Source: Ignavibacteria bacterium (GTDB lineage: Bacteria > Bacteroidota > Ignavibacteria > Kapaibacteriales > Kapaibacteriaceae). Taken from it: a stretch of 64,000 nt of DNA. Location of the stretch: the NCBI GenBank assembly GCA_016191145.1, contig JACPPD010000001.1, positions 1-64,000 on the forward strand, given 5' to 3'. Position numbers and translations under genes: made by a program. The notes under the pieces were generated by a model. That model saw only the letters and a list, made by a program, of their open reading frames with translations. It ran no database searches and was not told where the DNA came from. Positions 1-64,000 of this stretch are shown here, piece by piece (the stretch's first letter is position 1; each line of letters opens with the position of its first letter).

Positions 1-68
1 CGATGCTTCTGGAGGGAGTGCGTCTGTCGACGATGACACGCAAGACACGGTATCAGGTAGTACGATAA
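1..68 (+). CDS. tnpB: IS66 family accessory protein TnpB (Orf2), C-terminal end only
   Basis: The window opens inside a reading frame whose last residues read LLEGVRLSTMTRKTRY and which stops at 66-68. The pattern LLEG-(I/V)-x-L followed by a basic RKxRY tail is the usual C-terminus of the IS66 Orf2/TnpB protein, and the gene lies directly upstream of a tnpC, as in all complete IS66 elements. The rest of tnpB and any tnpA would be left of the window. The call rests on about 20 residues plus context, so it is probable but not certain. Confidence 0.65.
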   Translation, partial: MLLEGVRLSTMTRKTRYQVVR

Positions 69-117
69 TGCAGGGTCTGCAAACTACGCAGATAATAAAT
101 AAGCATAGAGAAAAAGA

Positions 118-1863
118 TTGTGCGAAATTTGTCCTGTGATAACAACGCTGCATAGTCTTTCACCGAGTGAGCTCATCGAGCTTGCTGCGACACAGTACCA
201 ACAGATTTCTTCGCAGCATCAAACGATTGCATCACATCAGCAAGAGCTTGCATCACATCATCAAACGATTGCATCACATCAGCAAACGATTGCATCACAT
301 CAGCAAGAGCTTGACGTAAAGAATGAGAATATTCTGCAGTACAAAGCTCGAGTGTTTGATCTTGAATTTCAGATCAAAGAACTGCAGCGTCTGATCTTCG
401 GAGCAAAACGCGAGCGCTATGTCTCGGAGGTGTCGGCAAGCCAGCTCATGCTGAACTTTGAGGCCAGCGGGACGGATGTTCGGGCAGCTGTTGAAGCCGA
501 GCTCGAGAAGATCACCTATGAACGCAAGAAACCACACCAGAAGAAGCACGACGGGCGCATGGAGATGCCGAAGCATCTGCCTGTTGTCGAAACGGTGATT
601 GAGCCTGAAGAAGACACCACAGACATGAAACGTATCGGTGAAGAGGTCAGTGAAGTGCTCGACATCACACCGGCACGCATGTACGTCAGGCGCACGATCC
701 GTCCGAGGTATGCCTCAGAGGAATCGGCCGACGGATCGCAACGCATCGTGATCGCAGACCTGCCGAGCCGTCCCATTGACAAATGCAAGGCAGGCACGGA
801 CCTGCTGACGACCATTACCATCGATAAGCATAAAAGCGGGCCTCACCATATTCCGATCGACCGTCAGCTGAAGCGCTTCTCGATGCTGGGCGTTGTTATC
901 CCAACCTCAACTGTCGAATCCTGGCAGAAGCTTGTGGCGGAACTGATGCGTCCGCTACATGCAGCCTTGCGTGTCGAGGTTCGGCAGTCGTCCTATCTGC
1001 AGGTTGATGAAACAGGTCTGGCCGTGCAGGACAGAACCAAACAGGGAACCACACATAAAGGATTTCTCTGGGGCTACCATGCGCCGCTGCAGCGTATTGT
1101 GTATTTCGAGTATCAGAAAGGACGTGGACAGATTCATTGCCGCGAGTTGTTAGACACCTACACCGGATATCTGCAGACCGACGACTATCAGGCCTATCAC
1201 CACCACAAGGCACGCGACGGCGTGATCGCTCTTGCCTGCTGGGCACATGCACGACGAAACTTTGAGAAGGCTCTCGATTACGATCGTGATCGTACACGCA
1301 TAGCCATGAAACTCATTCAGAAAATCTACGAGGTAGAGCGAGAAGCACGTGACAACAACCTCACGCACGAGCAGCGTAAAGAATTGCGATTGGAGAAATC
1401 GTTGCCGGTGCTGAATATCATCAGCGCATGGATGGTCGATCAACTGCCGGAGACTCTGCCGAAGAGTCCGCTGGGTAAAGCTTTGCGCTATGCCATTCGA
1501 CTGTGGGACGACCTCATGGCCTATCTCTATGATGGCAGGCTTGAGATCGACAACAACCTGATGGAAAATGCCATTCGACCGATCGCTCTCGGCAGAAAGA
1601 ATTATCTCTTTGCCGGATCCCACGACGCCGCGCAGAACATCGCCATGTACCGATCGTTCTTCGCCACGTGTCATCGTAATTCTATCAATCCGTACAATTG
1701 GCTGCGATACGTTCTTACGCAGATTAATACCACTGCTCCCGTCAACTATCAAACGTTATTACCGCATCGCATTTGCTTGCTTGATGACAACCATCGCATT
1801 TGTTTTTTCGATTTATCACTAGAAGTGACTTCAAAACTCAATCCCAATTTCGGAGCGGATTAA
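118..1863 (+). CDS. tnpC: IS66 family transposase TnpC
   Basis: This is the DDE transposase of an IS66-type insertion sequence, 581 residues. It has an N-terminal glutamine/histidine-rich coiled coil (about residues 25-85), the LQRLIFGAKRER segment typical of the IS66 N-terminal domain, a zinc-binding-type region, then the catalytic core. The likely catalytic acidic residues are D297 (in VDET), D355 (in TDDYQ) and E483 (in DNNLMENAIRP). The start is a TTG, so an internal start is possible. The usual C-terminus of related proteins ends near LLPHR; here about 30 extra residues follow (CLLDDNHRI onward), which suggests the original 3' end has been replaced by other DNA. The coding region is otherwise intact, so the enzyme could be active. 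Confidence 0.93.
   Translation: MCEICPVITTLHSLSPSELIELAATQYQQISSQHQTIASHQQELASHHQTIASHQQTIASHQQELDVKNENILQYKARVFDLEFQIKELQRLIFGAKRERYVSEVSASQLMLNFEASGTDVRAAVEAELEKITYERKKPHQKKHDGRMEMPKHLPVVETVIEPEEDTTDMKRIGEEVSEVLDITPARMYVRRTIRPRYASEESADGSQRIVIADLPSRPIDKCKAGTDLLTTITIDKHKSGPHHIPIDRQLKRFSMLGVVIPTSTVESWQKLVAELMRPLHAALRVEVRQSSYLQVDETGLAVQDRTKQGTTHKGFLWGYHAPLQRIVYFEYQKGRGQIHCRELLDTYTGYLQTDDYQAYHHHKARDGVIALACWAHARRNFEKALDYDRDRTRIAMKLIQKIYEVEREARDNNLTHEQRKELRLEKSLPVLNIISAWMVDQLPETLPKSPLGKALRYAIRLWDDLMAYLYDGRLEIDNNLMENAIRPIALGRKNYLFAGSHDAAQNIAMYRSFFATCHRNSINPYNWLRYVLTQINTTAPVNYQTLLPHRICLLDDNHRICFFDLSLEVTSKLNPNFGAD
217..314 (+). repeat. 21-bp tandem repeats inside tnpC
   Basis: About four and a half copies of a 21-bp unit (core CATCAAACGATTGCATCACA, with a variant reading CAAGAGCTTG) encode the repeated heptad SHQQTIA / SHQQELA. 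The heptad length keeps the frame and extends the N-terminal coiled coil of the transposase. Copy number probably varies between copies of this element. Confidence 0.85.
1746..1772 (+). repeat. Left copy of 27-bp tnpC-tail direct repeat
   Basis: This stretch encodes NYQTLLPHRI near the end of tnpC. It matches 3450-3476 at 25 of 27 positions in the same orientation. The two copies bracket the 494-residue reading frame at 1904-3388. Confidence 0.8.
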
Positions 1864-1903
1864 CACACAATCCGTATCAAGGTCGGTTCACTGTCAGGAA
1901 CCT

Positions 1904-3388
1904 ATGAATTTGTACTGGATAAAACAGCTTACCTCAACAATTCTATTCTTCGTTGCCAAAAAATTACCTGGCGCAAGAGATTCATCTTTACTTTTAGGAA
2001 GACTTCGACGCGTTTCCGATGCACAAGAGAGGTTGGCGTTAAAAGCTGCGCAAAGTCGATCTGCTCCGGCAGGTGGAATGGTAAAATTGACAAGTATGTC
2101 GATAGTAGTAACATTTGAGCCAGAGAATTTTGACTCACTTGTCAAGGCGGTAACAAAGGGTTTCAGAGGAAATCCTAGAGTTAGCAGGTTCATTGATGAT
2201 TTCAACAAAGTTCGAGGTAGCATATTGTCATCAAGTGTAACAAGACTGCCAATCGTAGGTCACGATGCGAGCAAAACGTTGTCTAACTGGGCCACTTCCG
2301 ACAAATCTCTTCCAAATGTAGTAAAGCACGTTGAGGTTTGGTTTTACAGGATACTACCATCTCTTGCAGCACTATCATTTGAATTCACTTTCACTGAAGA
2401 AGTCTCCTCGCAGATTGAAGACTTGCTGTCGCAACCAATTGTCGAACCAATAGTTGTTGATTTCTTCCCTCTTTTCAATGGAACGATTCGAAATTCGTTT
2501 CACTACCGTGGTTCATGTGTGTCACTTCGAACAGAGGCCATTCTAAACGATGTTGGCGACATGTGTTGGGAATGGTTAAAGCGATCATTTGGCTTGAATA
2601 TCAAAGCTCAGATGTCACATCAATACAACTTCAACTACTCGGTTAGTAGAAGCAAAGACGACCAAACGGATCTCAATAGATGGCAGCAGGATAATCGAGA
2701 CTGGTTGAATTCATACTTGATTGAAACAACAGAACGGGAAGTTTATGAATCATATGAAAATATTCGCTGGAACCGTTACAATTTAGAAAGCCAAACGAAG
2801 ACATTCTTTATCGTCACGTCGTTCGCGAATGGCAATGTTGAAAGCGAATCGTACGAAAGTCTGTCCTTTAACGCATATTCAGCACTGGTTTCAAAATTGG
2901 ACTCATATAGGAGTATGACTGAGCGTATTGGTTCGAACGGACATTTAGATAAAGTGCATTCGAGTTTCAGATACAAGGCACGTGCAAAGTATGTTCAATC
3001 ACTAAAGATATTGATTGCACGAGTCCTGAGAATGGATCACGAACTGAGAGTGACTGAGATACGGCGTAATCATCACTTGGTGGCACTTTCGAGTTATAGA
3101 ATCATATCTGCCTCAGGGTCAGGTCATAACTCAGACTTATTAGCTGATGGCAGCGTCTATGTGACGAGTACGATTGACCGGTTGTTACAAGCGTTGAAGG
3201 TCCTCGATGCGGGCATGAGTGAATCATTGACAATTCACAACATGCTTGTCATTTACCGTCTTCAACTTGCGACAATTGCATTTGCAGCTGTCGCCATAGC
3301 GGTTACGGTGTGGAGTGAAGAAATAGCCCAGCTCATTGTAAAGGTCTTGAAGATCACGTTTGCTTTAGTTGCACGTTTACTGACATGA
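1904..3388 (+). CDS. Hypothetical protein with C-terminal membrane segments
   Basis: I do not recognise this 494-residue protein. It begins 40 bp after the tnpC stop. Residues 1-430 look soluble and mixed alpha/beta, with no signal peptide or nucleotide-binding motif that I can see. The last 55 residues are strongly hydrophobic (around LATIAFAAVAIAVTVW and VLKITFALVARLL), suggesting two membrane segments at the C-terminus. Codon use and base composition are more AT-rich than the core genes of the window. The gene sits between two copies of the IS66 tnpC 3' end, so it may be cargo carried by, or inserted into, the element. A soluble sensor with a C-terminal membrane anchor is a layout seen in some phage-defence proteins, but no sequence evidence supports that role here. 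Confidence 0.7.
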   Translation: MNLYWIKQLTSTILFFVAKKLPGARDSSLLLGRLRRVSDAQERLALKAAQSRSAPAGGMVKLTSMSIVVTFEPENFDSLVKAVTKGFRGNPRVSRFIDDFNKVRGSILSSSVTRLPIVGHDASKTLSNWATSDKSLPNVVKHVEVWFYRILPSLAALSFEFTFTEEVSSQIEDLLSQPIVEPIVVDFFPLFNGTIRNSFHYRGSCVSLRTEAILNDVGDMCWEWLKRSFGLNIKAQMSHQYNFNYSVSRSKDDQTDLNRWQQDNRDWLNSYLIETTEREVYESYENIRWNRYNLESQTKTFFIVTSFANGNVESESYESLSFNAYSALVSKLDSYRSMTERIGSNGHLDKVHSSFRYKARAKYVQSLKILIARVLRMDHELRVTEIRRNHHLVALSSYRIISASGSGHNSDLLADGSVYVTSTIDRLLQALKVLDAGMSESLTIHNMLVIYRLQLATIAFAAVAIAVTVWSEEIAQLIVKVLKITFALVARLLT

Positions 3389-3449
3389 TTATTGACTTCG
3401 ATAATGTGCGTGACGTGTGTGCTAGCATGCATGCAGAGGGTCTGGTAGG

Positions 3450-3498
3450 CTATCAATCGTTACTACCGCATCGCATAGATACGATGCTGCTCAGCTAA
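3450..3498 (+). pseudogene. Remnant of an IS66 tnpC 3' end
   Basis: Reading from 3451, the frame encodes YQSLLPHRIDTMLLS followed by a stop at 3496-3498. YQSLLPHRI matches YQTLLPHRI near the end of the intact tnpC, and 25 of 27 bases are shared. The short ending after LLPHR fits a normal IS66 C-terminus better than the extended tail of the upstream gene. No further transposase sequence precedes it, so this is a fragment. Confidence 0.6.
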
Positions 3499-3879
3499 CT
3501 TGCAAGATATACTTGCTGCGGTTGATACTTTACTACATCCAAACCAACCCATGTATTTAGTGTCAGTAAAAGCGTCAGTAGCAGAATCAATGTCTTTGTA
3601 TAGTCTTTACATTTCAACATGTTAGGTGCTTGATGCCGAGTCCTCTCGAGGCCACACTCCCCAAACCTTCCCGACTTTTCAATCCCTTTATGTTGGCGCA
3701 CTGTGTGTCGCTGAGCACTAACAGTGCAGCAGCGATATACTATCGTTATTTATTACTTCTCGGATACCCAATACCACTTGAATCCGATGGTGCGGCAACA
3801 AACAACGTTTGTTTAAGACCATTGTCTAAATGTGCGGGACCAGCCCAATTAGCTCAAGGGTGTTGTAGCAAGAAATGAA
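3499..3879. other. Intergenic stretch downstream of IS66 remnant
   Basis: No convincing gene is seen here. An 82-codon open frame at 3630-3878 has unusual composition and no recognisable features and is probably chance. I could not identify an IS66 terminal inverted repeat. The stretch ends in the terminator at 3880-3909. Confidence 0.5.
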
Positions 3880-3909
3880 ACAGCGAGCGTTTGCTCGCTG
3901 TTTTATTTT
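3880..3909 (+). terminator. Rho-independent terminator
   Basis: An 8- to 9-bp perfect stem (CAGCGAGC / GCTCGCTG) with a 4-nt loop GTTT is followed directly by TTTTATTTT. Preceding adenines also allow function in the reverse direction. It separates the IS66-associated segment from the DUF4143 ATPase gene. Confidence 0.85.
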
Positions 3910-3925
3910 GACAGATTACAGCATG

Positions 3926-3991
3926 AGCCGTTTTGCTGGTTATTCCTTAGCCGTTTTGCTGGTTATTCCTTAGCCGTTTTGCTGGTTATTC
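3926..3991 (+). repeat. 23-bp direct repeat, three copies
   Basis: A 23-bp unit beginning AGCCGTTTTGCTGGTTATTC and ending CTT occurs twice in full and once as its first 20 bases, head to tail with no spacer. The array ends 13 bp before the ATG of the AAA ATPase at 4005, so it would lie in its leader or promoter. The repeat is perfect, implying recent expansion. Its role is unknown; a repeated operator or a slippage tract are both possible. Confidence 0.9.
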
Positions 3992-4004
3992 GTAACTTGC
4001 CCCA

Positions 4005-5264
4005 ATGGGTAGCTACATCCCGAGAATTGTCGATGGTTCTATTCAGCTTGGCCTTCAGGAAATAGGGGCTATTGTTATAGAAGGTCCCAGAGCATGCGGA
4101 AAAACCATGACTGGTTTACAGCACTCTTCTTCCTTTGTAAGTGTAGACCAAGAAATTGAAGATCAGCCGCGCGTACGCGAGCACCCAGAGATTCTAATAC
4201 CCGGAGTAACACCACGATTGCTCGACGAGTGGCAGACCTTAACGCCTTTATGGAACTTGGTTCGACGGGAGGTGGATAAACGCAACGAACCAGGGCAGTT
4301 TATTCTAACCGGATCTTCCTCGCCTCAGGACGACGATATTCGTCATTCTGGCGCTGGAAGATTCAGCAGAATTAGAATGAGACCTCTTACACTATTAGAG
4401 TCAGGCCACTCCATCGGAATGATTTCTATAGGTGATCTACTCAAAGGAACTACGAAAGTTAGCGGTTCGTCATCCCTTGACATTTACAAAATAATCGAAT
4501 TGATTGTTCGAGGAGGCTGGCCGACCCTCGCTGGCAAAACAGAACGAATAACGGGTCGATGGGTTCGCGATTATGTTGGAGAAATCACCCGAGTAGACAT
4601 TGCGAATTTCGGTGTTTCAAGGCAAAGTCGTGACCCTCTTAAAATTGAGCGAGTGTTGAAATCGCTAGCTCGAAATATTGGAGGCGACACACGCATTGCG
4701 ACAATAGTTGCCGACACGGCAGGTGAAGATGGTGTTGTTTCCAGAGAAGCTGTCGATGCATATCTCGACGCATTACAAAGGGTTTTTCTGTTAGAGTTGA
4801 TCCCTGCGTGGCAAGCACACCTCAGGAGCAAGACCGAGTTGCGAACTAGCCCCAAGCACTACTTTGTAGACCCTTCTATTGGCCCGGCAGCACTAAAGCT
4901 CTCAACTGAAAAGTTGATTAAGGACCTTAATTATTTGGGGCACTTGTTTGAGAATCTTGTAGTGCGTGATCTACTTGTTTATTCGCAAGCAATCGATGGG
5001 AGACTGTCATTTTATCGAGATAAGAATGGGCTTGAGATTGACCTCATTGTTGAAGGAATGGATGGGAATTGGATTGCGGTAGAAATCAAAATGGGGCAAA
5101 ATTCCATTGATGACGCTGCAGCGAATCTCATAAGTTTTCTTAACAAGGTTGATACATCTAAGATGTCTGAACCAAATGCTCTTGTGGTAGTGACTGGTAG
5201 CGGATATGCATACACACGTCATGACGGGGTACACGTGATTCCTATCGACGTGTTGGGACCATAG
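4005..5264 (+). CDS. AAA family ATPase with DUF4143 domain
   Basis: A 419-residue protein of the AAA_14/DUF4143 family. The Walker A motif is GPRACGKT (residues 27-34), and a Walker B-like segment RLLDEWQ lies near residue 70. The sensor-like segment FILTGSS follows. The C-terminal domain carries YRDKNGLEIDLIVE and WIAVEIKMG, the PD-(D/E)xK-like pattern that ends most DUF4143 proteins. The family is widespread, often mobile, and its biological role is poorly defined; some members are proposed to act in toxin-antitoxin-like or defence settings. No partner gene is adjacent. The start at 4005 is supported by the position of the Walker A motif at the usual distance from the N-terminus. Confidence 0.88.
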   Translation: MGSYIPRIVDGSIQLGLQEIGAIVIEGPRACGKTMTGLQHSSSFVSVDQEIEDQPRVREHPEILIPGVTPRLLDEWQTLTPLWNLVRREVDKRNEPGQFILTGSSSPQDDDIRHSGAGRFSRIRMRPLTLLESGHSIGMISIGDLLKGTTKVSGSSSLDIYKIIELIVRGGWPTLAGKTERITGRWVRDYVGEITRVDIANFGVSRQSRDPLKIERVLKSLARNIGGDTRIATIVADTAGEDGVVSREAVDAYLDALQRVFLLELIPAWQAHLRSKTELRTSPKHYFVDPSIGPAALKLSTEKLIKDLNYLGHLFENLVVRDLLVYSQAIDGRLSFYRDKNGLEIDLIVEGMDGNWIAVEIKMGQNSIDDAAANLISFLNKVDTSKMSEPNALVVVTGSGYAYTRHDGVHVIPIDVLGP

Positions 5265-5376
5265 AATGTCATCAACAAACATCTTTGACGTCCCCCAATT
5301 CAGTTGTCAGTGAACCTGATCAATGAGTTGTTGTTTCAAATCGTGTTGAAATTCAACAGGGGGAAGGTCTGTAACA

Positions 5377-5469
5377 TTATTTAGCACAACCGACACGATC
5401 CAAGCACAAGCCGCACGGCTTCGCTCGTAAAGTCAGATTATTCTTTCGTTGCTTTTTCAGGTTGCTCAT
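5377..5469 (-). CDS. Possible 30-residue Cys-containing small protein
   Basis: A 30-codon frame starts at ATG (5467-5469, minus strand) behind a clear AAGGAG at 8-nt spacing, which is unusual in this window where few genes have a Shine-Dalgarno. The peptide starts MSNLKKQRKNNL, is strongly basic, and has three cysteines in a C-terminal CGLC...C pattern. It is downstream of the GEVED/T9SS gene on the same strand. I do not recognise it. The ribosome site is the main argument; conservation is unknown. The remaining intergenic bases between 5265 and 5559 show nothing else. Confidence 0.3.
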   Translation of the reverse strand: MSNLKKQRKNNLTLRAKPCGLCLDRVGCAK

Positions 5470-5559
5470 CCTGCGTTCTCCTTCAGTCATTGGCTGAAAT
5501 GACCCTCAACCTCCACACTCCTTTCAGATCAAAATTACCTCCAAACCTTCCCTTCTTCC

Positions 5560-6414
5560 CTATGGCATCAGCGTTAGGCTCGCAGAGGAAACCTGACCGT
5601 TGTTCGAACGCATGATGATGTAGTACGATCCTGTTAGTATTGCTGACAAATCAAGGTCGATATCACTATGGTTAGTGTTGTCTATTTTATAAACTTCCCG
5701 GCCTATTGAATTGAGAACGGTGAGTGCACTGCCAGTGAATTGCGGCGGCATGGTGAGGTGTACAATACCTGATGCGGGATTCGGAGATATTTTCACTGCG
5801 GATGCGGCGTAGTCGGCGTCGACGCTGTTGGCAACATCATTGTACAGGTCGACTCTGTAATCCTCGATTTCGCCGTGAAAGCCGAGTGGATCGGGCGGAT
5901 CGTCGCATGGTGTAGGGGCCGTGTGACCGCCATCCGAACTCATCTTCACTGCAATACGCATTCCGGTTACTCCTTGTTGAGCATCCGAGGGAACTTGAAA
6001 GGTTGCCGTTGTTGTACCAAACGTTTGGTAGTCCAAACTGACGACTGCCTCGGACTCGGCATACTCTAGGTCGCCGTTATAATCTATCCATACACGAATA
6101 TTGTTCCTCACATCGGGGAATATCACTTCATCGCGCGTATGGGTAATGGAGATGGTGTACACATCGCCTAGTCTGAGATTAGGCCACGGAAAATCGCTGA
6201 TCTCTACATAACTATTACAACCAACCTCGCCACATTCAAGCGACTGCGACTGCCGATCGAATGTGTCCAGAGTTACTCGCGTGATGCCCGGCATGTTGAG
6301 TGAATAGGCTGTGGCGGTGTTGACGTGACAGTAATCCGGGAGCCCACCGGCGTGCGATGTTGTCGGCATTACTATACACGATAAAATCAGGGTGAAGAAG
6401 TAGGTTCGGAACAT
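5560..6414 (-). CDS. Secreted GEVED-domain protein with T9SS C-terminal sorting domain
   Basis: A cell-surface or secreted protein of about 284 residues. The start at 6414 places a signal peptide (MFRTYFFTLILSC...) at the N-terminus; an upstream in-frame start at 6450 would add 12 residues. The middle resembles the GEVED domain: LRLGDVYTISITHT, VWIDYNGDLEYAESEAV and the closing GEIEDYRVDLY. The C-terminal 80 residues (KISPNPASGIVHL ... GSYYIIMRSNNGQV) form a Por-type sorting domain recognised by the type IX secretion system. The partner or substrate is unknown. It is transcribed away from the flavoprotein gene at 6572. Confidence 0.88.
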   Translation of the reverse strand: MFRTYFFTLILSCIVMPTTSHAGGLPDYCHVNTATAYSLNMPGITRVTLDTFDRQSQSLECGEVGCNSYVEISDFPWPNLRLGDVYTISITHTRDEVIFPDVRNNIRVWIDYNGDLEYAESEAVVSLDYQTFGTTTATFQVPSDAQQGVTGMRIAVKMSSDGGHTAPTPCDDPPDPLGFHGEIEDYRVDLYNDVANSVDADYAASAVKISPNPASGIVHLTMPPQFTGSALTVLNSIGREVYKIDNTNHSDIDLDLSAILTGSYYIIMRSNNGQVSSASLTLMP

Positions 6415-6571
6415 AGGCGTAATGTCGAGTTTATGGTGCTGACGCTGCACGGAGTAGTGAAAAGAATGGGAATGCTACGCAACAAAGAATTGTGAGCGTG
6501 GCCTCGAAGACAATAAACATTTGCAATTGGTTACAGTGCAATGCACAAGAGTTTGCGATTTTCGATGCTTT

Positions 6572-7753
6572 ATGAATGTGCAACCAATCGACGTCGTCGT
6601 CCTCGGCGCGGGCGCTGCGGGCTTGTTTTGTGCCGCCGTAGCAGCCGCCAAAGGGAAAACAGTGACTGTGCTGGAACACAATTTGGTTCCCGGACGGAAG
6701 ATTAGGATCAGCGGCGGTGGACGCTGCAACTTCACCAATTTGAACACTTCACACCACAACTTCATTTCGCAGAATCCAGACTTTGCCCGATCCGCTCTTA
6801 CACGCTACACGCCGCAGGACTTTATAAGCCTTGTTGAGCGGTATAAAATCAAATGGCACGAAAAAACACTTGGCCAGCTTTTCTGCGATGGATCCTCACA
6901 GCAAATCACCGACATGCTGATGCATGAATGTGAGATAAACAACGTTAGCATTCGCACTTCGGTTCGTGTAGTTGGAATTGAAAAAGAAGATTGCTTTGAA
7001 ATTCATACAGATAAGGGGCATGTATTCGCGAGAAATGTCGTGGTCGCCACCGGTGGACTTTCTGTTCCGTCGCTAGGTACAACCGATGTGGGATATCTTA
7101 TTGCTAAACATTTTGATATTCCTGTCATTGAACCGCAGCCTGCGCTTGTTCCGTTAACGTTTAACAACGTACACGCTCAGCATTTTGCGTCACTTTCCGG
7201 AGTGAGCATGCCTGTGCGCACGTCTGTTGGGAATATTTCATTTCGCGAATCCATGCTGTTTACCCATAGGGGTGTGAGCGGACCTGCAATCCTGCAAATT
7301 TCATCGTACATGGGAGTGGGAAGCCCCCTTACCATCGATTTGATTCCCGACGTCGATGAACACGATGTGTTTGCAGATACTGCCACAGATCAGCGAGAAC
7401 TTGCTACGCTGCTTTCAACGATGCTTCCAAAACGTTTTGTGCAAGGTTGGGTGGAACACAATCTGCACAGACGTATTAGCCAGACATCGAAAAAAGAACT
7501 GCTGGCAATTGCGCATGCCATGAAACATTGGTCGTTAACTCCAACGGGTAACGAAGGATTTGCTAAGGCTGAAGTCACCAAGGGTGGTGTTAGCACCAGC
7601 GCATTATCGTCGAAAACAATGGAGTCGAAATCGATCGAAGGCATGTTTTTCATCGGAGAAGTGGTAGACGTTACCGGATGGCTGGGAGGCTATAATTTTC
7701 AGTGGGCATGGAGCTCTGCACAGGCTGCCGGTGTTGCACTGCAGGACAGATGA
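6572..7753 (+). CDS. NAD(P)/FAD-dependent oxidoreductase, HI0933/BaiN family
   Basis: A cytoplasmic flavoprotein of about 393 residues in the HI0933-like family. The Rossmann FAD-binding motif VVVLGAGAAGLFCA is at the N-terminus, followed by the family signature KIRISGGGRCNFTN. A second motif VVVATGGLSVPSLGTT and the C-terminal FFIGEVVDVTGWLGGYNFQWAWSSG-like closing segment (here SSAQAAG) are characteristic. The start at 6572 is preferred over 6521 because it places the FAD motif at the usual distance from Met1. Members of this family are widespread and mostly uncharacterised; a few reduce bile-acid derivatives or heterocycles. It is followed 56 bp later by icd. Confidence 0.9.
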   Translation: MNVQPIDVVVLGAGAAGLFCAAVAAAKGKTVTVLEHNLVPGRKIRISGGGRCNFTNLNTSHHNFISQNPDFARSALTRYTPQDFISLVERYKIKWHEKTLGQLFCDGSSQQITDMLMHECEINNVSIRTSVRVVGIEKEDCFEIHTDKGHVFARNVVVATGGLSVPSLGTTDVGYLIAKHFDIPVIEPQPALVPLTFNNVHAQHFASLSGVSMPVRTSVGNISFRESMLFTHRGVSGPAILQISSYMGVGSPLTIDLIPDVDEHDVFADTATDQRELATLLSTMLPKRFVQGWVEHNLHRRISQTSKKELLAIAHAMKHWSLTPTGNEGFAKAEVTKGGVSTSALSSKTMESKSIEGMFFIGEVVDVTGWLGGYNFQWAWSSAQAAGVALQDR

Positions 7754-7765
7754 TTGCTGACTCGG

Positions 7766-7773
7766 TATTTTTG
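7766..7773 (+). promoter_or_regulatory. Candidate Bacteroidota-type -7 element upstream of icd
   Basis: TATTTTTG fits the Bacteroidota -7 consensus TAnnTTTG and lies 37 bp before the icd ATG. No good -33 TTTG is seen at the expected spacing, so this is weak. Confidence 0.25.
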
Positions 7774-7809
7774 TAATTCACTACACGCAAAATTTTTAGA
7801 CTACCTACT

Positions 7810-9039
7810 ATGGAAAAAATCAAGGTCGCAAACCCGATTGTTGAACTCGATGGCGATGAAATGACGCGCATCATCTGGAAATTCATCAAAGACAAACTCA
7901 TCCTTCCGTATGTCCAGGTAGATATTAAATATTTTGACTTGGGCATCGAACATCGCGATGAAACCAACGATCAGGTAACCACCGATGCAGCACATGCCAT
8001 TTTGGAGCATCACGTGGGCGTGAAATGCGCAACCATCACTCCCGATGAAGCGCGCGTAAAGGAATTTGGCCTGAAAAAGATGTGGAAGTCACCGAATGGA
8101 ACCATCCGCAACATTCTCGACGGAACGGTGTTCCGCGAACCAATTGTGTGTAGGAACGTGCCCCGGCTTGTTCCGAATTGGACGGCGCCTATCTGCATCG
8201 GACGTCACGCCTATGGCGATCAGTATCGGGCAACGGATTTTCTCACAAAGGGAAAAGGCAAGCTCACCATCACGTTTACACCTGACAACGGAAGCGCACC
8301 AGAATCGCACGAAGTGTTCGACTTCCAGGGAGACGGTGTGGCTCTGGCAATGTATAATACGGACGACTCGATAAGGGGCTTTGCACGCGCATGTATGAAT
8401 CGGGCGCTGATGAAACAGTGGCCCTTGTATCTGAGCACGAAAAATACCATTCTTAAAAAATATGATGGTCGGTTCAAGGACATATTTGAGGACGTATTCG
8501 AAGCAGAATTCAAATCGAGATTCGAACCGTTAGGCCTTACCTACGAGCATCGATTGATTGACGATATGGTTGCCTCTGCGCTGAAATGGAACGGCAACTT
8601 TGTGTGGGCATGCAAGAATTACGATGGCGATGTGCAAAGCGACACGGTAGCGCAGGGATTCGGCTCACTTGGCCTCATGACGTCGACGCTCATTACGCCC
8701 GATGGACTAACCACGGAAGCCGAAGCCGCCCATGGAACTGTAACGCGCCATTACAGAGAACACCAAAAGGGAAAGCCAACCTCCACAAATCCCATTGCAT
8801 CAATCTTTGCATGGACAAGGGGCCTGGAATTTCGTGGCAGGCTGGATAACAACGATGCTCTCGTCAGCTTCAGCCATACTCTGGAAAAGGTATGCGTCGA
8901 CGTTGTTGAAAGCGGTCGAATGACTAAGGATCTTGCAGTGTGTATTCACGGTAATTCGATAACTCACGGAGCGGATTATTTGTACACCGAAGAGTTCTTG
9001 GACGCGCTTGACTCGGATCTGAATAAGAGACTTACCTAA
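7810..9039 (+). CDS. icd: Isocitrate dehydrogenase [NADP], type II
   Basis: Converts isocitrate and NADP to 2-oxoglutarate, CO2 and NADPH in the TCA cycle; the reaction can also run as reductive carboxylation. At 409 residues it belongs to the eukaryote-like homodimeric subfamily: N-terminal [16 protein letters not shown], the KSPNGTIRN substrate motif, and the closing [13 protein letters not shown] with NADP-binding residues. The gene ends 8 bp inside the convergent P-type ATPase gene. The 2-oxoacid:ferredoxin oxidoreductase operon, which uses the same intermediate, starts 2.7 kb downstream. Confidence 0.96.
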
Positions 9040-11626
9040 TTAATTTTATCGTCTTGTGTTCGTAGTGCCAACGTCTCTTTGCAATCTCAATTACCGGCAG
9101 AATAGTTGCCGCGCTGAGAGCCGATATTGCCCAGTCTGTTAAGCTCAGTCCAAAAGTTCCAAACGGCTCTTGAAGCATGGGGTGATGCACAACGAAACAC
9201 AGCGCAATAAACTCCCACACGATAGCTGCATTTAGCCATTTGTTTGAGAATGGGTCTTCGAAAGTCGACACTCTATCGGAACGAAACGCATACGCTTTAA
9301 AAAACTGTACAAGGATGAGCGACACAAACGTCATGGTTACAGCCTCGGAGTAACTCTTACCGACATTCAATGCCCAGATAAAAACTCCAAGATTGAGCAT
9401 TGCAGACCACAAGCCCCCTAACAGCATCAACCCCAAAACCCTTTTCGTGAAAAAGCCCTTCTGTGCCGACCTTGGACGCCTGCGCATGATGCCGCGCTCA
9501 GGTGGATCTACTGCAAGCGACAACGCAGGCAAGCCATCGGTTGCAAGATTGATGTAAAGAAGCTGAACGGCGGTGAGCGGCAATGGCAGACCTGCAAACG
9601 CAGCGATTGTAACAACTCCAATTTCGCCGATGTTCGACGATATAAGAAACATTAAAAACTTTTTTATATTATTGAATATTCTTCTGCCCTCTTCCACAGA
9701 GGCTACTATCGAAGCAAAGTTGTCGTCGGTTAAAGTTATTGCAGCCGTTTCTCTTGCCACATCTGTTCCCTTGATCCCCATCGCAACGCCAATGTCTGCT
9801 TTTCTCAGCGCTGGCGCATCGTTAATGCCATCACCCGTCATGGCAACGGTAGCACCTAACGACTGCAATGCTTCAACAATTCTCAGCTTATGATTTGGTG
9901 CTACTCTGGCAAAGACATCGTGATGGAGCACTGTTCGCTTCAGTTCTTCATCCGTCATGGATTCTACGTCGGCGCCTGAGGCAACTCTGCTAACGTTAAA
10001 CACGCCAAGCTCCTTAGCAATGGCTTTAGCAGTGGTTGGATGATCGCCCGTTACCATTATCACACGGATTCCCGCTTGTTCGCATGTTGTCAATGCATCG
10101 AATACTTCGTCGCGAGGTGGATCAATCATTCCCACAAAACCTAGCAGAGTATAACCCGTTTCCATATCGGATGTATCGCTGACGGATTTAGTAGCCACTG
10201 CCAGGACGCGCAGAGCTTCTTCGCCCAGCGCCATTGCCGTATCCGTAAGCTCCACTCTTCTTGACTCCATCAGCACCTGTGGTCGCTCGTTACGCAGTTC
10301 GTGCGAACACATACTGATGATGGTTTCCGGCGCACCTTTAACGTTAACCAAATACCGATCTGCATCTGCGTGGACGGTGATCATCCGTCGAGATTCAGCC
10401 GTGAACGGCTCTTCATCGATACGCGGGAACTGCTCTTCGAGTGCAGCTTTTTCCAAACCTGCTTTGGAACCAGCTACAATCAACGACCGTTCTGTTGGAT
10501 CTCCTCTGTCCAGGGCTGCATCGCTTGCAAGCACTGCCGACGTCAGCAATTTTTTGATACTGTCTGAAGGTTCGATGCGCCTGCCATCATAAACAAAATT
10601 ACCATCCGATGTATATCCCGACCCTGTAACGTCGAAACGTTTTCCATTGGCAACAACCACCCGCACCGTCATCTCATCCTTTGTGAGCGTTCCGGTTTTA
10701 TCGGTACAGATCACCGTAGTGCTACCAAGCGTTTCAACAGCGGCAAGTTTTCTTACGAGCGCTTTTCGCTTAACAAGACGCTGAACACCCAGGGCTAGGG
10801 ATACCGTAACAACTGCCGGCAATGCTTCGGGCACAACTGCAACGGCAAGTGCGATTCCAAACAACAGCATGGTAAACAGATCCTCACCGCGGATTACTCC
10901 GATTGTTACAATAACAACAACGAGCAGCAGGGCTGCAAGGCCGAGGCGTTTACCCAGCACATCGAGATTTTTCTGTAGCGGCGTTTCGGGTTCTTTAACT
11001 TCTTTGAGTACTCCGGCAATTTTCCCGAATTCCGTGTCCATGCCTGTCTTAATTACGTTTGCCAGCCCCTTACCGGCCACTACAGTGGTACCGGCGAACA
11101 CCTTGTACCGGGTATTGTCTTTGGTTTTGTCTGGCGTTATCTTATGTACCGGTACCGACTCACCTGTAAGTGCGCTTTCCTGCAGATACAGGTTAACCGC
11201 TTTGAAGATCTCGGCATCTGCAGCTACGATATCACCCGCGGCCAGCACCAACACATCTCCGGGTACAATGTTTTCAGCGTTTATCAGCCTCTCAGCTCCA
11301 TCGCGAACAACAATCGCTGTTGGAGCAGTGAGTTTCCGTAAGGCATGTAAGGCATGCTCGGCTCTGTACTCCTGAATGAAGCCGAAGATGACGGAGAACA
11401 GGACGATGACGGAAATCGCAACTGCTTCTACTTCGTGGCCTATGATGGCTGAAAAGCCCGTAGCGGCAAGCAGAATTATGATGAGAATGTTCCTGAACTG
11501 ATCCAGAAACACTCTAAATGCCGAAATTTGTACAGGACTATTCAGTCTGTTGAATCCGTACTCCAGAAGACGGCTTTGCGCTTCGGATTCCGATAGTCCA
11601 GTAACATTAACCTGAGGATTTGTCAT
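9032..11626 (-). CDS. Cation-transporting P2-type ATPase (probably Ca2+)
   Basis: An 864-residue inner-membrane ion pump. It has the N-terminal cation ATPase domain, TGES actuator motif (LTGESVPV), the phosphorylation motif ICDKTGTLT-like segment ([11 protein letters not shown]), [14 protein letters not shown], and the hinge [18 protein letters not shown]. The ion-site helices carry PEALPAVV in M4 and [18 protein letters not shown] in M6, close to the PacL/SERCA-type calcium pumps. Substrate is inferred from those motifs and not proven. The 3' end overlaps icd tail to tail by 8 bp, leaving no room for a terminator between them. Confidence 0.93.
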
Positions 11627-11700
11627 TTAATCAAATGAAATTGTCTAACTCTTCAATAATTTTGAGTAATCATCACGGCCTGAGTAAAGAGCCATATTGA

Positions 11701-13491
11701 ATGGATCCCACCAACACTTCCGATCCGGAGTATTTCCACAAAGTTGTCGATTGTCAGTATGCATGTCCCGCACACACTCCGGTGCCGGAATACATACGCC
11801 TGATTGCGGCAGAAAAGTACACAGAAGCCTACATTATCAATTGGGAATCGAATGTGTTTCCCGGAGTGCTCGGACGCACATGCGATCGGCCATGCGAGCC
11901 AGCCTGCCGCCGTACACGCGTTGAAGACCAGCCGGTGGCCATCTGCAGACTAAAACGCGTTGCCGCTGATTATCGCGACGAGCGTCAGTTGGCGGAATAT
12001 ATCCCAACCGGACCGTTTGCTCCGAATGGAAAAAAAATTGCTTTAATAGGGGGCGGACCAGCTTCGTTAACGGTGGCACGAGACTTGGCTCCACTTGGCT
12101 ACGAAATTCATCTCTTCGATGAGCAGCCGGCCGGCGGCGGCATGATGCGTACTCAGATTCCATCGTTCAGGCTTCCCATTTCAGTGCTCGATGAAGAAAT
12201 CGGCTACATCACCAACATGGGAATACACACACATTACAACACGTTTGTGAGTAGCCTGCGCAGTATTCTGGACAAGGACTACGATGCAGTCTTCGTAGGA
12301 ACCGGCGCGCCGCGCGGTAAGAATCTCGAAATTCCCGGACGCGTTGAGGGTATAAAAAACATTCACATAGGTATTGATTGGCTACAAAGCGTAGCGTTCG
12401 AACATACTCATGCTATTGGCAGGAATGTTATTGTGTTAGGGGGCGGGAATACGGCAATGGACTGCTGCCGTACGTCGCGCAGGCTTGGCGGAGAAAACGT
12501 CAGAGTTGTTGTGCGTAGCCCATTCACCGAAATGAAGGCATCTCCGTGGGAAAAAGAAGATGCTATGCATGAAGATATTCCTATTATTGATAATCACGTC
12601 CCCGTTGAGTTTGTTGTTGAAAACGGCGTCCTGAAAGGAATGCTGTTCGAAAAAGTCCGTGCCGAGTACGACGCTAAAGGCAGGAGAACGCTGGTGCCCA
12701 CAGGCGAACCCCACGTGTTCATGGAAGCTGACGACGTACTTATTGCCATCGGACAGGAAAATGCATTCCCATGGATAGAACGCGATCTTGGCTTAGAGTT
12801 CGACAAGTGGGATATGCCAGTACTAAACTCTGTTACATTCCAATCCACAGTGCCAAAGTTGTTCTTTGGCGGCGATGCAGCATTTGGCCCAAAGAACATC
12901 ATCACTGCAGTAGCACACGCGCATCATGCCGCGATTTCGATCGACTTGTTCTGCCAGGGTGAGTCGCTGATGAACCGTCCGAATCCTCTCACCAACCTTG
13001 TCAGCCAGAAAATGGGCATCCATGAATGGAGTTACGACAGCGTTGTAACTATCGACAAGCGATTCATTGTCCCGCAGGCCGATAAGAAGGAAACTCTTAA
13101 GAACCGAAAGCTCGAAGTTGAATTGGGTTTCGACGAGGCAACGGCATTCAGAGAGGCTCAGCGATGCCTTAATTGCGATGCACAAACGGTGTTTACTGCA
13201 AAGAGATGCATTGAGTGCGACGCTTGTGCCGACGTCTGCCCAACTGCTTGCATAACGTTTACAACAAACGGTGATGAAACGGATTTACGATCGCGATTGA
13301 ATGCCCCCTCTCAGAATCTTACGCAGGATCTGATGGTGAGCGAATTACTGCCTACGGGGCGTGTAATGGTTAAGGATGAAGATATGTGTTTGCACTGCGG
13401 TTTATGTGCAGAGCGATGTCCCACTGCAGCATGGGATATGCAGCTCTTTTCGTATTACACTGCGAAGGCAGGGATAGTTGTCCATGGTTAA
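11701..13491 (+). CDS. NAD(P)H-linked FAD/iron-sulfur oxidoreductase (GltD-like) of the 2-oxoacid:ferredoxin oxidoreductase operon
   Basis: A 596-residue GltD-like flavoprotein. The N-terminal Fer4_20 domain has DCQYACPAHTPVPEYI and GRTCDRPCEPACRR cysteines. The FAD motif IALIGGGPASLTVARDL and the NAD(P) motif VIVLGGGNTAMDCCRTSRRLG follow. The C-terminus adds two [4Fe-4S] ferredoxin clusters: CIECDACADVCPTAC and CLHCGLCAERCPTA. It overlaps korA by 8 bp, so it is almost certainly co-translated with it. The likely role is to pass electrons between NAD(P)H and ferredoxin or the KorAB complex. Direction of flow cannot be read from sequence. Confidence 0.9.
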   Translation: MDPTNTSDPEYFHKVVDCQYACPAHTPVPEYIRLIAAEKYTEAYIINWESNVFPGVLGRTCDRPCEPACRRTRVEDQPVAICRLKRVAADYRDERQLAEYIPTGPFAPNGKKIALIGGGPASLTVARDLAPLGYEIHLFDEQPAGGGMMRTQIPSFRLPISVLDEEIGYITNMGIHTHYNTFVSSLRSILDKDYDAVFVGTGAPRGKNLEIPGRVEGIKNIHIGIDWLQSVAFEHTHAIGRNVIVLGGGNTAMDCCRTSRRLGGENVRVVVRSPFTEMKASPWEKEDAMHEDIPIIDNHVPVEFVVENGVLKGMLFEKVRAEYDAKGRRTLVPTGEPHVFMEADDVLIAIGQENAFPWIERDLGLEFDKWDMPVLNSVTFQSTVPKLFFGGDAAFGPKNIITAVAHAHHAAISIDLFCQGESLMNRPNPLTNLVSQKMGIHEWSYDSVVTIDKRFIVPQADKKETLKNRKLEVELGFDEATAFREAQRCLNCDAQTVFTAKRCIECDACADVCPTACITFTTNGDETDLRSRLNAPSQNLTQDLMVSELLPTGRVMVKDEDMCLHCGLCAERCPTAAWDMQLFSYYTAKAGIVVHG

Positions 13492-15271
13492 CGACTTCGT
13501 CGTTCGATTTGCAAACGTTAATGGTACCGGTTCAGCAAGCGCGAATTACCTTTTTGCAAAAAGCATTTTCCGTATGGGGATTCCGGTGTCCCCTAAAAAT
13601 ATTTTCCCCTCGAACATCCAAGGCCTGCCAACGTGGTACGAAGTCCGCGTAAGCGAGAAAGGGTATCTGGGCCGCAGAGAGGGCATTGATATTGCGGTTT
13701 CTGTAAACCCGCAAAGCATTGTCGAAGACATCAAGGGTATCGCGCCCGGCGGATATTTTATTTACGACAGCACAAAGCCATTGCATGAAGAGTTATTCCG
13801 CGCCGACGTAACCTTCCTTGGCATCCCGATGATGGAAACGTGTAATCGCGAGTTCTCCGACCCGCGTCAGCGTTTACTGTTTAAGAATGTGATGTATGTG
13901 GGAGCCTTGTCTGCTCTTATCGAAATTGAATATACTGTTCTTGAACAACTCATTGGAGAGCAATTCAAGGGCAAGGAAAAGCTCATCGCCCCAAATCTTA
14001 AAGCGTTGCAGTTGGGAATAGACTATGCCAGAGAGCATTTCGAGTGTCCGCTGCCCATGCGGTTGGAGCGCCGAGACCTTGTAGGCAATCAGATTATCAC
14101 CACAGGAAATTCGGCCTGCGGCCTTGGCGCCGTATACGGCGGCGCAACGGTTGCAGCATGGTATCCCATTACTCCCTCGACGTCGGTTGCCGAAGCGTTC
14201 GATGATTATGCATCTGAGTTGAGAATCGACTCAGAGGGAAGAAAGAACTTTGCAATCATTCAGGCAGAAGACGAGCTGGCTGCCATTGGAATGGTGATTG
14301 GTGCTAACTGGAACGGCTCTCGTGCGTTTACTGCAACAAGCGGTCCCGGCGTGTCGCTGATGAATGAATTCCTTGGACTCGCCTACTTCGCAGAAATTCC
14401 TGCAGTGCTCATCGACGTGCAACGAGTTGGACCGAGCACGGGCATGCCCACACGAACACAGCAGTCCGATATCACTCTGGCAGCGTACGCCTCCCACGGC
14501 GATACAAAACACGTATTGCTGTTTCCATCGACTCCAACAGAATGTTTTGAGATGACTGCAAAGAGTTTCGACCTGGCAGAACAATTGCAGACACCTGTGA
14601 TTATTATGTCCGACCTCGATCTCGGAATGAACGACCACATGTGCGATCCGTTTACCTGGAATGATAAATATGAATATGACCGTGGTAAACTGCTGGATGC
14701 CGACGACCTGGAAAAGATCACGCGGTTTGGACGGTATCTCGACGTTGACAATGATGGAATCCCCTACCGCACCTTTCCCGCTGTGCATCCAAGCAAGGGC
14801 GCGTATGTGGTGCGCGGAACCTCGCGCGATGAATACGCAACCTACACGGAAGATTCACCGGCGTACAAACGTAACATGGACAGACTGGTAAGAAAATGGA
14901 ACACTGCAAAGACATACGTCCCGAAGCCTGAGGTGTACCAAAAGCATTCACCTGCACGTGATGCAATGCTCTTCTTTGGCACAACAACTCAATCGGCTTT
15001 AGAGGCGCGGGACTATTTAGGCAGTATCGACGCAATGCGGCTTAAATCTTTCCCATTCTGCCAGGAAGTTGCCGACTTCATTGTCAAATATGACCGTGTC
15101 TTCGTTCTTGAGCAAAACAGAGACGGACAGATGCGCAGCTTGCTGATTACGGAATTCAATGCAGACCCAAAGAAGTTTATTTCTGTCCTCAATTACGACG
15201 GGCTGCCCATCACTGCAGCGCAGATCGTAGACCAGATTTCGATTCACATGACTTCAGGCAGGAAGAAATGA
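13484..15271 (+). CDS. korA: 2-oxoacid:ferredoxin oxidoreductase, fused gamma-alpha subunit
   Basis: The catalytic large subunit of a 2-oxoacid:ferredoxin oxidoreductase, about 596 residues. The N-terminal gamma domain (VRFANVNGTGSASANYLF, about residues 1-185) is fused to the alpha domain, which begins around GNSACGLGAVYGGATVAAWYPITPS. The start ATG at 13484 is preferred over the TTG two codons earlier. The fused layout is typical of 2-oxoglutarate-type enzymes (KorA), which convert 2-oxoglutarate and CoA to succinyl-CoA, CO2 and reduced ferredoxin. A pyruvate or other 2-oxoacid preference cannot be excluded. It overlaps korB by 4 bp (ATGA). Confidence 0.9.
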   Translation: MVNDFVVRFANVNGTGSASANYLFAKSIFRMGIPVSPKNIFPSNIQGLPTWYEVRVSEKGYLGRREGIDIAVSVNPQSIVEDIKGIAPGGYFIYDSTKPLHEELFRADVTFLGIPMMETCNREFSDPRQRLLFKNVMYVGALSALIEIEYTVLEQLIGEQFKGKEKLIAPNLKALQLGIDYAREHFECPLPMRLERRDLVGNQIITTGNSACGLGAVYGGATVAAWYPITPSTSVAEAFDDYASELRIDSEGRKNFAIIQAEDELAAIGMVIGANWNGSRAFTATSGPGVSLMNEFLGLAYFAEIPAVLIDVQRVGPSTGMPTRTQQSDITLAAYASHGDTKHVLLFPSTPTECFEMTAKSFDLAEQLQTPVIIMSDLDLGMNDHMCDPFTWNDKYEYDRGKLLDADDLEKITRFGRYLDVDNDGIPYRTFPAVHPSKGAYVVRGTSRDEYATYTEDSPAYKRNMDRLVRKWNTAKTYVPKPEVYQKHSPARDAMLFFGTTTQSALEARDYLGSIDAMRLKSFPFCQEVADFIVKYDRVFVLEQNRDGQMRSLLITEFNADPKKFISVLNYDGLPITAAQIVDQISIHMTSGRKK

Positions 15272-16320
15272 GTTACGTACGCCCAAAATTCCGTCACCCA
15301 CAGTTACCAAAGAACAAGCTGGGTTACACAACCCGCGAGTACGAGGGTTCACTCTCCACTCTGTGTGCAGGATGCGGACACGACAGCATCAGCACGGCCA
15401 TCGTTCAGGCCTGTTTTGAATTGTCGCTCGAGCCGCATCGCGTAGCTAAACTGTCGGGAATCGGTTGTTCATCGAAAACCCCTGCATACTTCCTTGGCCA
15501 GTCGCACGGTTTCAACTCTGTTCACGGACGCATGCCCTCTGTTGCCACAGGCGCCTACCTTGCAAATCGAGATCTGATATACATTGGCATCTCGGGAGAT
15601 GGCGACACAGCTTCGATAGGGATGGGCCAGTTTGTGCATGCTGTAAGGCGTAATCTTAACCTTGTTTACATAGTGATGAACAACGGCTGTTATGGCCTGA
15701 CGAAGGGACAGGATTCGGCCACAGCCGATGTGGGGTCGAAGAGCAAGGCTGGATCTGTGAACCCTTTTGAAGCAATCGATCTGGCTGGAATGGCTCTGGA
15801 ATTAGGAGCTACATTCGTTGCACAAAGCTTCAGCGGCGATAAGACCCAACTGGTACCGCTTATTAAGGCTGCGTTATCGCACAATGGCTTCGCCCTTATC
15901 AATGTGATCTCGCCGTGCGTGACATTTAACAACAACCCAGGCTCGACGAAATCTTATGATTTTGTTCGCGAACACATGGACGCGACGGCTACCATGGATT
16001 TCGTTCCGTTGCAGAGCGTTATTTCGGCAGAGTATGGCGAAGGAACAAAGACAGTTGTAACTATGCACGACGGCAGCAAACTTGCCTTAAATAAACTCGA
16101 GGCTGAGTGGGATCCATCCGACCGCGTTTCCGCCGTACGCGCACTTTACAATGCCAGGCTCGAAGGTGAAGTTCTTACCGGACTGTTGTTCGTTGATTCG
16201 AAGTCAACTGAATTGCACGACATCATGCAAACCAGCAAACGTCCGCTGAATTCTCTGCATCAATCTGAACTCTCTCCAGGTAATGAAAAGCTTCAGAAAA
16301 TAAATTCTGTTTTAAGATGA
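15268..16320 (+). CDS. korB: 2-oxoacid:ferredoxin oxidoreductase, beta subunit
   Basis: The thiamine-diphosphate-binding subunit, 350 residues. CAGCGHDSIST and GIGCSSKTPAYF supply cluster/ThDP contacts, and GDGDTASIGMGQF with NNGCYGLTKGQ is the ThDP-Mg2+ motif. The usual final VNPFEAIDLA and substrate-loop segments are present. It is the last gene of the three-gene operon. Its stop codon lies within an ATGATGG string that leads straight into the long 7-bp repeat array, so no terminator separates the operon from that array. Confidence 0.92.
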   Translation: MSYVRPKFRHPQLPKNKLGYTTREYEGSLSTLCAGCGHDSISTAIVQACFELSLEPHRVAKLSGIGCSSKTPAYFLGQSHGFNSVHGRMPSVATGAYLANRDLIYIGISGDGDTASIGMGQFVHAVRRNLNLVYIVMNNGCYGLTKGQDSATADVGSKSKAGSVNPFEAIDLAGMALELGATFVAQSFSGDKTQLVPLIKAALSHNGFALINVISPCVTFNNNPGSTKSYDFVREHMDATATMDFVPLQSVISAEYGEGTKTVVTMHDGSKLALNKLEAEWDPSDRVSAVRALYNARLEGEVLTGLLFVDSKSTELHDIMQTSKRPLNSLHQSELSPGNEKLQKINSVLR

Positions 16321-16324
16321 TGGA

Positions 16325-16521
16325 GGTTCAAGGTTCAAGGTTCAAGGTTCAAGGTTCAAGGTTCAAGGTTCAAGGTTCAAGGTTCAAGGTTCAAGGTTCA
16401 AGGTTCAAGGTTCAAAGTTCAAGGTTCAAGGTTCAAGGTTCAAGGTTCAAAGTTCAAGGTTCAAGGTTCAAGGTTCAAGGTTCAAGGTTCAAAGTTCAAA
16501 GTTCAAAGTTCAAGGTTCAAA
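16325..16521. repeat. Heptanucleotide GGTTCAA tandem array (about 28 copies)
   Basis: A run of nearly 200 bp made of the 7-bp unit GGTTCAA, with a few copies changed to AGTTCAA. Because 21 bp is three units, every frame is open and reads as a repeating heptapeptide (GSRFKVQ in the frame starting at 16317). It begins a few bases after the korB stop and ends at the stop codon of the convergent cytochrome-like gene. It most likely grew by slippage and is not a protein gene. I recall similar repeats in other Bacteroidota intergenic regions but could not check this here. Confidence 0.95.
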
Positions 16522-16525
16522 GGGT

Positions 16526-17149
16526 TTATTTTGAATATGCTCCGCTCCACATCTCAACAATTCTTATATCCCGACTCGACATACGGGTACGTCCTGCCGG
16601 CATAGGAACATAGCCTGGTTTGCGTTGAATATTTGATAACAGATTTCCATTCTCAATTTCTTCTCGGACGTCTTCATACGTTCCCAATTTAGGTCCCCAT
16701 GCTCCCTGTTGTACGTGGCATCCAATACAATACAAATTCATTATCGGTACAATGTGTTTCGAATACGTAATTGACGATGAATCTGGCAATGGAAGAGAAT
16801 CGCATGTTGTGTTGTTGCTACCTTGATCTACCCATTTAGTAATTGCAGCAATCTGTTCATCACTCAGTTTCACCCACGGTGCTGGTGGCATGCCCCCTTC
16901 AAGCTGTGGCTTTGTAATAATCCCGGCAATAGCTTCAACAGATGCAATGTCGGAGTAAGTAACCAGCGCTATACCGGCCGACTTCGTAGTACTATCGTGG
17001 CATCCGCTCTTCGCGCATCCTGCATCGATAACAGGCTGGACGTCGCGTGTAAAGCATATTTCTTCATCAGAAGGTGTATACGCATTATTGACGCAACCAA
17101 AGAAACTTATCGCCAAACAGCATGGAATGAAAGATTTGATATATTTCAT
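16526..17149 (-). CDS. Lipoprotein with c-type heme motifs
   Basis: About 207 residues. The start at 17149 gives MKYIKSFIPCCLAISFFGC, a lipoprotein signal with lipobox FFGC. The mature part has CAKSGCH (a CxxxCH heme site) and CIGCH (CxxCH), with possible distal methionines in GGMPPA and YVPMPAG. This is the layout of small surface or periplasmic cytochrome-domain lipoproteins. Only the first motif has the longer CxxxCH spacing, and whether both bind heme is unknown. The gene ends at the edge of the heptanucleotide array and is divergent from the BNR gene at 17198. Confidence 0.8.
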   Translation of the reverse strand: MKYIKSFIPCCLAISFFGCVNNAYTPSDEEICFTRDVQPVIDAGCAKSGCHDSTTKSAGIALVTYSDIASVEAIAGIITKPQLEGGMPPAPWVKLSDEQIAAITKWVDQGSNNTTCDSLPLPDSSSITYSKHIVPIMNLYCIGCHVQQGAWGPKLGTYEDVREEIENGNLLSNIQRKPGYVPMPAGRTRMSSRDIRIVEMWSGAYSK

Positions 17150-17197
17150 TGTAACTTCAAAAATGCAACTTCTGGAAATTTTATGCATTCATTCCCT

Positions 17198-18619
17198 ATG
17201 AAGAAATTCATTCATAAAATATCGTGCTCGCGAGCATTGAAATATTTTACCATCGTATCTGTTTCAGTTGCGATCTTCTTCTTGCTTTTATGTGCTCCCA
17301 GCATCAGTGCACAAACGCCAAGCCATTCGTGGAAGCCCCTTACCAATTCCAGAGCATACACGGTGAAGATTAATCCATTGAACAGGAACACGCTTTACAT
17401 AGGCAATGCAGACGATAAGGTGTTGCGGTCGTACGATGCTGGTTTAACGTGGGACACCCTGCTTGCAGGATCGGGTGGATCTGGAAGCCACCTGAGCACA
17501 TTTCATATTTGCCGCAGCGACACAAATGTTCTGCTTGCAGGGGGCTGGGTCTACCAAGGGTTAAGGAGAAGCACCGATGGTGGCGCAACGTGGCAGATGG
17601 TGCTGAGCGATCCTGCGTTTACGCGAATATGGTTTTTGAGTGAAGCGCTTGTCGAAGATCCAAATTCACCGAACATTCTCTACGTTAGCCGCGGGCAAGT
17701 TAGTAACGATATTTACAGAAGTAAAGATTGCGGAGCAACGTGGGAACTCATGAGCATCATTCCGCAATCTGTAACAACTAGACTGCACACTATTGCAATC
17801 CGGCCCGACAGTACAAACATTCTCTTTGTTGGCGGGCAGACTGGCGTCATTGCACGGTCCGACGACAGTGGCCGTACATGGCGCCCCGTCCCCGTTAACG
17901 GTAAGCTCATACCCTTACCATCGGATGCGGAATTACCTAAGATCATTTTTTCGAAAAAGAACCCGCAAATCGGATATGCAGTCATTACCATCAGCAATCC
18001 GGACAGCATTGCAGGCAATGGCGGTTTGTTTCAGACAAGAAACGGCGGAGCTACGTGGAATCGAATCGCACTCGCAGACACGTCGCTATGGGCAGTCGAA
18101 GTTCAGCCTGTTGGAAACAGAGAAGATGTGTGGATAGGGGGCTTTCGGACGTGGACATTGCCCAGTGTGATAAAGGGTGACAGTGTTGTTCGACGATCTT
18201 CTGACGACGGTGCAACATGGCTCAACTACGACGATGTACCATGGATGGAAAATGAGCAGGGCAATGTTATTGCCAACGTGTGGGTTATCCGCTACGACAC
18301 ACTTAGCGGTCGGTTGTATCTCAGCACAGAATCTGGGCTGTATGTTTTAGAAGAACCCGTCAGCGTTAGTGAAGACGATATAACTGGAGGACACCACATT
18401 GATGTACAAGTCGAAGGCAGCACTGTTGTTGTTACCTCGTCTGCAAGCCCCCTTCAGCTAATCGAAGTCTATACCATTGTTGGCGATTTAGTGCACCGAT
18501 CGTATGCGTTAAACACACAGTCCCATTCATTTTCATTGGATTCCTACAGCCGATCTCCGATGTACCTCGTCGTAAGGCATGCATCCGGGATTTACCGCAC
18601 CATGATTATGCCGCAATAG
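17198..18619 (+). CDS. Secreted BNR/sortilin-like beta-propeller protein with T9SS-like C-terminus
   Basis: About 473 residues. The start at 17198 (or 17183) gives a signal peptide ending near SISAQ. The body has repeated Asp-box/BNR motifs: RSYDAGLTWDTL, RSTDGGATWQMV, RSKDCGATWELM, RSDDSGRTWRPV, RSSDDGATWLNY. These make a beta-propeller of the Vps10/sortilin kind. The final 75 residues (SASPLQLIEVYTIVGDLV ... MYLVVRHASGIYRTMIM) resemble a type IX sorting domain without the usual PNP motif. Probable cell-surface protein; ligand unknown. Confidence 0.82.
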   Translation: MKKFIHKISCSRALKYFTIVSVSVAIFFLLLCAPSISAQTPSHSWKPLTNSRAYTVKINPLNRNTLYIGNADDKVLRSYDAGLTWDTLLAGSGGSGSHLSTFHICRSDTNVLLAGGWVYQGLRRSTDGGATWQMVLSDPAFTRIWFLSEALVEDPNSPNILYVSRGQVSNDIYRSKDCGATWELMSIIPQSVTTRLHTIAIRPDSTNILFVGGQTGVIARSDDSGRTWRPVPVNGKLIPLPSDAELPKIIFSKKNPQIGYAVITISNPDSIAGNGGLFQTRNGGATWNRIALADTSLWAVEVQPVGNREDVWIGGFRTWTLPSVIKGDSVVRRSSDDGATWLNYDDVPWMENEQGNVIANVWVIRYDTLSGRLYLSTESGLYVLEEPVSVSEDDITGGHHIDVQVEGSTVVVTSSASPLQLIEVYTIVGDLVHRSYALNTQSHSFSLDSYSRSPMYLVVRHASGIYRTMIMPQ

Positions 18620-18632
18620 TCTCCGCTGGTTG

Positions 18633-19043
18633 TTACACCAATACAATGTCACTCGAAATCTCAGCAGCCTTACGCAGCATTGCGCTAACGCCGCAATATT
18701 GCGACGATGAAAGTTCGACAGCTTTTTCGATCTGCGGAAGAAATTCTTTGGCAGCTCCCACTTCGTAAATAACGTGAATATGTGTATACACTCTTGGATG
18801 CTCTTCCGACAGTGTTCCATTCACTCGTATCGTAATCGACGTAAAGGGCACTCTCATTTTAGGCAGCAGCGATGCGATATCCATCCCTGTGCATCCTGCC
18901 AACGCAGTAAGAAGCAACTGTTTGGGCGAAACAGCTTTCCCACTGGAATCGTGATTGACGCTCGAAATCAGTTCAATCGTACGCCCCTGCTGGTGAGCTT
19001 CGAATTCGAGGTTGTGTTTCCAGGTGATGTGGATGGAGTTCAT
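18633..19043 (-). CDS. OsmC family protein
   Basis: A 137-residue cytoplasmic OsmC/YhfA-like protein. The start at 19043 (MNSIHITWKHNLEF) is preferred because the frame upstream runs through a 29-bp repeat. Typical features are PKQLLLTALAGCTGMDIASLL with the reactive cysteine after LAG, and the C-terminal LSSSQYCGVSAMLRKA with the second cysteine. Classical members reduce organic hydroperoxides with these two cysteines; the YhfA-type group is uncharacterised. Confidence 0.88.
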   Translation of the reverse strand: MNSIHITWKHNLEFEAHQQGRTIELISSVNHDSSGKAVSPKQLLLTALAGCTGMDIASLLPKMRVPFTSITIRVNGTLSEEHPRVYTHIHVIYEVGAAKEFLPQIEKAVELSSSQYCGVSAMLRKAAEISSDIVLV

Positions 19044-19082
19044 AATAGTGCCAAGTGCCGGGTGCCAAGTTAATCTAAGATA

Positions 19083-19152
19083 CGTGCCGGGAGGCATATG
19101 GTGCCGGGTAAGATGCCGGGAGACATATGCTGCCGGGTAAGTTGCCGGGTAA
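19083..19152. repeat. 29-bp CATATG-type repeat, locus 1
   Basis: Two and a half copies of a unit centred on GGCATATGCTGCCGGGTAA. The same unit occurs at 33793-33914 and 37265-37312. GTGCCGGGTGCC at 19055 looks like a decayed half unit. Confidence 0.8.
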
Positions 19153-19463
19153 GCTTTATCAGTTGGCTCTTAACTTATTATACTTCATAGCATTGACTAT
19201 TTCATTCTCAGACTGATCTCATGCTTGGACACTACCTCTACTGGATCGTGTGAATCGGCACTCGAATCTTTTTGTGTATCTTTGTGCACTGATATAAACA
19301 GTACGTCCTATTCTTTCTCATGGCACGTGGTACATACCCCCTGCCTTATACCCTGCCTTTTACCTCCTCAGATTAGGTGAATTTCACGGTTGCGAACTGC
19401 GGTTTCGACTGCGCGAGAGATACGGCCGTTGAAATAATTTCACATTAATCAAAAGGAAGGTCT
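19153..19463 (+). other. Leader region of the DEAD-box helicase gene
   Basis: No gene seen. TATCTTTG at 19277-19284 fits the Bacteroidota -7 element TAnnTTTG. A purine-rich AAAAGGAAGG lies a few bases before the GTG start at 19464. The long distance (about 180 bp) between the two would leave a substantial 5' leader, as seen for cold-regulated helicase genes elsewhere; this is inference. Confidence 0.35.
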
Positions 19464-20780
19464 GTGACCTTTACCGAATTGAATTTGTGCGCACCTGTGC
19501 TAAAAGCCGTGCGCAATGCAGGATATATTCACCCGACACCAATCCAGGCTCAGGCGATTCCGCTTGTAATGGAAGGGCGCGACATTTTTGGAGTTGCTCA
19601 AACGGGAACGGGAAAAACGGCGGCATTTGCGCTGCCGATTCTTACTAAATTATTTGAGCAACAGCAGAGTGGACGCGACCCGCGTGCGCTCATCCTTGCT
19701 CCAACACGTGAACTTGCCGCGCAGATCGGCGAAAGTTTTCTCGAGTACGGCCGTATGGTTCAGGCTCGGTATGCTACTGTGTATGGAGGTGTAAGCATCA
19801 GACCTCAAATCTCAGCGCTGCACAAAGGCGTTAGCGTTTTGATTGCCACTCCCGGACGCCTCATTGATTTATTGGAGCATCGTGCGGTTCGGCTAAGCAG
19901 CGTGGAAACGTTGGTGCTCGACGAAGCGGATCACATGTTAGATCTTGGCTTTCTTCCGCAAATCAATAGAATTGTCGAAGCACTGCCGCGCGAACGTCAA
20001 ACACTGATGTTCTCCGCTACCCTGCCCCCTGCCATCAAATCGCTTGCAAATAAACTGCTGAGCAATCCCGCCCACATACAGGTAACTCCTCCGTCATCGC
20101 ACGTTGAAAGCGTTGGACAAAAACTTTATCATGTTCACAAGGACAACAAGAGAGGGTTGCTTACCTACTTGCTCAACGAACATCTTCATGGATCGGTGCT
20201 TGTGTTTACACGAACCAAGCGCGGTGCAGACAAGGTGCAAAAGCAATTGTCGGTCGATGGGATATCTGCTGTTGCAATACATGGCGAAAAATCGCAGGCT
20301 GCCCGGACAAAAGCGCTAAAAGATTTTAAAAGTCAGGCGATACGAGTCCTTGTGGCAACAGATGTAGCATCGCGGGGCATCGACATTGTTAGCCTACCCT
20401 ACGTAGTCAATTACGATGTTACCGATACTCCGGAAACCTATGTTCACCGCATCGGACGTACGGGACGCGCCGGCGAGTCGGGCACTGCAGTTATGCTGGC
20501 ATCACGCGAGGAAGTGAAGAATGTTCGCGCCATTGAATCGATGATGAAAATGTCGATTGATGTTGTGCACGATCATCCATATGCTGATGCTTCCAGCTCC
20601 GACAGGCAGACTGAGAGTTCTTCGGGCAAACCCAGAACGCGTTTTTCCGGAGCAAGAGATGCAAATGCACCTAATCGGAACTTCGGCAGCGAGTGGAACC
20701 GCAAGGGCAATCGCAGTGGAGGTGGATTCCGCGATGGAAAAGCGTCGCGCAACAGCGGTCACAGCAGGAAGGCCTGGTAA
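19464..20780 (+). CDS. DEAD-box ATP-dependent RNA helicase (RhlE-like)
   Basis: A 438-residue RNA helicase with the full motif set: Q motif around HPTPIQAQAIP, motif I AQTGTGKTAAF, Ia PTRELAAQ, Ib TPGRL, II DEAD, III SAT, IV VLVFTRTK, V ATDVASRGID, VI HRIGRTGRAG. The C-terminal tail (from about residue 370) is disordered and rich in arginine, glycine, serine and asparagine, as in RhlE/CsdA-type helicases acting in ribosome assembly or RNA decay. Starts with GTG behind a GGAAGG site. The stop codon falls inside a copy of the GGTAAGGGGCTT word. Confidence 0.94.
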   Translation: MTFTELNLCAPVLKAVRNAGYIHPTPIQAQAIPLVMEGRDIFGVAQTGTGKTAAFALPILTKLFEQQQSGRDPRALILAPTRELAAQIGESFLEYGRMVQARYATVYGGVSIRPQISALHKGVSVLIATPGRLIDLLEHRAVRLSSVETLVLDEADHMLDLGFLPQINRIVEALPRERQTLMFSATLPPAIKSLANKLLSNPAHIQVTPPSSHVESVGQKLYHVHKDNKRGLLTYLLNEHLHGSVLVFTRTKRGADKVQKQLSVDGISAVAIHGEKSQAARTKALKDFKSQAIRVLVATDVASRGIDIVSLPYVVNYDVTDTPETYVHRIGRTGRAGESGTAVMLASREEVKNVRAIESMMKMSIDVVHDHPYADASSSDRQTESSSGKPRTRFSGARDANAPNRNFGSEWNRKGNRSGGGFRDGKASRNSGHSRKAW

Positions 20781-20794
20781 GGGGCTTCCAGTGT

Positions 20795-22366
20795 TTAATA
20801 ATAAAATTTCATATCCTGTGCGGCAATGATCATGGATACTCGAGGGTCCACGCCCTGAATGCTCGAAAAGACCCATGAGAACTGAGTGCCAAGCGAAAAG
20901 TGCTCGGTACCAGTGTATCTGAATCTGTGAAGGATAAACGTTACTTCAGCGGTTGTACCATCGTCGACTTCGGGAATCTGACGGTATCCAATACCCACCG
21001 ATGTCCCCACAGGAACGCCGATGACGTGATCCCAGTTAGTGCTGAGCGCTGCAACTGTTGAAATGGCAAAGCCTGCAGATTTCGATCGGGACGACGACTC
21101 TGCATAGCCCCCTTCCAGATTTGTTACCAAGCATAAAGATGGATTAAATGTGTATGCGCTGTGCACACCTGCCACAGCGCGTAGCGCCGGCTTAGTATCA
21201 AGCGGCGGATTCTTAGAAGAAACCTTCCCTGAGTCGATGATACCCTTTACCCATCGGTTGAGATTAATGGTTGTTATATCACTGTTGCGCAAATCCAAAC
21301 TCGTGGCAAAAGAAAAGTTCTCGGTTTCTACAACTCTCAATTTTCAGCCAATACCGTAGCCGATCTGCGTATTCACGCCTTGCGAGAGCAAGGATGAGAC
21401 ATTGGTACCTAAGCGTCCAACTACATCGAGATACGCGTGAAATGATATCGAATCCTTGATCTTTTGTTCTTGCCTTGCAAGAATCGACATTAATACTAAA
21501 TCACCCCTCGGCGCCACAACAATATTTTCACCAACCTTAAAAATGGGAAAATCGATGCCTGTAGTTGTACCGACGCGAATATTAAATGTTGTTACAGTAC
21601 GAACAAACGGATCGAGAATTCCCAGCGGTAGGCTGAAGATGTGATTTCCGAGTCGAAGACCTTTGTGCACAGAGACCGACGCATCCAACGCTGGCTGGGC
21701 TACAGCTCCCAATGGAATTTCGGCTGTTAACCCAAATTGCAGCCCGCTCTGACGTATTACAGGTGAGTTTGCAAACCTGTTTGTTTGTTCCGCAAAAAAC
21801 ATGATCGACAAATCCATGCTGGTAGCGAGCTTCAAAGATCAGACCGATTGGATCCAGGGATAAGCGATATCCTACGCCTACAAACAGTAACATATCAAAG
21901 CTCTTCAGCAGGTCTGATATATTGGTCTCGGCGCCCATTTTAACCCTCACCGTGGCACGACTAATCAACGAAAAAGTCGCTCCTGTCGAGAAAAACCATC
22001 GCGGTGTGCTGTCATAAATGCGCATTCCAATTGGGATGTTTATGCTGTTCAAATATGCAGCTGCTGATTCAACAACGGAGTCTTGCAGATCACCTTCCGT
22101 AATGAATGCATCAAGGTATGATAAATATGTTTACATTGGTCGAAACCCGGATGAATGAACAAAGAAATGTTGGGTGTTACGTCGTATAATCCCGTCAAAT
22201 ACGCTCCGAATCCGATCCCTGATCGAAAGAAACCATCGGTGGGATCATCACCGGAAAGAGATGTGTTTTGAACTGTTCCACCACCTCCTAATGAGATCTG
22301 TGCCGATAGAGTTGCGTATGTGGCGATGCGTGCTATTACAAAAGCGATGATTCTATTCATATTCAA
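20795..22366 (-). pseudogene. Decayed outer-membrane beta-barrel protein gene
   Basis: Read on the minus strand from 22366, a signal peptide (ending TYATLSAQ) and barrel-type strands (GIGFGAYLTGLYDVTPNISLF) run to about 22120. The continuation moves to another frame (DAFITEGDLQDSVVES ... VGYRLSLDPIGLIFEARYQ) until about 21810. It then shifts back (LSIMFFAEQTNRFANS ... GYGIG) and meets an in-frame TGA at 21344-21346. The same frame resumes at once (KLRVVETENFSFATSLDLR) to 20795. At least two frameshifts and one nonsense codon (probably TGG to TGA) therefore interrupt one PF13568-like porin-family gene, or two fused ones. Sequencing error could explain some but probably not all three. Confidence 0.75.
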
Positions 22367-22386
22367 ACCTAGACAGAAACGATCTG

Positions 22387-22394
22387 TATATTTG
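22387..22394 (+). promoter_or_regulatory. Candidate -7 element for the DUF1801 gene
   Basis: TATATTTG fits TAnnTTTG and lies 24 bp upstream of the ATG at 22418, inside the 51-bp gap to the divergent barrel pseudogene. No clear -33 element is seen. Confidence 0.3.
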
Positions 22395-22417
22395 TTGGAG
22401 ATTAATCAAAATGTTGC

Positions 22418-23296
22418 ATGTCTGAAGAGCAAACACCAAGTGAAGGTACTGAAAACCAGACCTCCGGCGCTGGCGACCAAAAATCAGATGCCCGTCGGAG
22501 AAATAGGCGCCGAGGTAGAAGCAAAACAAAGGGGATAGATAGGCAGGGGGCTGAGGTAGCAGGACAGGAAGCCAGCTCGACACCTCCCGAACCACAAGGT
22601 CCAAGAAACCAGCAGGGTCAGAATCGTCCGCAGGGACTACCACGACAGCAGGGTTCTGCGCGACAGCTGGGTTCTGCGCGACAGCTGGGTTCAGTGCGGC
22701 GGCAGGGTCAGCCTCTGCCAGCGAAACCCCAGCACCCAGATAAAACGCAGCCCAAGCCGCCAGACAAGCCCCTTTCAAAGGAATCGGAAACTCCAGTTTC
22801 GAAGCGCGTAGAAAAGTCGCAGGAGAAGCCACCACGTGCGCCGCGTGGTTCTGTGTTAAACAGACGTCAGACGCGCGGAGAGCCTACGTTGCCACCTCCA
22901 GAACCCGAAGCACCTCCATTGGCACCAACACGAACAGCGAGTTCGGTGGATGAATATATCCGCCACCTACACGGGTGGCAGCGAGAGGTAGTGTCAACAA
23001 TTCGGTCCATCATCCGCTCTCAATCGCATGACATCGCCGAAAAGATATTGTGGTCGCAACCAGTGTATTCACTCAATGGTCCCATCTGCTACATCAAGGC
23101 CTTTACCGATCACGTTAACTTCGGTTTTTGGCGAGGCCATGAACTTGATGATCCCGAAAGTCTCCTTTCAGGAGAGCTGCAAACAATGAGGCACGTAACC
23201 ATTCGCAGCCTCAATGAAGTTAACCGCGTAGAGTTTGAGCGGTTTGTGCGGCAAGCGTGTAAACTTGATAAGGAAAAGGGCGACGCTACGGCATAG
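22418..23296 (+). CDS. DUF1801 domain protein with long disordered N-terminal region
   Basis: 292 residues. Residues 1-175 are low complexity, rich in Gln, Pro, Arg, Gly and Ser, and include an RRRNRRRGR basic patch and a repeated GSARQL segment. The C-terminal 115 residues (VDEYIRHLHGWQREVVSTIRSI ... FWRGHELDDPESLLSG) match the DUF1801/YdhG fold, a frataxin-like small domain of unsettled role, sometimes linked to iron handling. A disordered, basic tail on this domain is unusual and may bind nucleic acid or a partner. No operon partner. Confidence 0.82.
   Translation: MSEEQTPSEGTENQTSGAGDQKSDARRRNRRRGRSKTKGIDRQGAEVAGQEASSTPPEPQGPRNQQGQNRPQGLPRQQGSARQLGSARQLGSVRRQGQPLPAKPQHPDKTQPKPPDKPLSKESETPVSKRVEKSQEKPPRAPRGSVLNRRQTRGEPTLPPPEPEAPPLAPTRTASSVDEYIRHLHGWQREVVSTIRSIIRSQSHDIAEKILWSQPVYSLNGPICYIKAFTDHVNFGFWRGHELDDPESLLSGELQTMRHVTIRSLNEVNRVEFERFVRQACKLDKEKGDATA
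22651..22695 (+). repeat. 18-bp tandem repeat inside the DUF1801 gene
   Basis: Two perfect copies and a partial third of GGGTTCTGCGCGACAGCT encode GSARQL repeats in the disordered region. The length keeps the frame. Confidence 0.85.
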
Positions 23297-23751
23297 CGTG
23301 ATCGATTGCTGCTGGAGCCGATCAGTTACACATGCAGCCGATCCTGTTACAAGCTTCCCGCCAATCTTTTACCCCTTGTTCCTCGGGATGAAATGTCTCG
23401 GAAACCTTATGCAGATATTATTTGGATATTATTTTTTTTTGTGTGTAAGTAGTTTACCGCAGTTGATTGAGGGTGTTTCATCATCAATGTTTTCTGTGAG
23501 GATGGTATGAGTTGTGGTTGCAAAGGTCCGTTGGACATTTAGAGCTGGAACGACTTCGACGTCATGTCTCCAAAGGACCTGTTAGATCTGATAGCACTTG
23601 CAAGAGTTGACCATCCAGCACAGGAAATTGGAATTAGGTCGTTGACCTCAGAATACGATACTCCGATCGTGCCCGCAGTGATGATGTGATTCGCGACCGG
23701 AAAATCACATTGATATTCCTTCACATTCCAATATTTTTTCAGAGGTTATTT
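23297..23751. other. Intergenic region, possible gene fragment
   Basis: A 41-codon frame at 23564-23689 starts MSPKDLLDLIALARVDH and is open for eight codons upstream (SWNDFDV), so it looks like the tail of a lost gene and not a complete one. A run of nine or more T at 23432-23440 is present. Nothing else recognised. Confidence 0.35.
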
Positions 23752-24129
23752 ATGAAAGGTCTTGCTGCAGTATTTGCAATATTTTGCATCGCCTTCCAGT
23801 ACGTTGGTGCCTTTTGGACAAGCGTAAATGTACCTGGAACTTATGACGGCAAAGATTCCAACGGGAATCGAATTTGCATAACGTCCACGAATACATGCTT
23901 TACGATTTGGATCGATGCCCAACCGCCAACCCCACCAGGCGGACCTGGAGGAGGTACGCGAACAGCCATCGCTCAATGGGTTCCGGATGAGAACAAAGGG
24001 TTGTGCAACATAACGAGTGTTTCATGGGTTCACTACGAATGGGGTGATTTGTACACGACAAATACGAATGAGCACACATTTGAAGAGTCAACTTACGCTG
24101 CCGTCGCCACATGGGTTGCGACCCAATAG
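23752..24129 (+). CDS. Small secreted protein of unknown function
   Basis: 125 residues from the ATG at 23752, which has AGAGG upstream; the longer frame from 23686 lacks support. A signal peptide (MKGLAAVFAIFCIAFQYVGA) precedes a mature part with three cysteines, a PPTPPGGPGGG linker and an aromatic-rich C-terminal half (VSWVHYEWGDLYTT). I do not recognise the family. It is the first of three AT-rich secreted-protein genes in a row and is followed by a strong terminator-like hairpin. Small secreted peptides next to propeller and TlpA genes recall peptide clusters in Bacteroides, but no sequence match is claimed. Confidence 0.6.
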   Translation: MKGLAAVFAIFCIAFQYVGAFWTSVNVPGTYDGKDSNGNRICITSTNTCFTIWIDAQPPTPPGGPGGGTRTAIAQWVPDENKGLCNITSVSWVHYEWGDLYTTNTNEHTFEESTYAAVATWVATQ

Positions 24130-24151
24130 GGTATTTATCACTTGATGAGTT

Positions 24152-24200
24152 TTCTTCGGTCGGCTTGTTTGCACAGACCGGCCGAAGAATGTAGTTTGTT
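24152..24200 (+). terminator. Terminator-like hairpin
   Basis: A 12-bp stem (TTCTTCGGTCGG with CCGGCCGAAGAA, one G-U pair) and a 14-nt loop, followed by a T-rich tail TGTAGTTTGTTG. It lies 22 bp after the stop of the small secreted protein. Confidence 0.65.
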
Positions 24201-24267
24201 GCTCTTAGTGCCTCATTGCCATGCATACTAATCAATCACATTTTAACCATGTCATACTGAATCAGTT

Positions 24268-25827
24268 ATGATCTTGAAATCTACAGCAGACGGATCGATG
24301 TCTATAAATATCTCAATAATACTCTTTGCACTATTAATAACTATTAGCATTTGCCATAGTGCGACACATGACAGTGATCAAATAAATGGTATGCAAATTT
24401 CTACTTTGATTAATTCAATTGACGATAGTCTTAACGACGGCATTTTGTTGTGGATATGGGTAGAATCAAGCGACTGCGTGTTATGTAGGCAAATAGGGTT
24501 AAAGAACACCCTATTGTCTTTTAGCAAAGCATATCCGGATGTTGATTTGAGGTTTGTTTGCGATGATTCAATATCTATGCGCGAAATTGCCAACAATAAT
24601 AACTATTATGTTATGCAGTTGGATGGAAGCAAAGCAAGCGACGCAAAAAAGCAAATGCGGTCTGGCGATTATGTGCTTAAATACAAAAGTGGTTTAGAAA
24701 TATCGACGGGTAATATTTTGTATGATAAATCCTCATTTCGGTCCCTCATCTCGGTAATGAATAACATTAAGATTGTTCAGTTTGATTCGTTATCAAGTGT
24801 TACAAAAATTGCAGTAAAGCCCAATGTGGAATGTCAACTTGGTGATTATTCGATTCAAAATAACAGCCTGTTATTTTTCCGGGCTAATCCACCTGCTTTG
24901 TTGAGATACCGGAACTTAACGTGGGATACGCTTTCGATCCCTGACTCAATTTTGTATCGAGATGTTAAGCAATCTGACACCCGAATGAACATCATTCGTC
25001 AAATAAACTTCCCACTGTTCAGATTTGTTTCTGCCGGAATTGTTCACGGTTCAATTTGGGTATATGGTTGGCGAATTCAAGATTTAGAAGAGTCTGACGC
25101 GAATGATTCAGCAAATCGTGGAATAACAATTCGAATGGTGCCAGTTCTGCTGATGATTGGCGATTCGGCTTATGTCGATAAAGTTATTGGACCGTTTGAC
25201 CAATCTTTCTTCGGGCTTGTTTTTCATGGCGACAACATTATCGGTGCGCAATATCCATATTCTGAAAAGGGGAAGGTTGAATCCAGACCAATATTCTCAA
25301 TTTTTGAATCTATGACGAATTCAATTATACCAATGCTGCGCTTTGATCAGATAAAGGATGCAGTTGATCAACGCGAGTATAATATGTATCAAAAACCTGT
25401 GTTTGTTATTGATTCACTGGGATTACTGCATTATTATGAAAGTTCAACATGTACCTACTTCTTGTATGATTTTAAGCGAGGATATCTCAGCCAAATTCCT
25501 CTGAATAACGGATTTTCATCAGGAGCACGTAGAAACGGTTTTTTTAATGGCGACAATCCACGTAAATGTTATCTCGACCGTATCAGTTCAAGTGAAAAAT
25601 CGGTTTATTTAACTGTGAGGTCGGTGAATCTCAAGGATAAGAGCAAATCAATGATAGGCATTGATAAACTTGTGAATGGCGTGTTGAAGCCTTATTGCAT
25701 TCTCGATTTTACCAGGTATCAAGTTGCAGATATTAAAACGCAGCAGGTTAATGATGACTTCGCTCTGCTGGTGATCACTTGGGTCGATGGTACAGTTTCT
25801 GTCAATAATGTGTCACTCACCAACTGA
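24268..25827 (+). CDS. Exported protein: thioredoxin-like N-terminal domain plus propeller-like region
   Basis: 519 residues, not recognised as a named family. The N-terminus has a signal peptide (hydrophobic ISIILFALLITISI). Residues 55-165 look like a thioredoxin fold with an SSDCVLCRQIGLKN segment, a CxxC motif in the place expected for a redox site. The rest (GDYSIQNNSLLFFRANP..., repeated YEWGDS-like aromatic blades) resembles the six-bladed 6-phosphogluconolactonase/BF3164-type propellers. Start could be 24268 or 24298; the first includes a lysine in the n-region and is kept. AT-rich compared with the core. Neighbour of a TlpA-like gene, suggesting an extracytoplasmic redox theme. Confidence 0.6.
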   Translation: MILKSTADGSMSINISIILFALLITISICHSATHDSDQINGMQISTLINSIDDSLNDGILLWIWVESSDCVLCRQIGLKNTLLSFSKAYPDVDLRFVCDDSISMREIANNNNYYVMQLDGSKASDAKKQMRSGDYVLKYKSGLEISTGNILYDKSSFRSLISVMNNIKIVQFDSLSSVTKIAVKPNVECQLGDYSIQNNSLLFFRANPPALLRYRNLTWDTLSIPDSILYRDVKQSDTRMNIIRQINFPLFRFVSAGIVHGSIWVYGWRIQDLEESDANDSANRGITIRMVPVLLMIGDSAYVDKVIGPFDQSFFGLVFHGDNIIGAQYPYSEKGKVESRPIFSIFESMTNSIIPMLRFDQIKDAVDQREYNMYQKPVFVIDSLGLLHYYESSTCTYFLYDFKRGYLSQIPLNNGFSSGARRNGFFNGDNPRKCYLDRISSSEKSVYLTVRSVNLKDKSKSMIGIDKLVNGVLKPYCILDFTRYQVADIKTQQVNDDFALLVITWVDGTVSVNNVSLTN

Positions 25828-26353
25828 TGGCGGTCAAATTGCTTTGGATTTTTCATTTTTGTGTGTAAAGCGTCAAGAGACGTATTCGCTCCGACAAGTG
25901 CATCTTTTATTCAACTAAATGATGATATAGTTTCGCAACTCAATGTACGAAAGTGGTGCGATGCACATGCCAGAACAAACGTTCAGTGAGGTTACGGTAT
26001 TCAAGCTTTATGACTTTGGAGAAAAGAAGGGTGCAGTGCAGGTTGTCATGCCAAATGTGACCCCCAACTTTGGAAAATGCAGCATCAAATGCCACTTCAA
26101 CCTTGATGCCGGGTATCAAGAGATACCCGGCATGGTGGTTTGTTTGATGCATTGAAATCACGGCTGGGGAAAAGGCAACATGCTACAACGCCTTGATACA
26201 ACTCTGTTCAAGGAACCGGTGAGATGAACTTGTTGGGATGGATACTTTTCGATTCGCGGTTTCTGCCTATGTCTGTATTTATTGGTAGTTTTTATTAAAG
26301 TCACGGCTTGACGGCGCAGTTCTGTAATAATTAGACACAAGCTTTGGTTCGGT
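25828..26353. other. Intergenic region with palindrome
   Basis: No convincing gene. A 70-codon open frame at 25943-26155 runs through the palindrome at 26106-26133 and is probably chance. The remainder has no feature I can name. Confidence 0.45.
26106..26133. repeat. 28-nt palindromic element, copy 1 (loop AAGA)
   Basis: A perfect 12-bp inverted repeat ATGCCGGGTATC with the 4-nt loop AAGA, followed by GGTGGTTTGTTT. The identical stem with the complementary loop TCTT occurs at 30996-31023, also followed by a T-rich GGTTGTTCTGTTTTT. It could act as a terminator or be a small dispersed repeat. Confidence 0.85.
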
Positions 26354-27808
26354 ATGCAGTTCAGAAGCATTTGCCTGACGTTGACCTTCTTCGTGCTGGT
26401 AAGCCTATTACGGGTTGCTGCACAGGCAGCACAAAGAACGTCTTCTGATCAGCATGTATTCCTGACTATCACTGCACCGCCAAATACCGTTTGGTATGCA
26501 ACAATCATAAATGCTGAGGACGTAGTTGCCGATAGTATGAAGATCGACAACTATTCATCAGTTGTTTTCGATCGAAATAAAACATATTGGATTTCTTTTC
26601 AACGCGACTCGCATTCGATACGAATGCTTGTACCTGTTTTTGCCTCAACCGCTGATTCTCTGTTTTTCATACTGAACGATAAGTCTATCGATCAAACATC
26701 ATCAATTTATGTTGACTATTTCAAGGTATCCTTTGAATTGCAGAGAAACATTTACAGACTTTTTAGTGGCGCTAAAGCTTTATCAGACATAGATTCACTT
26801 AGAATTCGTGTTCTTGATGAAATAAATTTATTTGGAACACATCCTTTGACCCGCACACTCTATGGAGATGAGTCAGCCGTAATTGACCGATTCCTGTTTC
26901 AACCCATGAGAGAGATGCTGGACATCAGAATACGTCAGCTTGTACATTTTAAGTCACTCATAAACGACACTCGCTCGGAGAATGTGAATGCATTCTTGGA
27001 AAGGTTGAGAGAGCAAACCGACACATCTGTTAATCGATACCATACAACGATTAGTGAGGTTTCGTCATTCAATCTATATATTTCTATTAGTATCACTAAT
27101 TATATGTATTATTATATTGTCGATGTTATCGAGAACACGTATCATCAAAATAGATTCGACTACCCGTTGCCAGATGTTCTGCTTGCGCTATTAGATAGAA
27201 GGTGTTTACCTTCAATTATCGGTGTTATTCTGGCTGAAGTGCAAGATTATTTGGGTGATATTAATCGTAGCATGAATGAAAATCATCCGTGGTTAAGTCG
27301 ACTCGATCAACTATTGGCAGAGTGCAAAGAAAGCTGTTGCAGAGAGTATCGTGCACGCTTGAATGATATTATACGTGCATGGCGGATCAACGTTATTCAA
27401 ACGATACCTGGACTGATGCCAGACCGATCGATGAGTTCAATTCGCCTGGATTCAGCCAAGGTGTACGTTCTTCACTTTTGGGGAACATGGTGCAAACCAT
27501 GTATCGATCAATTCTCAGAAATGGAGTTGGTTTCGGATTCTTTAACTAAGTTGAATGTTGAGATTATCCATATCGACTACGATGATTTTAGTCGATATAA
27601 CATATGGCAAAAAATGACACCCAGACTGAGTGGTTTACACATATTATCTGGTACAAGAGGTCGTGAAGGGAATGAATTTATAAATCGTTTGAAAATCACA
27701 ACGTTCCCTAGTTATTTGATTGTAGGCAGGGGCAACCACGTGGAAGGTAGGCTATATCGCTACACTCATATTTTACCAGCCATAAAATCGATGATAGAGT
27801 CTAAGTAG
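26354..27808 (+). CDS. TlpA-like thioredoxin-domain protein, exported
   Basis: 484 residues with an N-terminal signal peptide (FRSICLTLTFFVLVSLLRVAAQA). Residues 30-350 are a poorly conserved helical/beta region similar in layout to the DUF4369 part of Bacteroidota thiol-disulfide proteins. The last 130 residues form a thioredoxin domain: VYVLHFWGTWCKPCIDQF holds the WCxxC active site, and KITTFPSYLIVG holds the cis-proline. Probable periplasmic disulfide reductase or isomerase; its substrate may be the neighbouring cysteine-containing secreted proteins, which is inference. AT-rich like the two genes upstream. Confidence 0.85.
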   Translation: MQFRSICLTLTFFVLVSLLRVAAQAAQRTSSDQHVFLTITAPPNTVWYATIINAEDVVADSMKIDNYSSVVFDRNKTYWISFQRDSHSIRMLVPVFASTADSLFFILNDKSIDQTSSIYVDYFKVSFELQRNIYRLFSGAKALSDIDSLRIRVLDEINLFGTHPLTRTLYGDESAVIDRFLFQPMREMLDIRIRQLVHFKSLINDTRSENVNAFLERLREQTDTSVNRYHTTISEVSSFNLYISISITNYMYYYIVDVIENTYHQNRFDYPLPDVLLALLDRRCLPSIIGVILAEVQDYLGDINRSMNENHPWLSRLDQLLAECKESCCREYRARLNDIIRAWRINVIQTIPGLMPDRSMSSIRLDSAKVYVLHFWGTWCKPCIDQFSEMELVSDSLTKLNVEIIHIDYDDFSRYNIWQKMTPRLSGLHILSGTRGREGNEFINRLKITTFPSYLIVGRGNHVEGRLYRYTHILPAIKSMIESK

Positions 27809-27851
27809 TATTAGTGTTACTGGTAATCGTAATCATCTACATTATTTTTTT

Positions 27852-28691
27852 TCATCGAAGCCCCTGCTCCAACGCAGTTCTGGCATCGGTTTTATCATCG
27901 CGGTATTTAACGATGATGGGTGTTGATACCGATAAGCCATGTTCCCTGGCAAACGGAGTATCGATGGACCTTGCACCGGCAACCACTACTGCATTTTCAG
28001 GAACTTCGAGTGGTTTTTCTGCAGAGCTTCGGATTATTGTGTTATTTACTATGTCGAATATTGGCGTCGATGCATTGAGGATAACACCGCTGCCGAGCAC
28101 TGCCCTCTTCCGTATCAAAACGCCTTCGTAGACGCCGCAATTGCCCCCTATCATAACATCGTCTTCGACGATTACCGGCCGTGCGCCTATTGGTTCGAGC
28201 ACTCCGCCGATTTGTGCAGCTGCAGAGATGTGCACCTTCCTGCCTATCTGCGCACATGTGCCCACCAGCGCATGAGAGTCGATCATCGTACCTTCATCGA
28301 CATACGCTCCAATGTTGATGTACATTGGTGGCATGCAAATAACGCCATGCCCAACGTATGCGCCCGACCTGATTGCTGATCCTCCGGGAACGATCCTAAC
28401 ATTGTTTTCAATGGTAAGGGGCTTGGTAGGCAGCGTATCCTTATCGAAGAATGAAAAGACTGAATTCACCGACATATCTTCGAGTCTTCCATGTCGGAAC
28501 AGAACAAGTATTCCGTGTTTAACCCAGAGGTTTACCCTCCACTGCCCATCGCTGCCGGGCTCTGCGGCACGAATACTGCCACTGTTTAATGCAAGCGTAA
28601 ACTCAGAGAGCACCGTCATGATATCCCTGACGTAATGCAATTCCTGAGCGGGTATTTCAAAGAGTTCTTCAATGCGTGCCTGAAGAGTCAT
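27852..28691 (-). CDS. dapD: 2,3,4,5-tetrahydropyridine-2,6-dicarboxylate N-succinyltransferase
   Basis: A 279-residue enzyme of the succinylase branch of lysine and diaminopimelate synthesis: tetrahydrodipicolinate plus succinyl-CoA to N-succinyl-2-amino-6-oxopimelate. The C-terminal half is a left-handed beta helix of hexapeptide repeats (IRSGAYVGHGVICMPPMYINIGAYVDEGTMID, shortened here as the AYVGHGV and AYVDEGT turns), with GGVLEPIGARPVIVEDD and GGNCGVYEG segments diagnostic of DapD. It follows speB with a 4-bp ATGA overlap. Confidence 0.96.
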   Translation of the reverse strand: MTLQARIEELFEIPAQELHYVRDIMTVLSEFTLALNSGSIRAAEPGSDGQWRVNLWVKHGILVLFRHGRLEDMSVNSVFSFFDKDTLPTKPLTIENNVRIVPGGSAIRSGAYVGHGVICMPPMYINIGAYVDEGTMIDSHALVGTCAQIGRKVHISAAAQIGGVLEPIGARPVIVEDDVMIGGNCGVYEGVLIRKRAVLGSGVILNASTPIFDIVNNTIIRSSAEKPLEVPENAVVVAGARSIDTPFAREHGLSVSTPIIVKYRDDKTDARTALEQGLR

Positions 28692-29602
28692 TTCCGTGTC
28701 CCTCGTTTAACTGTAAAAGCAAGATTCAAAATCTTATAAACAAGTCGGGCGGCCGTTATGTTGGGATGATGCAATCCCTTAATCGGAGCAAGCTCCACAA
28801 CGTCGAAGCCAACAATCCTGCGGCCGCTTTGCACAATGGCGCGAATCAAGCCGGTTGCTTCGTGGTACAACAGTCCACCGGGCTCGGGCGTACCGGTAGC
28901 AGGCATAACAGACGGGTCGAGTGCGTCGACGTCGAACGTTATGTAAACATCTTTAGCAAGTGTGCCTACTACGGCATCGGTCCACTTCTCGCCATAAACA
29001 TTTCTGCGCATAGCGCCTGCATAGAATGTGTTAACGGATTTATCGCGGATGAACTGGGCTTCCTCGATGCATTGCGCGCGTATACCCACCTGCGTGATGC
29101 GTTTGGTTGGGAAAAAATCACTCACGCGTGCCATAACGCAGGCATGCGAGTAGGGAGAGCCTTCGTATGTCTGCCGCATATCTGAATGGGCATCGAATTG
29201 AAGAACACTCATTTTGGGGAAGCGCCTGTAGTGTGAAGCAATTGCTGCGGCGCTTATCGTGTGTTCGCCCCCTAACGTCACAACAAATTTGTCCATTTCG
29301 AAGATATCGTCTATTTGGCGTTCAATAAGGCCGAGAGCCTTCGCATCAACTTTTTTGCCGAATGTTATCGGTTCAAGGGTTGCAATGCCAACGTCGAAGC
29401 ACAGTTCCCGTTCCGTTTCATCATCGTAAAACTCCACGAATGCGCTTGCATCTAGAATAGCTCGGGGACCGCGTGCTGTTCCGCGACCATAACTGACCGT
29501 ATGTTCGTAGGGAGCAGACACGACAACGATTCCCGCAGTGTCGAGATCGCTGTGTTCTTCACCGAGTGCAAGGAAATTCTGTTTGGGACCGAGTATTTTC
29601 AC
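28688..29602 (-). CDS. speB: Agmatinase / ureohydrolase
   Basis: A 304-residue binuclear manganese hydrolase. Ligand motifs are GGEHTIS, QFDAHSDMR and TFDVDALDPSVMPATGTPEPGG, all six metal-binding His/Asp present. The last motif and overall length fit agmatinase (agmatine to putrescine and urea) better than arginase or formiminoglutamase, but substrate is not certain. First gene of a two-gene unit with dapD. A TAGTTTTG element sits 28 bp upstream. Confidence 0.9.
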   Translation of the reverse strand: MKILGPKQNFLALGEEHSDLDTAGIVVVSAPYEHTVSYGRGTARGPRAILDASAFVEFYDDETERELCFDVGIATLEPITFGKKVDAKALGLIERQIDDIFEMDKFVVTLGGEHTISAAAIASHYRRFPKMSVLQFDAHSDMRQTYEGSPYSHACVMARVSDFFPTKRITQVGIRAQCIEEAQFIRDKSVNTFYAGAMRRNVYGEKWTDAVVGTLAKDVYITFDVDALDPSVMPATGTPEPGGLLYHEATGLIRAIVQSGRRIVGFDVVELAPIKGLHHPNITAARLVYKILNLAFTVKRGTRK

Positions 29603-29629
29603 GCGCTGACACCATTGATTAATTCACAA

Positions 29630-29637
29630 CAAAACTA
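29630..29637 (-). promoter_or_regulatory. Candidate -7 element for speB-dapD
   Basis: On the minus strand TAGTTTTG fits TAnnTTTG, 28 bp before the speB start. A -33 partner is not evident. Confidence 0.25.
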
Positions 29638-29660
29638 GCACTACTGCACCAGGTTGACTG

Positions 29661-30968
29661 ATGGCATCGCTTCGCGCACAACGTTTTGGCTGGTATATGA
29701 TCGACTGGGCTGTAAGTGGATTCAGCACATCGGTTGTTACGGTGTTTCTTGGACCATATCTAACCAACGTTGCACAGGCTGCGGCAAATGAGAATGGAAT
29801 CATCACTCCGTTAGGCATTGGCATTCATCCGGGGTCGTGGTTTTCGTTTGTCGTCAGCATGAGCGTTCTCGCTCAGGTATTTGTGCTGCCCATTATTGGC
29901 GCAATTGCAGACCGATCCCACATTAAGAAGTCGCTCTTCATCGCAATGAGCATTGTTGGCTCTGCTGCAACAACGTTGTTATACTTTCTTAACATAGACG
30001 AAGGCAACTATTTGTACGGAGGATTATTCTTTATTGCGGCGAACGTCGCTTTCGGGGCGTGCATGGTTGTCACGAACGCCTATCTCAACGATTTATCGAC
30101 TGCCGACGAGCGCGACAAAGTTTCATCGCGTGGTTGGGCTTTAGGATACCTTGGCGGAGGCATCCTTCTGCTTATTCATCTGTTGTGGTTTGGATCGGTA
30201 AAGGATTCCGGTGGCGATACATCGCTCGCTGTCCGTTTGATCCTCGCTTCCACTGGAATATGGTGGGTTTCATTCGCATTAATCCCCATGAGCCTACTGC
30301 CCGGCCCGGGCAGATCGGTAGTAAAGAAAATTAATATACGGGCAACCTTCCTGCAGCTCTTTGCCACGTTACGTCACATGGCCAGTTACAGAGTAACGCT
30401 CCTCTTTTTCATCGCATATCTTTTTTATAACGATGCGGTTCAGACGGTAATCGTTATGGCATCGGCTTACGGACAGGAAGAGTTGAATCTGGGGCTTGAC
30501 GTCCTAACGAAGGCAATCCTCATGGTCCAGTTTGTTGCCATGGGAGGATCTCTCCTATTTGAGCGTGTTGCTTCGTGGATCGGATCGAAAAATGCAATCA
30601 TGATTTCGCTGTTGGGATGGATCGGAGTTGTAGTGACAGCATACGCAGCCATAACTACAGAGGGTCAGTTCTACATTCTGGCATTTGTAATTGCACTGGT
30701 TTTGGGAGGCACTCAGGCACTCTCTCGCTCGTTATTTTCACAACTCATTCCACCGGACAGGGCTGCAGAATACTTTTCGTTGTACGAAATATCGGACAGG
30801 GGAACATCATGGACTGGCCCCCTGCTCTTCGGAATAGCTTTAACGATGACGGGCAGCTACCGCACCGCCATATTATCGCTTGTAGTTTTACTCGTGGTGG
30901 GACTTGCGCTGTTGCTGAAGGTTGATGTAACGAGGGGCATTCGCGAGCTCAACCAGGAAAACAAGTAA
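29661..30968 (+). CDS. MFS transporter, UMF1 family
   Basis: A 435-residue inner-membrane protein with about 12 hydrophobic segments. The N-terminal FGWYMIDWAVSGFSTSVVTVFLGPYL is the signature of the UMF1/Atg22-like family of the major facilitator superfamily. Atg22 exports amino acids from the yeast vacuole, but bacterial members have no established substrate. It starts 58 bp from the divergent speB and ends 27 bp before the palindromic element at 30996. Confidence 0.9.
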   Translation: MASLRAQRFGWYMIDWAVSGFSTSVVTVFLGPYLTNVAQAAANENGIITPLGIGIHPGSWFSFVVSMSVLAQVFVLPIIGAIADRSHIKKSLFIAMSIVGSAATTLLYFLNIDEGNYLYGGLFFIAANVAFGACMVVTNAYLNDLSTADERDKVSSRGWALGYLGGGILLLIHLLWFGSVKDSGGDTSLAVRLILASTGIWWVSFALIPMSLLPGPGRSVVKKINIRATFLQLFATLRHMASYRVTLLFFIAYLFYNDAVQTVIVMASAYGQEELNLGLDVLTKAILMVQFVAMGGSLLFERVASWIGSKNAIMISLLGWIGVVVTAYAAITTEGQFYILAFVIALVLGGTQALSRSLFSQLIPPDRAAEYFSLYEISDRGTSWTGPLLFGIALTMTGSYRTAILSLVVLLVVGLALLLKVDVTRGIRELNQENK

Positions 30969-30995
30969 TCATGAACAAATCATGAAAAGATCATG

Positions 30996-31023
30996 ATGCC
31001 GGGTATCTCTTGATACCCGGCAT
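30996..31023 (+). terminator. 28-nt palindromic element, copy 2 (loop TCTT), terminator-like
   Basis: The 12-bp perfect stem ATGCCGGGTATC encloses TCTT and is followed by GGTTGTTCTGTTTTT, 27 bp after the MFS stop. It has the features of an intrinsic terminator. It has the same stem as the element at 26106, with the loop reversed. Confidence 0.65.
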
Positions 31024-31199
31024 GGTTGTTCTGTTTTTCGTTCAACACAGGATAGACACATCAATCGGAAGGTTATCGTCTGCTGATTGTGCAGCTAACG
31101 GATTCAACGTTGAAGACTGTCGAATGTCACTCAACTTGATGTTTTTTGAGTACAGAAAGTTTCAGTCTATCGGCAGTCAATTTTGAATATATTTGGTTC

Positions 31200-33788
31200 A
31201 TGACTGTTCACAGACTAGTCATACTCGTATGTGTGATTCCATTATTCTCGATCACGCTGTGCTTGCCTCCTGGCACAGCCGCAGAAGATCGGTGGGCGAA
31301 GTGGACGAAGAATTTACCTGGTGAAATTATTGACTTAGATCTCCAAGGAGATTGGCTGGTAGTGAGCACACCGGCCTCTGTATTTGTCCTTGATGCAGTT
31401 GATGGAGCCGTGCTCTATCAAACCAGAACACGCTTAGGCTCTTATGGTGGCGTTAGAAGAATCCCAGGATCGAATCGGGTGTGGGTGACTGATCTGAAGT
31501 ATAACAAAGACACCTCGAAGAAGGAATTTAGGCTGTATGAACTCGACGTTGTTACCGACACCGTACTCCGTTTTTTAGAGTTCACAGTCCCCAACCTTCA
31601 GGTCCTAAGTGAATTCCCGCTTTTAAGAATTGCCCTCACCAGCGATGCCACTCACATTGCTTTTGTGTTCAACTATCGATATGACGATGCATCAGCTTTG
31701 CCGTACGTTGCCTCAGGGAGGAGATCAGTCCTGTACTGGATAAATACTTCAACGATGCTTCAGAAATCGTTCATTATGCCTTACTCAACTGCAATCAACA
31801 TCTCACCCGACAACAACCTCATGTCTATTGCAGGAATTTATTCTTATTGGAAGGGATTGGGATCTCGGACGGTTGAATCAGTCTATTTCGACGGAACGAT
31901 GGTAACAGATATACTTGGTGATTCACTCGGAAAACCTAAAACATTTGAATATCAGTTTAAACCATCTCCTCTATTCGATTTTTTCTTTCAGTATCGCACG
32001 ATAGTCAGCATCAAGGATCTAAAACCAATCACTAACGCAGCAACATCGCTCATTACCGACGATGTTGTTGGTTATACACCTGATGCGCTGGCGTATTTCT
32101 CATATTCTAAACCCCCTTACGATTCCCTCTTTTATGTGTATCACGATATCCTATCAAACGACACACTGGCAATGTTGCGCTCACCACGATTCAACGAACC
32201 CGTTTCGTTCTACTTCCCCTTCGATTCAGTGATGGTAGCAGGTAACCAGTGGGGTGCTATTACGTTCTTCGATCTCAAAGGTCTATCAGGGGGCACGCAA
32301 GGTATAATCATCCCTGTTGCGGACACCCTTTCCGAACGAACTATCGTTCGCCTGCCAGAACCGCGGACTTCACCAGTGAACGCGCGTTATACTTATCAGT
32401 ACAGCAGTAATGGCACATTCCTGAAGGACGGAGTGTTCTTTTCCAATCTGATAGATAGTTGTTGGATTGCCGTTGAAGCCAATCTCGACAACGGCATTAA
32501 ACTTCGGGCAGAAAAAAACATAGAACTTGCCCCTTTAGAGCATGATGCCACAGCATTACAATATTGGTCTATGGGTTCGGGATATGGATTAACGTCAACC
32601 ATTAGTGAAAATGGTAAATATATTTCTAGTGCACTACACGATGTATTGTTAGTAACTAATATTAACGACTGGAAGATCGATATTGGGTTATATCCTGAAT
32701 CATCAGTAATCAAAACCGTTGCATTGGACAATCGTGGAATTGTTCACACTACCGATTTCGTTGCTGATTCGGAACAATCGGAAAAGTATCTTGTTACGAT
32801 TAGATCTCGGAAACAAAATGAAATATCCGATTCCATACAATCGTTCACTTTTTACGATTACATCTATCCCGGTGTAAAATCCTTATTCACAGTTACGAAA
32901 TGGAAGGAAGGATTTGGAAGCCGAGTTACTACTATTACAGTTTCAACAAATTCTTTCGAAGATACTCTTGCATTTGATTTAGAACGCGGTACTGCCTTAT
33001 CATTCAGTGATGAATTCTGTGCATTTTATCCCAAAGCATTTGATATTGATATGACAACAGGAAAGAAATATCTAGGTGGTTACGTGATGAACTCATTGCC
33101 GAATTCCTTCCGGTATGGAACAATGTCGGACGATGGAAGCTGCGAACTCATTGGCAGTGGGCAAGATTTCCGTTATTTCACATTATCGGCTGATGGCAAG
33201 TATCTCATATCAAACCAAGGAGTGCGCGACATAAACTTTCAAATGATTACTCCAACAACAGCTTTTGCGGACTTCTTTTTACCAGTAGCCGGCACATCGA
33301 TGGGAATTACGTTCAATGCCGACACGTTATCGCTTTGGCAAATTCCCGAAGCTATTCTTGTCAATAAGATTGGTTTGCCTTCAGCAATCACAGGCGTCAG
33401 TAGCACCGGAAGTTCCGACAGGATATTAATACAGTTTAATAACGGAACCGTTGAGTTAATGAGAGCTCTTAACCTATTTCCGGAACTACCGAATTCCACT
33501 AATAATAAACAAACTGATGAAGTTTGTTCTGCAATGTCAGTCTTCCCTAATCCTGTCTCAGAATCGTGTCAATTAACAAGTCCCCTTTTCAGTCTCCCCA
33601 ACGTACATCTGCTCATATACAGCAGCTTAGGCGAACTCATTTTGCATATAACATCGGGCTTCACGAATGCAGGTTTTAGATGGAACACTACTGCTTCAGA
33701 TGGTTTACCTGTAAGATCCGGCATGTATTACTTCATCATAACTGCGCAAAATGATCGTTGCGTTGGCAAGATAGTGGTTCTCAAGTGA
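31200..33788 (+). CDS. Large secreted beta-propeller protein with T9SS C-terminal sorting domain
   Basis: 862 residues from ATG 31200, which starts a signal peptide (MTVHRLVILVCVIPLFSITLC); the frame is open to 31146. The body resembles a WD40/YVTN-type propeller with repeats such as IDLDLQGDWLVVSTPASVFVLD and SADGKYLISNQGV. The C-terminal 85 residues (SVFPNPVSESCQLTS ... GMYYFIITAQNDRCVGKIVV) are a standard type IX sorting domain with the PNP motif. Expected to be exported and either surface-attached or released. Its ligand is unknown. Faces the next T9SS gene tail to tail across a 29-bp repeat array. Confidence 0.85.
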   Translation: MTVHRLVILVCVIPLFSITLCLPPGTAAEDRWAKWTKNLPGEIIDLDLQGDWLVVSTPASVFVLDAVDGAVLYQTRTRLGSYGGVRRIPGSNRVWVTDLKYNKDTSKKEFRLYELDVVTDTVLRFLEFTVPNLQVLSEFPLLRIALTSDATHIAFVFNYRYDDASALPYVASGRRSVLYWINTSTMLQKSFIMPYSTAINISPDNNLMSIAGIYSYWKGLGSRTVESVYFDGTMVTDILGDSLGKPKTFEYQFKPSPLFDFFFQYRTIVSIKDLKPITNAATSLITDDVVGYTPDALAYFSYSKPPYDSLFYVYHDILSNDTLAMLRSPRFNEPVSFYFPFDSVMVAGNQWGAITFFDLKGLSGGTQGIIIPVADTLSERTIVRLPEPRTSPVNARYTYQYSSNGTFLKDGVFFSNLIDSCWIAVEANLDNGIKLRAEKNIELAPLEHDATALQYWSMGSGYGLTSTISENGKYISSALHDVLLVTNINDWKIDIGLYPESSVIKTVALDNRGIVHTTDFVADSEQSEKYLVTIRSRKQNEISDSIQSFTFYDYIYPGVKSLFTVTKWKEGFGSRVTTITVSTNSFEDTLAFDLERGTALSFSDEFCAFYPKAFDIDMTTGKKYLGGYVMNSLPNSFRYGTMSDDGSCELIGSGQDFRYFTLSADGKYLISNQGVRDINFQMITPTTAFADFFLPVAGTSMGITFNADTLSLWQIPEAILVNKIGLPSAITGVSSTGSSDRILIQFNNGTVELMRALNLFPELPNSTNNKQTDEVCSAMSVFPNPVSESCQLTSPLFSLPNVHLLIYSSLGELILHITSGFTNAGFRWNTTASDGLPVRSGMYYFIITAQNDRCVGKIVVLK

Positions 33789-33792
33789 GGGG

Positions 33793-33914
33793 AACTTGAC
33801 GGGAGGTATGTGCCGACGGGTCACCTGACGGGAGGCATATGCTGCCGGGTAACTTGCCGGGAGACATATGCTGCCGGGTAACTTGCCGGGAGGCATATGC
33901 TGCCGGGTAACTTG
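33793..33914. repeat. 29-bp CATATG-type repeat, locus 2 (about four copies)
   Basis: Head-to-tail units of 29 bp, core GGCATATGCTGCCGGGTAA followed by CTTGCCGGGA. The copies nearest 33914 are almost identical; the leftmost is diverged (TATGTGCCGACGGGTCA). It fills the whole gap between two convergent T9SS genes. Confidence 0.9.
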
Positions 33915-36404
33915 CTAGGGGGGGTTCAGAATCTTGACAGACCGAAACTGCCCGTCTGCAGCATAAACAAGAAAATACACACCGGAATTCCAGTTGGTGA
34001 CATCAATTTCAATATCATAATCAGAGCCCATTTCACTCCGATTAATTTGATCCAATAAACTAATCTTTGTGTTTCCAAGTAAATCCACAATTTTACAAAG
34101 CGACACGGCCCTTGGATATAAGGACCGATTTCTAACTCTAACTGTAACGTGATTGGTAATTGGATTGGGAGTTGTTGTTAACCCAAAAACAGGGAAGAAT
34201 TGCGGGTTGGAGTCTTGAATATCCGTACTGATGTTAATAAATCTAATACCATCATTCGTTACAAGTACGAGGTCACCGCTGCTCATAACAAACAGATCGT
34301 TGACGATTGAGTTTTCAATCTCCAAATTTATAGAATTCCAATTTTGACCATTGTCTACTGAGTGTAGCAAAAAGTTACTTGGCGCCAACGCAAACAGATT
34401 ATTTCCTGATTGAGCTATGCGCCAGGTATTGAACTCGCTTGTGCGGTTACCCACAGTTAAACTGAAAACTTGTTGCCAAGTAATTCCTTTATCAGTACTG
34501 CGTATCAAGTTCGCATCATTCTCAAGGAAATCAAGCTGAGACAAGCGAGCTGTGTCACCCATTAATTCCATTTCGCTAATCCACGCCAACAATGATCCAT
34601 CTTCTGTTCGAAAGATATTCTCAGCCCACAATCCCCCTGCACTGATACTGGAATTCGAGAATGTAACCCCTCCGTCAGTGGAATAGAAGATACCTCCTTG
34701 GATCACACCCAACGTATCACCTTGATTTGTGCGTGTGTAACCACGAACACCAACCACAATCATATTGTCATCACTCCATACTGATGAGATTGGTCCATAG
34801 TCTTTACTGGTGTCATCGGGAAATCCAATGTTCTGCCATGCTGTAGATGAGTCGGCCCTAACAAATAGTTGATTGTAACCGGAGTACTGACGTCCATTTG
34901 GAGATTCAGTAATGAACGATGCAGTGTCGAGCCCAATAAATTTGACACTATCCCCATCGCTGAGTCGTGGATTATCACCAAGTATATAATAACCTTTGGG
35001 GGTAGCACTAATGCGCCTGGCACCGATAAGATACTTTCTATAATTCATATTGTAGGGATTGATTAACATTCTCGGCTGTTCCAAAACAAGCTTCTTACTT
35101 AATGAATTAAACTTTACAACCTGGCCATCACTGGTAATTCCTGTAATAGCGTCATTCAAGTTCACCATATTAAGAAGAGATACGGTATTAAACTTTTTTG
35201 ATTCGAAGTCTGTTAACTTCATATCGGCATACCAAAGGTTTTCTTGTGGCGAATAGCGCCAAAGAAGTCCCGATGTCCCCTCTGCAAAAGCAAATACTGA
35301 ACCTTCAAATACGCTGAGAACAGAAGAAGATAAACCGGATCTATAAGGCAGTATCTCCGAAACATTAGTTTCAACGTCAATTGTATAAATATCATTTTCA
35401 TAATTTAATGCGATGAGCCTTCCGTAACGAGAGAAATTCAAACTATTCCTCCCAGATACTTGTGCAAACGCCTGTTGCGGTAGAGAAAATGATTTGACTC
35501 CGTTTTTGGTTATCAGAACAACGACGCCACTGTCAACAGCAACCACGATTGTTGAATCATAGTCAGAGAATATCCCACCGATTCCAAACACACTTCGCAG
35601 TGGAATTATTTTTCCATCTATTCTTTGAATTGAATCTAACAACAACCATTCGTCGTCGCTGCTAACCTTGTAATACAGATTATATGGGAGGCCGTTTTTG
35701 AATTCAATCCCCACGGCAACACCATCATCGGTAAACTTTAAAATCTCAAATGGCTTATCGGGTGTATACTCCGACCATGATCCTGACAATAAATCAAGCT
35801 TGTACCATTTCTCTTCGACAGCGGAGTAACCGAGAAAGCCATCTTGTTTATTATAAGCGATGTTTGATAATTGACCAGCGTTTATTGGGTCCGGACGGTA
35901 ATACCACATTTCACCAGCATTGGTGGAATACGCTTGTCCAATCGCGACTGCTTCCGAACCAAATACATTAATTCTGGATGAGTTTACTATTCCATTCACC
36001 ACTAACCTGTTAGTGACCGAGGTATCCGCTCTTTGTAAGATTTTGTCTCCGTACGAGATTCGGCCAATTGTTACTAATTGTGGATCGAAGCGATCCATAC
36101 CAACCAGATACAGCAGTCCATTTCCGTTGGATACAACACGAATTGCACGATAGAAGCTGTCAAAATCCTTCTCAAACAGAACTGGCACATGAATCTCTCC
36201 GCTTTTTCTAAACCACAAGCCCTGCTTAGAATTCGAAATAACAATACCCCACTCAGGATCAGCCAAAATGCGCGCGTCATTTGGATAATCACCGACATTC
36301 TGCATCTCCGACCACCAGTAATGCTGAGAGAAGGCCAAGTGCTGGTTTACAATGCAAAGGTGCCCTATTATCAGTAGCACCCAACATAATCTGGATAGGC
36401 TCAT
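33915..36404 (-). CDS. Secreted BNR-type propeller protein with T9SS C-terminal sorting domain
   Basis: 829 residues with a signal peptide ending near LAFSQ. Propeller repeats include Asp-box motifs in the C-terminal half: YSTDGGVTFSNSS, RSTDKGITWQQV, HSVDNGQNWNSI. The end (TTTPNPITNHVTVRVRN ... SGVYFLVYAADGQFRSVKIL) is a type IX sorting domain with the PNP motif. Similar in size and layout to the convergent gene at 31200, but the two are not obvious duplicates. Surface or secreted protein of unknown ligand. Confidence 0.86.
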   Translation of the reverse strand: MSLSRLCWVLLIIGHLCIVNQHLAFSQHYWWSEMQNVGDYPNDARILADPEWGIVISNSKQGLWFRKSGEIHVPVLFEKDFDSFYRAIRVVSNGNGLLYLVGMDRFDPQLVTIGRISYGDKILQRADTSVTNRLVVNGIVNSSRINVFGSEAVAIGQAYSTNAGEMWYYRPDPINAGQLSNIAYNKQDGFLGYSAVEEKWYKLDLLSGSWSEYTPDKPFEILKFTDDGVAVGIEFKNGLPYNLYYKVSSDDEWLLLDSIQRIDGKIIPLRSVFGIGGIFSDYDSTIVVAVDSGVVVLITKNGVKSFSLPQQAFAQVSGRNSLNFSRYGRLIALNYENDIYTIDVETNVSEILPYRSGLSSSVLSVFEGSVFAFAEGTSGLLWRYSPQENLWYADMKLTDFESKKFNTVSLLNMVNLNDAITGITSDGQVVKFNSLSKKLVLEQPRMLINPYNMNYRKYLIGARRISATPKGYYILGDNPRLSDGDSVKFIGLDTASFITESPNGRQYSGYNQLFVRADSSTAWQNIGFPDDTSKDYGPISSVWSDDNMIVVGVRGYTRTNQGDTLGVIQGGIFYSTDGGVTFSNSSISAGGLWAENIFRTEDGSLLAWISEMELMGDTARLSQLDFLENDANLIRSTDKGITWQQVFSLTVGNRTSEFNTWRIAQSGNNLFALAPSNFLLHSVDNGQNWNSINLEIENSIVNDLFVMSSGDLVLVTNDGIRFINISTDIQDSNPQFFPVFGLTTTPNPITNHVTVRVRNRSLYPRAVSLCKIVDLLGNTKISLLDQINRSEMGSDYDIEIDVTNWNSGVYFLVYAADGQFRSVKILNPP

Positions 36405-36471
36405 TTCTGCTTTCTCTAAAGAATAACACCCACAGAAACTGAAAGATTCTACAGGTTCAAATTAACCTATG

Positions 36472-37134
36472 TTATGGACAACATGTTTGAGATGACGAGG
36501 TCAATGATGCACACTGATCAAATGGTGTTGTACAGCCTTGATTACATTCATCATCGCTGGCAAACTCACAGGGTGGAGCTACATGTGGTATGAGATTCAT
36601 GCAGCAGGTTGTTGCGTTCATCATGCAGTATCGACGCTCAACAACGCAATAATCATTACACCCATTATCACAATATTCATAGCAACCTGTTACGAAATTC
36701 TTTGTTGTACATTTGGGAAGCATTAACAAGTGACAATACGCAGTGGTTGATGTCTTGCAGTCGGTCCATGGATCGCAAAATGGAATTGTAGCACCAATGA
36801 AGTTGTTACAACACAAGTTGGTGCCTGCCACAATAGCATTATAGATAGCCAGCATCCCCTGATTCTTCAAGTCTTGATCAACACAAATTCTGCGGACCCA
36901 GGTAACAGAGTTAACCGGACGTGCACAGTAACCAGCACAAGGATTATCAATCAACTGAGTAGTCGCTGTTTGAGTGCACATTTCTATTTCTGCATTATAG
37001 CTTGTACCAGCAAAGCATATCTTGATCTCCCGAGTTGTGTAAGTACAATTACAATCAAGCTCATCCTCTTTGCACTGTGCCCTAATAGTTAATGATAAAA
37101 TGACGAACAGAGTGAGGAGTAAGAGATATTTCAT
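36472..37134 (-). CDS. Secreted cysteine-rich protein (27 Cys)
   Basis: 220 residues from 37134, with a signal peptide ending in TIRAQ. The mature part of about 200 residues has 27 cysteines, including CC pairs (LCCNN, TCCMN, TCCP) and runs such as CYEYCDNGCNDYC. There is no sorting domain and no CxxCH heme motif, so disulfides or metal binding are more likely. I do not recognise a family. It is downstream of, and on the same strand as, the ftsQAZ genes but separated by more than 490 bp with repeats, so not part of that operon. Confidence 0.75.
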   Translation of the reverse strand: MKYLLLLTLFVILSLTIRAQCKEDELDCNCTYTTREIKICFAGTSYNAEIEMCTQTATTQLIDNPCAGYCARPVNSVTWVRRICVDQDLKNQGMLAIYNAIVAGTNLCCNNFIGATIPFCDPWTDCKTSTTAYCHLLMLPKCTTKNFVTGCYEYCDNGCNDYCVVERRYCMMNATTCCMNLIPHVAPPCEFASDDECNQGCTTPFDQCASLTSSSQTCCP

Positions 37135-37264
37135 TTTCGTTACTCCGCTGAAAATATGAAAAGTGACCAACTACTATAAAAAAAAAATGTATTAAATCCA
37201 AATCTGATTCAAATTGCAAATTCCCTAAAGAAGATGCCCTTCAATATTTGCCGGAGGTGTCGTG

Positions 37265-37312
37265 GAACTTGCCGGGAGGCATATGCTGCCGGGTAACTTG
37301 CCGGGAGGCGAG
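37265..37312. repeat. 29-bp CATATG-type repeat, locus 3
   Basis: One full and one partial unit (CTTGCCGGGAGGCATATGCT and the following CTTGCCGGGAGGC) with the same core as the other two loci. TATTTTTG at 37332-37339, just downstream, fits TAnnTTTG. Confidence 0.85.
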
Positions 37313-37366
37313 GTCTCTTTCAGTTTCTTCGGTATTTTTGTGGCCTAACATGTTAAAGGGGCCGGG

Positions 37367-37603
37367 ATGGGAGCGCCGCAACGGTATGTTGTCTTAGAAT
37401 TGAAGCTTGTGCGGTGGCATGACGGAATGATCTTCAATGTTGGTCCGAATTCGCTGATAGAAACGGATCCATCGAACATTGTTGCGCTCGGCGGAGTGCT
37501 TTATGTGGCTAAGGACTCGCAGGTAAACGTCCTGCTGAATACTATAGGACCGCAGATCGGAATCGGGACGACGGATGACGACCTGCCAGTGGCGCTGTCG
37601 TAG
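37367..37603 (+). CDS. Hypothetical small protein, doubtful
   Basis: A 78-codon frame with no shadowing gene on the other strand, located between the repeat locus and the 3' end of ftsZ. The peptide (FNVGPNSLIETDPSNIVALGG, shortened to the GPNSLIETD core) looks protein-like and hydrophobic at its C-terminal half. A candidate -7 element TATTTTTG lies 28 bp upstream. No family recognised; it may be the remnant of a longer gene. Confidence 0.3.
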   Translation: MGAPQRYVVLELKLVRWHDGMIFNVGPNSLIETDPSNIVALGGVLYVAKDSQVNVLLNTIGPQIGIGTTDDDLPVALS

Positions 37604-37626
37604 CAATCAACCGGTATACCATCCTG

Positions 37627-38997
37627 TTAATCCATAATCTTTCTGAGGAATGCAGGCTGATTATTGCCGCCGCCAGATGTTGCAGTCTTCGCTGGCCGCA
37701 GGAACGTACCTGGTGCAGGTTGCGATTCGTTTTGTTGTGAAGGTACGGCCTGGGAATCGGCGCTCGATGAAACCTTTATTGCCGGCCTGACATCCGATTC
37801 AAATCCTGCTTCCGCTTGCGTTAGTTTCTTCCTCCGCCATATTGCGGGTTGTTCAACATCGTTAGGATCTATCGCTGCCGAAGGCTTGAGTATTCGGCTC
37901 GTACCGGCAGTGGCGGCTGGCCGATAATAATCGGGCTCCGTCTCGTTATCGCCTGACGCCTCTTTCGGGTCGGGTTCGTTCGATCCGCCCCTTACAATTG
38001 TAATTCTCGGAGCAGATAGCTCCGTCCTGTGCTCTTCGGTCCTATGAAAGCCGGTAGCGACTACGGTAATTGATATTTCATCATCCATGAGTGTGTCTAT
38101 CACAACTCCGTGAATCAGATTCGCGTCTTCGCCTGCGGCTTTTTGCACGCAGGATACGGCTTCGTTCACCTCGTGCATTGTAAGCGAAGGACTGCCGGTA
38201 ATGTTCACAAGCAGTCCCTGCGCACCGTAAATCTGCATCCCTTCAAGGATTGGAGAATTCAGTGCATTCTGCGCCGCTTCCAACGCTCGGCGCTCGCCGG
38301 TGGCAGTACCTATGCCCATAAGGGCATCGCCCTGACTCTTCATTACCGTTACAACATCTGCAAAGTCCACGTTGATGATGCCTTCGTGCGATACAATGTC
38401 TGCAATCCCTTTTGTTGCATTGTATAATACTTCGTCAGCTTTCTCGAGGGCTTCGCGGAACGGAACGGATGCGTCTACGACGGATAAAATCCTGTCGTTT
38501 GGAATCACAATCAATGCGTCAACTTCTTCCCGCAGATCTCGAACACCCGCTTCGGCCTGTCTTGCCCGTGTGCGATTTTCAAATGAAAAGGGGCGGGTAA
38601 CGATACCCACTACAAGGGCTCCGAGGTCGCGCGCCTCTCGTGCAATGACAGGAGCAGCGCCAGTACCTGTGCCTCCTCCCATACCGGCAGTCACGAACAC
38701 CATGTCGGCTCCGCGCAGTGCATCGCGTACTTCCTCGATGCTTTCTTCGACAGCGGCGCGGCCAATGTCGGGATTGGCTCCCGCCCCCAGACCACGCGTG
38801 GTGTTGCATCCCAACTGGATTTTAGTACCGGCAGGATTACGCATCAGCGCCTGACTGTCGGTATTAGCCGCAATGAATTCCACGGATTCTAATCCGCGTG
38901 AAATCATGGTGCGTACAGCGTTGCCGCCCGCTCCCCCAACGCCAACGACTCGTAGCCGGGCGCCTGTGATATTTATCGTTTCCAACTCAATCGGCAT
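37627..38997 (-). CDS. ftsZ: Cell division protein FtsZ
   Basis: The tubulin-like GTPase that forms the division ring. From 38997 it has about 456 residues; the longer frame to 39156 overlaps ftsA and is not needed. GTP-binding motifs are GVGGAGGNAV and the tubulin signature GGGTGTGAAPV; the T7 loop NVDFADVVTVM follows. A long, disordered, proline/serine-rich linker ends in QPAFLRKIMD, the conserved C-terminal peptide that binds FtsA. GGGGGGA lies just before the start. It follows ftsA by 19 bp. Confidence 0.97.
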   Translation of the reverse strand: MPIELETINITGARLRVVGVGGAGGNAVRTMISRGLESVEFIAANTDSQALMRNPAGTKIQLGCNTTRGLGAGANPDIGRAAVEESIEEVRDALRGADMVFVTAGMGGGTGTGAAPVIAREARDLGALVVGIVTRPFSFENRTRARQAEAGVRDLREEVDALIVIPNDRILSVVDASVPFREALEKADEVLYNATKGIADIVSHEGIINVDFADVVTVMKSQGDALMGIGTATGERRALEAAQNALNSPILEGMQIYGAQGLLVNITGSPSLTMHEVNEAVSCVQKAAGEDANLIHGVVIDTLMDDEISITVVATGFHRTEEHRTELSAPRITIVRGGSNEPDPKEASGDNETEPDYYRPAATAGTSRILKPSAAIDPNDVEQPAIWRRKKLTQAEAGFESDVRPAIKVSSSADSQAVPSQQNESQPAPGTFLRPAKTATSGGGNNQPAFLRKIMD

Positions 38998-39016
38998 GGT
39001 CCCCCCGATCGAAGAA

Positions 39017-40300
39017 TTATAAGTTTTCGAACCAGTTAACAATTTTCCTGATGAATCCTCTGCTGGCATCGTCAGACTGTCTGCCGACACCGTTTTCGCC
39101 ATTGCGCGCGTGAGACAACGACGCTTCCTCAAAACGATCGTCGAAATCACGAGCATGTTTTACCGAATACAATGCAAGGCCAACGGCCGTTGCATACATC
39201 GGTGAACTCACTTCCTTAGCCAGACCATCGCTGCTGAAGCCCCTTGGAATGCCGATGTTAACAGGGATTCTGAACATTCGCTGAGCAAGTGAATCAGCGC
39301 CCCGCAACATTGAACAGCCGCCAGTTATCACTGCTCCGGCACTCAGTTGATGCGCCCATCCGGATTCGAGCAGACGCTGCATTGCCAGCTCGAATATTTC
39401 TTCGACACGCGGTTCAATAATCTGACAAAGAATTGATTTGCTTAGATCAGTCGGGTTACGGCCTGCAACACCAGGCACCTGAACGAATTCATCGCGCATG
39501 ATGCTCTGCGAGTCGGCGTGACCGTGCTCGCGCTTGATTCGTTCTGCATCTGTGTTGCGAATACCAAGAACTGCAACAATATCATCTGTTACTTTCTGTC
39601 CGGCAACAGAAATGATGGAAGTGAACCGCAGGATGTTTCCGCGGAAGACGGCAACGTCTGTGGTGCCTCCGCCGATGTCGATGAGTGCAACACCAACTTC
39701 TTTTTCCGCGTCGTCGAGCACTGCGTATGCACTTGCAAGGGATTGCAAAACAACTGCGTCGATATGAAGATTTGCACGCTCTGCGCATCGGAAGATATTG
39801 TCTACTGCGGTTACGGAAGCAGTGATAACCAGTGCATTCGCTTCCAGACGCTTTCCGCTCATGCCGAGAGGATCGGTTATTCCGTCCTGACCGTCGATTA
39901 CATAGTCCTGGGGTATTACATGCAGAATGCGCCTGTCGGGAGTAATCCGCACCTGACGTAATTCATGATGCAGCCGATTGATATCGGTCTGTGTGATTTC
40001 CGTCGACGAGATGGTAACAATTGCACGCGTCGAAAACGCTGCAACGTGATCGCCCGAAACGCCAATCACAACACGACCAATTGTAAATCCCGATTGCTGT
40101 TCGGCTTTGTCTGTAGCAATGCGTATTGCCTCTGCAGTCTTGCCGATGTTTGTCACAACACCGCGCTTCAGTCCATCGCAGTCAGACAAGCCGGCGCCCA
40201 CAATATCGAGCCTGCCTGTTATCGCATCAGTCGATGCAACAACTGAGCACACCTTTGTGGTACCAATGTCGAGCCCAACATGGATCGAAGAACCGTTCAT
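39017..40300 (-). CDS. ftsA: Cell division protein FtsA
   Basis: A 427-residue actin-like ATPase that tethers FtsZ to the membrane. VGLDIGTTKVCSVVA (phosphate 1), the 1C domain (residues about 85-165), and IDIGGGTTDVAVF (phosphate 2) are present, with GGCSMLRGADSLA near the adenosine motif. The C-terminus, GFIRKIVNWFENL, is the amphipathic helix that binds the membrane. Lies between ftsQ (3-bp gap) and ftsZ. Confidence 0.97.
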   Translation of the reverse strand: MNGSSIHVGLDIGTTKVCSVVASTDAITGRLDIVGAGLSDCDGLKRGVVTNIGKTAEAIRIATDKAEQQSGFTIGRVVIGVSGDHVAAFSTRAIVTISSTEITQTDINRLHHELRQVRITPDRRILHVIPQDYVIDGQDGITDPLGMSGKRLEANALVITASVTAVDNIFRCAERANLHIDAVVLQSLASAYAVLDDAEKEVGVALIDIGGGTTDVAVFRGNILRFTSIISVAGQKVTDDIVAVLGIRNTDAERIKREHGHADSQSIMRDEFVQVPGVAGRNPTDLSKSILCQIIEPRVEEIFELAMQRLLESGWAHQLSAGAVITGGCSMLRGADSLAQRMFRIPVNIGIPRGFSSDGLAKEVSSPMYATAVGLALYSVKHARDFDDRFEEASLSHARNGENGVGRQSDDASRGFIRKIVNWFENL

Positions 40301-40303
40301 GAA

Positions 40304-41071
40304 TTACGCTGCAACCGTTGATGTACCTGAACGAACAACAATGTGGTGCCTCCATCTCAAGTCGATTTCCGTTGCGTTCTGGGCAAGACGCGAACCTGAC
40401 GTTCTGCTCCAAAACACATTCATATCGGCAAAGGCGTCTGAAACCCGCTCTATCTCGTGCCTACCGAGCCGCCACCGCAGTCTGTCCGTAAGAACAATGA
40501 CTGAACCATCCCCATCGATAACAACTTCGGAGATTGACTGAAACAAATCTGCGTGCAGCGTCGCTTCTGCACATTTCAAAACCTGAACAGCACGCCTGAT
40601 TGTCGTATTCGTCAAACTGTTCGGACACCGTAGCAGCGGAATGTTGAACGCACGAACAGCACGCGTTGGTGGAAGTAATGTCCCCTCTGCATCAACCATC
40701 TGCAATGAACCATTTGGCAGAACAACGTAGGCAACCGGAATCCGCTCAAGCACATCAACCGTGATATTACGAACGCCGGAAAAATGTACAGTTGCTTTTT
40801 TTACAAACGGAATTTGTTCGACCTTCATGCGCACATCGGCAAGCTCTACGTTGGATCGCGGCTTGCTCAGGCAGACGTCAGCTATTGCCTGCACCTGACG
40901 TATACTCAGATTCGTAGCCCCGGCAATCTCGACCTGCTCAACTGTCTGCCGTTCATGCCAGTGCGATGCGAAGAGCGCGAGAAAGACGACTATGAGCAGC
41001 GAGATAACAATCCCCGATGAGCGACGATTTTCCTCGAGTATCAATACCCTGCCTCTGACTTGCTGCCTCAC
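40304..41071 (-). CDS. ftsQ: Cell division protein FtsQ
   Basis: A 255-residue bitopic inner-membrane protein. A short cytoplasmic N-terminus with basic residues is followed by one membrane helix (IVISLLIVVFLALFA, about residues 21-40) and a POTRA domain (VEQVEIAGATNLSIRQVQAI ... VKKATVHFSGVRNITVDVLERIPVAYV). First gene of the ftsQAZ unit. The mur genes that usually precede it are not here: the upstream neighbour is the intergenic region with DnaA boxes and then an SDR gene, so the dcw cluster is split. Confidence 0.92.
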   Translation of the reverse strand: MRQQVRGRVLILEENRRSSGIVISLLIVVFLALFASHWHERQTVEQVEIAGATNLSIRQVQAIADVCLSKPRSNVELADVRMKVEQIPFVKKATVHFSGVRNITVDVLERIPVAYVVLPNGSLQMVDAEGTLLPPTRAVRAFNIPLLRCPNSLTNTTIRRAVQVLKCAEATLHADLFQSISEVVIDGDGSVIVLTDRLRWRLGRHEIERVSDAFADMNVFWSRTSGSRLAQNATEIDLRWRHHIVVRSGTSTVAA

Positions 41072-41086
41072 CTTTAAGCCTTGATT

Positions 41087-41288
41087 TGTGGAAAACTGGA
41101 TGAGTAATTCACACTATGTGGAAAACCCCGACCTGCCTCCCTTCCCCCCAGCTCCGAGTTTCGAAGCCAGTAATTGATATCCCTGCCTATGGCAATGGCT
41201 TACAACTATCGCAAAGGTAGTTTCTTAAGAGTAGTAATGCAAGTATAAATGCTTAAAACATGTGCCCAAAATGAATTGTTTATCCACA
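41087..41288. promoter_or_regulatory. Three DnaA boxes upstream of ftsQAZ
   Basis: TTATCCACA at 41280-41288 (plus strand) is a perfect DnaA box. TTTTCCACA on the minus strand at 41087-41095 and again at 41117-41125 fits TTWTNCACA. All three lie in the 258-bp gap between ftsQ and the SDR gene. The part from about 41205 to 41285 is AT-rich. Either a replication origin or DnaA control of division genes would fit. Confidence 0.55.
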
Positions 41289-41329
41289 GTAAGGGGAAAA
41301 GTAATACTAACTGGTGTACTAGTTCCTGT

Positions 41330-42118
41330 CTAGCTCAGCGATCTCATCCTGCCACCATCTACTAAGATGCTTGTTCCGGTGATGTACGAAGCTTCCCTCG
41401 ATGCCAGAAAAAGCGCTGCATGGGCAATCTCAGAGGGGTCGGCAAATCGGCCGACAGGAATAAGTTTTATCATTTTATTTCGAATATCTTCCTCAGATAC
41501 TCCGCTGTCCTTGCTCTGGCGGGCAATGATGGTCTCCAACCTGTTCGTTAGCGTAGCCCCAGGTAGTATGTTGTTCACGGTAACACCAAACGGCGCAAGC
41601 TCCGTTGCCAGAGTCTTTGACCAGCTTGCCATTGCACCCCTCACAATATTGCTTACACCAAGCCCTTCGATTGGTTGCTTAACTGATGTGGAAATAATGT
41701 TAATGAATCTGCCAAACTTCTCGGCTTTCATGAAGGGCGAGAGCAATTGCATTAACTCATGGCTAACAAGTATATGATCGTGAAAAGCTTGGGTAAGACT
41801 CTCCACATGGCTTTTAATTAACTCACCCGCATTAGGTCCTGCAGTGTTGTTCACAACAATGTGGAATCCACCATGATTATCCACGTGTTTTTCCACTTGC
41901 TGTATAACCTCAGCACTGCGAATGTCTGTGACGACGACGTAGTGGCGCTGGCCTTGCTTCATCACGAGAGTATCTCGTACCTGCTCCAAGAGATTCTCCG
42001 AGCGCGCCAACAGCGTCACCGAAGCTCCGTTTTCAGCAAGGGCAATTGCTATTGCCTTGCCAATGCCTTTCGATGCACCGGCAACAAGTGCACGTAATCC
42101 TGTGAGGTCAGTTGTCAT
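41330..42118 (-). CDS. SDR family protein lacking the catalytic Tyr-Lys pair
   Basis: A 262-residue short-chain dehydrogenase/reductase fold. The cofactor motif GASKGIGKAIA, the NNTAG motif and the C-terminal ITGTSILVDGG are all typical of FabG-like enzymes. The active-site YxxxK is replaced: the segment reads GVSNIVRGAMASW, so Tyr becomes Ser and Lys becomes Arg, while the preceding serine (IISTS) remains. It may bind NAD(P) without standard chemistry, or use another mechanism. It is divergent from the 3-hydroxyanthranilate dioxygenase gene and may belong to the same pathway. Confidence 0.88.
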   Translation of the reverse strand: MTTDLTGLRALVAGASKGIGKAIAIALAENGASVTLLARSENLLEQVRDTLVMKQGQRHYVVVTDIRSAEVIQQVEKHVDNHGGFHIVVNNTAGPNAGELIKSHVESLTQAFHDHILVSHELMQLLSPFMKAEKFGRFINIISTSVKQPIEGLGVSNIVRGAMASWSKTLATELAPFGVTVNNILPGATLTNRLETIIARQSKDSGVSEEDIRNKMIKLIPVGRFADPSEIAHAALFLASREASYITGTSILVDGGRMRSLS

Positions 42119-42207
42119 CTATGCGTGATTATGAGTTGACAGTCGGTAGTTTCCGATCTGCTGCGATTCGTAATTTTCACGAAACTATTCATGAATTGGG
42201 GAACATC

Positions 42208-42729
42208 ATGGCTGTAGTATCGCCATTTAATTTTCGAGGGTGGATAGACGAACATCGGCATCTTCTGAAACCGCCCGTAGGGAACGCAAAAGTGTATGAT
42301 GATGGCGACTTCATCATCATGGTTGTGGGTGGACCCAATGCACGCAAGGATTTCCACTACAACGAAGGCGAAGAATTTTTTTATCAGTTGGAAGGCGACA
42401 TCACGGTAAAAATTATTGACGAAGGTAAGCCTCGCGATATCGTTATCAGGGAGGGCGACATTTTCTTGTTGCCGCCGCAAACACCGCACTCGCCGCGTAG
42501 GCCTGCAAATACCATTGGCCTTGTAATCGAACGGAAGCGTGAAACCGAAGAACTTGATGCCTTTATGTGGTATTGCGAAAACTGCGGCAATAAACTGTAC
42601 GAAGAATTCCTGCCCCTTACCGATATCGTTACTCAGTTGCCTCCAATCTTTGAAAGGTTTTGGAGCGATACTTCCAAGCGAACATGCAGTGTGTGTGGGA
42701 CGGTTCTGATGCCTCCAGAGAAGGCATAA
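42208..42729 (+). CDS. haaO: 3-hydroxyanthranilate 3,4-dioxygenase
   Basis: Cuts the ring of 3-hydroxyanthranilate to 2-amino-3-carboxymuconate semialdehyde in the kynurenine route. A 173-residue cupin. The iron-binding segment HYNEGEEFFYQLEGD with a later HSPRRP histidine fits, and the C-terminal rubredoxin-like CENCGNKLYEE ... CSVCGTVL adds a second metal site, typical of bacterial forms. The ATG at 42208 is behind GGGG and gives the usual length; upstream in-frame starts would fill the divergent promoter region. One base separates it from the decarboxylase gene. Confidence 0.93.
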   Translation: MAVVSPFNFRGWIDEHRHLLKPPVGNAKVYDDGDFIIMVVGGPNARKDFHYNEGEEFFYQLEGDITVKIIDEGKPRDIVIREGDIFLLPPQTPHSPRRPANTIGLVIERKRETEELDAFMWYCENCGNKLYEEFLPLTDIVTQLPPIFERFWSDTSKRTCSVCGTVLMPPEKA

Positions 42730-42730
42730 C

Positions 42731-43753
42731 ATGCTGAAGATTGATTGTCATGCCCACATTCTGCCCGAAACCTGGCCTTCGTTAAAAGATAAATATGGTT
42801 ATGGAGGGTTTATCCAATTGGTACACCATGCACCTGACAGAGCGCGTATGATGCGCGACGACGGTACGTTCTTTCGGGACATCGCGCGTAACTGTTGGGA
42901 TCCGAATGCTGTGCTTGCCGATATGGATGCCAATAGCGTCGATGCAATGGTCCTGTGTACTGTCCCCGTCTTGTTTTCCTATTGGGCACAACCCGGAGAT
43001 ACTCTCGATTGGAGCCGCTTTCTTAACGATCATCTTGCAGGAGTGGTACATGAGCACCCAAGGAGGTTCATTGGACTTGGCACTGTCCCGCTCCAGGATG
43101 TGGACCTCGCAATTAAAGAAATGCAGCGCTGCAAAAGCGAGCTTGGTTTTCGCGGAATTGAAATTGGGTCTAACGTAAACGCAAAGAATCTCGACGACAA
43201 AATATTCTTCCCGTTTTGGGAGGCTGCGCAGGAAATGGAGATGGGTGTTTTTGTTCACCCGTGGGAGATGATGGGCGCCGAGCGCACTTCACGATACTTC
43301 CTTCAGTGGCTTGTGGGTATGCCTGCAGAAACAACACTTGCCGTTACCTCGATGATCTTCGGCGGCGTCTTTGATTCCTTCCCCTCGCTGAAGGTAATGT
43401 TTGCCCATGCAGGGGGCTCGTTTCCGTATACGTTAGGCAGGATATCGCACGGATACCACGCGCGTCCAGACTTGTGTAACGTGCATGGCGTGAAAGATCC
43501 AGCTGAATATGTCGGACGCTTCTGGGTTGATTCCATTACCCACAATGCCGACGCGCTGCGCTTCCTCATTACTCTTATAGGGGAAAACAGAATAGCGTAT
43601 GGCACCGATTATCCATTTCCTCTCGGAGACCTTGAACACGGAAAGTTTATCGAAGAGATGGACGATATTTCGCCACAAACAAAGCGGATAATTTTTGAGT
43701 CGAGCGTGCTGGATTTCCTTGGTCTGAGCTCCAAAGATTTTACACGCAGCTAG
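42731..43753 (+). CDS. Aminocarboxymuconate-semialdehyde decarboxylase (ACMSD)
   Basis: A 340-residue amidohydrolase that decarboxylates 2-amino-3-carboxymuconate semialdehyde, the product of the gene just upstream, diverting it from quinolinate/NAD synthesis to catabolism. Zinc ligands: HAH at the N-terminus (CHAHILPETWP), histidine in VFVHPWEMMG, HAGGSFPY and the aspartate in YGTDYPFPLGD. Position after haaO with one intervening base confirms the pathway. Kynureninase and later enzymes are not in the window. Confidence 0.94.
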   Translation: MLKIDCHAHILPETWPSLKDKYGYGGFIQLVHHAPDRARMMRDDGTFFRDIARNCWDPNAVLADMDANSVDAMVLCTVPVLFSYWAQPGDTLDWSRFLNDHLAGVVHEHPRRFIGLGTVPLQDVDLAIKEMQRCKSELGFRGIEIGSNVNAKNLDDKIFFPFWEAAQEMEMGVFVHPWEMMGAERTSRYFLQWLVGMPAETTLAVTSMIFGGVFDSFPSLKVMFAHAGGSFPYTLGRISHGYHARPDLCNVHGVKDPAEYVGRFWVDSITHNADALRFLITLIGENRIAYGTDYPFPLGDLEHGKFIEEMDDISPQTKRIIFESSVLDFLGLSSKDFTRS

Positions 43754-43865
43754 CCCTTAAGCGTTAGTGACGCTAACTGCACCGTTGATTATTTCATGCG
43801 AAATACAAGCCCCTTACCTTATTTTACAATTCTGTCAGCAACATTATGCCACAGAACGAGTCTAC

Positions 43866-43947
43866 GGAGGGCTCGCATAATGGTATTGCAGCGGTCTTGA
43901 AAACCGCCGGGCGCAAGCCTGTGGGGGTTCGACTCCCTCGCCCTCCG
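43866..43947 (+). tRNA. tRNA-Ser (anticodon TGA)
   Basis: Acceptor stem GGAGGGC / GCCCTCC with discriminator G; anticodon stem GCGGT / ACCGC around loop CTTGAAA, anticodon TGA; a long variable arm (GGGCGCAAGCC region) typical of serine tRNAs; T arm GGGGGTTCGACTCCC. The CCA end is not encoded. Confidence 0.93.
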
Positions 43948-44011
43948 CATGTTTACCTTTCTCTAACAACTGTGGTTTAACAATTCTGTTTAATTCAAAT
44001 CAAGGAGCGTC

Positions 44012-44785
44012 ATGAAGTATTCAGTTTTCCTGGCTAGCATCATATCTGTAGCGCTGATTGGTTGTGCTAAAGATTCAACAACACCAACTACTCCGCCCAA
44101 AAATTATCTGCCGTCTTCGACAGGTACATATTACATCTACGAAAACACGGAGGTAGAAAAGAGCAGTTCGGGTGCAGACAGCGTTGTAGCAGTGTTTTCA
44201 GACAGTACAACAGTTGAAGGGACTGAGCAAAAATCTGATTTGAAGGGCACAACGAAGACGGCAGTAAAATATGCCGTGAGGGCGGATAACTCTGCGAATA
44301 TTGAGTACCAGTACACGGCACAAGAGGGTAGTAAACTTTATCGACTTATTAACCTCTCGTTTGATTTGGACTCAGCTAATACCGTGAATCTTGGTTCGCG
44401 GTGGATGCTCGTATATGATCAGTCGAATGCTACCTGGACTGCCTACGAGGATTCCGTCTCAGGTATCACGATTAACGTTGGAGGATTTCCAGTACCAGTA
44501 TCTATGAAATTCAAAGTTACTGGCGCTAACGCGGGCACTGAAAACATTACGGTCAACGGTCAGTCAATTTCCACCGCTCACTCCATACTGTCTATCGGCA
44601 TTACCGTGTATGTACCGCTATTCGGAGACTTTCCAATCAACCTTTCCATTCACCAATGGTTGGGCGCCGATATAGGGCTTGTTAAATCAGTCCAACCACC
44701 TATTTCAAGTCCTAGTCCAATCGGTGATCCAATTGCAATCCCGGGTTCTTCTTCTGTTCTCCTACGCTATTCCATTAATAAATAG
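44012..44785 (+). CDS. Lipoprotein of unknown function
   Basis: 257 residues. The signal SIISVALIGC carries a lipobox, so the protein should be lipid-anchored; the mature part begins with a threonine/proline-rich linker (KDSTTPTTPPKN). The rest is beta-rich with no recognised domain (YYIYENTEVEKSSSG, LGSRWMLVYDQSN). A clear AAGGAG is at the right distance from the ATG, and the gene is closed by the terminator at 44820. Probably a single-gene unit. Confidence 0.75.
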   Translation: MKYSVFLASIISVALIGCAKDSTTPTTPPKNYLPSSTGTYYIYENTEVEKSSSGADSVVAVFSDSTTVEGTEQKSDLKGTTKTAVKYAVRADNSANIEYQYTAQEGSKLYRLINLSFDLDSANTVNLGSRWMLVYDQSNATWTAYEDSVSGITINVGGFPVPVSMKFKVTGANAGTENITVNGQSISTAHSILSIGITVYVPLFGDFPINLSIHQWLGADIGLVKSVQPPISSPSPIGDPIAIPGSSSVLLRYSINK

Positions 44786-44819
44786 CGCCATCCGCAAGGT
44801 TTCTACGTTAGTATAAAAA

Positions 44820-44850
44820 GAAGTCCTCATTCGAGGACTTCTTTTTTTTT
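44820..44850 (+). terminator. Rho-independent terminator
   Basis: Nine-bp perfect stem GAAGTCCTC / GAGGACTTC, 4-nt loop ATTC, then nine or more T. The AAAAA upstream could make it bidirectional. It separates the lipoprotein from the sigma-factor operon. Confidence 0.92.
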
Positions 44851-44865
44851 TGTAACCGAGAGTAC

Positions 44866-45438
44866 ATGAATAGCCTCTCAATCTCGTACCCTGATGTGGA
44901 GGAGAAATTGTCGCAATTGTCTGAACGAGAAGAAAAATTCCTTGGCTTACTGAGGCCAGTTTACTCCTCAGCAGAACGGTACGTTGTTTCGCTAGCTAAA
45001 AACAGAGAAGAAGCCCGTGACATTTTGCAAGATGCATTAGTCGTTCTGTGGCAAAAATTCGATGACTTGCGCGACACTTCGGCATTCAAAAGCTACCTGT
45101 TCACGGTAATTACAAATCTTAGTCGGCATTATCATAAACGATACAATCGGTTTCTTCGGCTGGAAGATGGCGTTGCCGAGGAAATCGAGTCTACAAGCCC
45201 TCTGCCTGACAGAACAACGGAAGCTGCAATTGTTAAAGATGCGCTGCTAAAAATTCCGCATCGAAGCAGAGAAGCCCTTGTCTTGTATGAGCTGCATGAT
45301 TGCAGCATAGAAGAGATCAGCAGAATTCAAAACAGTTCGATAGCTGCTGTTAAGGTACGATTGATGCGAGCTCGAAGACTGCTGGCATCACACCTGCACA
45401 TTTCACCTGTTACACAACTTATTCCGGAGTCCAGGTAA
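44866..45438 (+). CDS. ECF-type RNA polymerase sigma factor
   Basis: 190 residues. Region 2 covers YVVSLAKNREEARDILQDALVVLWQKFDDLRDTSAFKSYLF (the ARDILQDA and SAFKSYLFTVITN parts are diagnostic). Region 4 is KIPHRSREALVLYELHDCSIEEISRI followed by AAVKVRLMRARRLL. No region 1 or 3. An N-terminal extension of about 30 residues is acidic. The gene begins 16 bp after a strong terminator, so it has its own promoter, and two bases separate its stop from the start of the next gene, its probable regulator. Confidence 0.92.
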   Translation: MNSLSISYPDVEEKLSQLSEREEKFLGLLRPVYSSAERYVVSLAKNREEARDILQDALVVLWQKFDDLRDTSAFKSYLFTVITNLSRHYHKRYNRFLRLEDGVAEEIESTSPLPDRTTEAAIVKDALLKIPHRSREALVLYELHDCSIEEISRIQNSSIAAVKVRLMRARRLLASHLHISPVTQLIPESR

Positions 45439-45440
45439 TC

Positions 45441-46499
45441 ATGTCATCATTTCAATCAATCAACGATGCACTGAAGACGTTGAGTCGAGAAAATGATTCC
45501 GCTCCGCTCCTTTCAGAAGAAGAAATTCTGAATGCGCTGCGAACGAATACGGTTAGCATCAAACGCCCCAACAATGTTCTGAAGTACTCAATCCTTTCAA
45601 TTTCTCTTGCTGCAGCAACGCTGGCTACCGTGCTGTATCTGCCTCAGCCGCATAATACTCGCACAGGACAGTCAACCGCCGATGTTAAACATATTTTGAA
45701 TCATGATTCAAGCCCGGCATCTTCGGATGAAATGCCAACACCTATGTCTGCTGAAGACCAAACTTTGGATAATGGCACGCCTCAATTTCAGCCGGTTTTA
45801 AAGGCGCTTCCTCTTTCAGCAAGCGAGCTTTCTCAATTAGGCTTAGCCCATCATACAACGCACTTAACGTACTCAGACCAGGGTTTCAGAATAACAATCA
45901 ACACTAACGGGGTTTCGGTAAGGGGCTCGCACAACGCCGATGCCACATTTGTTCCTAAGCACGTTACATTGTATCGTCGCAATAAGATTTTTGCCACGTG
46001 GTTTGATGCACGATTACGGACTGACGTTGACAGACTCGTAGCTGTTCGAGTACAACTTGTTGATGCGAGTAATACCCTATTCCCATCGGCCGACGTTGTG
46101 CTGTGGTACGAACCAACACCAGAATTTATCGATGCTCTCCCAGTTAGTCTTCGGAAGGGTTTGCTCAAAGAACTTGGTTCCGCGTCCTCTGCGGATTACA
46201 CACTTCTTCAAGCGCAAAGCGCAGTAATCTCAGAGGGCAGGATATTTCCTAACCCAGCAAATCAGTCTACCGCCACTGTGTCGTTCAAGCTCGCAAAAGA
46301 TGGCATTACGTCAGCAGTACTTTACGATGCTCTCGGTAACAAGGTGGTTGATCTCTGGACATCGGTGCATCATTCATCAGGAAATGTTGAAATGCCGTTA
46401 GCTCATCTCGATATGTACGCAAACGGAATGTACCACGTTGTCATCGAGGTCGAAGGCATTCCCGGTCAGGTTGTTCATCGTCTGCTTATTGAGCGTTAA
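45441..46499 (+). CDS. Single-pass membrane protein (probable anti-sigma) with C-terminal T9SS-like domain
   Basis: 352 residues. Residues 1-45 are cytoplasmic and could bind the sigma factor encoded 2 bp upstream; one membrane helix (LKYSILSISLAAATLATVLYL, written as SILSISLAAATLATVLY) follows at about 46-66. The extracytoplasmic part has no named domain until the end: residues 270-352 (RIFPNPANQSTATVSF ... NGMYHVVIEVEGIPGQVVHRLLI) match a Por-type sorting domain, with the PNP motif. There is no cleavable signal peptide. A sorting domain on a sigma partner is unusual; it may act as a sensor that contacts the secretion machinery, or be a structural reuse of the fold. No ZAS zinc motif is seen. 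Confidence 0.75.
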   Translation: MSSFQSINDALKTLSRENDSAPLLSEEEILNALRTNTVSIKRPNNVLKYSILSISLAAATLATVLYLPQPHNTRTGQSTADVKHILNHDSSPASSDEMPTPMSAEDQTLDNGTPQFQPVLKALPLSASELSQLGLAHHTTHLTYSDQGFRITINTNGVSVRGSHNADATFVPKHVTLYRRNKIFATWFDARLRTDVDRLVAVRVQLVDASNTLFPSADVVLWYEPTPEFIDALPVSLRKGLLKELGSASSADYTLLQAQSAVISEGRIFPNPANQSTATVSFKLAKDGITSAVLYDALGNKVVDLWTSVHHSSGNVEMPLAHLDMYANGMYHVVIEVEGIPGQVVHRLLIER

Positions 46500-46513
46500 T
46501 CAGGAGTATTACA

Positions 46514-49504
46514 ATGCCATTAATTCTGGTTGTCATGGTTGCTTTCGGACTCTTATACACAAGAGCAACTTTTCCAACGCAAGCTCAACAAATCATTGAG
46601 CAAAAGCCCACGCGTTTCCCAGGTGTCTTTGTACAGGACTCTACAGGGCAGCCCAAGCCCCTTCACATTCAGTCGTTGTCCGTCGACGTCCAGGTGCGGG
46701 GAACGCTGGCAACAACAACAATGGAGATGAAGGTTTATAATCCACACAATCGCATTCTCGAGGGCGAGTTCTCCTTCCCGATATCCGATGGGCAATTGGT
46801 GTCGCGCTTTGCGTTAGATATCAATGGTCGGTTACGAAATGCAGTAGTTGTTGACAAGTCGAAGGGTAGGGAGACATTTGAGGAAGTAATTCGAACCAAA
46901 ATTGATCCGGCATTGTTAGAGATGACGCGCGACAACTCCTTCCGTGCCCGTGTCTATCCGATTGGTGCAATGAGCACACGCCGGATTGTAATCGCTTTCG
47001 AGCAGCAGCTTACAAGGACCGACAACGGTTTTGGTTATGCAATTCCATTTGCGTTCCCCGAAAAAGTAGATTCATTTACGTTTCATGCCGACGTTGCCGC
47101 CTTTGGTTCTCGCCCATCCCTTGCAGGCAACAGCCACGATACCGTTCAATTTTCGCATCGGGGCAGAACATTCGTTGCCGACATGAGTGAACAGAATATT
47201 CTTCTCGACAAGCCATTCATGCTATCTGTACCAGTAGTATTTAAGAACCATGTTGTCTCTGTAAACACCATCGATAATGAGTCCTATTTCGGTCTCTTTC
47301 TAATGCTTGATCCGAAATCGCAGCCTGCTACATTACCCAATAAAATCACGCTGGTGTGGGATGCCTCGTTGTCGGGATTAAAACGAAACCATGACAAGGA
47401 ACAGGAATTCCTTGCAGCAATGTTTCATCGCATTCAAAATGTCAGCGTTGATTTTATTGCATTTGCGAATGCAGTTGTTGATCAGAAATCATTTGTTGTG
47501 CGAAACGGCGACTGGTCGGCAATAAAGCGAATGATTAAATCAATGATTTACGATGGAGGAACACAACTGGGTGTTGCACCATTACGCCAGGATGAATCCG
47601 ACCTTGTTCTCCTGATGAGCGATGGTATATCGACCTTTGGCGAGCATAGGCCGGCACACGGTTCAAGTCCTGTATTCACAGTATCGAGTGGTGTTCAGGC
47701 AGATCACGACGTCTTGCGCTTCATCGCACATGAAAGCAATGGAAAGTATCTTGATTTAACATCCCGAGGTATTGATGACGCCGTACATGCCATGTTTGAA
47801 GATCACCTCGCCATTCGTTCAGTGAAGGTTTTGGATGGTACAATTGAAGATGTGCGCCCTTCAGGTACAATCGAAGTGCAAGAAGTAACAACGCTTACAG
47901 GAAGGCTGAGAAGTCCTTCAGCAACCATCGAAATTCTTACCTCGATTGGAGAAACAATTGTCGGTAAGGAGATTATTTCCATTAACGTAAATGAAAACAA
48001 CGACAGCGGATCTGCGATGGCTCGGTTATGGGCACAACACGAACTGCATAGGCTTAATGGGAATCGGCAAGAAAACGCCGAGGCGATAAGAAATCTTGGA
48101 ATGAAATTTGGGATCGTTACACCGGGAACATCGCTAATTGTTCTCGATAGGTTGCAGGATTACGTCCGTTTCGACATTGAGCCCCCTTCATCAGAACCTG
48201 AACTTGTACAGCAATGGCGAGATCAGCGCAGAAATATATACGCCGATTCATTGGCCGCTCAGAATCGCCATGCTACCTACGTCAGCCTTCAGATAAGGCA
48301 GCGAACCGACTTCTTAAAGCGAACCATCAATGTTGATTCTATTTCCAAAGCATCTCAGCAAAAAGATTCACTGCGGCAAAACAGAAAGACGATAGACTTC
48401 ATCGAACGAAATGTGAGAGGCATTGATGCATTGGGCAGTTCTGCAGTCGGGGCATCTGCATCATCGCCCCTCCGAGCCAAGAGCTCTATGGCGTTTACAG
48501 TAAGGTCTATCCTATCTCCTGAACCACACCATGAAGAGATGTTAAAAGATGGAGGTACGTCGAACATGGCAGACCTAGTTTCTGATGATAGCAATGTCTC
48601 CATAAGGATCGAAACGAACAAGTCCGAACGTGAATCGTGGACAAAGGCATTGGATGAATCAAGCACGCGGCAACTATACTCAACATATTTAGCATTGCGG
48701 CCTCGGTACGAATTTGTCAGCTCTTTTTATTTGGATTTTTCCGATAGGCTCCGTGAAAAGGGGCTTGTAAAGGAAGCCCTACGTGTTCTTACGTGTCTTG
48801 CTGAACTGCATGGCGAAGACGCGCGTGAGTTGCGCATCCTTGGTCATCGTCTGCTTCAAATTCAGCAGGCTCAACTCGCCGTTCACGTTTTTGCCGATGT
48901 GATGCGCATCCGTACTGAAGAGCCTCAGGCCTATCGTGATCTGGGTTTAGCTTATGCTGCTGTTGGGAACTATCAGAAGGCAGCAGATTTGTTTGTAAAG
49001 ATTATTGAAACACCCTGGCACGCCAGGTTTCCCGAAATGGAATTAATCGCTCTCACTGAATTGAACCAATTGATTACAAAGCATGCGGCAAGTATGAACA
49101 TTGAGAGAATAAACAAGAAATACCTCTTTTCCGTGAAGTCCGATGTGCGGGTTGTGTTAACATGGGATGCTGATAATAGCGACGTTGATCTATGGGTCAC
49201 GGACCCATTGGGTGACGTTTGTATGTACAGCCTACGCGACACCAGAATTGGAGGTCATTTATCGCGAGATTTCACAGGGGGCTATGGACCCGAAGAATTT
49301 ATTCTTCCGCGGGCACTTAGGGGAAAGTATAAAGTTCAGGTTCATTATTACGGCGACCGACAGCAGAACCTTGCACGATCCACAACAATACAGGTTGAAC
49401 TGTTTAGGAATTACGGCGGCAAGAATGAAACAAGGGAAGGAGTCACGATGAGGCTCGACGGCGTGGCCCGCGTTGTAGAGGTTGGAACCATTACCGTGAA
49501 CTAG
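46514..49504 (+). CDS. VIT / VWA / TPR / DUF2135 exported protein
   Basis: 996 residues with a signal peptide (PLILVVMVAFGLLYTRA). The VIT domain (residues about 35-170: VDVQVRGTLATTTMEMKVYNP, EGEFSFPI, GRETFEEV) is followed by a VWA-like domain from about 275, where ITLVWDASLSGL keeps the DxSxS MIDAS core. A mixed region with KDSL-rich helices is next, then TPR-like helices (RDLGLAYAAVGNYQKAADLF). The last 110 residues (RVVLTWDADNSDVDLWVTDP ... GGYGPEEFILPRA) are the DUF2135 domain. Fourteen bp after the previous gene with AGGAG, so in the same operon. Likely an extracytoplasmic adhesion or stress-response protein controlled by the upstream sigma factor. Confidence 0.88.
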   Translation: MPLILVVMVAFGLLYTRATFPTQAQQIIEQKPTRFPGVFVQDSTGQPKPLHIQSLSVDVQVRGTLATTTMEMKVYNPHNRILEGEFSFPISDGQLVSRFALDINGRLRNAVVVDKSKGRETFEEVIRTKIDPALLEMTRDNSFRARVYPIGAMSTRRIVIAFEQQLTRTDNGFGYAIPFAFPEKVDSFTFHADVAAFGSRPSLAGNSHDTVQFSHRGRTFVADMSEQNILLDKPFMLSVPVVFKNHVVSVNTIDNESYFGLFLMLDPKSQPATLPNKITLVWDASLSGLKRNHDKEQEFLAAMFHRIQNVSVDFIAFANAVVDQKSFVVRNGDWSAIKRMIKSMIYDGGTQLGVAPLRQDESDLVLLMSDGISTFGEHRPAHGSSPVFTVSSGVQADHDVLRFIAHESNGKYLDLTSRGIDDAVHAMFEDHLAIRSVKVLDGTIEDVRPSGTIEVQEVTTLTGRLRSPSATIEILTSIGETIVGKEIISINVNENNDSGSAMARLWAQHELHRLNGNRQENAEAIRNLGMKFGIVTPGTSLIVLDRLQDYVRFDIEPPSSEPELVQQWRDQRRNIYADSLAAQNRHATYVSLQIRQRTDFLKRTINVDSISKASQQKDSLRQNRKTIDFIERNVRGIDALGSSAVGASASSPLRAKSSMAFTVRSILSPEPHHEEMLKDGGTSNMADLVSDDSNVSIRIETNKSERESWTKALDESSTRQLYSTYLALRPRYEFVSSFYLDFSDRLREKGLVKEALRVLTCLAELHGEDARELRILGHRLLQIQQAQLAVHVFADVMRIRTEEPQAYRDLGLAYAAVGNYQKAADLFVKIIETPWHARFPEMELIALTELNQLITKHAASMNIERINKKYLFSVKSDVRVVLTWDADNSDVDLWVTDPLGDVCMYSLRDTRIGGHLSRDFTGGYGPEEFILPRALRGKYKVQVHYYGDRQQNLARSTTIQVELFRNYGGKNETREGVTMRLDGVARVVEVGTITVN

Positions 49505-50360
49505 TCAGCCTGTGCACCGTCCACAAGTCGAGTTTGCCGGAACCACCTGGCCTGTCCGTGGCAAAAACGAGAATGCCATTTGGCAGAACAGCAAAGTCAC
49601 TTTCGTTAAATTCAGTATTCAGAAAGGTAAGGGGTTCGGGTTCCTGCCAGGCGCCATCCTTTAACACAACAAGAAACAAGTCATAGCCACCTTTTCCGCC
49701 GTAACCGTCGGAGGCATATACAAGTGAATCGTTGGTAAGGAAGAACGGAGTAATCTCGTCGCCGGGAGAATTAACGTGATTGCTAATCTGTGCCGGAGCC
49801 GACCATTCCAATACACTACGTCGGTCGCATATCCACAGGTCCAAGCCACCAAGGCCGCCATCCCGATTCGAGACAAAGACGAGTCTTGTTCCATCGGGTG
49901 ATAGTGCTGGTTGTGTTGAAAAACTACTGTCGTTGATCGAAGCAATCGGATGCCCTTCGTTGAGTGCGTCGGCATCAACGGGTACCGTGATGATTGTTGG
50001 GTACGCTTGCTTTTCTCCGGAAAAGAATGCAACACCGACGGCTTCCGAGCCGATTCCTAAAGAAATATAGGATCTGTGCTTTGAGCCATCGTTAAACGTT
50101 CCTGGAACAAGCTGCGGCAGACTGTCGATGTCGCGTTTCAACCATACTTGTGCAAAGCCTGTTCGTTCCGATGTAAAGAGTAAACGATTTCGAACTGCAT
50201 CAAAAACAGGTCCATATTCATCGCTGGGTGAATTGACGTTCGGCATTGGTTCAGGCGTTGAGTAAACAGCCATCAGCCTACCAGCATCAGTCATTGTCTG
50301 AGCCTGTGCAATCATCGATATAACAAGAGTGAGTGCAATAAGCAGGTAAACCCTTCTCAA
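49491..50360 (-). CDS. Exported PD40 (WD40-like) beta-propeller protein
   Basis: 289 residues, TTG start behind GGAGGGGAG; signal peptide ending near IAQAQ. TolB-type PD40 repeats: YGPVFDAVRNRLLFTSERTG, QPALSPDGTRLVFVSNRDGG, ITPFFLTNDSLVYASDGYGG, FAVLPNGILVFATDRPGG. Similar domains occur in OmpA/peptidoglycan-linked and T9SS-associated proteins, but no partner domain is present here. Last gene of the minus-strand operon; start overlaps the queE stop by 4 bp and its end overlaps the VIT gene tail to tail by 14 bp. Confidence 0.86.
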   Translation of the reverse strand: MRRVYLLIALTLVISMIAQAQTMTDAGRLMAVYSTPEPMPNVNSPSDEYGPVFDAVRNRLLFTSERTGFAQVWLKRDIDSLPQLVPGTFNDGSKHRSYISLGIGSEAVGVAFFSGEKQAYPTIITVPVDADALNEGHPIASINDSSFSTQPALSPDGTRLVFVSNRDGGLGGLDLWICDRRSVLEWSAPAQISNHVNSPGDEITPFFLTNDSLVYASDGYGGKGGYDLFLVVLKDGAWQEPEPLTFLNTEFNESDFAVLPNGILVFATDRPGGSGKLDLWTVHRLTSSR

Positions 50361-51058
50361 ACTCCCCTCCTATCCGGTTCCCAAATAAATTTGTGCAGTT
50401 GCGGCTGGAACCGAACATCAAGATTGTCTTTAAGGATCCATTCAGCCATGACGTCGTACGGTAATATTCCAAAAGCACATGACATCAGTATGGAATCAAC
50501 TTTGCTATGCAAATCATAATCCCTGATTGTCTCTTTCGCCCAGTCATAATCGTTCTTCGAAGCAATTACAAACTTTACTTCATCGTTTGAGGTAAGGTGC
50601 GCAATGTTATCGAGTTTGTTGAGCGTCATCATTTTGCTGTCTGGACATTTTATGTCGACAATTCTGGAGACTCTTGGATCCACCAACGATATATCAACAT
50701 GTCCTCCCGTTTCAACTACAACTTCGTAATTGTTGTCGCAAAGAACCGACATTAAAGAGAACACTCCTAATTGTTCAAGGGGCTCTCCACCAGTAAATTC
50801 GACAAACCGACATTTGAGCGCTGCAATCCTGTTAAAGATCTGCTGCCCAGTCATCTCTTGCTCAATATGACGATGGTCGAGTGCGTATGGAGTATCGCAC
50901 CACACACATCGCAGCTTGCATCCCTGCATCCGTACAAAAGTGCACGGACGTCCAATACGAGTACCCTCACCCTGAATTGAAAAAAACACCTCGCTGACGT
51001 TGAAGACCAACTGCAGGGGATTACCAACAGATATTAATTCGGGTGTCGGCTGTTGCAT
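50357..51058 (-). CDS. queE: 7-carboxy-7-deazaguanine synthase (radical SAM)
   Basis: 233 residues. Converts 6-carboxytetrahydropterin to 7-carboxy-7-deazaguanine in queuosine synthesis. The cluster motif GCKLRCVWCDTPYAL has the CxxxCxxC spacing, preceded by the QueE-specific FFSIQGEGTRIGRPCTFVR; FTGGEPLEQ is the SAM-binding GGE motif. Nine bp after recG and 4-bp overlap with the PD40 gene. Other queuosine genes are not in the window. Confidence 0.93.
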   Translation of the reverse strand: MQQPTPELISVGNPLQLVFNVSEVFFSIQGEGTRIGRPCTFVRMQGCKLRCVWCDTPYALDHRHIEQEMTGQQIFNRIAALKCRFVEFTGGEPLEQLGVFSLMSVLCDNNYEVVVETGGHVDISLVDPRVSRIVDIKCPDSKMMTLNKLDNIAHLTSNDEVKFVIASKNDYDWAKETIRDYDLHSKVDSILMSCAFGILPYDVMAEWILKDNLDVRFQPQLHKFIWEPDRRGV

Positions 51059-51067
51059 GCGTCGAAT

Positions 51068-53269
51068 TTACGCGACTGTGATGTATGACTTTTGATCAAA
51101 GTCACGAATCAGACGTTCGCGTATTAACCCATGTTCCTCTTTGCGTAATTGTGGATCGGCGGTAATCATTGCAAACGCTTCCTTTCTTGCTGCCGTAATG
51201 ATGGGTCCATCCGTCACCAGATCGGCATATCTAAACTCCGGCAGGCCGCTCTGTCGCGTCCCCATAAGGTCTCCTGGTCCTCGTATCTGAAGGTCTACCT
51301 CTGCTATGCGAAATCCATCGTTAGTTTCTTCCATTGTTCTGAGTCGAACCGCAGCGTTTGCCCGTTCAGTGGCAGCATGAACTTTAGGAAGGGCATAGCG
51401 AAAATGATCCTTTGTTACTAAAAAACAATACGATTGGTGAACACTGCGTCCTACACGCCCCCTTAACTGGTGTAATTGCGACAGACCAAATCGTTCTGCG
51501 TCTTCTATCATCATCACGGTTGCATTGGGAATGTCAACACCCACTTCCACTACGGTAGTGGCAACAAGAATATCGAGCTCCTTGTTCAAAAACGCCTTCA
51601 TGATGTCGTCTTTCTCGTACCAAAACATCTGACCATGAAGCAGTCCAACTCGCAGATCCGGAAAAACCTGCTCACTAAGTAGTTGATGATGCTCGACAGC
51701 ACTTTTATAGGCGAGTTTGTCGCTCTTTTCAACGAGTGGGTAAACAATGTATATCTGTCTGCCCAGTTGGATCTCACCACGGATTTTCTGATATACCGAT
51801 CCGATCTGTGATGAATACACCACCTGCGTTTTAATTGGATGTCGGTTATCCGGCAGAGCATCAATGACGGACACATCGAGATCGCCGTACAACGTCATGC
51901 CCAGCGTGCGTGGTATCGGCGTTGCCGACATAACAAGGAAATGAGGTACGAAATTCGAGTTTGTCCCAAGACGTTTTAACTCCGCTCGCTGCGCCACACC
52001 AAATCGATGCTGCTCGTCGATGACTGCAAGGCCTAGTTTGTGATATTGGATTTCGCTTTCAAACAAGGCATGTGTGCCTACAATGATGTTGGTTTCGCCT
52101 GAGGAAATGCGCAAGAGAATCTCATTTCGAAGCTTCCGTTTCTGGCCCCCTACCATCAATTCAACATTGACTCCGGAATTATTTAACAATGAGTTTATTG
52201 TGCGGAAATGTTGATCTGCAAGAATTTCTGTTGGCGCCATAATCAACGCCTGATATCCATTATCAACAACATTCAACATACAGAGCAGAGCTACAATGGT
52301 TTTTCCGGAACCAACGTCGCCTTGCAAGAGCCTGTTCATGGGCTCGCCTGACGAAAGATCCTTCATGATTTCGTTGATAACGCGCCTTTGAGCCGCAGTA
52401 AGATGATATGGAAGTTTATCAACGAGGTCTCGTGCCCGCCGACTCTTCACCTCCATCCGTATACCGCGTCCGGAAGATTTTCTAGTCCGCTGCCGTGTAG
52501 CCAGCATCAACTCAAAGAAGAACAATTCCTCAAACGTCATGCGGAAACGCGATGCCTCAATTTCAGAATGCGAAGCAGGAAAATGGAGTGCTCGTAACGC
52601 TGTCTTTAGTGGCTGCAGATTGTGTTTCCGACGAAATTCTTCCGGAAATGGATCGACTTCGCTCGTCAACGCGTCATCTATGACGTGATCGGCGATGTTC
52701 CGCATGAGCCGCATCGAAATTCCTGCAGATTTTAACTTTTGCGATAATCGATATTTTGGCAATATCGATCCCTGAAGAACACGTTCTGCATCGTCTTTCT
52801 CTATTTTTTCGAGTTCGGGATGTGTAAACCGAATGATGTTCCATCGCTCATCGTACTCTGCGATACCGCTGACAAGGTATGTGTCGCCAACACGAATTGT
52901 TCGTTCAAAATGCTGGATATAATTCCAAAACGCTAGCTGTGCAGTTGTCCCCGATCCGTCGGTAATTGCAGCAGTGAACATTTTCCTCGACTTGCCGAGC
53001 GAACGGGTTTCCACGTGGCTAACCGTTGCCATGATGGAGACTTCGGAGTTCGCCGAAGCAATGTCGTGGGCAGAGCCCGACCAAACATCATCAGTTCGTA
53101 GCCTCTCATACAAGGCGGCTATCGAGGCTGCCGCATTGCGGTCGACGTACTGATACGGTATCGCATAAAGAATATCCCTCGGTGTTATCAACCCCGCGTC
53201 AGCAAGTGCCTCTGCCCGTTTTGGTCCAACTCCTTTGATGAATTGCAGGGGGCGTTCAGTACTGCTCAC
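51068..53269 (-). CDS. recG: ATP-dependent DNA helicase RecG
   Basis: 733 residues, GTG start. Remodels stalled replication forks and Holliday junctions. The N-terminal wedge/OB domain starts with FIKGVGPKRAEAL; helicase motifs are LLQGDVGSGKTIVALL (Walker A), VIDEQHRFGV (DEQH-type box II), MSATPIPRTL, and QLRGRVGRSVHQSYC. Length and motif order are normal. Nine-bp gaps on both sides place it in the six-gene operon. Confidence 0.97.
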   Translation of the reverse strand: MSSTERPLQFIKGVGPKRAEALADAGLITPRDILYAIPYQYVDRNAAASIAALYERLRTDDVWSGSAHDIASANSEVSIMATVSHVETRSLGKSRKMFTAAITDGSGTTAQLAFWNYIQHFERTIRVGDTYLVSGIAEYDERWNIIRFTHPELEKIEKDDAERVLQGSILPKYRLSQKLKSAGISMRLMRNIADHVIDDALTSEVDPFPEEFRRKHNLQPLKTALRALHFPASHSEIEASRFRMTFEELFFFELMLATRQRTRKSSGRGIRMEVKSRRARDLVDKLPYHLTAAQRRVINEIMKDLSSGEPMNRLLQGDVGSGKTIVALLCMLNVVDNGYQALIMAPTEILADQHFRTINSLLNNSGVNVELMVGGQKRKLRNEILLRISSGETNIIVGTHALFESEIQYHKLGLAVIDEQHRFGVAQRAELKRLGTNSNFVPHFLVMSATPIPRTLGMTLYGDLDVSVIDALPDNRHPIKTQVVYSSQIGSVYQKIRGEIQLGRQIYIVYPLVEKSDKLAYKSAVEHHQLLSEQVFPDLRVGLLHGQMFWYEKDDIMKAFLNKELDILVATTVVEVGVDIPNATVMMIEDAERFGLSQLHQLRGRVGRSVHQSYCFLVTKDHFRYALPKVHAATERANAAVRLRTMEETNDGFRIAEVDLQIRGPGDLMGTRQSGLPEFRYADLVTDGPIITAARKEAFAMITADPQLRKEEHGLIRERLIRDFDQKSYITVA

Positions 53270-53278
53270 AATAGCAAA

Positions 53279-53752
53279 TCAGGACAGGTTTAACCGAACG
53301 TATGCGATAAAATCCGTCGTCGGCGGCACATGACCTGAAGACCTGATCAGGTAAACAATCTCATGAAAGTGATGTGTTGTATGATTCACAACATGCTGGG
53401 CGATATGATATAATTTATTTTCATAACTGTCGCCGCGCAAATTTTTATACACACAAAGTGATTCAAGTCGTGCCTCGCCCCCTTCCCCCAACCACTGACA
53501 CCAAGCCTCTGTGTCGGCACGTTGTACATCCAGCAATTCATCAAGAGGAAGTATACGATTAAAATCAACCGACACCGATCCATCCCGAACACGCTCCAGC
53601 CAAATACGTCTGGCATTAACAACGTGATTGAATACCCAAATTACACGTTCATGCTCTTGTAACTCTGCGGATTTTACGGATGTAGTCAAGCGTTCCGCAA
53701 CCCAATCTCCATAACGGAACATATCGGTAAGAAAACTAACAAAGTTTATCAT
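53279..53752 (-). CDS. DinB family protein
   Basis: 157 residues with the DinB/YfiT four-helix fold. Candidate metal ligands are the histidine in VFNHVVNARRIW and those in QHVVNHTTHHFHEI. DinB-family proteins are often metal-dependent thiol transferases; the substrate here is unknown. Its start overlaps the ilvE stop by 4 bp (ATGA), and recG follows after 9 bp. Confidence 0.88.
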   Translation of the reverse strand: MINFVSFLTDMFRYGDWVAERLTTSVKSAELQEHERVIWVFNHVVNARRIWLERVRDGSVSVDFNRILPLDELLDVQRADTEAWCQWLGEGGEARLESLCVYKNLRGDSYENKLYHIAQHVVNHTTHHFHEIVYLIRSSGHVPPTTDFIAYVRLNLS

Positions 53753-54843
53753 ACCTCAACAACTCCTATTTCATTCATCCATCCGTACAAGTCCTCTGAC
53801 CTGCCATATCGAACATCGTTCAACCGCTTACGAAGAAGGTACACGATGCTGTTCTCGTTGTACGACAGTGAATGCTCTATTCCATCGATCGATACAGTTC
53901 CAATTGGCGCAAGCGATGCAGCAGTACCAATGCCGAAAACCTCTCTAATTGTTCCAGATTCCAGACCTTGCTGTAAATCAGATACTGTAATGGATCTTTC
54001 TTCGACCTTGATTCCCGAATCGCGCGCAAGTGTGATAACAGAGCTCCTTGTAATCCCGTCGAGAATCGTGTCTGATAATGCCGGAGTAACAATCACTGGT
54101 TCTGTATTCTGGCTTTTAACAAACGATTTATCCTCGATGAATGCAACATTCATCGTACCGCTTTCTTCGATCCGGGTGTGGCTTGCAGCGTCGGTCCAAA
54201 TCACCTGGTCGTACCCTTCTTCCCGCGCGCGTTGTGTTGGATACATTGCTGCAGCGTAGTTGCCTGCACACTTAGCGCTACCAGTTCCGCCCGGAGCCGC
54301 TCGCGAATACTTTCGTTCAACTTTTACTCTGAGAGGTTTTGAATACAGTGGACGGAATGGCCCGCCAACAACTATGAACAGGAATTCATCTGAAGACTTC
54401 AACCCCATGCGCTCCTCACTGGCAAACATGAGAGGTCTGATGTAGAAGGCGGATTCAGGTCCCGGTGGAACCCAGTCACGGTCGGCATCAACGAATGTAT
54501 TGATGGCACTGTAAAATAAATCTTCGGGTACCGGAGGCATTTCCATTCGCTCTAGAGACCGATTAAATCGTTGGAAATGCGACTGGATTCGGAAGACTGC
54601 AACGCTGCTATTCTCCAGTCGATATGCCTTCATTCCTTCGAACACAGCCTGAGCATAATGCAGCCCCAACGCAAATGGCGCCAGTGGGATTGCTCTATAC
54701 GGTTGAACACGCGCCTTCCTCCATTCTTTGTTTGCATATTCTGCTATGAACATGTGGTCGGAAGGAACGTTAGTCATCTTACCATCTGCAATTGCAGAGG
54801 CATCGATACGCGTGTTTGCAGTTCGATCTACAGGTATTGTCAT
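53749..54843 (-). CDS. ilvE: Branched-chain amino acid aminotransferase, type II
   Basis: 364 residues. PLP-dependent transfer of amino groups between glutamate and branched-chain 2-oxoacids. Motifs: GLHYAQAVFEGMKAYR, the PLP lysine in GSAKCAGNYAA, IEESGTMNVAFI and PALSDTILDGITRSSVI. Residue 1-36 extension and length fit the longer BCAT group (like mammalian forms). Second gene of the minus-strand operon, 27 bp after the DUF547 gene. Confidence 0.95.
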   Translation of the reverse strand: MTIPVDRTANTRIDASAIADGKMTNVPSDHMFIAEYANKEWRKARVQPYRAIPLAPFALGLHYAQAVFEGMKAYRLENSSVAVFRIQSHFQRFNRSLERMEMPPVPEDLFYSAINTFVDADRDWVPPGPESAFYIRPLMFASEERMGLKSSDEFLFIVVGGPFRPLYSKPLRVKVERKYSRAAPGGTGSAKCAGNYAAAMYPTQRAREEGYDQVIWTDAASHTRIEESGTMNVAFIEDKSFVKSQNTEPVIVTPALSDTILDGITRSSVITLARDSGIKVEERSITVSDLQQGLESGTIREVFGIGTAASLAPIGTVSIDGIEHSLSYNENSIVYLLRKRLNDVRYGRSEDLYGWMNEIGVVEV

Positions 54844-54870
54844 CCCGCAAATTACGGCTGTTTTTCAACG

Positions 54871-55644
54871 TTACCTCGCGCGGTTCCACTTCTCAATCCT
54901 ATCCGATATCACTGTTTGCATTCCCTCCTTCCGCAGAGCTAACTGAGCGGCAGCAGCCTCAGTAATCCAAGGCAAGAGGAAGTCCACCACTGATCCCGAT
55001 TCGACAATCATTTCGTCGAACCATTCTTTAAACATTACAGACAGTTGCAGAACATTTGCCGCCGGATCGTACAAAACATACCTTTCCGACCTACACACCC
55101 TTCGTAACTGTTCTCTCAGCGATTCTTTCATGGTTTTTGCAAAACATGCACCAGTTGGAAAGGGAGGTGCATTTGAACTCCCGCTGCACAAGAAGGCTCT
55201 CACACGAACTGTTTGTGCAGTGGCTATGATCGTGTCGGATAACGATCTGAGCGTATGCCTCTCATGGGCAATGATAAATGTGTCGCGGATTGATAGAAGA
55301 CTGTCCCAAACCGTTGAGCGGTAACCAACGCGCAATTGCATCACCTTCATGAGTACTGCCAGATAGGCGTTGATCCAGAAAGCGAGTCTGGAGTCGACGT
55401 AGAACGGACCGGGGTCAGCGTCTGCAAGTAACTGACGATACGTGGCATAGGCCTCGCTCCACACAGCGTTAGTATGTAGCTTACCGAATCGTTTTGATGC
55501 CCGCCACAGAGAATCAAACCGACGATGATCAATAACATCCTCATAAAGATCTTTAGTTAATGTCGGTGCAGTCTTCTGCGCTTTAGTTTCAAACGCGTTA
55601 AGTGCGAATAGCAACATGGAAACGAGTATCGTGATTCGACTCAC
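54871..55644 (-). CDS. DUF547 domain protein, exported
   Basis: 257 residues if it starts at the GTG at 55644 (MSRITILVSMLLFALNAFETKA signal peptide, shortened to SRITILVSMLLFAL); a TTG at 55665 would add seven residues. The DUF547 core has DSRLAFWINAYLAVLMKVM, with the conserved FWxNxYN-type motif, and FLCSGSSNAPPF near the usual cysteine/proline region. Function of the domain is unknown; a papain-like fold has been suggested for the family. First gene of the operon with ilvE, dinB, recG, queE. Confidence 0.82.
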   Translation of the reverse strand: MSRITILVSMLLFALNAFETKAQKTAPTLTKDLYEDVIDHRRFDSLWRASKRFGKLHTNAVWSEAYATYRQLLADADPGPFYVDSRLAFWINAYLAVLMKVMQLRVGYRSTVWDSLLSIRDTFIIAHERHTLRSLSDTIIATAQTVRVRAFLCSGSSNAPPFPTGACFAKTMKESLREQLRRVCRSERYVLYDPAANVLQLSVMFKEWFDEMIVESGSVVDFLLPWITEAAAAQLALRKEGMQTVISDRIEKWNRAR

Positions 55645-55679
55645 GTTATCTTCGTACTCAACCAAACCCGAACTGTGAC

Positions 55680-56549
55680 GTGCACATTATCACAACAATT
55701 TCGGAAATGCAGGACATCGTCAGCGACGCGCGCGCCGAACGAGTAGACATCGGATTTGTCCCCACGATGGGTTCATTGCATGGAGGGCATGCAGAGCTCA
55801 TCAAGGTGTCATCAATGCGTCATTCGCTTACTGTTGTCTCTGTGTTTGTTAACCCTCTTCAGTTTGGACCCTCCGAAGATTTCGGAACGTACCCTCGAAA
55901 TCTTGATTCAGACGTTAGAATGATACGCGAGCACGGCGGCACACACGTATTCGCCCCTTCCGCTGAAGAAATGTATCCGCAAGGTTTCGCAACATCCATT
56001 CACATAGGGGGAATTGCGAAGGAATTGGAAGGAGCAGGCAGACCGGGCCACTTTGATGGAGTGGCAACGGTTGTCTGTAAACTTTTCAACACAGTAATGC
56101 CTACTGAGGCGTTCTTTGGTCAAAAAGATTACCAACAGACACTTGTGGTTAAGCAAATGGTTGCCGATCTGGCGATGCCTATTGCCATTAATGTTGTTCC
56201 AACCGTACGCGAAGCCGATGGATTGGCAATGAGCTCGCGCAATGCGTATCTAAACTTCGAGGAGCGTAATCGGGCTACGTCGTTATTCCGCGCTCTTACC
56301 AGGGCGAAGGAGTTTATAGAAAATCTAGAAGCACCTTTGCAAAAGCGTAAAGCACTTCCACGTCTCGAGATCGAAGCATTGATGCAGGCCGCTTTGCAGG
56401 AGGTGAGTGTTGAATATGCAGTTGCCGTCGACGCTGCTACACTCCAATCGCGCGACAATTATTTCTCAGGAGAAAAAATTGCCCTTCTGATAGCAGCATT
56501 TGCGGGACGAACCCGCCTGATTGATAACATTGTGACGGAAATTGTATGA
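55680..56549 (+). CDS. panC: Pantothenate synthetase
   Basis: 289 residues, GTG start. Joins pantoate and beta-alanine using ATP in vitamin B5/coenzyme A synthesis. FVPTMGSLHGGHAELI carries the HxGH nucleotide motif, FGQKDYQQTLVVKQMV and EADGLAMSSRNAYL (KMSKS-like) complete the active site. Overlaps the following GNAT gene by 4 bp; only 35 bp from the divergent DUF547 gene. Confidence 0.96.
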   Translation: MHIITTISEMQDIVSDARAERVDIGFVPTMGSLHGGHAELIKVSSMRHSLTVVSVFVNPLQFGPSEDFGTYPRNLDSDVRMIREHGGTHVFAPSAEEMYPQGFATSIHIGGIAKELEGAGRPGHFDGVATVVCKLFNTVMPTEAFFGQKDYQQTLVVKQMVADLAMPIAINVVPTVREADGLAMSSRNAYLNFEERNRATSLFRALTRAKEFIENLEAPLQKRKALPRLEIEALMQAALQEVSVEYAVAVDAATLQSRDNYFSGEKIALLIAAFAGRTRLIDNIVTEIV

Positions 56550-57013
56550 GCCTCAGAATAGAACCGTTAACGGAACAATACTTTGAATTATTTATTAATC
56601 TTATTTACGATTTAGCTTCTTACGAAAAACTCGATCCGCCAACACCCGAAGCAGTTGAGAGATTGCATCGCGACGCTTTTTCCGAAACAAAACGATATAA
56701 CGCTATCCTGGCGCTCGACGAGAACAATCTTGCCGTTGGATATGCAATCTATTTCGAGACGTACTCAAGTTTTCTTGCAAAGCCCACCATCTATTTGGAA
56801 GATCTGTATGTAGCAGAATCGCATCGATTGAAGGGGGCAGGCAGTGCGCTGTTCGATTTTGTTTACAATCTTGGCAATCAGCGCGGTTGTGGTAGAATGG
56901 AATGGCAGGTGCTCGATTGGAATCACCTTGCCAGAGATTTCTATCAGGCTCGTAATGCCGAACACCTGAAGGATTGGCTGACCTATAGGATTACATATTC
57001 GACAGAAGGGTAG
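56546..57013 (+). CDS. GNAT family N-acetyltransferase
   Basis: 155 residues, close in pattern to diamine (spermidine/spermine-type) acetyltransferases: FINLIYDLASYEKL at the start, LEDLYVAESHRLKGAGSALF containing the acetyl-CoA loop (RLKGAG), and EWQVLDWNHLARDFYQ. Substrate may be a polyamine or thialysine; speB elsewhere in the window makes putrescine, but the link is inference. Second gene of a two-gene unit with panC. Confidence 0.9.
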   Translation: MSLRIEPLTEQYFELFINLIYDLASYEKLDPPTPEAVERLHRDAFSETKRYNAILALDENNLAVGYAIYFETYSSFLAKPTIYLEDLYVAESHRLKGAGSALFDFVYNLGNQRGCGRMEWQVLDWNHLARDFYQARNAEHLKDWLTYRITYSTEG

Positions 57014-57048
57014 TGACTCAAACTGACCCTTCCCGGCGTCGGCGTTTT

Positions 57049-57084
57049 CTCCCGGCGTTTCTCCCGGCGTTTCTCCCGGCGTTT
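57049..57084. repeat. 12-bp tandem repeat
   Basis: Three perfect copies of CTCCCGGCGTTT, preceded at 57030 by two imperfect CCCGGCGTC/GGCGTTTT units. It lies between the GNAT and dsbD genes (convergent). Confidence 0.85.
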
Positions 57085-57115
57085 CTCTAGACCAACGGGA
57101 AATGTTGGGCGGGTG

Positions 57116-59137
57116 CTATAGAGCTTTATCCAGGAATGCAGCAAACGTATTCGGATCGGTATGAAACATCGATAAATACCCTGTTTGTGCTATAAACGAA
57201 CCATCGGACCTTAACAGCACATACAGAGGATTGGCAACAGTGCCGTATGACCTCAGGATGTTCTGATTGGAAATGTATGGTTCCGTCTTCCTGTCGGTAT
57301 ACAACTGCACCAGTACAAATTGTTTAAACCGCTCTCTTACTACCGGTTTAATAAAAACAGATTTTTCCATCAGCCGGCAATTTGAGCAGGAAAACCCACT
57401 GAAGTCTATGAATATCGGTTTGCCCGACGTTTTAGCAATTTCCTTTGCCTGGTCCAGGTTCTCTATCCACTGCAGTTTGCCGTTGTCGGCATCTTTATAC
57501 GAGACCGTTTGCGCCTTCAGAATGGATGGCGCCGACGCTGAGAGCCCGTGCGCCTTATCCATCAGTTCCTGATAGTTATCTGGCGGCAGCAATGCCTCTA
57601 CAAATGCACTAAGATCTTTTCCGAGGATACCTGCAGCAAACCACACAGCCAGCGAGGCAAAAACCACGGCAAAGGATGCACGCAGAGCACCAACTTTTTC
57701 CACCTTGGAGTCGAGCTTCATCTCGAATACTCCCAAGATATAGAGTACAATCAACAGGCTTACGGCAGCCCATATTGATAGAAAGACCTCTCGCGGCATG
57801 ATGCCCCATGCTTCAACAAGATCTGCAGCGGAAAGAAACTTCACGGCTGCAGCGATTTCGATGAACCCCATCACCACCTTCATGTTGTTCATCCAGCCAC
57901 CGGCACGCGGTAATCGGGTTAGGAGCGCCGGAAACATTGAAATGACGACGAAGGGCAGCGCAAAAGCAGTCGCGAATCCGAGTGTGCCCACAGCAGGATA
58001 CAAAAAGTCAGACGCTGTCGACGCTGCCGAGGCAGACAAGAGCAATGTGCCTACGAACGGCACAGTGCACGTAAACGATGTAAGTGAAAACGTGAGGCCC
58101 ATGAGCCACACCGCCGCAATGCCACCTCCCTGAGATTTTTTATTCAGCTTATTTAGGATCGATACAGGCAATTGAATCTCATAGGCGCCAAACAAATTAA
58201 ATGCCAGTACAATGAATAGCAGGCCTATGGCAAGGTTCATCCAGGCATTGGCAGCCCAATCCTGAATGGCCGTCCCGCCGAAAATGAGTGACACCAGGAT
58301 GCCGACCGCCGTAAATGTTGAAATAATCCCCAGCCCGAACAACATCGAATCTGTAACTCCGCCGATGTGCTTTCTTTCACGTCGCTTTGTAAAAAACGAT
58401 ACCGTAATCGGAATCATGGGAAATACACAAGGTGTTAGTAGGGCTACAAATCCCACTCCCATTGCGTACAGAAAAAAGCTGAGGAGACCCTTACTTTTTT
58501 CGCGGCTCACTTCATCCTGAGGTGTGGCAGGTACCGACGATTTAATCTCTGCATGCCGAGCCCCAACACTTTTAGCGCCATCATTCTGTGCGGTGGCGGC
58601 ACTAATTTCAGCATCAACCGCCGCGCTGCTTCCTTCGCTGGTAACAACAACAGTTACCTTCAGAACAACGTCATCGGGAGGCAGACATGCCGTGGTATCG
58701 CACATCTGCATGGCAAATACTATCGACCCGATATATTCACCTTTTTTAGATGTTCCGACAATTGCAACCGGAACGTCAAGTTCAATTGTTCCCGACCATA
58801 CTTCGACGTTGGCTTCCCACACCGAATCAAATGCAGTACGAGCCCCCTTCAAAATTTTTGGTTTTCCTGCCAAACGGAGCACCGACTTCGGAGAAACGCT
58901 TACGGTGGTTGGTTCAGGACCAAATCCGTCGGGTCCCAATGCTGGCGTGAACCCATACGTATGCCAGTATTTGTGAATGCGGGCTGTTATCGGAACATGA
59001 ATCGTATCGCCCGCGCTGCCAGTTATTGTTGAAATTTTCTCGAATGTGATGTGATCCCGACCAGTGGTAATCTGAGCCTCGGCCGCATTCACTGCAAGTA
59101 CAATGAAGGATAAAATTAGAGCAAGGATTTTGAGCAT
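57116..59137 (-). CDS. dsbD: Protein-disulfide reductase DsbD
   Basis: 673 residues from 59137, the start that gives a proper signal peptide (MLKILALILSFIVLAVNA). The N-terminal periplasmic domain has a cysteine pair (MQMCDTTACLPPDD). Eight membrane segments follow with the redox cysteines in LTPCVFPMIPI and FTCTVPFVG. The C-terminal thioredoxin domain contains FSGFSCSNCRLMEKSVF (CxxC). It carries electrons from cytoplasmic thioredoxin to periplasmic partners, for which the TlpA-like protein at 26354 and the cysteine-rich secreted proteins are candidates. Confidence 0.93.
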   Translation of the reverse strand: MLKILALILSFIVLAVNAAEAQITTGRDHITFEKISTITGSAGDTIHVPITARIHKYWHTYGFTPALGPDGFGPEPTTVSVSPKSVLRLAGKPKILKGARTAFDSVWEANVEVWSGTIELDVPVAIVGTSKKGEYIGSIVFAMQMCDTTACLPPDDVVLKVTVVVTSEGSSAAVDAEISAATAQNDGAKSVGARHAEIKSSVPATPQDEVSREKSKGLLSFFLYAMGVGFVALLTPCVFPMIPITVSFFTKRRERKHIGGVTDSMLFGLGIISTFTAVGILVSLIFGGTAIQDWAANAWMNLAIGLLFIVLAFNLFGAYEIQLPVSILNKLNKKSQGGGIAAVWLMGLTFSLTSFTCTVPFVGTLLLSASAASTASDFLYPAVGTLGFATAFALPFVVISMFPALLTRLPRAGGWMNNMKVVMGFIEIAAAVKFLSAADLVEAWGIMPREVFLSIWAAVSLLIVLYILGVFEMKLDSKVEKVGALRASFAVVFASLAVWFAAGILGKDLSAFVEALLPPDNYQELMDKAHGLSASAPSILKAQTVSYKDADNGKLQWIENLDQAKEIAKTSGKPIFIDFSGFSCSNCRLMEKSVFIKPVVRERFKQFVLVQLYTDRKTEPYISNQNILRSYGTVANPLYVLLRSDGSFIAQTGYLSMFHTDPNTFAAFLDKAL

Positions 59138-59221
59138 TGTTGGATATCGGTGACGTGCCTGACAAGCTTTGAGCTTATGGAAGTGCATTATACCAATCTG
59201 CAGAGATTGTATATTACCGAA

Positions 59222-60664
59222 ATGACGTTAGACTCCATATTGTCGCTTTCAAAACGTAAAGGCTTCGTTTATCAATCGTCAGAGATTTACGGCGGACTGA
59301 ACGGCTGCTGGGATTTTGGACCACTAGGCGTTGAATTGCTGCGCAACATTAAGGAAGCCTGGTGGAAGGCCATGACGTTGCGTTCGGATATCGTCGGTTT
59401 AGATGCTTCCATTCTCATGCATCCACGCACGTGGGAGGCTTCGGGACACTTACAGCAATTCTCAGATCCGATGATTGACAATAAGATCTCAAAAGCTCGA
59501 TACCGGGCAGACACCCTCATAGAAGAACACCTTGATAAGTTGAAACTCAAGGCGGAAAAGGCGGGAGCAAGCAGTAGGGATAAACAATTGTTTATGAAGT
59601 TGGAAGCTGACTATAAACGAGCAGCGGGCAACGACGATTTATACTCAATCATCATTGAAGCAGGCATCAAGGATCCGGTATCGGGTACTGCCGACTGGAC
59701 GGAAGTGCGCAATTTCAATCTGATGTTTAAGACCTTTGTCGGGCCAGTTGCAGACGATTCCAATGCCGTTTTTCTCCGGCCCGAAACCGCGCAGGGAATA
59801 TTTGTGAATTTTAAAAACGTGATGGAAAGTTCACGTTTGAAGCCCCCTTTCGGTATCGCTCAAATCGGGAAGAGTTTCCGCAACGAAATCAACACCAAGA
59901 ATTTTCTGTTCAGGACGCGCGAATTTGAGCAAATGGAAATGCAGTATTTCATCAAGCCCGGCACAGAGGCGGAATGGTTTGAATACTGGCGTCAGGAACG
60001 TTGGAATTGGTTTTCGGAAGTGGGAATCCGGACGGAGAATCTCCGAAGAAAGCCACACGAAAAACTTGCACACTATGCGGTAGCCGCCGAAGATATCGAG
60101 TACCAATTTCCATTTGGCTGGGGCGAAGTAGAGGGCATTCATTCTCGCAGCGACTACGATCTGAAGCAGCATCAGAAATGCTCTGGTAAGAAACTCGAAT
60201 TTGTGGATACGGCAACACGCGAACGCTTTATTCCCTACGTGATTGAAACAGCCATTGGGGCAACGAGGACATTTATGGCTGTATTGTGCGATGCATACGC
60301 AGAGGAATCTGTGCCTACTGCCGATGGAGGCGAAGAAGTCCGCGTTGTAATGAGATTCAAGCCTTCCATTGCACCGACAACAGTTGCTGTGTTCCCTTTG
60401 GTAAATAAGGATGGAATGCCAGAAGCTGCAGAAAAAATTTATCGCGAACTTCAGAAATCGTTTCGCGCTGAGTATGATACAAGCGGGGCTATCGGCAGAC
60501 GATACAGACGTCAGGACGAAGTTGGAACGCCGTTCTGCATAACGGTTGATGGCGAGACTCTTTCCAACAGCACCGTCACAATTCGCGAACGGGATTCAAT
60601 GCTTCAGCAGCGAATTTCGATTGATGCACTTGCAAGTGAAGTACAACGTCGGTTACGCCCATGA
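59222..60664 (+). CDS. glyS: Glycine--tRNA ligase, single-chain type
   Basis: 480 residues (class II aminoacyl-tRNA synthetase, alpha2 type). Start chosen at 59222 (MTLDSILSLSKRKGFVYQSSEIYGG core, shortened); the open frame extends to 59150. Motifs: YGGLNGCWDFGPLG, FLRPETAQGIFVNFKN (motif 2 region FRNEINTKNFLFRTREFEQMEMQYF follows), and GVEGIHSRSDYDL-like EGIHSRSDYDL. The bacterial alpha2beta2 form is not used here. Overlaps the next gene by 4 bp. Confidence 0.96.
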   Translation: MTLDSILSLSKRKGFVYQSSEIYGGLNGCWDFGPLGVELLRNIKEAWWKAMTLRSDIVGLDASILMHPRTWEASGHLQQFSDPMIDNKISKARYRADTLIEEHLDKLKLKAEKAGASSRDKQLFMKLEADYKRAAGNDDLYSIIIEAGIKDPVSGTADWTEVRNFNLMFKTFVGPVADDSNAVFLRPETAQGIFVNFKNVMESSRLKPPFGIAQIGKSFRNEINTKNFLFRTREFEQMEMQYFIKPGTEAEWFEYWRQERWNWFSEVGIRTENLRRKPHEKLAHYAVAAEDIEYQFPFGWGEVEGIHSRSDYDLKQHQKCSGKKLEFVDTATRERFIPYVIETAIGATRTFMAVLCDAYAEESVPTADGGEEVRVVMRFKPSIAPTTVAVFPLVNKDGMPEAAEKIYRELQKSFRAEYDTSGAIGRRYRRQDEVGTPFCITVDGETLSNSTVTIRERDSMLQQRISIDALASEVQRRLRP

Positions 60665-62283
60665 AAACCCGTTTTTTCATTTTCCTGTTTGTTGTTGTAT
60701 CGGTTGTTGTTGTTCGTGCACAGCAATCGGACGACTATTCCCGGATTGCAAAGTCGATGGAATTATTCGGCGCAGCATTCAGGGAAATAGCTACGGAGTA
60801 CGTTGATAAAACTGATCCGCAAACCGTGATGTCGGCCGGAATACGGGGAATGCTGGATGTTTTAGATCCGTATTCGACGTTGATCGAAAATGATGATTAT
60901 TCTGATATCGACTTCCTGACGTCGGGACAATACGTGGGCTTTGGCTTCTCGGTTGGACGCAAACATGGTGTTATCACCATCACAGATGTAAAAACAGGTT
61001 TTCCTGCAGCAACTGCCGGCATTCGGATCGGCGATCAGATTGTGCGAATCGACGGATTGAATACAGACACTATCTCAGTTGACAGTTTACGACGCCTCAC
61101 CAATGGCAAGGTGGGATCGAAGGTAACATTCAAGCTCGTACGCCTCGGCTTACCCGATACAATCGTCAGGGAACTCACACGGGAATCCATTCCTGTAAGG
61201 AGCGTCGAAGTTGTTCACACCATGGATGATAACATTGGTTACATTTCTTTGAAGCGCTTCACAAAAAGTGCGGGTACCGATGTACGCGAAGCCTACCTTA
61301 AGCTGGCTGGTAACAATAAATTGTCTGGCCTGATTATCGATTTGAGAGGAAACCCCGGCGGCCTTCTTGACGCAGCAATCGATGTTTCGGAAATTTTCCT
61401 TCCTCCTCAAACGCTCATTGTGACTACAATTGACCGTTTCGGTAATAAACGTGATTTCCGTTCATCTGCCGACCCTCTTGATACCATGATCCCTCTTGTT
61501 CTCCTGCTCGATGGCAGAAGTGCAAGTGCAAGCGAAGTCTTCGCAGGCGCTATACAGGATAACGATCGAGGTATTGTGGTTGGCGAACCATCGTTTGGTA
61601 AGGGGCTGGTACAAACAATGATTGCGCTGCCATACGATGCCTCGATAAAGATGACGACTGCCCGATATTACTCACCATCCGGCCGATGTATTCAGAAATC
61701 GTTCAGAACTGCGCCTTACCAAACACAGGAGCAAGAATTCCTTACTCGCAGCGGGAGAATTGTACGCGCACTTAATGGCATTATGCCGGACTCAATCGTT
61801 ACGGATTCGATGTATCCAAGTGTTGTCGCTTCGCTGATTAAAAGCGATGCCATCTCATCATTTGCTACGCAATGGGCAGCCCGCCGAGAAGTGCTGCCAC
61901 CTTCATTCCGCGTAGACCGCCAGCTTCTCGAAGATTTTTACCGACACGCTTCAACCTACAAGCCCGAGTCTCGCACAGATCTACTTTCTCGCCTCCAGTT
62001 GGCACGCAAGCAGTCGCAGCAAGACCATGCTTCGGATGCAACAACAAAGGCAATCGATGCTGCAGTCAAACTTTCGGAGCGAGATTTGGAAAAGGCGATG
62101 AGGTCTCATGCCAGCCTGATCGGCAGCCTGATCGACGCTGAAATCCACAGTCGGTTTGGGACCGACGTTACACGGGCTGTGAAGGTGCTGAGCATAGATC
62201 CGATGGTTAATACCGGACGCGAACTGCTTCGGTCGGGTAATTTTGCCACCTTTCTTGGCAATTGGTCCAGGGAAGATCAGTAA
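60661..62283 (+). CDS. S41 family C-terminal processing peptidase
   Basis: 540 residues. Signal peptide FIFLFVVVSVVVVRA; exported serine protease. A PDZ domain (about residues 90-175: GFGFSVGRKHGVITITDVKTG, AGIRIGDQIVRIDG) is followed by the S41 core: GYISLKRF, LIIDLRGNPGGLL, catalytic serine in GRSASASEVFAGA and lysine in PSFGKGLVQTM. The C-terminal 130 residues are helical. Starts with ATGA overlap at the glyS stop. The stop codon is part of a TAAATTTG promoter element for rpoD. Confidence 0.93.
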   Translation: MKTRFFIFLFVVVSVVVVRAQQSDDYSRIAKSMELFGAAFREIATEYVDKTDPQTVMSAGIRGMLDVLDPYSTLIENDDYSDIDFLTSGQYVGFGFSVGRKHGVITITDVKTGFPAATAGIRIGDQIVRIDGLNTDTISVDSLRRLTNGKVGSKVTFKLVRLGLPDTIVRELTRESIPVRSVEVVHTMDDNIGYISLKRFTKSAGTDVREAYLKLAGNNKLSGLIIDLRGNPGGLLDAAIDVSEIFLPPQTLIVTTIDRFGNKRDFRSSADPLDTMIPLVLLLDGRSASASEVFAGAIQDNDRGIVVGEPSFGKGLVQTMIALPYDASIKMTTARYYSPSGRCIQKSFRTAPYQTQEQEFLTRSGRIVRALNGIMPDSIVTDSMYPSVVASLIKSDAISSFATQWAARREVLPPSFRVDRQLLEDFYRHASTYKPESRTDLLSRLQLARKQSQQDHASDATTKAIDAAVKLSERDLEKAMRSHASLIGSLIDAEIHSRFGTDVTRAVKVLSIDPMVNTGRELLRSGNFATFLGNWSREDQ

Positions 62284-62288
62284 ATTTG
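62262..62288 (+). promoter_or_regulatory. Candidate promoter of rpoD
   Basis: TTG at 62262-62264 and TAAATTTG at 62281-62288, 16 bp apart, fit the Bacteroidota TTTG / TAnnTTTG pattern apart from slightly short spacing. It is 34 bp before the rpoD start, giving a short leader. Confidence 0.4.
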
Positions 62289-62322
62289 CAGTTTGTCTTC
62301 TTACGCCACCAAAATTTAGACT

Positions 62323-63186
62323 ATGAGGATAACCAAACAGTACACGAACCGTGAGAGCCAGTCGCTTGATAAATATCTTCAGGAGATAGGCCGGGTAGAC
62401 CTGCTCACCGGTGATGATGAAATCACATTGGCGCAAGCAATCAAACGAGGTGGACTCGAGGGCAACCTTGCCTTGGAAAGACTTGTAAAAGCAAATCTGC
62501 GATTCGTTGTTTCGGTAGCAAAACAATATCAGAATCAGGGGCTGTCCCTTGGCGACTTGATTAACGAAGGCAATCTCGGATTGATTAAGGCTGCAAAACG
62601 CTTCGACGAAACTCGCGGGTTCAAATTCATTTCGTACGCTGTCTGGTGGATACGTCAGTCTATTCTTCAGGCTCTTGCAGAACAATCACGTATCGTCCGC
62701 CTGCCCCTTAACCGTGTTGGCGCACTAAATAAAATTGGTAAAAAGTTTTCGGAACTCGAACAGCAATACGAGCGCGAACCAACTGCGGCAGAATTAGCAG
62801 AGCAACTTGAGATGTCGATTTCAGAAATTTCTGAAACAATAAAAATCTCCGGAAGACACCTCTCAGTCGACGCGCCATTCGTGCATGGTGAAGACAACAG
62901 GCTTCTGGACATTCTGCCCAACGATCAGCAGCCACCACCCGACAGTGAGCTAATGCGGGAATCTCTGCGCGTGGAAGTACAGCAGGTTTTGAATTCACTG
63001 AGCGACAGAGAAGCGGAAGTGATACGACTATACTTTGGCCTTGATGATCAGCAGGCTCTTACGCTGGAAGAAATTGGTGAGAAATTTAACCTTACCCGCG
63101 AACGAGTTCGCCAGATCAAGGAAAAGGCTATAAGGCGTCTGCGACATGCTTCCCGCTCAAAAGCCCTCAGATCCTACCTCGGATAA
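62323..63186 (+). CDS. rpoD: RNA polymerase primary sigma factor RpoD/SigA, Bacteroidota-type
   Basis: 287 residues, the short form of the primary sigma factor found in Bacteroidota and relatives (no long region 1.1). Region 1.2 is [18 protein letters not shown]; region 2 holds [34 protein letters not shown] and [15 protein letters not shown]; region 4 ends in [23 protein letters not shown]. The [17 protein letters not shown] opening is highly typical. rimM begins inside its last 41 bp. Confidence 0.97.
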
Positions 63187-63727
63187 TTCCGATTCGTCTG
63201 AATTCACTGAATACCTCGGCGTAATTGCTCGTCCCATTGGTATCGATGGTTCGATGTTACTTACCGATGCTGTACCAGTTCCTGTTGCGCTGCTCCGTGG
63301 AGCTGTGGTGGGCGTCGGTGCTTCACGCCAATATGCAAAGCAGTACGTGGTTGAATGTTATGAGTCAAACCCTCTGCGTCCCATATTACGCCTAAGTGGA
63401 ATATCGACGCCGGAACAGGTTCGCCTTATCGCCGACCTTGCAGTATTCGTTTCCCCGTCCGATTTACGCCCGTCAGCACAGGAGCGCTATGCAGTGGGCG
63501 ACATCGAGGGCTGTCGGGTTTTTCTGGATAACGGGACACCTGTCGGTACTGTTAGAGAGGTAATGCTGCTGCCTGCCAACGATGTTTGGGTTGTTGAAAC
63601 TCCGGAAGGAAAGCGGATTCCGCTACCAGTCATCGACGACGTTGTTAAAAATGTTGACATTCCAAACCACGCCATCGTTGTTCGCCTGCTCCCAGGATTA
63701 GAAGACGTTTACGAGGATACCCACTAG
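63146..63727 (+). CDS. rimM: Ribosome maturation factor RimM
   Basis: 193 residues; helps assemble the 30S subunit head. [17 protein letters not shown] is the N-terminal RimM signature; the PRC-barrel half contains [20 protein letters not shown] and [22 protein letters not shown]. The start at 63146 overlaps rpoD by 41 bp; a later start (no ATG before about residue 36) is unlikely. trmD follows after 13 bp, the common rimM-trmD order. Confidence 0.9.
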
Positions 63728-63740
63728 CTTCATCCAAGAT

Positions 63741-64000
63741 ATGCGAATCGATATTGTTTGTGCATTGCCTCAGTTGTTTGGATCGTTCCTCGATTCAAGC
63801 ATCGTTGGGCGCTCGCGCGAAAAGGGGCTTGTAATACTTGAAGTTCACAACCTTCACGATTATGCAAAAGATCGGTTTAGACATATAGATGATACGCCAT
63901 ACGGCGGAGGTGCAGGCATGATCATTCAGTGCCAACCTGTGTTTGATTGTATCGAAAAACTGAAATCGGAACGTGAATACGATGACGTTATTTATTTGAC
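63741..64000 (+). CDS. trmD: tRNA (guanine-N1)-methyltransferase, 5' part only
   Basis: The first 86 codons are in the window. The start MRIDIVCALPQLFGSFLDSSI and HDYAKDRFRHIDDTPYGGGAGMI (shortened) are the N-terminal TrmD motifs; YGGGAGM forms part of the SAM-binding knot. It methylates G37 of tRNAs. The gene runs off the right edge. Confidence 0.95.
   Translation, partial: MRIDIVCALPQLFGSFLDSSIVGRSREKGLVILEVHNLHDYAKDRFRHIDDTPYGGGAGMIIQCQPVFDCIEKLKSEREYDDVIYL

Follow-up and report, generated by a model that had tools for sequence, protein, structure and literature searches.

What is a cluster of DnaA boxes doing directly upstream of a cell division gene? An earlier note on a 64,000-nucleotide stretch of DNA from an Ignavibacteria bacterium of the family Kapaibacteriaceae (hereafter, the window) had pointed to three such sites between ftsQ and an SDR gene, and had offered two readings of them: a candidate replication origin, or DnaA-linked expression of ftsQAZ. 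We examined both readings, and others, in the window, in its genome and in related genomes.

Three predicted DnaA boxes upstream of ftsQ

A motif scan of the 258-bp gap upstream of ftsQ returned one TTATCCACA and two TTTTCCACA, at the three positions and on the strands that had been claimed (Table 1). The claim that about 0.02 matches to TTWTNCACA are expected in the gap was close to our own figure of about 0.027, recomputed from the base composition of the gap. The motif is not generally enriched in this genome, since TTWTCCACA occurs 28 times in 2.47 Mb as compared with 26 times for a reversed control pattern. The ftsQ gap is the genome's sole TTWTCCACA cluster, and nowhere else do two copies fall within a few hundred bases. 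With a genome-wide expectation of only about 7e-5 for a triple within 202 bp, a chance cluster was ruled out, and conservation in relatives provides independent evidence on this point. In a scan of 1.94 Mb from four genomes, no box cluster in any of them was stronger than the one at ftsQ.

Pfam searches identified the division genes and the SDR gene (Table 1) and also confirmed genes for a 3-hydroxyanthranilate dioxygenase and an amidohydrolase. The GTG start of ftsQ was aligned in 22 of 23 relatives. The neighbouring genes had been described as diverging at the boxes, as they would around an origin. This proved incorrect: the SDR gene runs leftward, as ftsQ does, which places the point of divergence near 42.1 kb, between the SDR gene and the 3-hydroxyanthranilate dioxygenase gene, and not at the boxes. 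In other families of the order (L054, L056, L057 and L058), ftsQ is often found beside a divergent gene for a XerC/D-type recombinase, as recognized from the translations. Elsewhere in the window, an open reading frame at 118-1863 (+) resembles an IS66-type transposase, with SHQQ-type heptads repeated close to the N terminus.

Table 1. Genes and predicted control elements at the ftsQ locus, with their positions in the window
Feature	Position	Strand	Description
ftsZ	37627..39156	-	Pfam Tubulin and FtsZ_C
ftsA	39017..40300	-	Pfam FtsA and SHS2_FTSA
ftsQ	40304..41071	-	Encodes 255 aa from a GTG at 41071; POTRA_1 and FtsQ_DivIB_C domains of Pfam, both above cut-off
DnaA box C (predicted)	41087..41095	-	TTTTCCACA; in the 5' leader directly before ftsQ
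Weak inverted box Bi	41105..41113	+	TAATTCACA in the window; TTATTCACA in many relatives
DnaA box B (predicted)	41117..41125	-	TTTTCCACA
Early-transcribed element	41176..41203	-	GTAAgCC.TTG....GGATAT; conserved in the 23-genome alignment
-7 promoter element	41212..41219	-	TACCTTTG; Bacteroidota TAnnTTTG
-33 promoter element	41240..41242	-	TTG; separated from the -7 element by 20 nt
DnaA box A (predicted)	41280..41288	+	TTATCCACA; precedes the inferred start site by about 73-81 bp
SDR gene	41330..42118	-	Pfam adh_short_C2; same direction as ftsQ
Degenerate SDR-internal sites	41877..41897	+	TTATCCACG at 41877-41885 and TTTTCCACT at 41889-41897

A predicted promoter framed by the boxes in 23 family genomes

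FtsQ was present in all 40 genomes searched, and the regions upstream of its gene could be aligned in 23 genomes of the same family. In these, the boxes frame a promoter of the Bacteroidota type (TTG-20-TAnnTTTG) in 23 of 23 cases. Read toward ftsQ, the alignment shows box A as TGTGGATAA, the TTG of the -33 element, 20 nt, the -7 element, a GTAA..C.TTG....GGATAT stretch, box B as GTTWTCCACA together with the weak inverted box, box C and then the GTG. The -33 TTG and its 20-nt distance to the -7 element were found in all 23 genomes; the -7 element reads TAnnTTTG in 22 of them and TAGATTAG in the remaining one. The -7 consensus of the Bacteroidota sigma-A factor is TAnnTTTG, located at -12 to -5 (PMC9723704). 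Transcription is accordingly predicted to begin near 41207; relative to this start site, box A spans about -81 to -73, and boxes B to C fall between about +83 and +121. Just past the start site, nearly all of the 23 genomes have the GTAA..C.TTG....GGATAT stretch. An AT-rich segment next to box A had been reported as well; it is real (60-75% AT in 40-bp windows from 41202 on), but it corresponds to the -7/-33 region of the promoter and its surroundings.

The boxes themselves are kept to different degrees. Box A is exact in 18 of the 23 genomes and has at most one mismatch in 22; box B has at most one mismatch in 21; box C is an exact TTWTCCACA in 14 and has at most one mismatch in 19, and some relatives (e.g. 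G016, G022 and G014) have a weak B or C. Their spacing is nearly constant: box A lies 69-70 bp from the start of the -7 element in 23/23 genomes, B and C are 30-32 bp apart in 22/23, and A and B are 163-166 bp apart in 22/23. In the one exception, G003, the A-B distance is 185 bp; the extra length amounts to about two helical turns and is placed between the promoter and box B.

The boxes thus stand in a fixed register with the promoter in 23/23 genomes, and the layout is limited to the family. The pattern TGTGGATAA-TAnnTTTG-TTNWCCACA was found in 17 of the 23 family genomes, with a single match in each and always at ftsQ, whereas 100 other genomes of the order contained none; the reversed control pattern also gave no match. 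One closed genome of the same genus, G004, has no SDR gene upstream of ftsQ, and no SDR homologue was detected in it at E 1e-20, yet all three boxes and the promoter are kept. The boxes therefore belong to ftsQ and not to the SDR gene. In G004 (L102, G004:2310001-2330000), genes resembling those at 44.0-46.5 kb of the window adjoin ftsQ in place of the SDR gene.

The leader was also considered as a possible structured RNA. For one sequence the fold was better than those of its shuffles (z -2.6), but RNAalifold returned no consensus structure, the named pairs showed no covariation above that of shuffled alignments and there was no Rfam match, so that this candidate was rejected.

A second array of boxes inside the SDR gene

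The two imperfect sites that had been noticed inside the SDR gene, TTATCCACG and TTTTCCACT, are present (Table 1). Across 22 family genomes, which are related so that their counts are not independent, the SDR coding sequence contains 116 boxes when up to one mismatch is allowed, as compared with 18.7 (sd 3.7, maximum 29) in synonymous shuffles; exact boxes number 9 versus 1.0. Permuted-motif controls gave 1-8 matches. No excess of boxes was found in the coding sequences of ftsQ (1 versus 3.2) and ftsA (6 versus 7.0), or in SDR homologues of other families (6 versus 4.2; 13 homologues, four left out). Taken singly, nine of ten representatives had counts reached by only 0-6 of 1000 shuffles. The exception was the window's own genome, with 3 boxes versus 0.97, a count reached by 49 of 1000 shuffles, which is marginal. 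The explanation that these sites are a by-product of coding was therefore rejected family-wide by the shuffles, the permuted motifs, ftsQ and ftsA, and the other-family homologues, the result being only marginal in the window's genome. The sites near 41877 are what is left of this SDR-internal array in the window.

Are the sites recognized by DnaA?

In the 23-genome alignment, position 3 of the boxes is occupied by A or T and, in Bi and C, position 5 by C or T. Known DnaA boxes tolerate variation at these same positions. The DnaA protein encoded by the window's genome has a standard DNA-binding domain, in which GGRDHTTV is kept, as seen by alignment to the E. coli domain in 1j1v. We infer that DnaA is the protein that binds the boxes.

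Exact matches to the three-box arrangement were sought in 84,980 genomes. Among the matches listed, at least 80 in number, 40 were in loci that also encode DnaA and two were upstream of ftsQ (L193, and L202 from Ignavibacteria bacterium UBA2333). The idea that the three-box spacing is specific to ftsQ was consequently rejected, as the same spacing often occurs beside dnaA in other phyla among these matches; the specific part is the register with the promoter. Within the 3.5-kb locus of the window genome's own dnaA, no box was found within one mismatch, and autoregulation by the same motif is thus not seen in this genome. A single TTATCCACA is located upstream of dnaA in two genomes of genus g4 (L063:841 and L064:2552), where autoregulation is possible. 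In another relative, five TTWTCCACA are found in 1.8 kb around a recJ-like gene (G008:C6:416075-417915).

Origin, titration site or operator of another factor

We considered the first proposal, that chromosome replication starts at this cluster. It does combine boxes with an AT-rich stretch, and three-box clusters of like spacing elsewhere often adjoin dnaA, among the matches listed. Yet the positions of the skew minimum, parS and dnaA contradict this reading. In the closed genome G004, cumulative GC skew measured on sampled stretches was lowest at 1.47-1.49 Mb and highest near 0.05 Mb. The only parS pair of this genome (TGTTTCACGTGAAACA-like, at 1,477,001 and 1,477,125) lies at the skew minimum, beside a gene that we take from its translation to be mnmG, whereas the ftsQ boxes are at 2.319 Mb, about 0.84 Mb away. 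In the window's genome, a perfect parS is found beside mnmG at C11:153681 and dnaA is at C19:57255, whereas the window is on C5. None of four genomes (G004, G000:C5, G008:C8 and G013:C24) showed an origin-like switch of skew at ftsQ, with the proviso that skew is weak in this group and was measured on sampled stretches rather than whole chromosomes: it kept one sign on both sides of ftsQ over most sampled stretches of G008:C8 and G013:C24, and on the window's own contig (G000:C5) it went from weakly positive to negative around ftsQ, the opposite of what an origin would give. The ftsQ locus thus has the DnaA-box cluster of an oriC, but neither its skew minimum nor linkage to parS or dnaA, and we regard an origin at this site as extremely improbable. 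The true origin region of the window's genome likely lies next to serS, in an AT-rich gap that contains weak box-like sites and is separated by about 3.5 kb from the parS at mnmG (G000:C11:149770-150161, i.e. L167:15513-15904). The serS-gap region has tandem boxes in the relatives G007, G008 and G013. A literature search returned no publication on origins in Kapabacteria.

The main rival to promoter control, and one compatible with it, is that the locus serves mainly as a DnaA titration or nucleotide-switch site of the datA/DARS kind, in which the promoter boxes and the SDR array would soak up or modify DnaA and control of ftsQAZ would be secondary. Like datA and DARS of E. coli, the ftsQ element is a cluster of DnaA boxes outside the origin and far from oriC, at about 0.84 Mb from the skew/parS origin in G004. 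Its rank as the strongest cluster of the four genomes scanned and the second array in the SDR coding sequence (116 boxes versus 18.7), which is absent from other-family SDR homologues, also fit such a role. Unlike those loci, however, the ftsQ boxes keep a fixed register with a promoter, which points to control of transcription, and B and C lie within its transcript. The function of datA and DARS suffers when they are strongly transcribed (PMC5010248), and datA, which needs an IHF site, is disturbed by transcription (PMC10950094, PMC5010248). To function, datA and DARS2 depend on an IHF or Fis site. In addition, G004 has lost the SDR array, and the array of the window's genome is weak. Titration as the main role is on balance unlikely. 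We give slightly more credence to a combined arrangement, though it is still doubtful, in which a DnaA hub of about 0.8 kb would gate the division genes through the promoter boxes while the overlapping array, written in synonymous codons of the SDR gene, would titrate DnaA or loop to the promoter. The sites could also be operators of another transcription factor with a motif resembling the DnaA box. This would accommodate the near invariance of box A and the fact that boxes at the genome's own presumed origin are weaker than consensus, and the assignment to DnaA was itself made from sequence. Yet the motif fits the DnaA box down to the positions at which variation is tolerated, and half of the listed three-box arrays from other bacteria are in DnaA-encoding loci, so that we consider another factor quite improbable.

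Proposed control of ftsQAZ by DnaA

DnaA-linked expression of ftsQAZ, the other proposal of the earlier note, is well supported by the position of the predicted boxes, which frame the conserved promoter at near-constant spacing in 23/23 genomes. The cluster is therefore probably a conserved region through which the ftsQAZ promoter responds to DnaA. The framing, the 163-166-bp spacing and the exception of about two helical turns suggest a loop or a block in the leader. DnaA would bind box A upstream of the promoter and, within the transcribed leader, boxes B, Bi and C; the molecules on the two sides would meet in a loop, or polymerase would be blocked at B and C. In this model, ftsQAZ would be transcribed little around initiation, when there is much active DnaA, and more freely once DnaA has been consumed or inactivated. 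That DnaA represses by looping rather than activates is a guess; DnaA may instead activate, as has been proposed for ftsZ in Caulobacter. Three observations speak against control by DnaA: comparable boxes in E. coli ftsQA do not drive ftsZ transcription, the genome's own dnaA locus lacks boxes within one mismatch, and B or C is weak in some relatives.

A literature search returned no publication on DnaA control of ftsQ in Bacteroidetes, but related cases are known from other bacteria. In Caulobacter crescentus, DnaA regulates the ftsZ promoter, together with those of gcrA and mipZ, and DnaA-ADP has been proposed as the activator (PMC8203912). Both there and, as predicted from sequence, here, DnaA acts at the promoter of a division gene that is essential, and couples that gene to replication. 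Unlike in Caulobacter, the sites flank the ftsQ promoter at a nearly fixed spacing, in another phylum and with an extra array in the upstream gene. The ftsQAZ cluster of E. coli also contains three DnaA boxes, in ftsQA, which according to the account given in PMC8203912 (citing Smith et al. 1996) do not control ftsZ transcription. Those boxes, however, are inside coding genes, whereas the present ones surround a promoter ahead of ftsQ. In Bacillus subtilis, DnaA is found in vivo at the promoter region of ftsL (PMC8203912), which is a different gene, and no comparable conserved layout is described in that paper. The ftsQ element is thus, as a prediction, a new version of DnaA control at a division-gene promoter.

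The SDR array represents an unusual case in which predicted binding sites are retained within a coding gene through codon choice. If the combined arrangement were true, a single nucleoprotein complex would set both replication initiation and septation. How replication and division are coupled is an old question, and the near-constant spacing seen across the family turns it into a testable prediction of DnaA control of ftsQAZ. Our findings suggest that, in this uncultured family, the protein that initiates replication may also control cell division.
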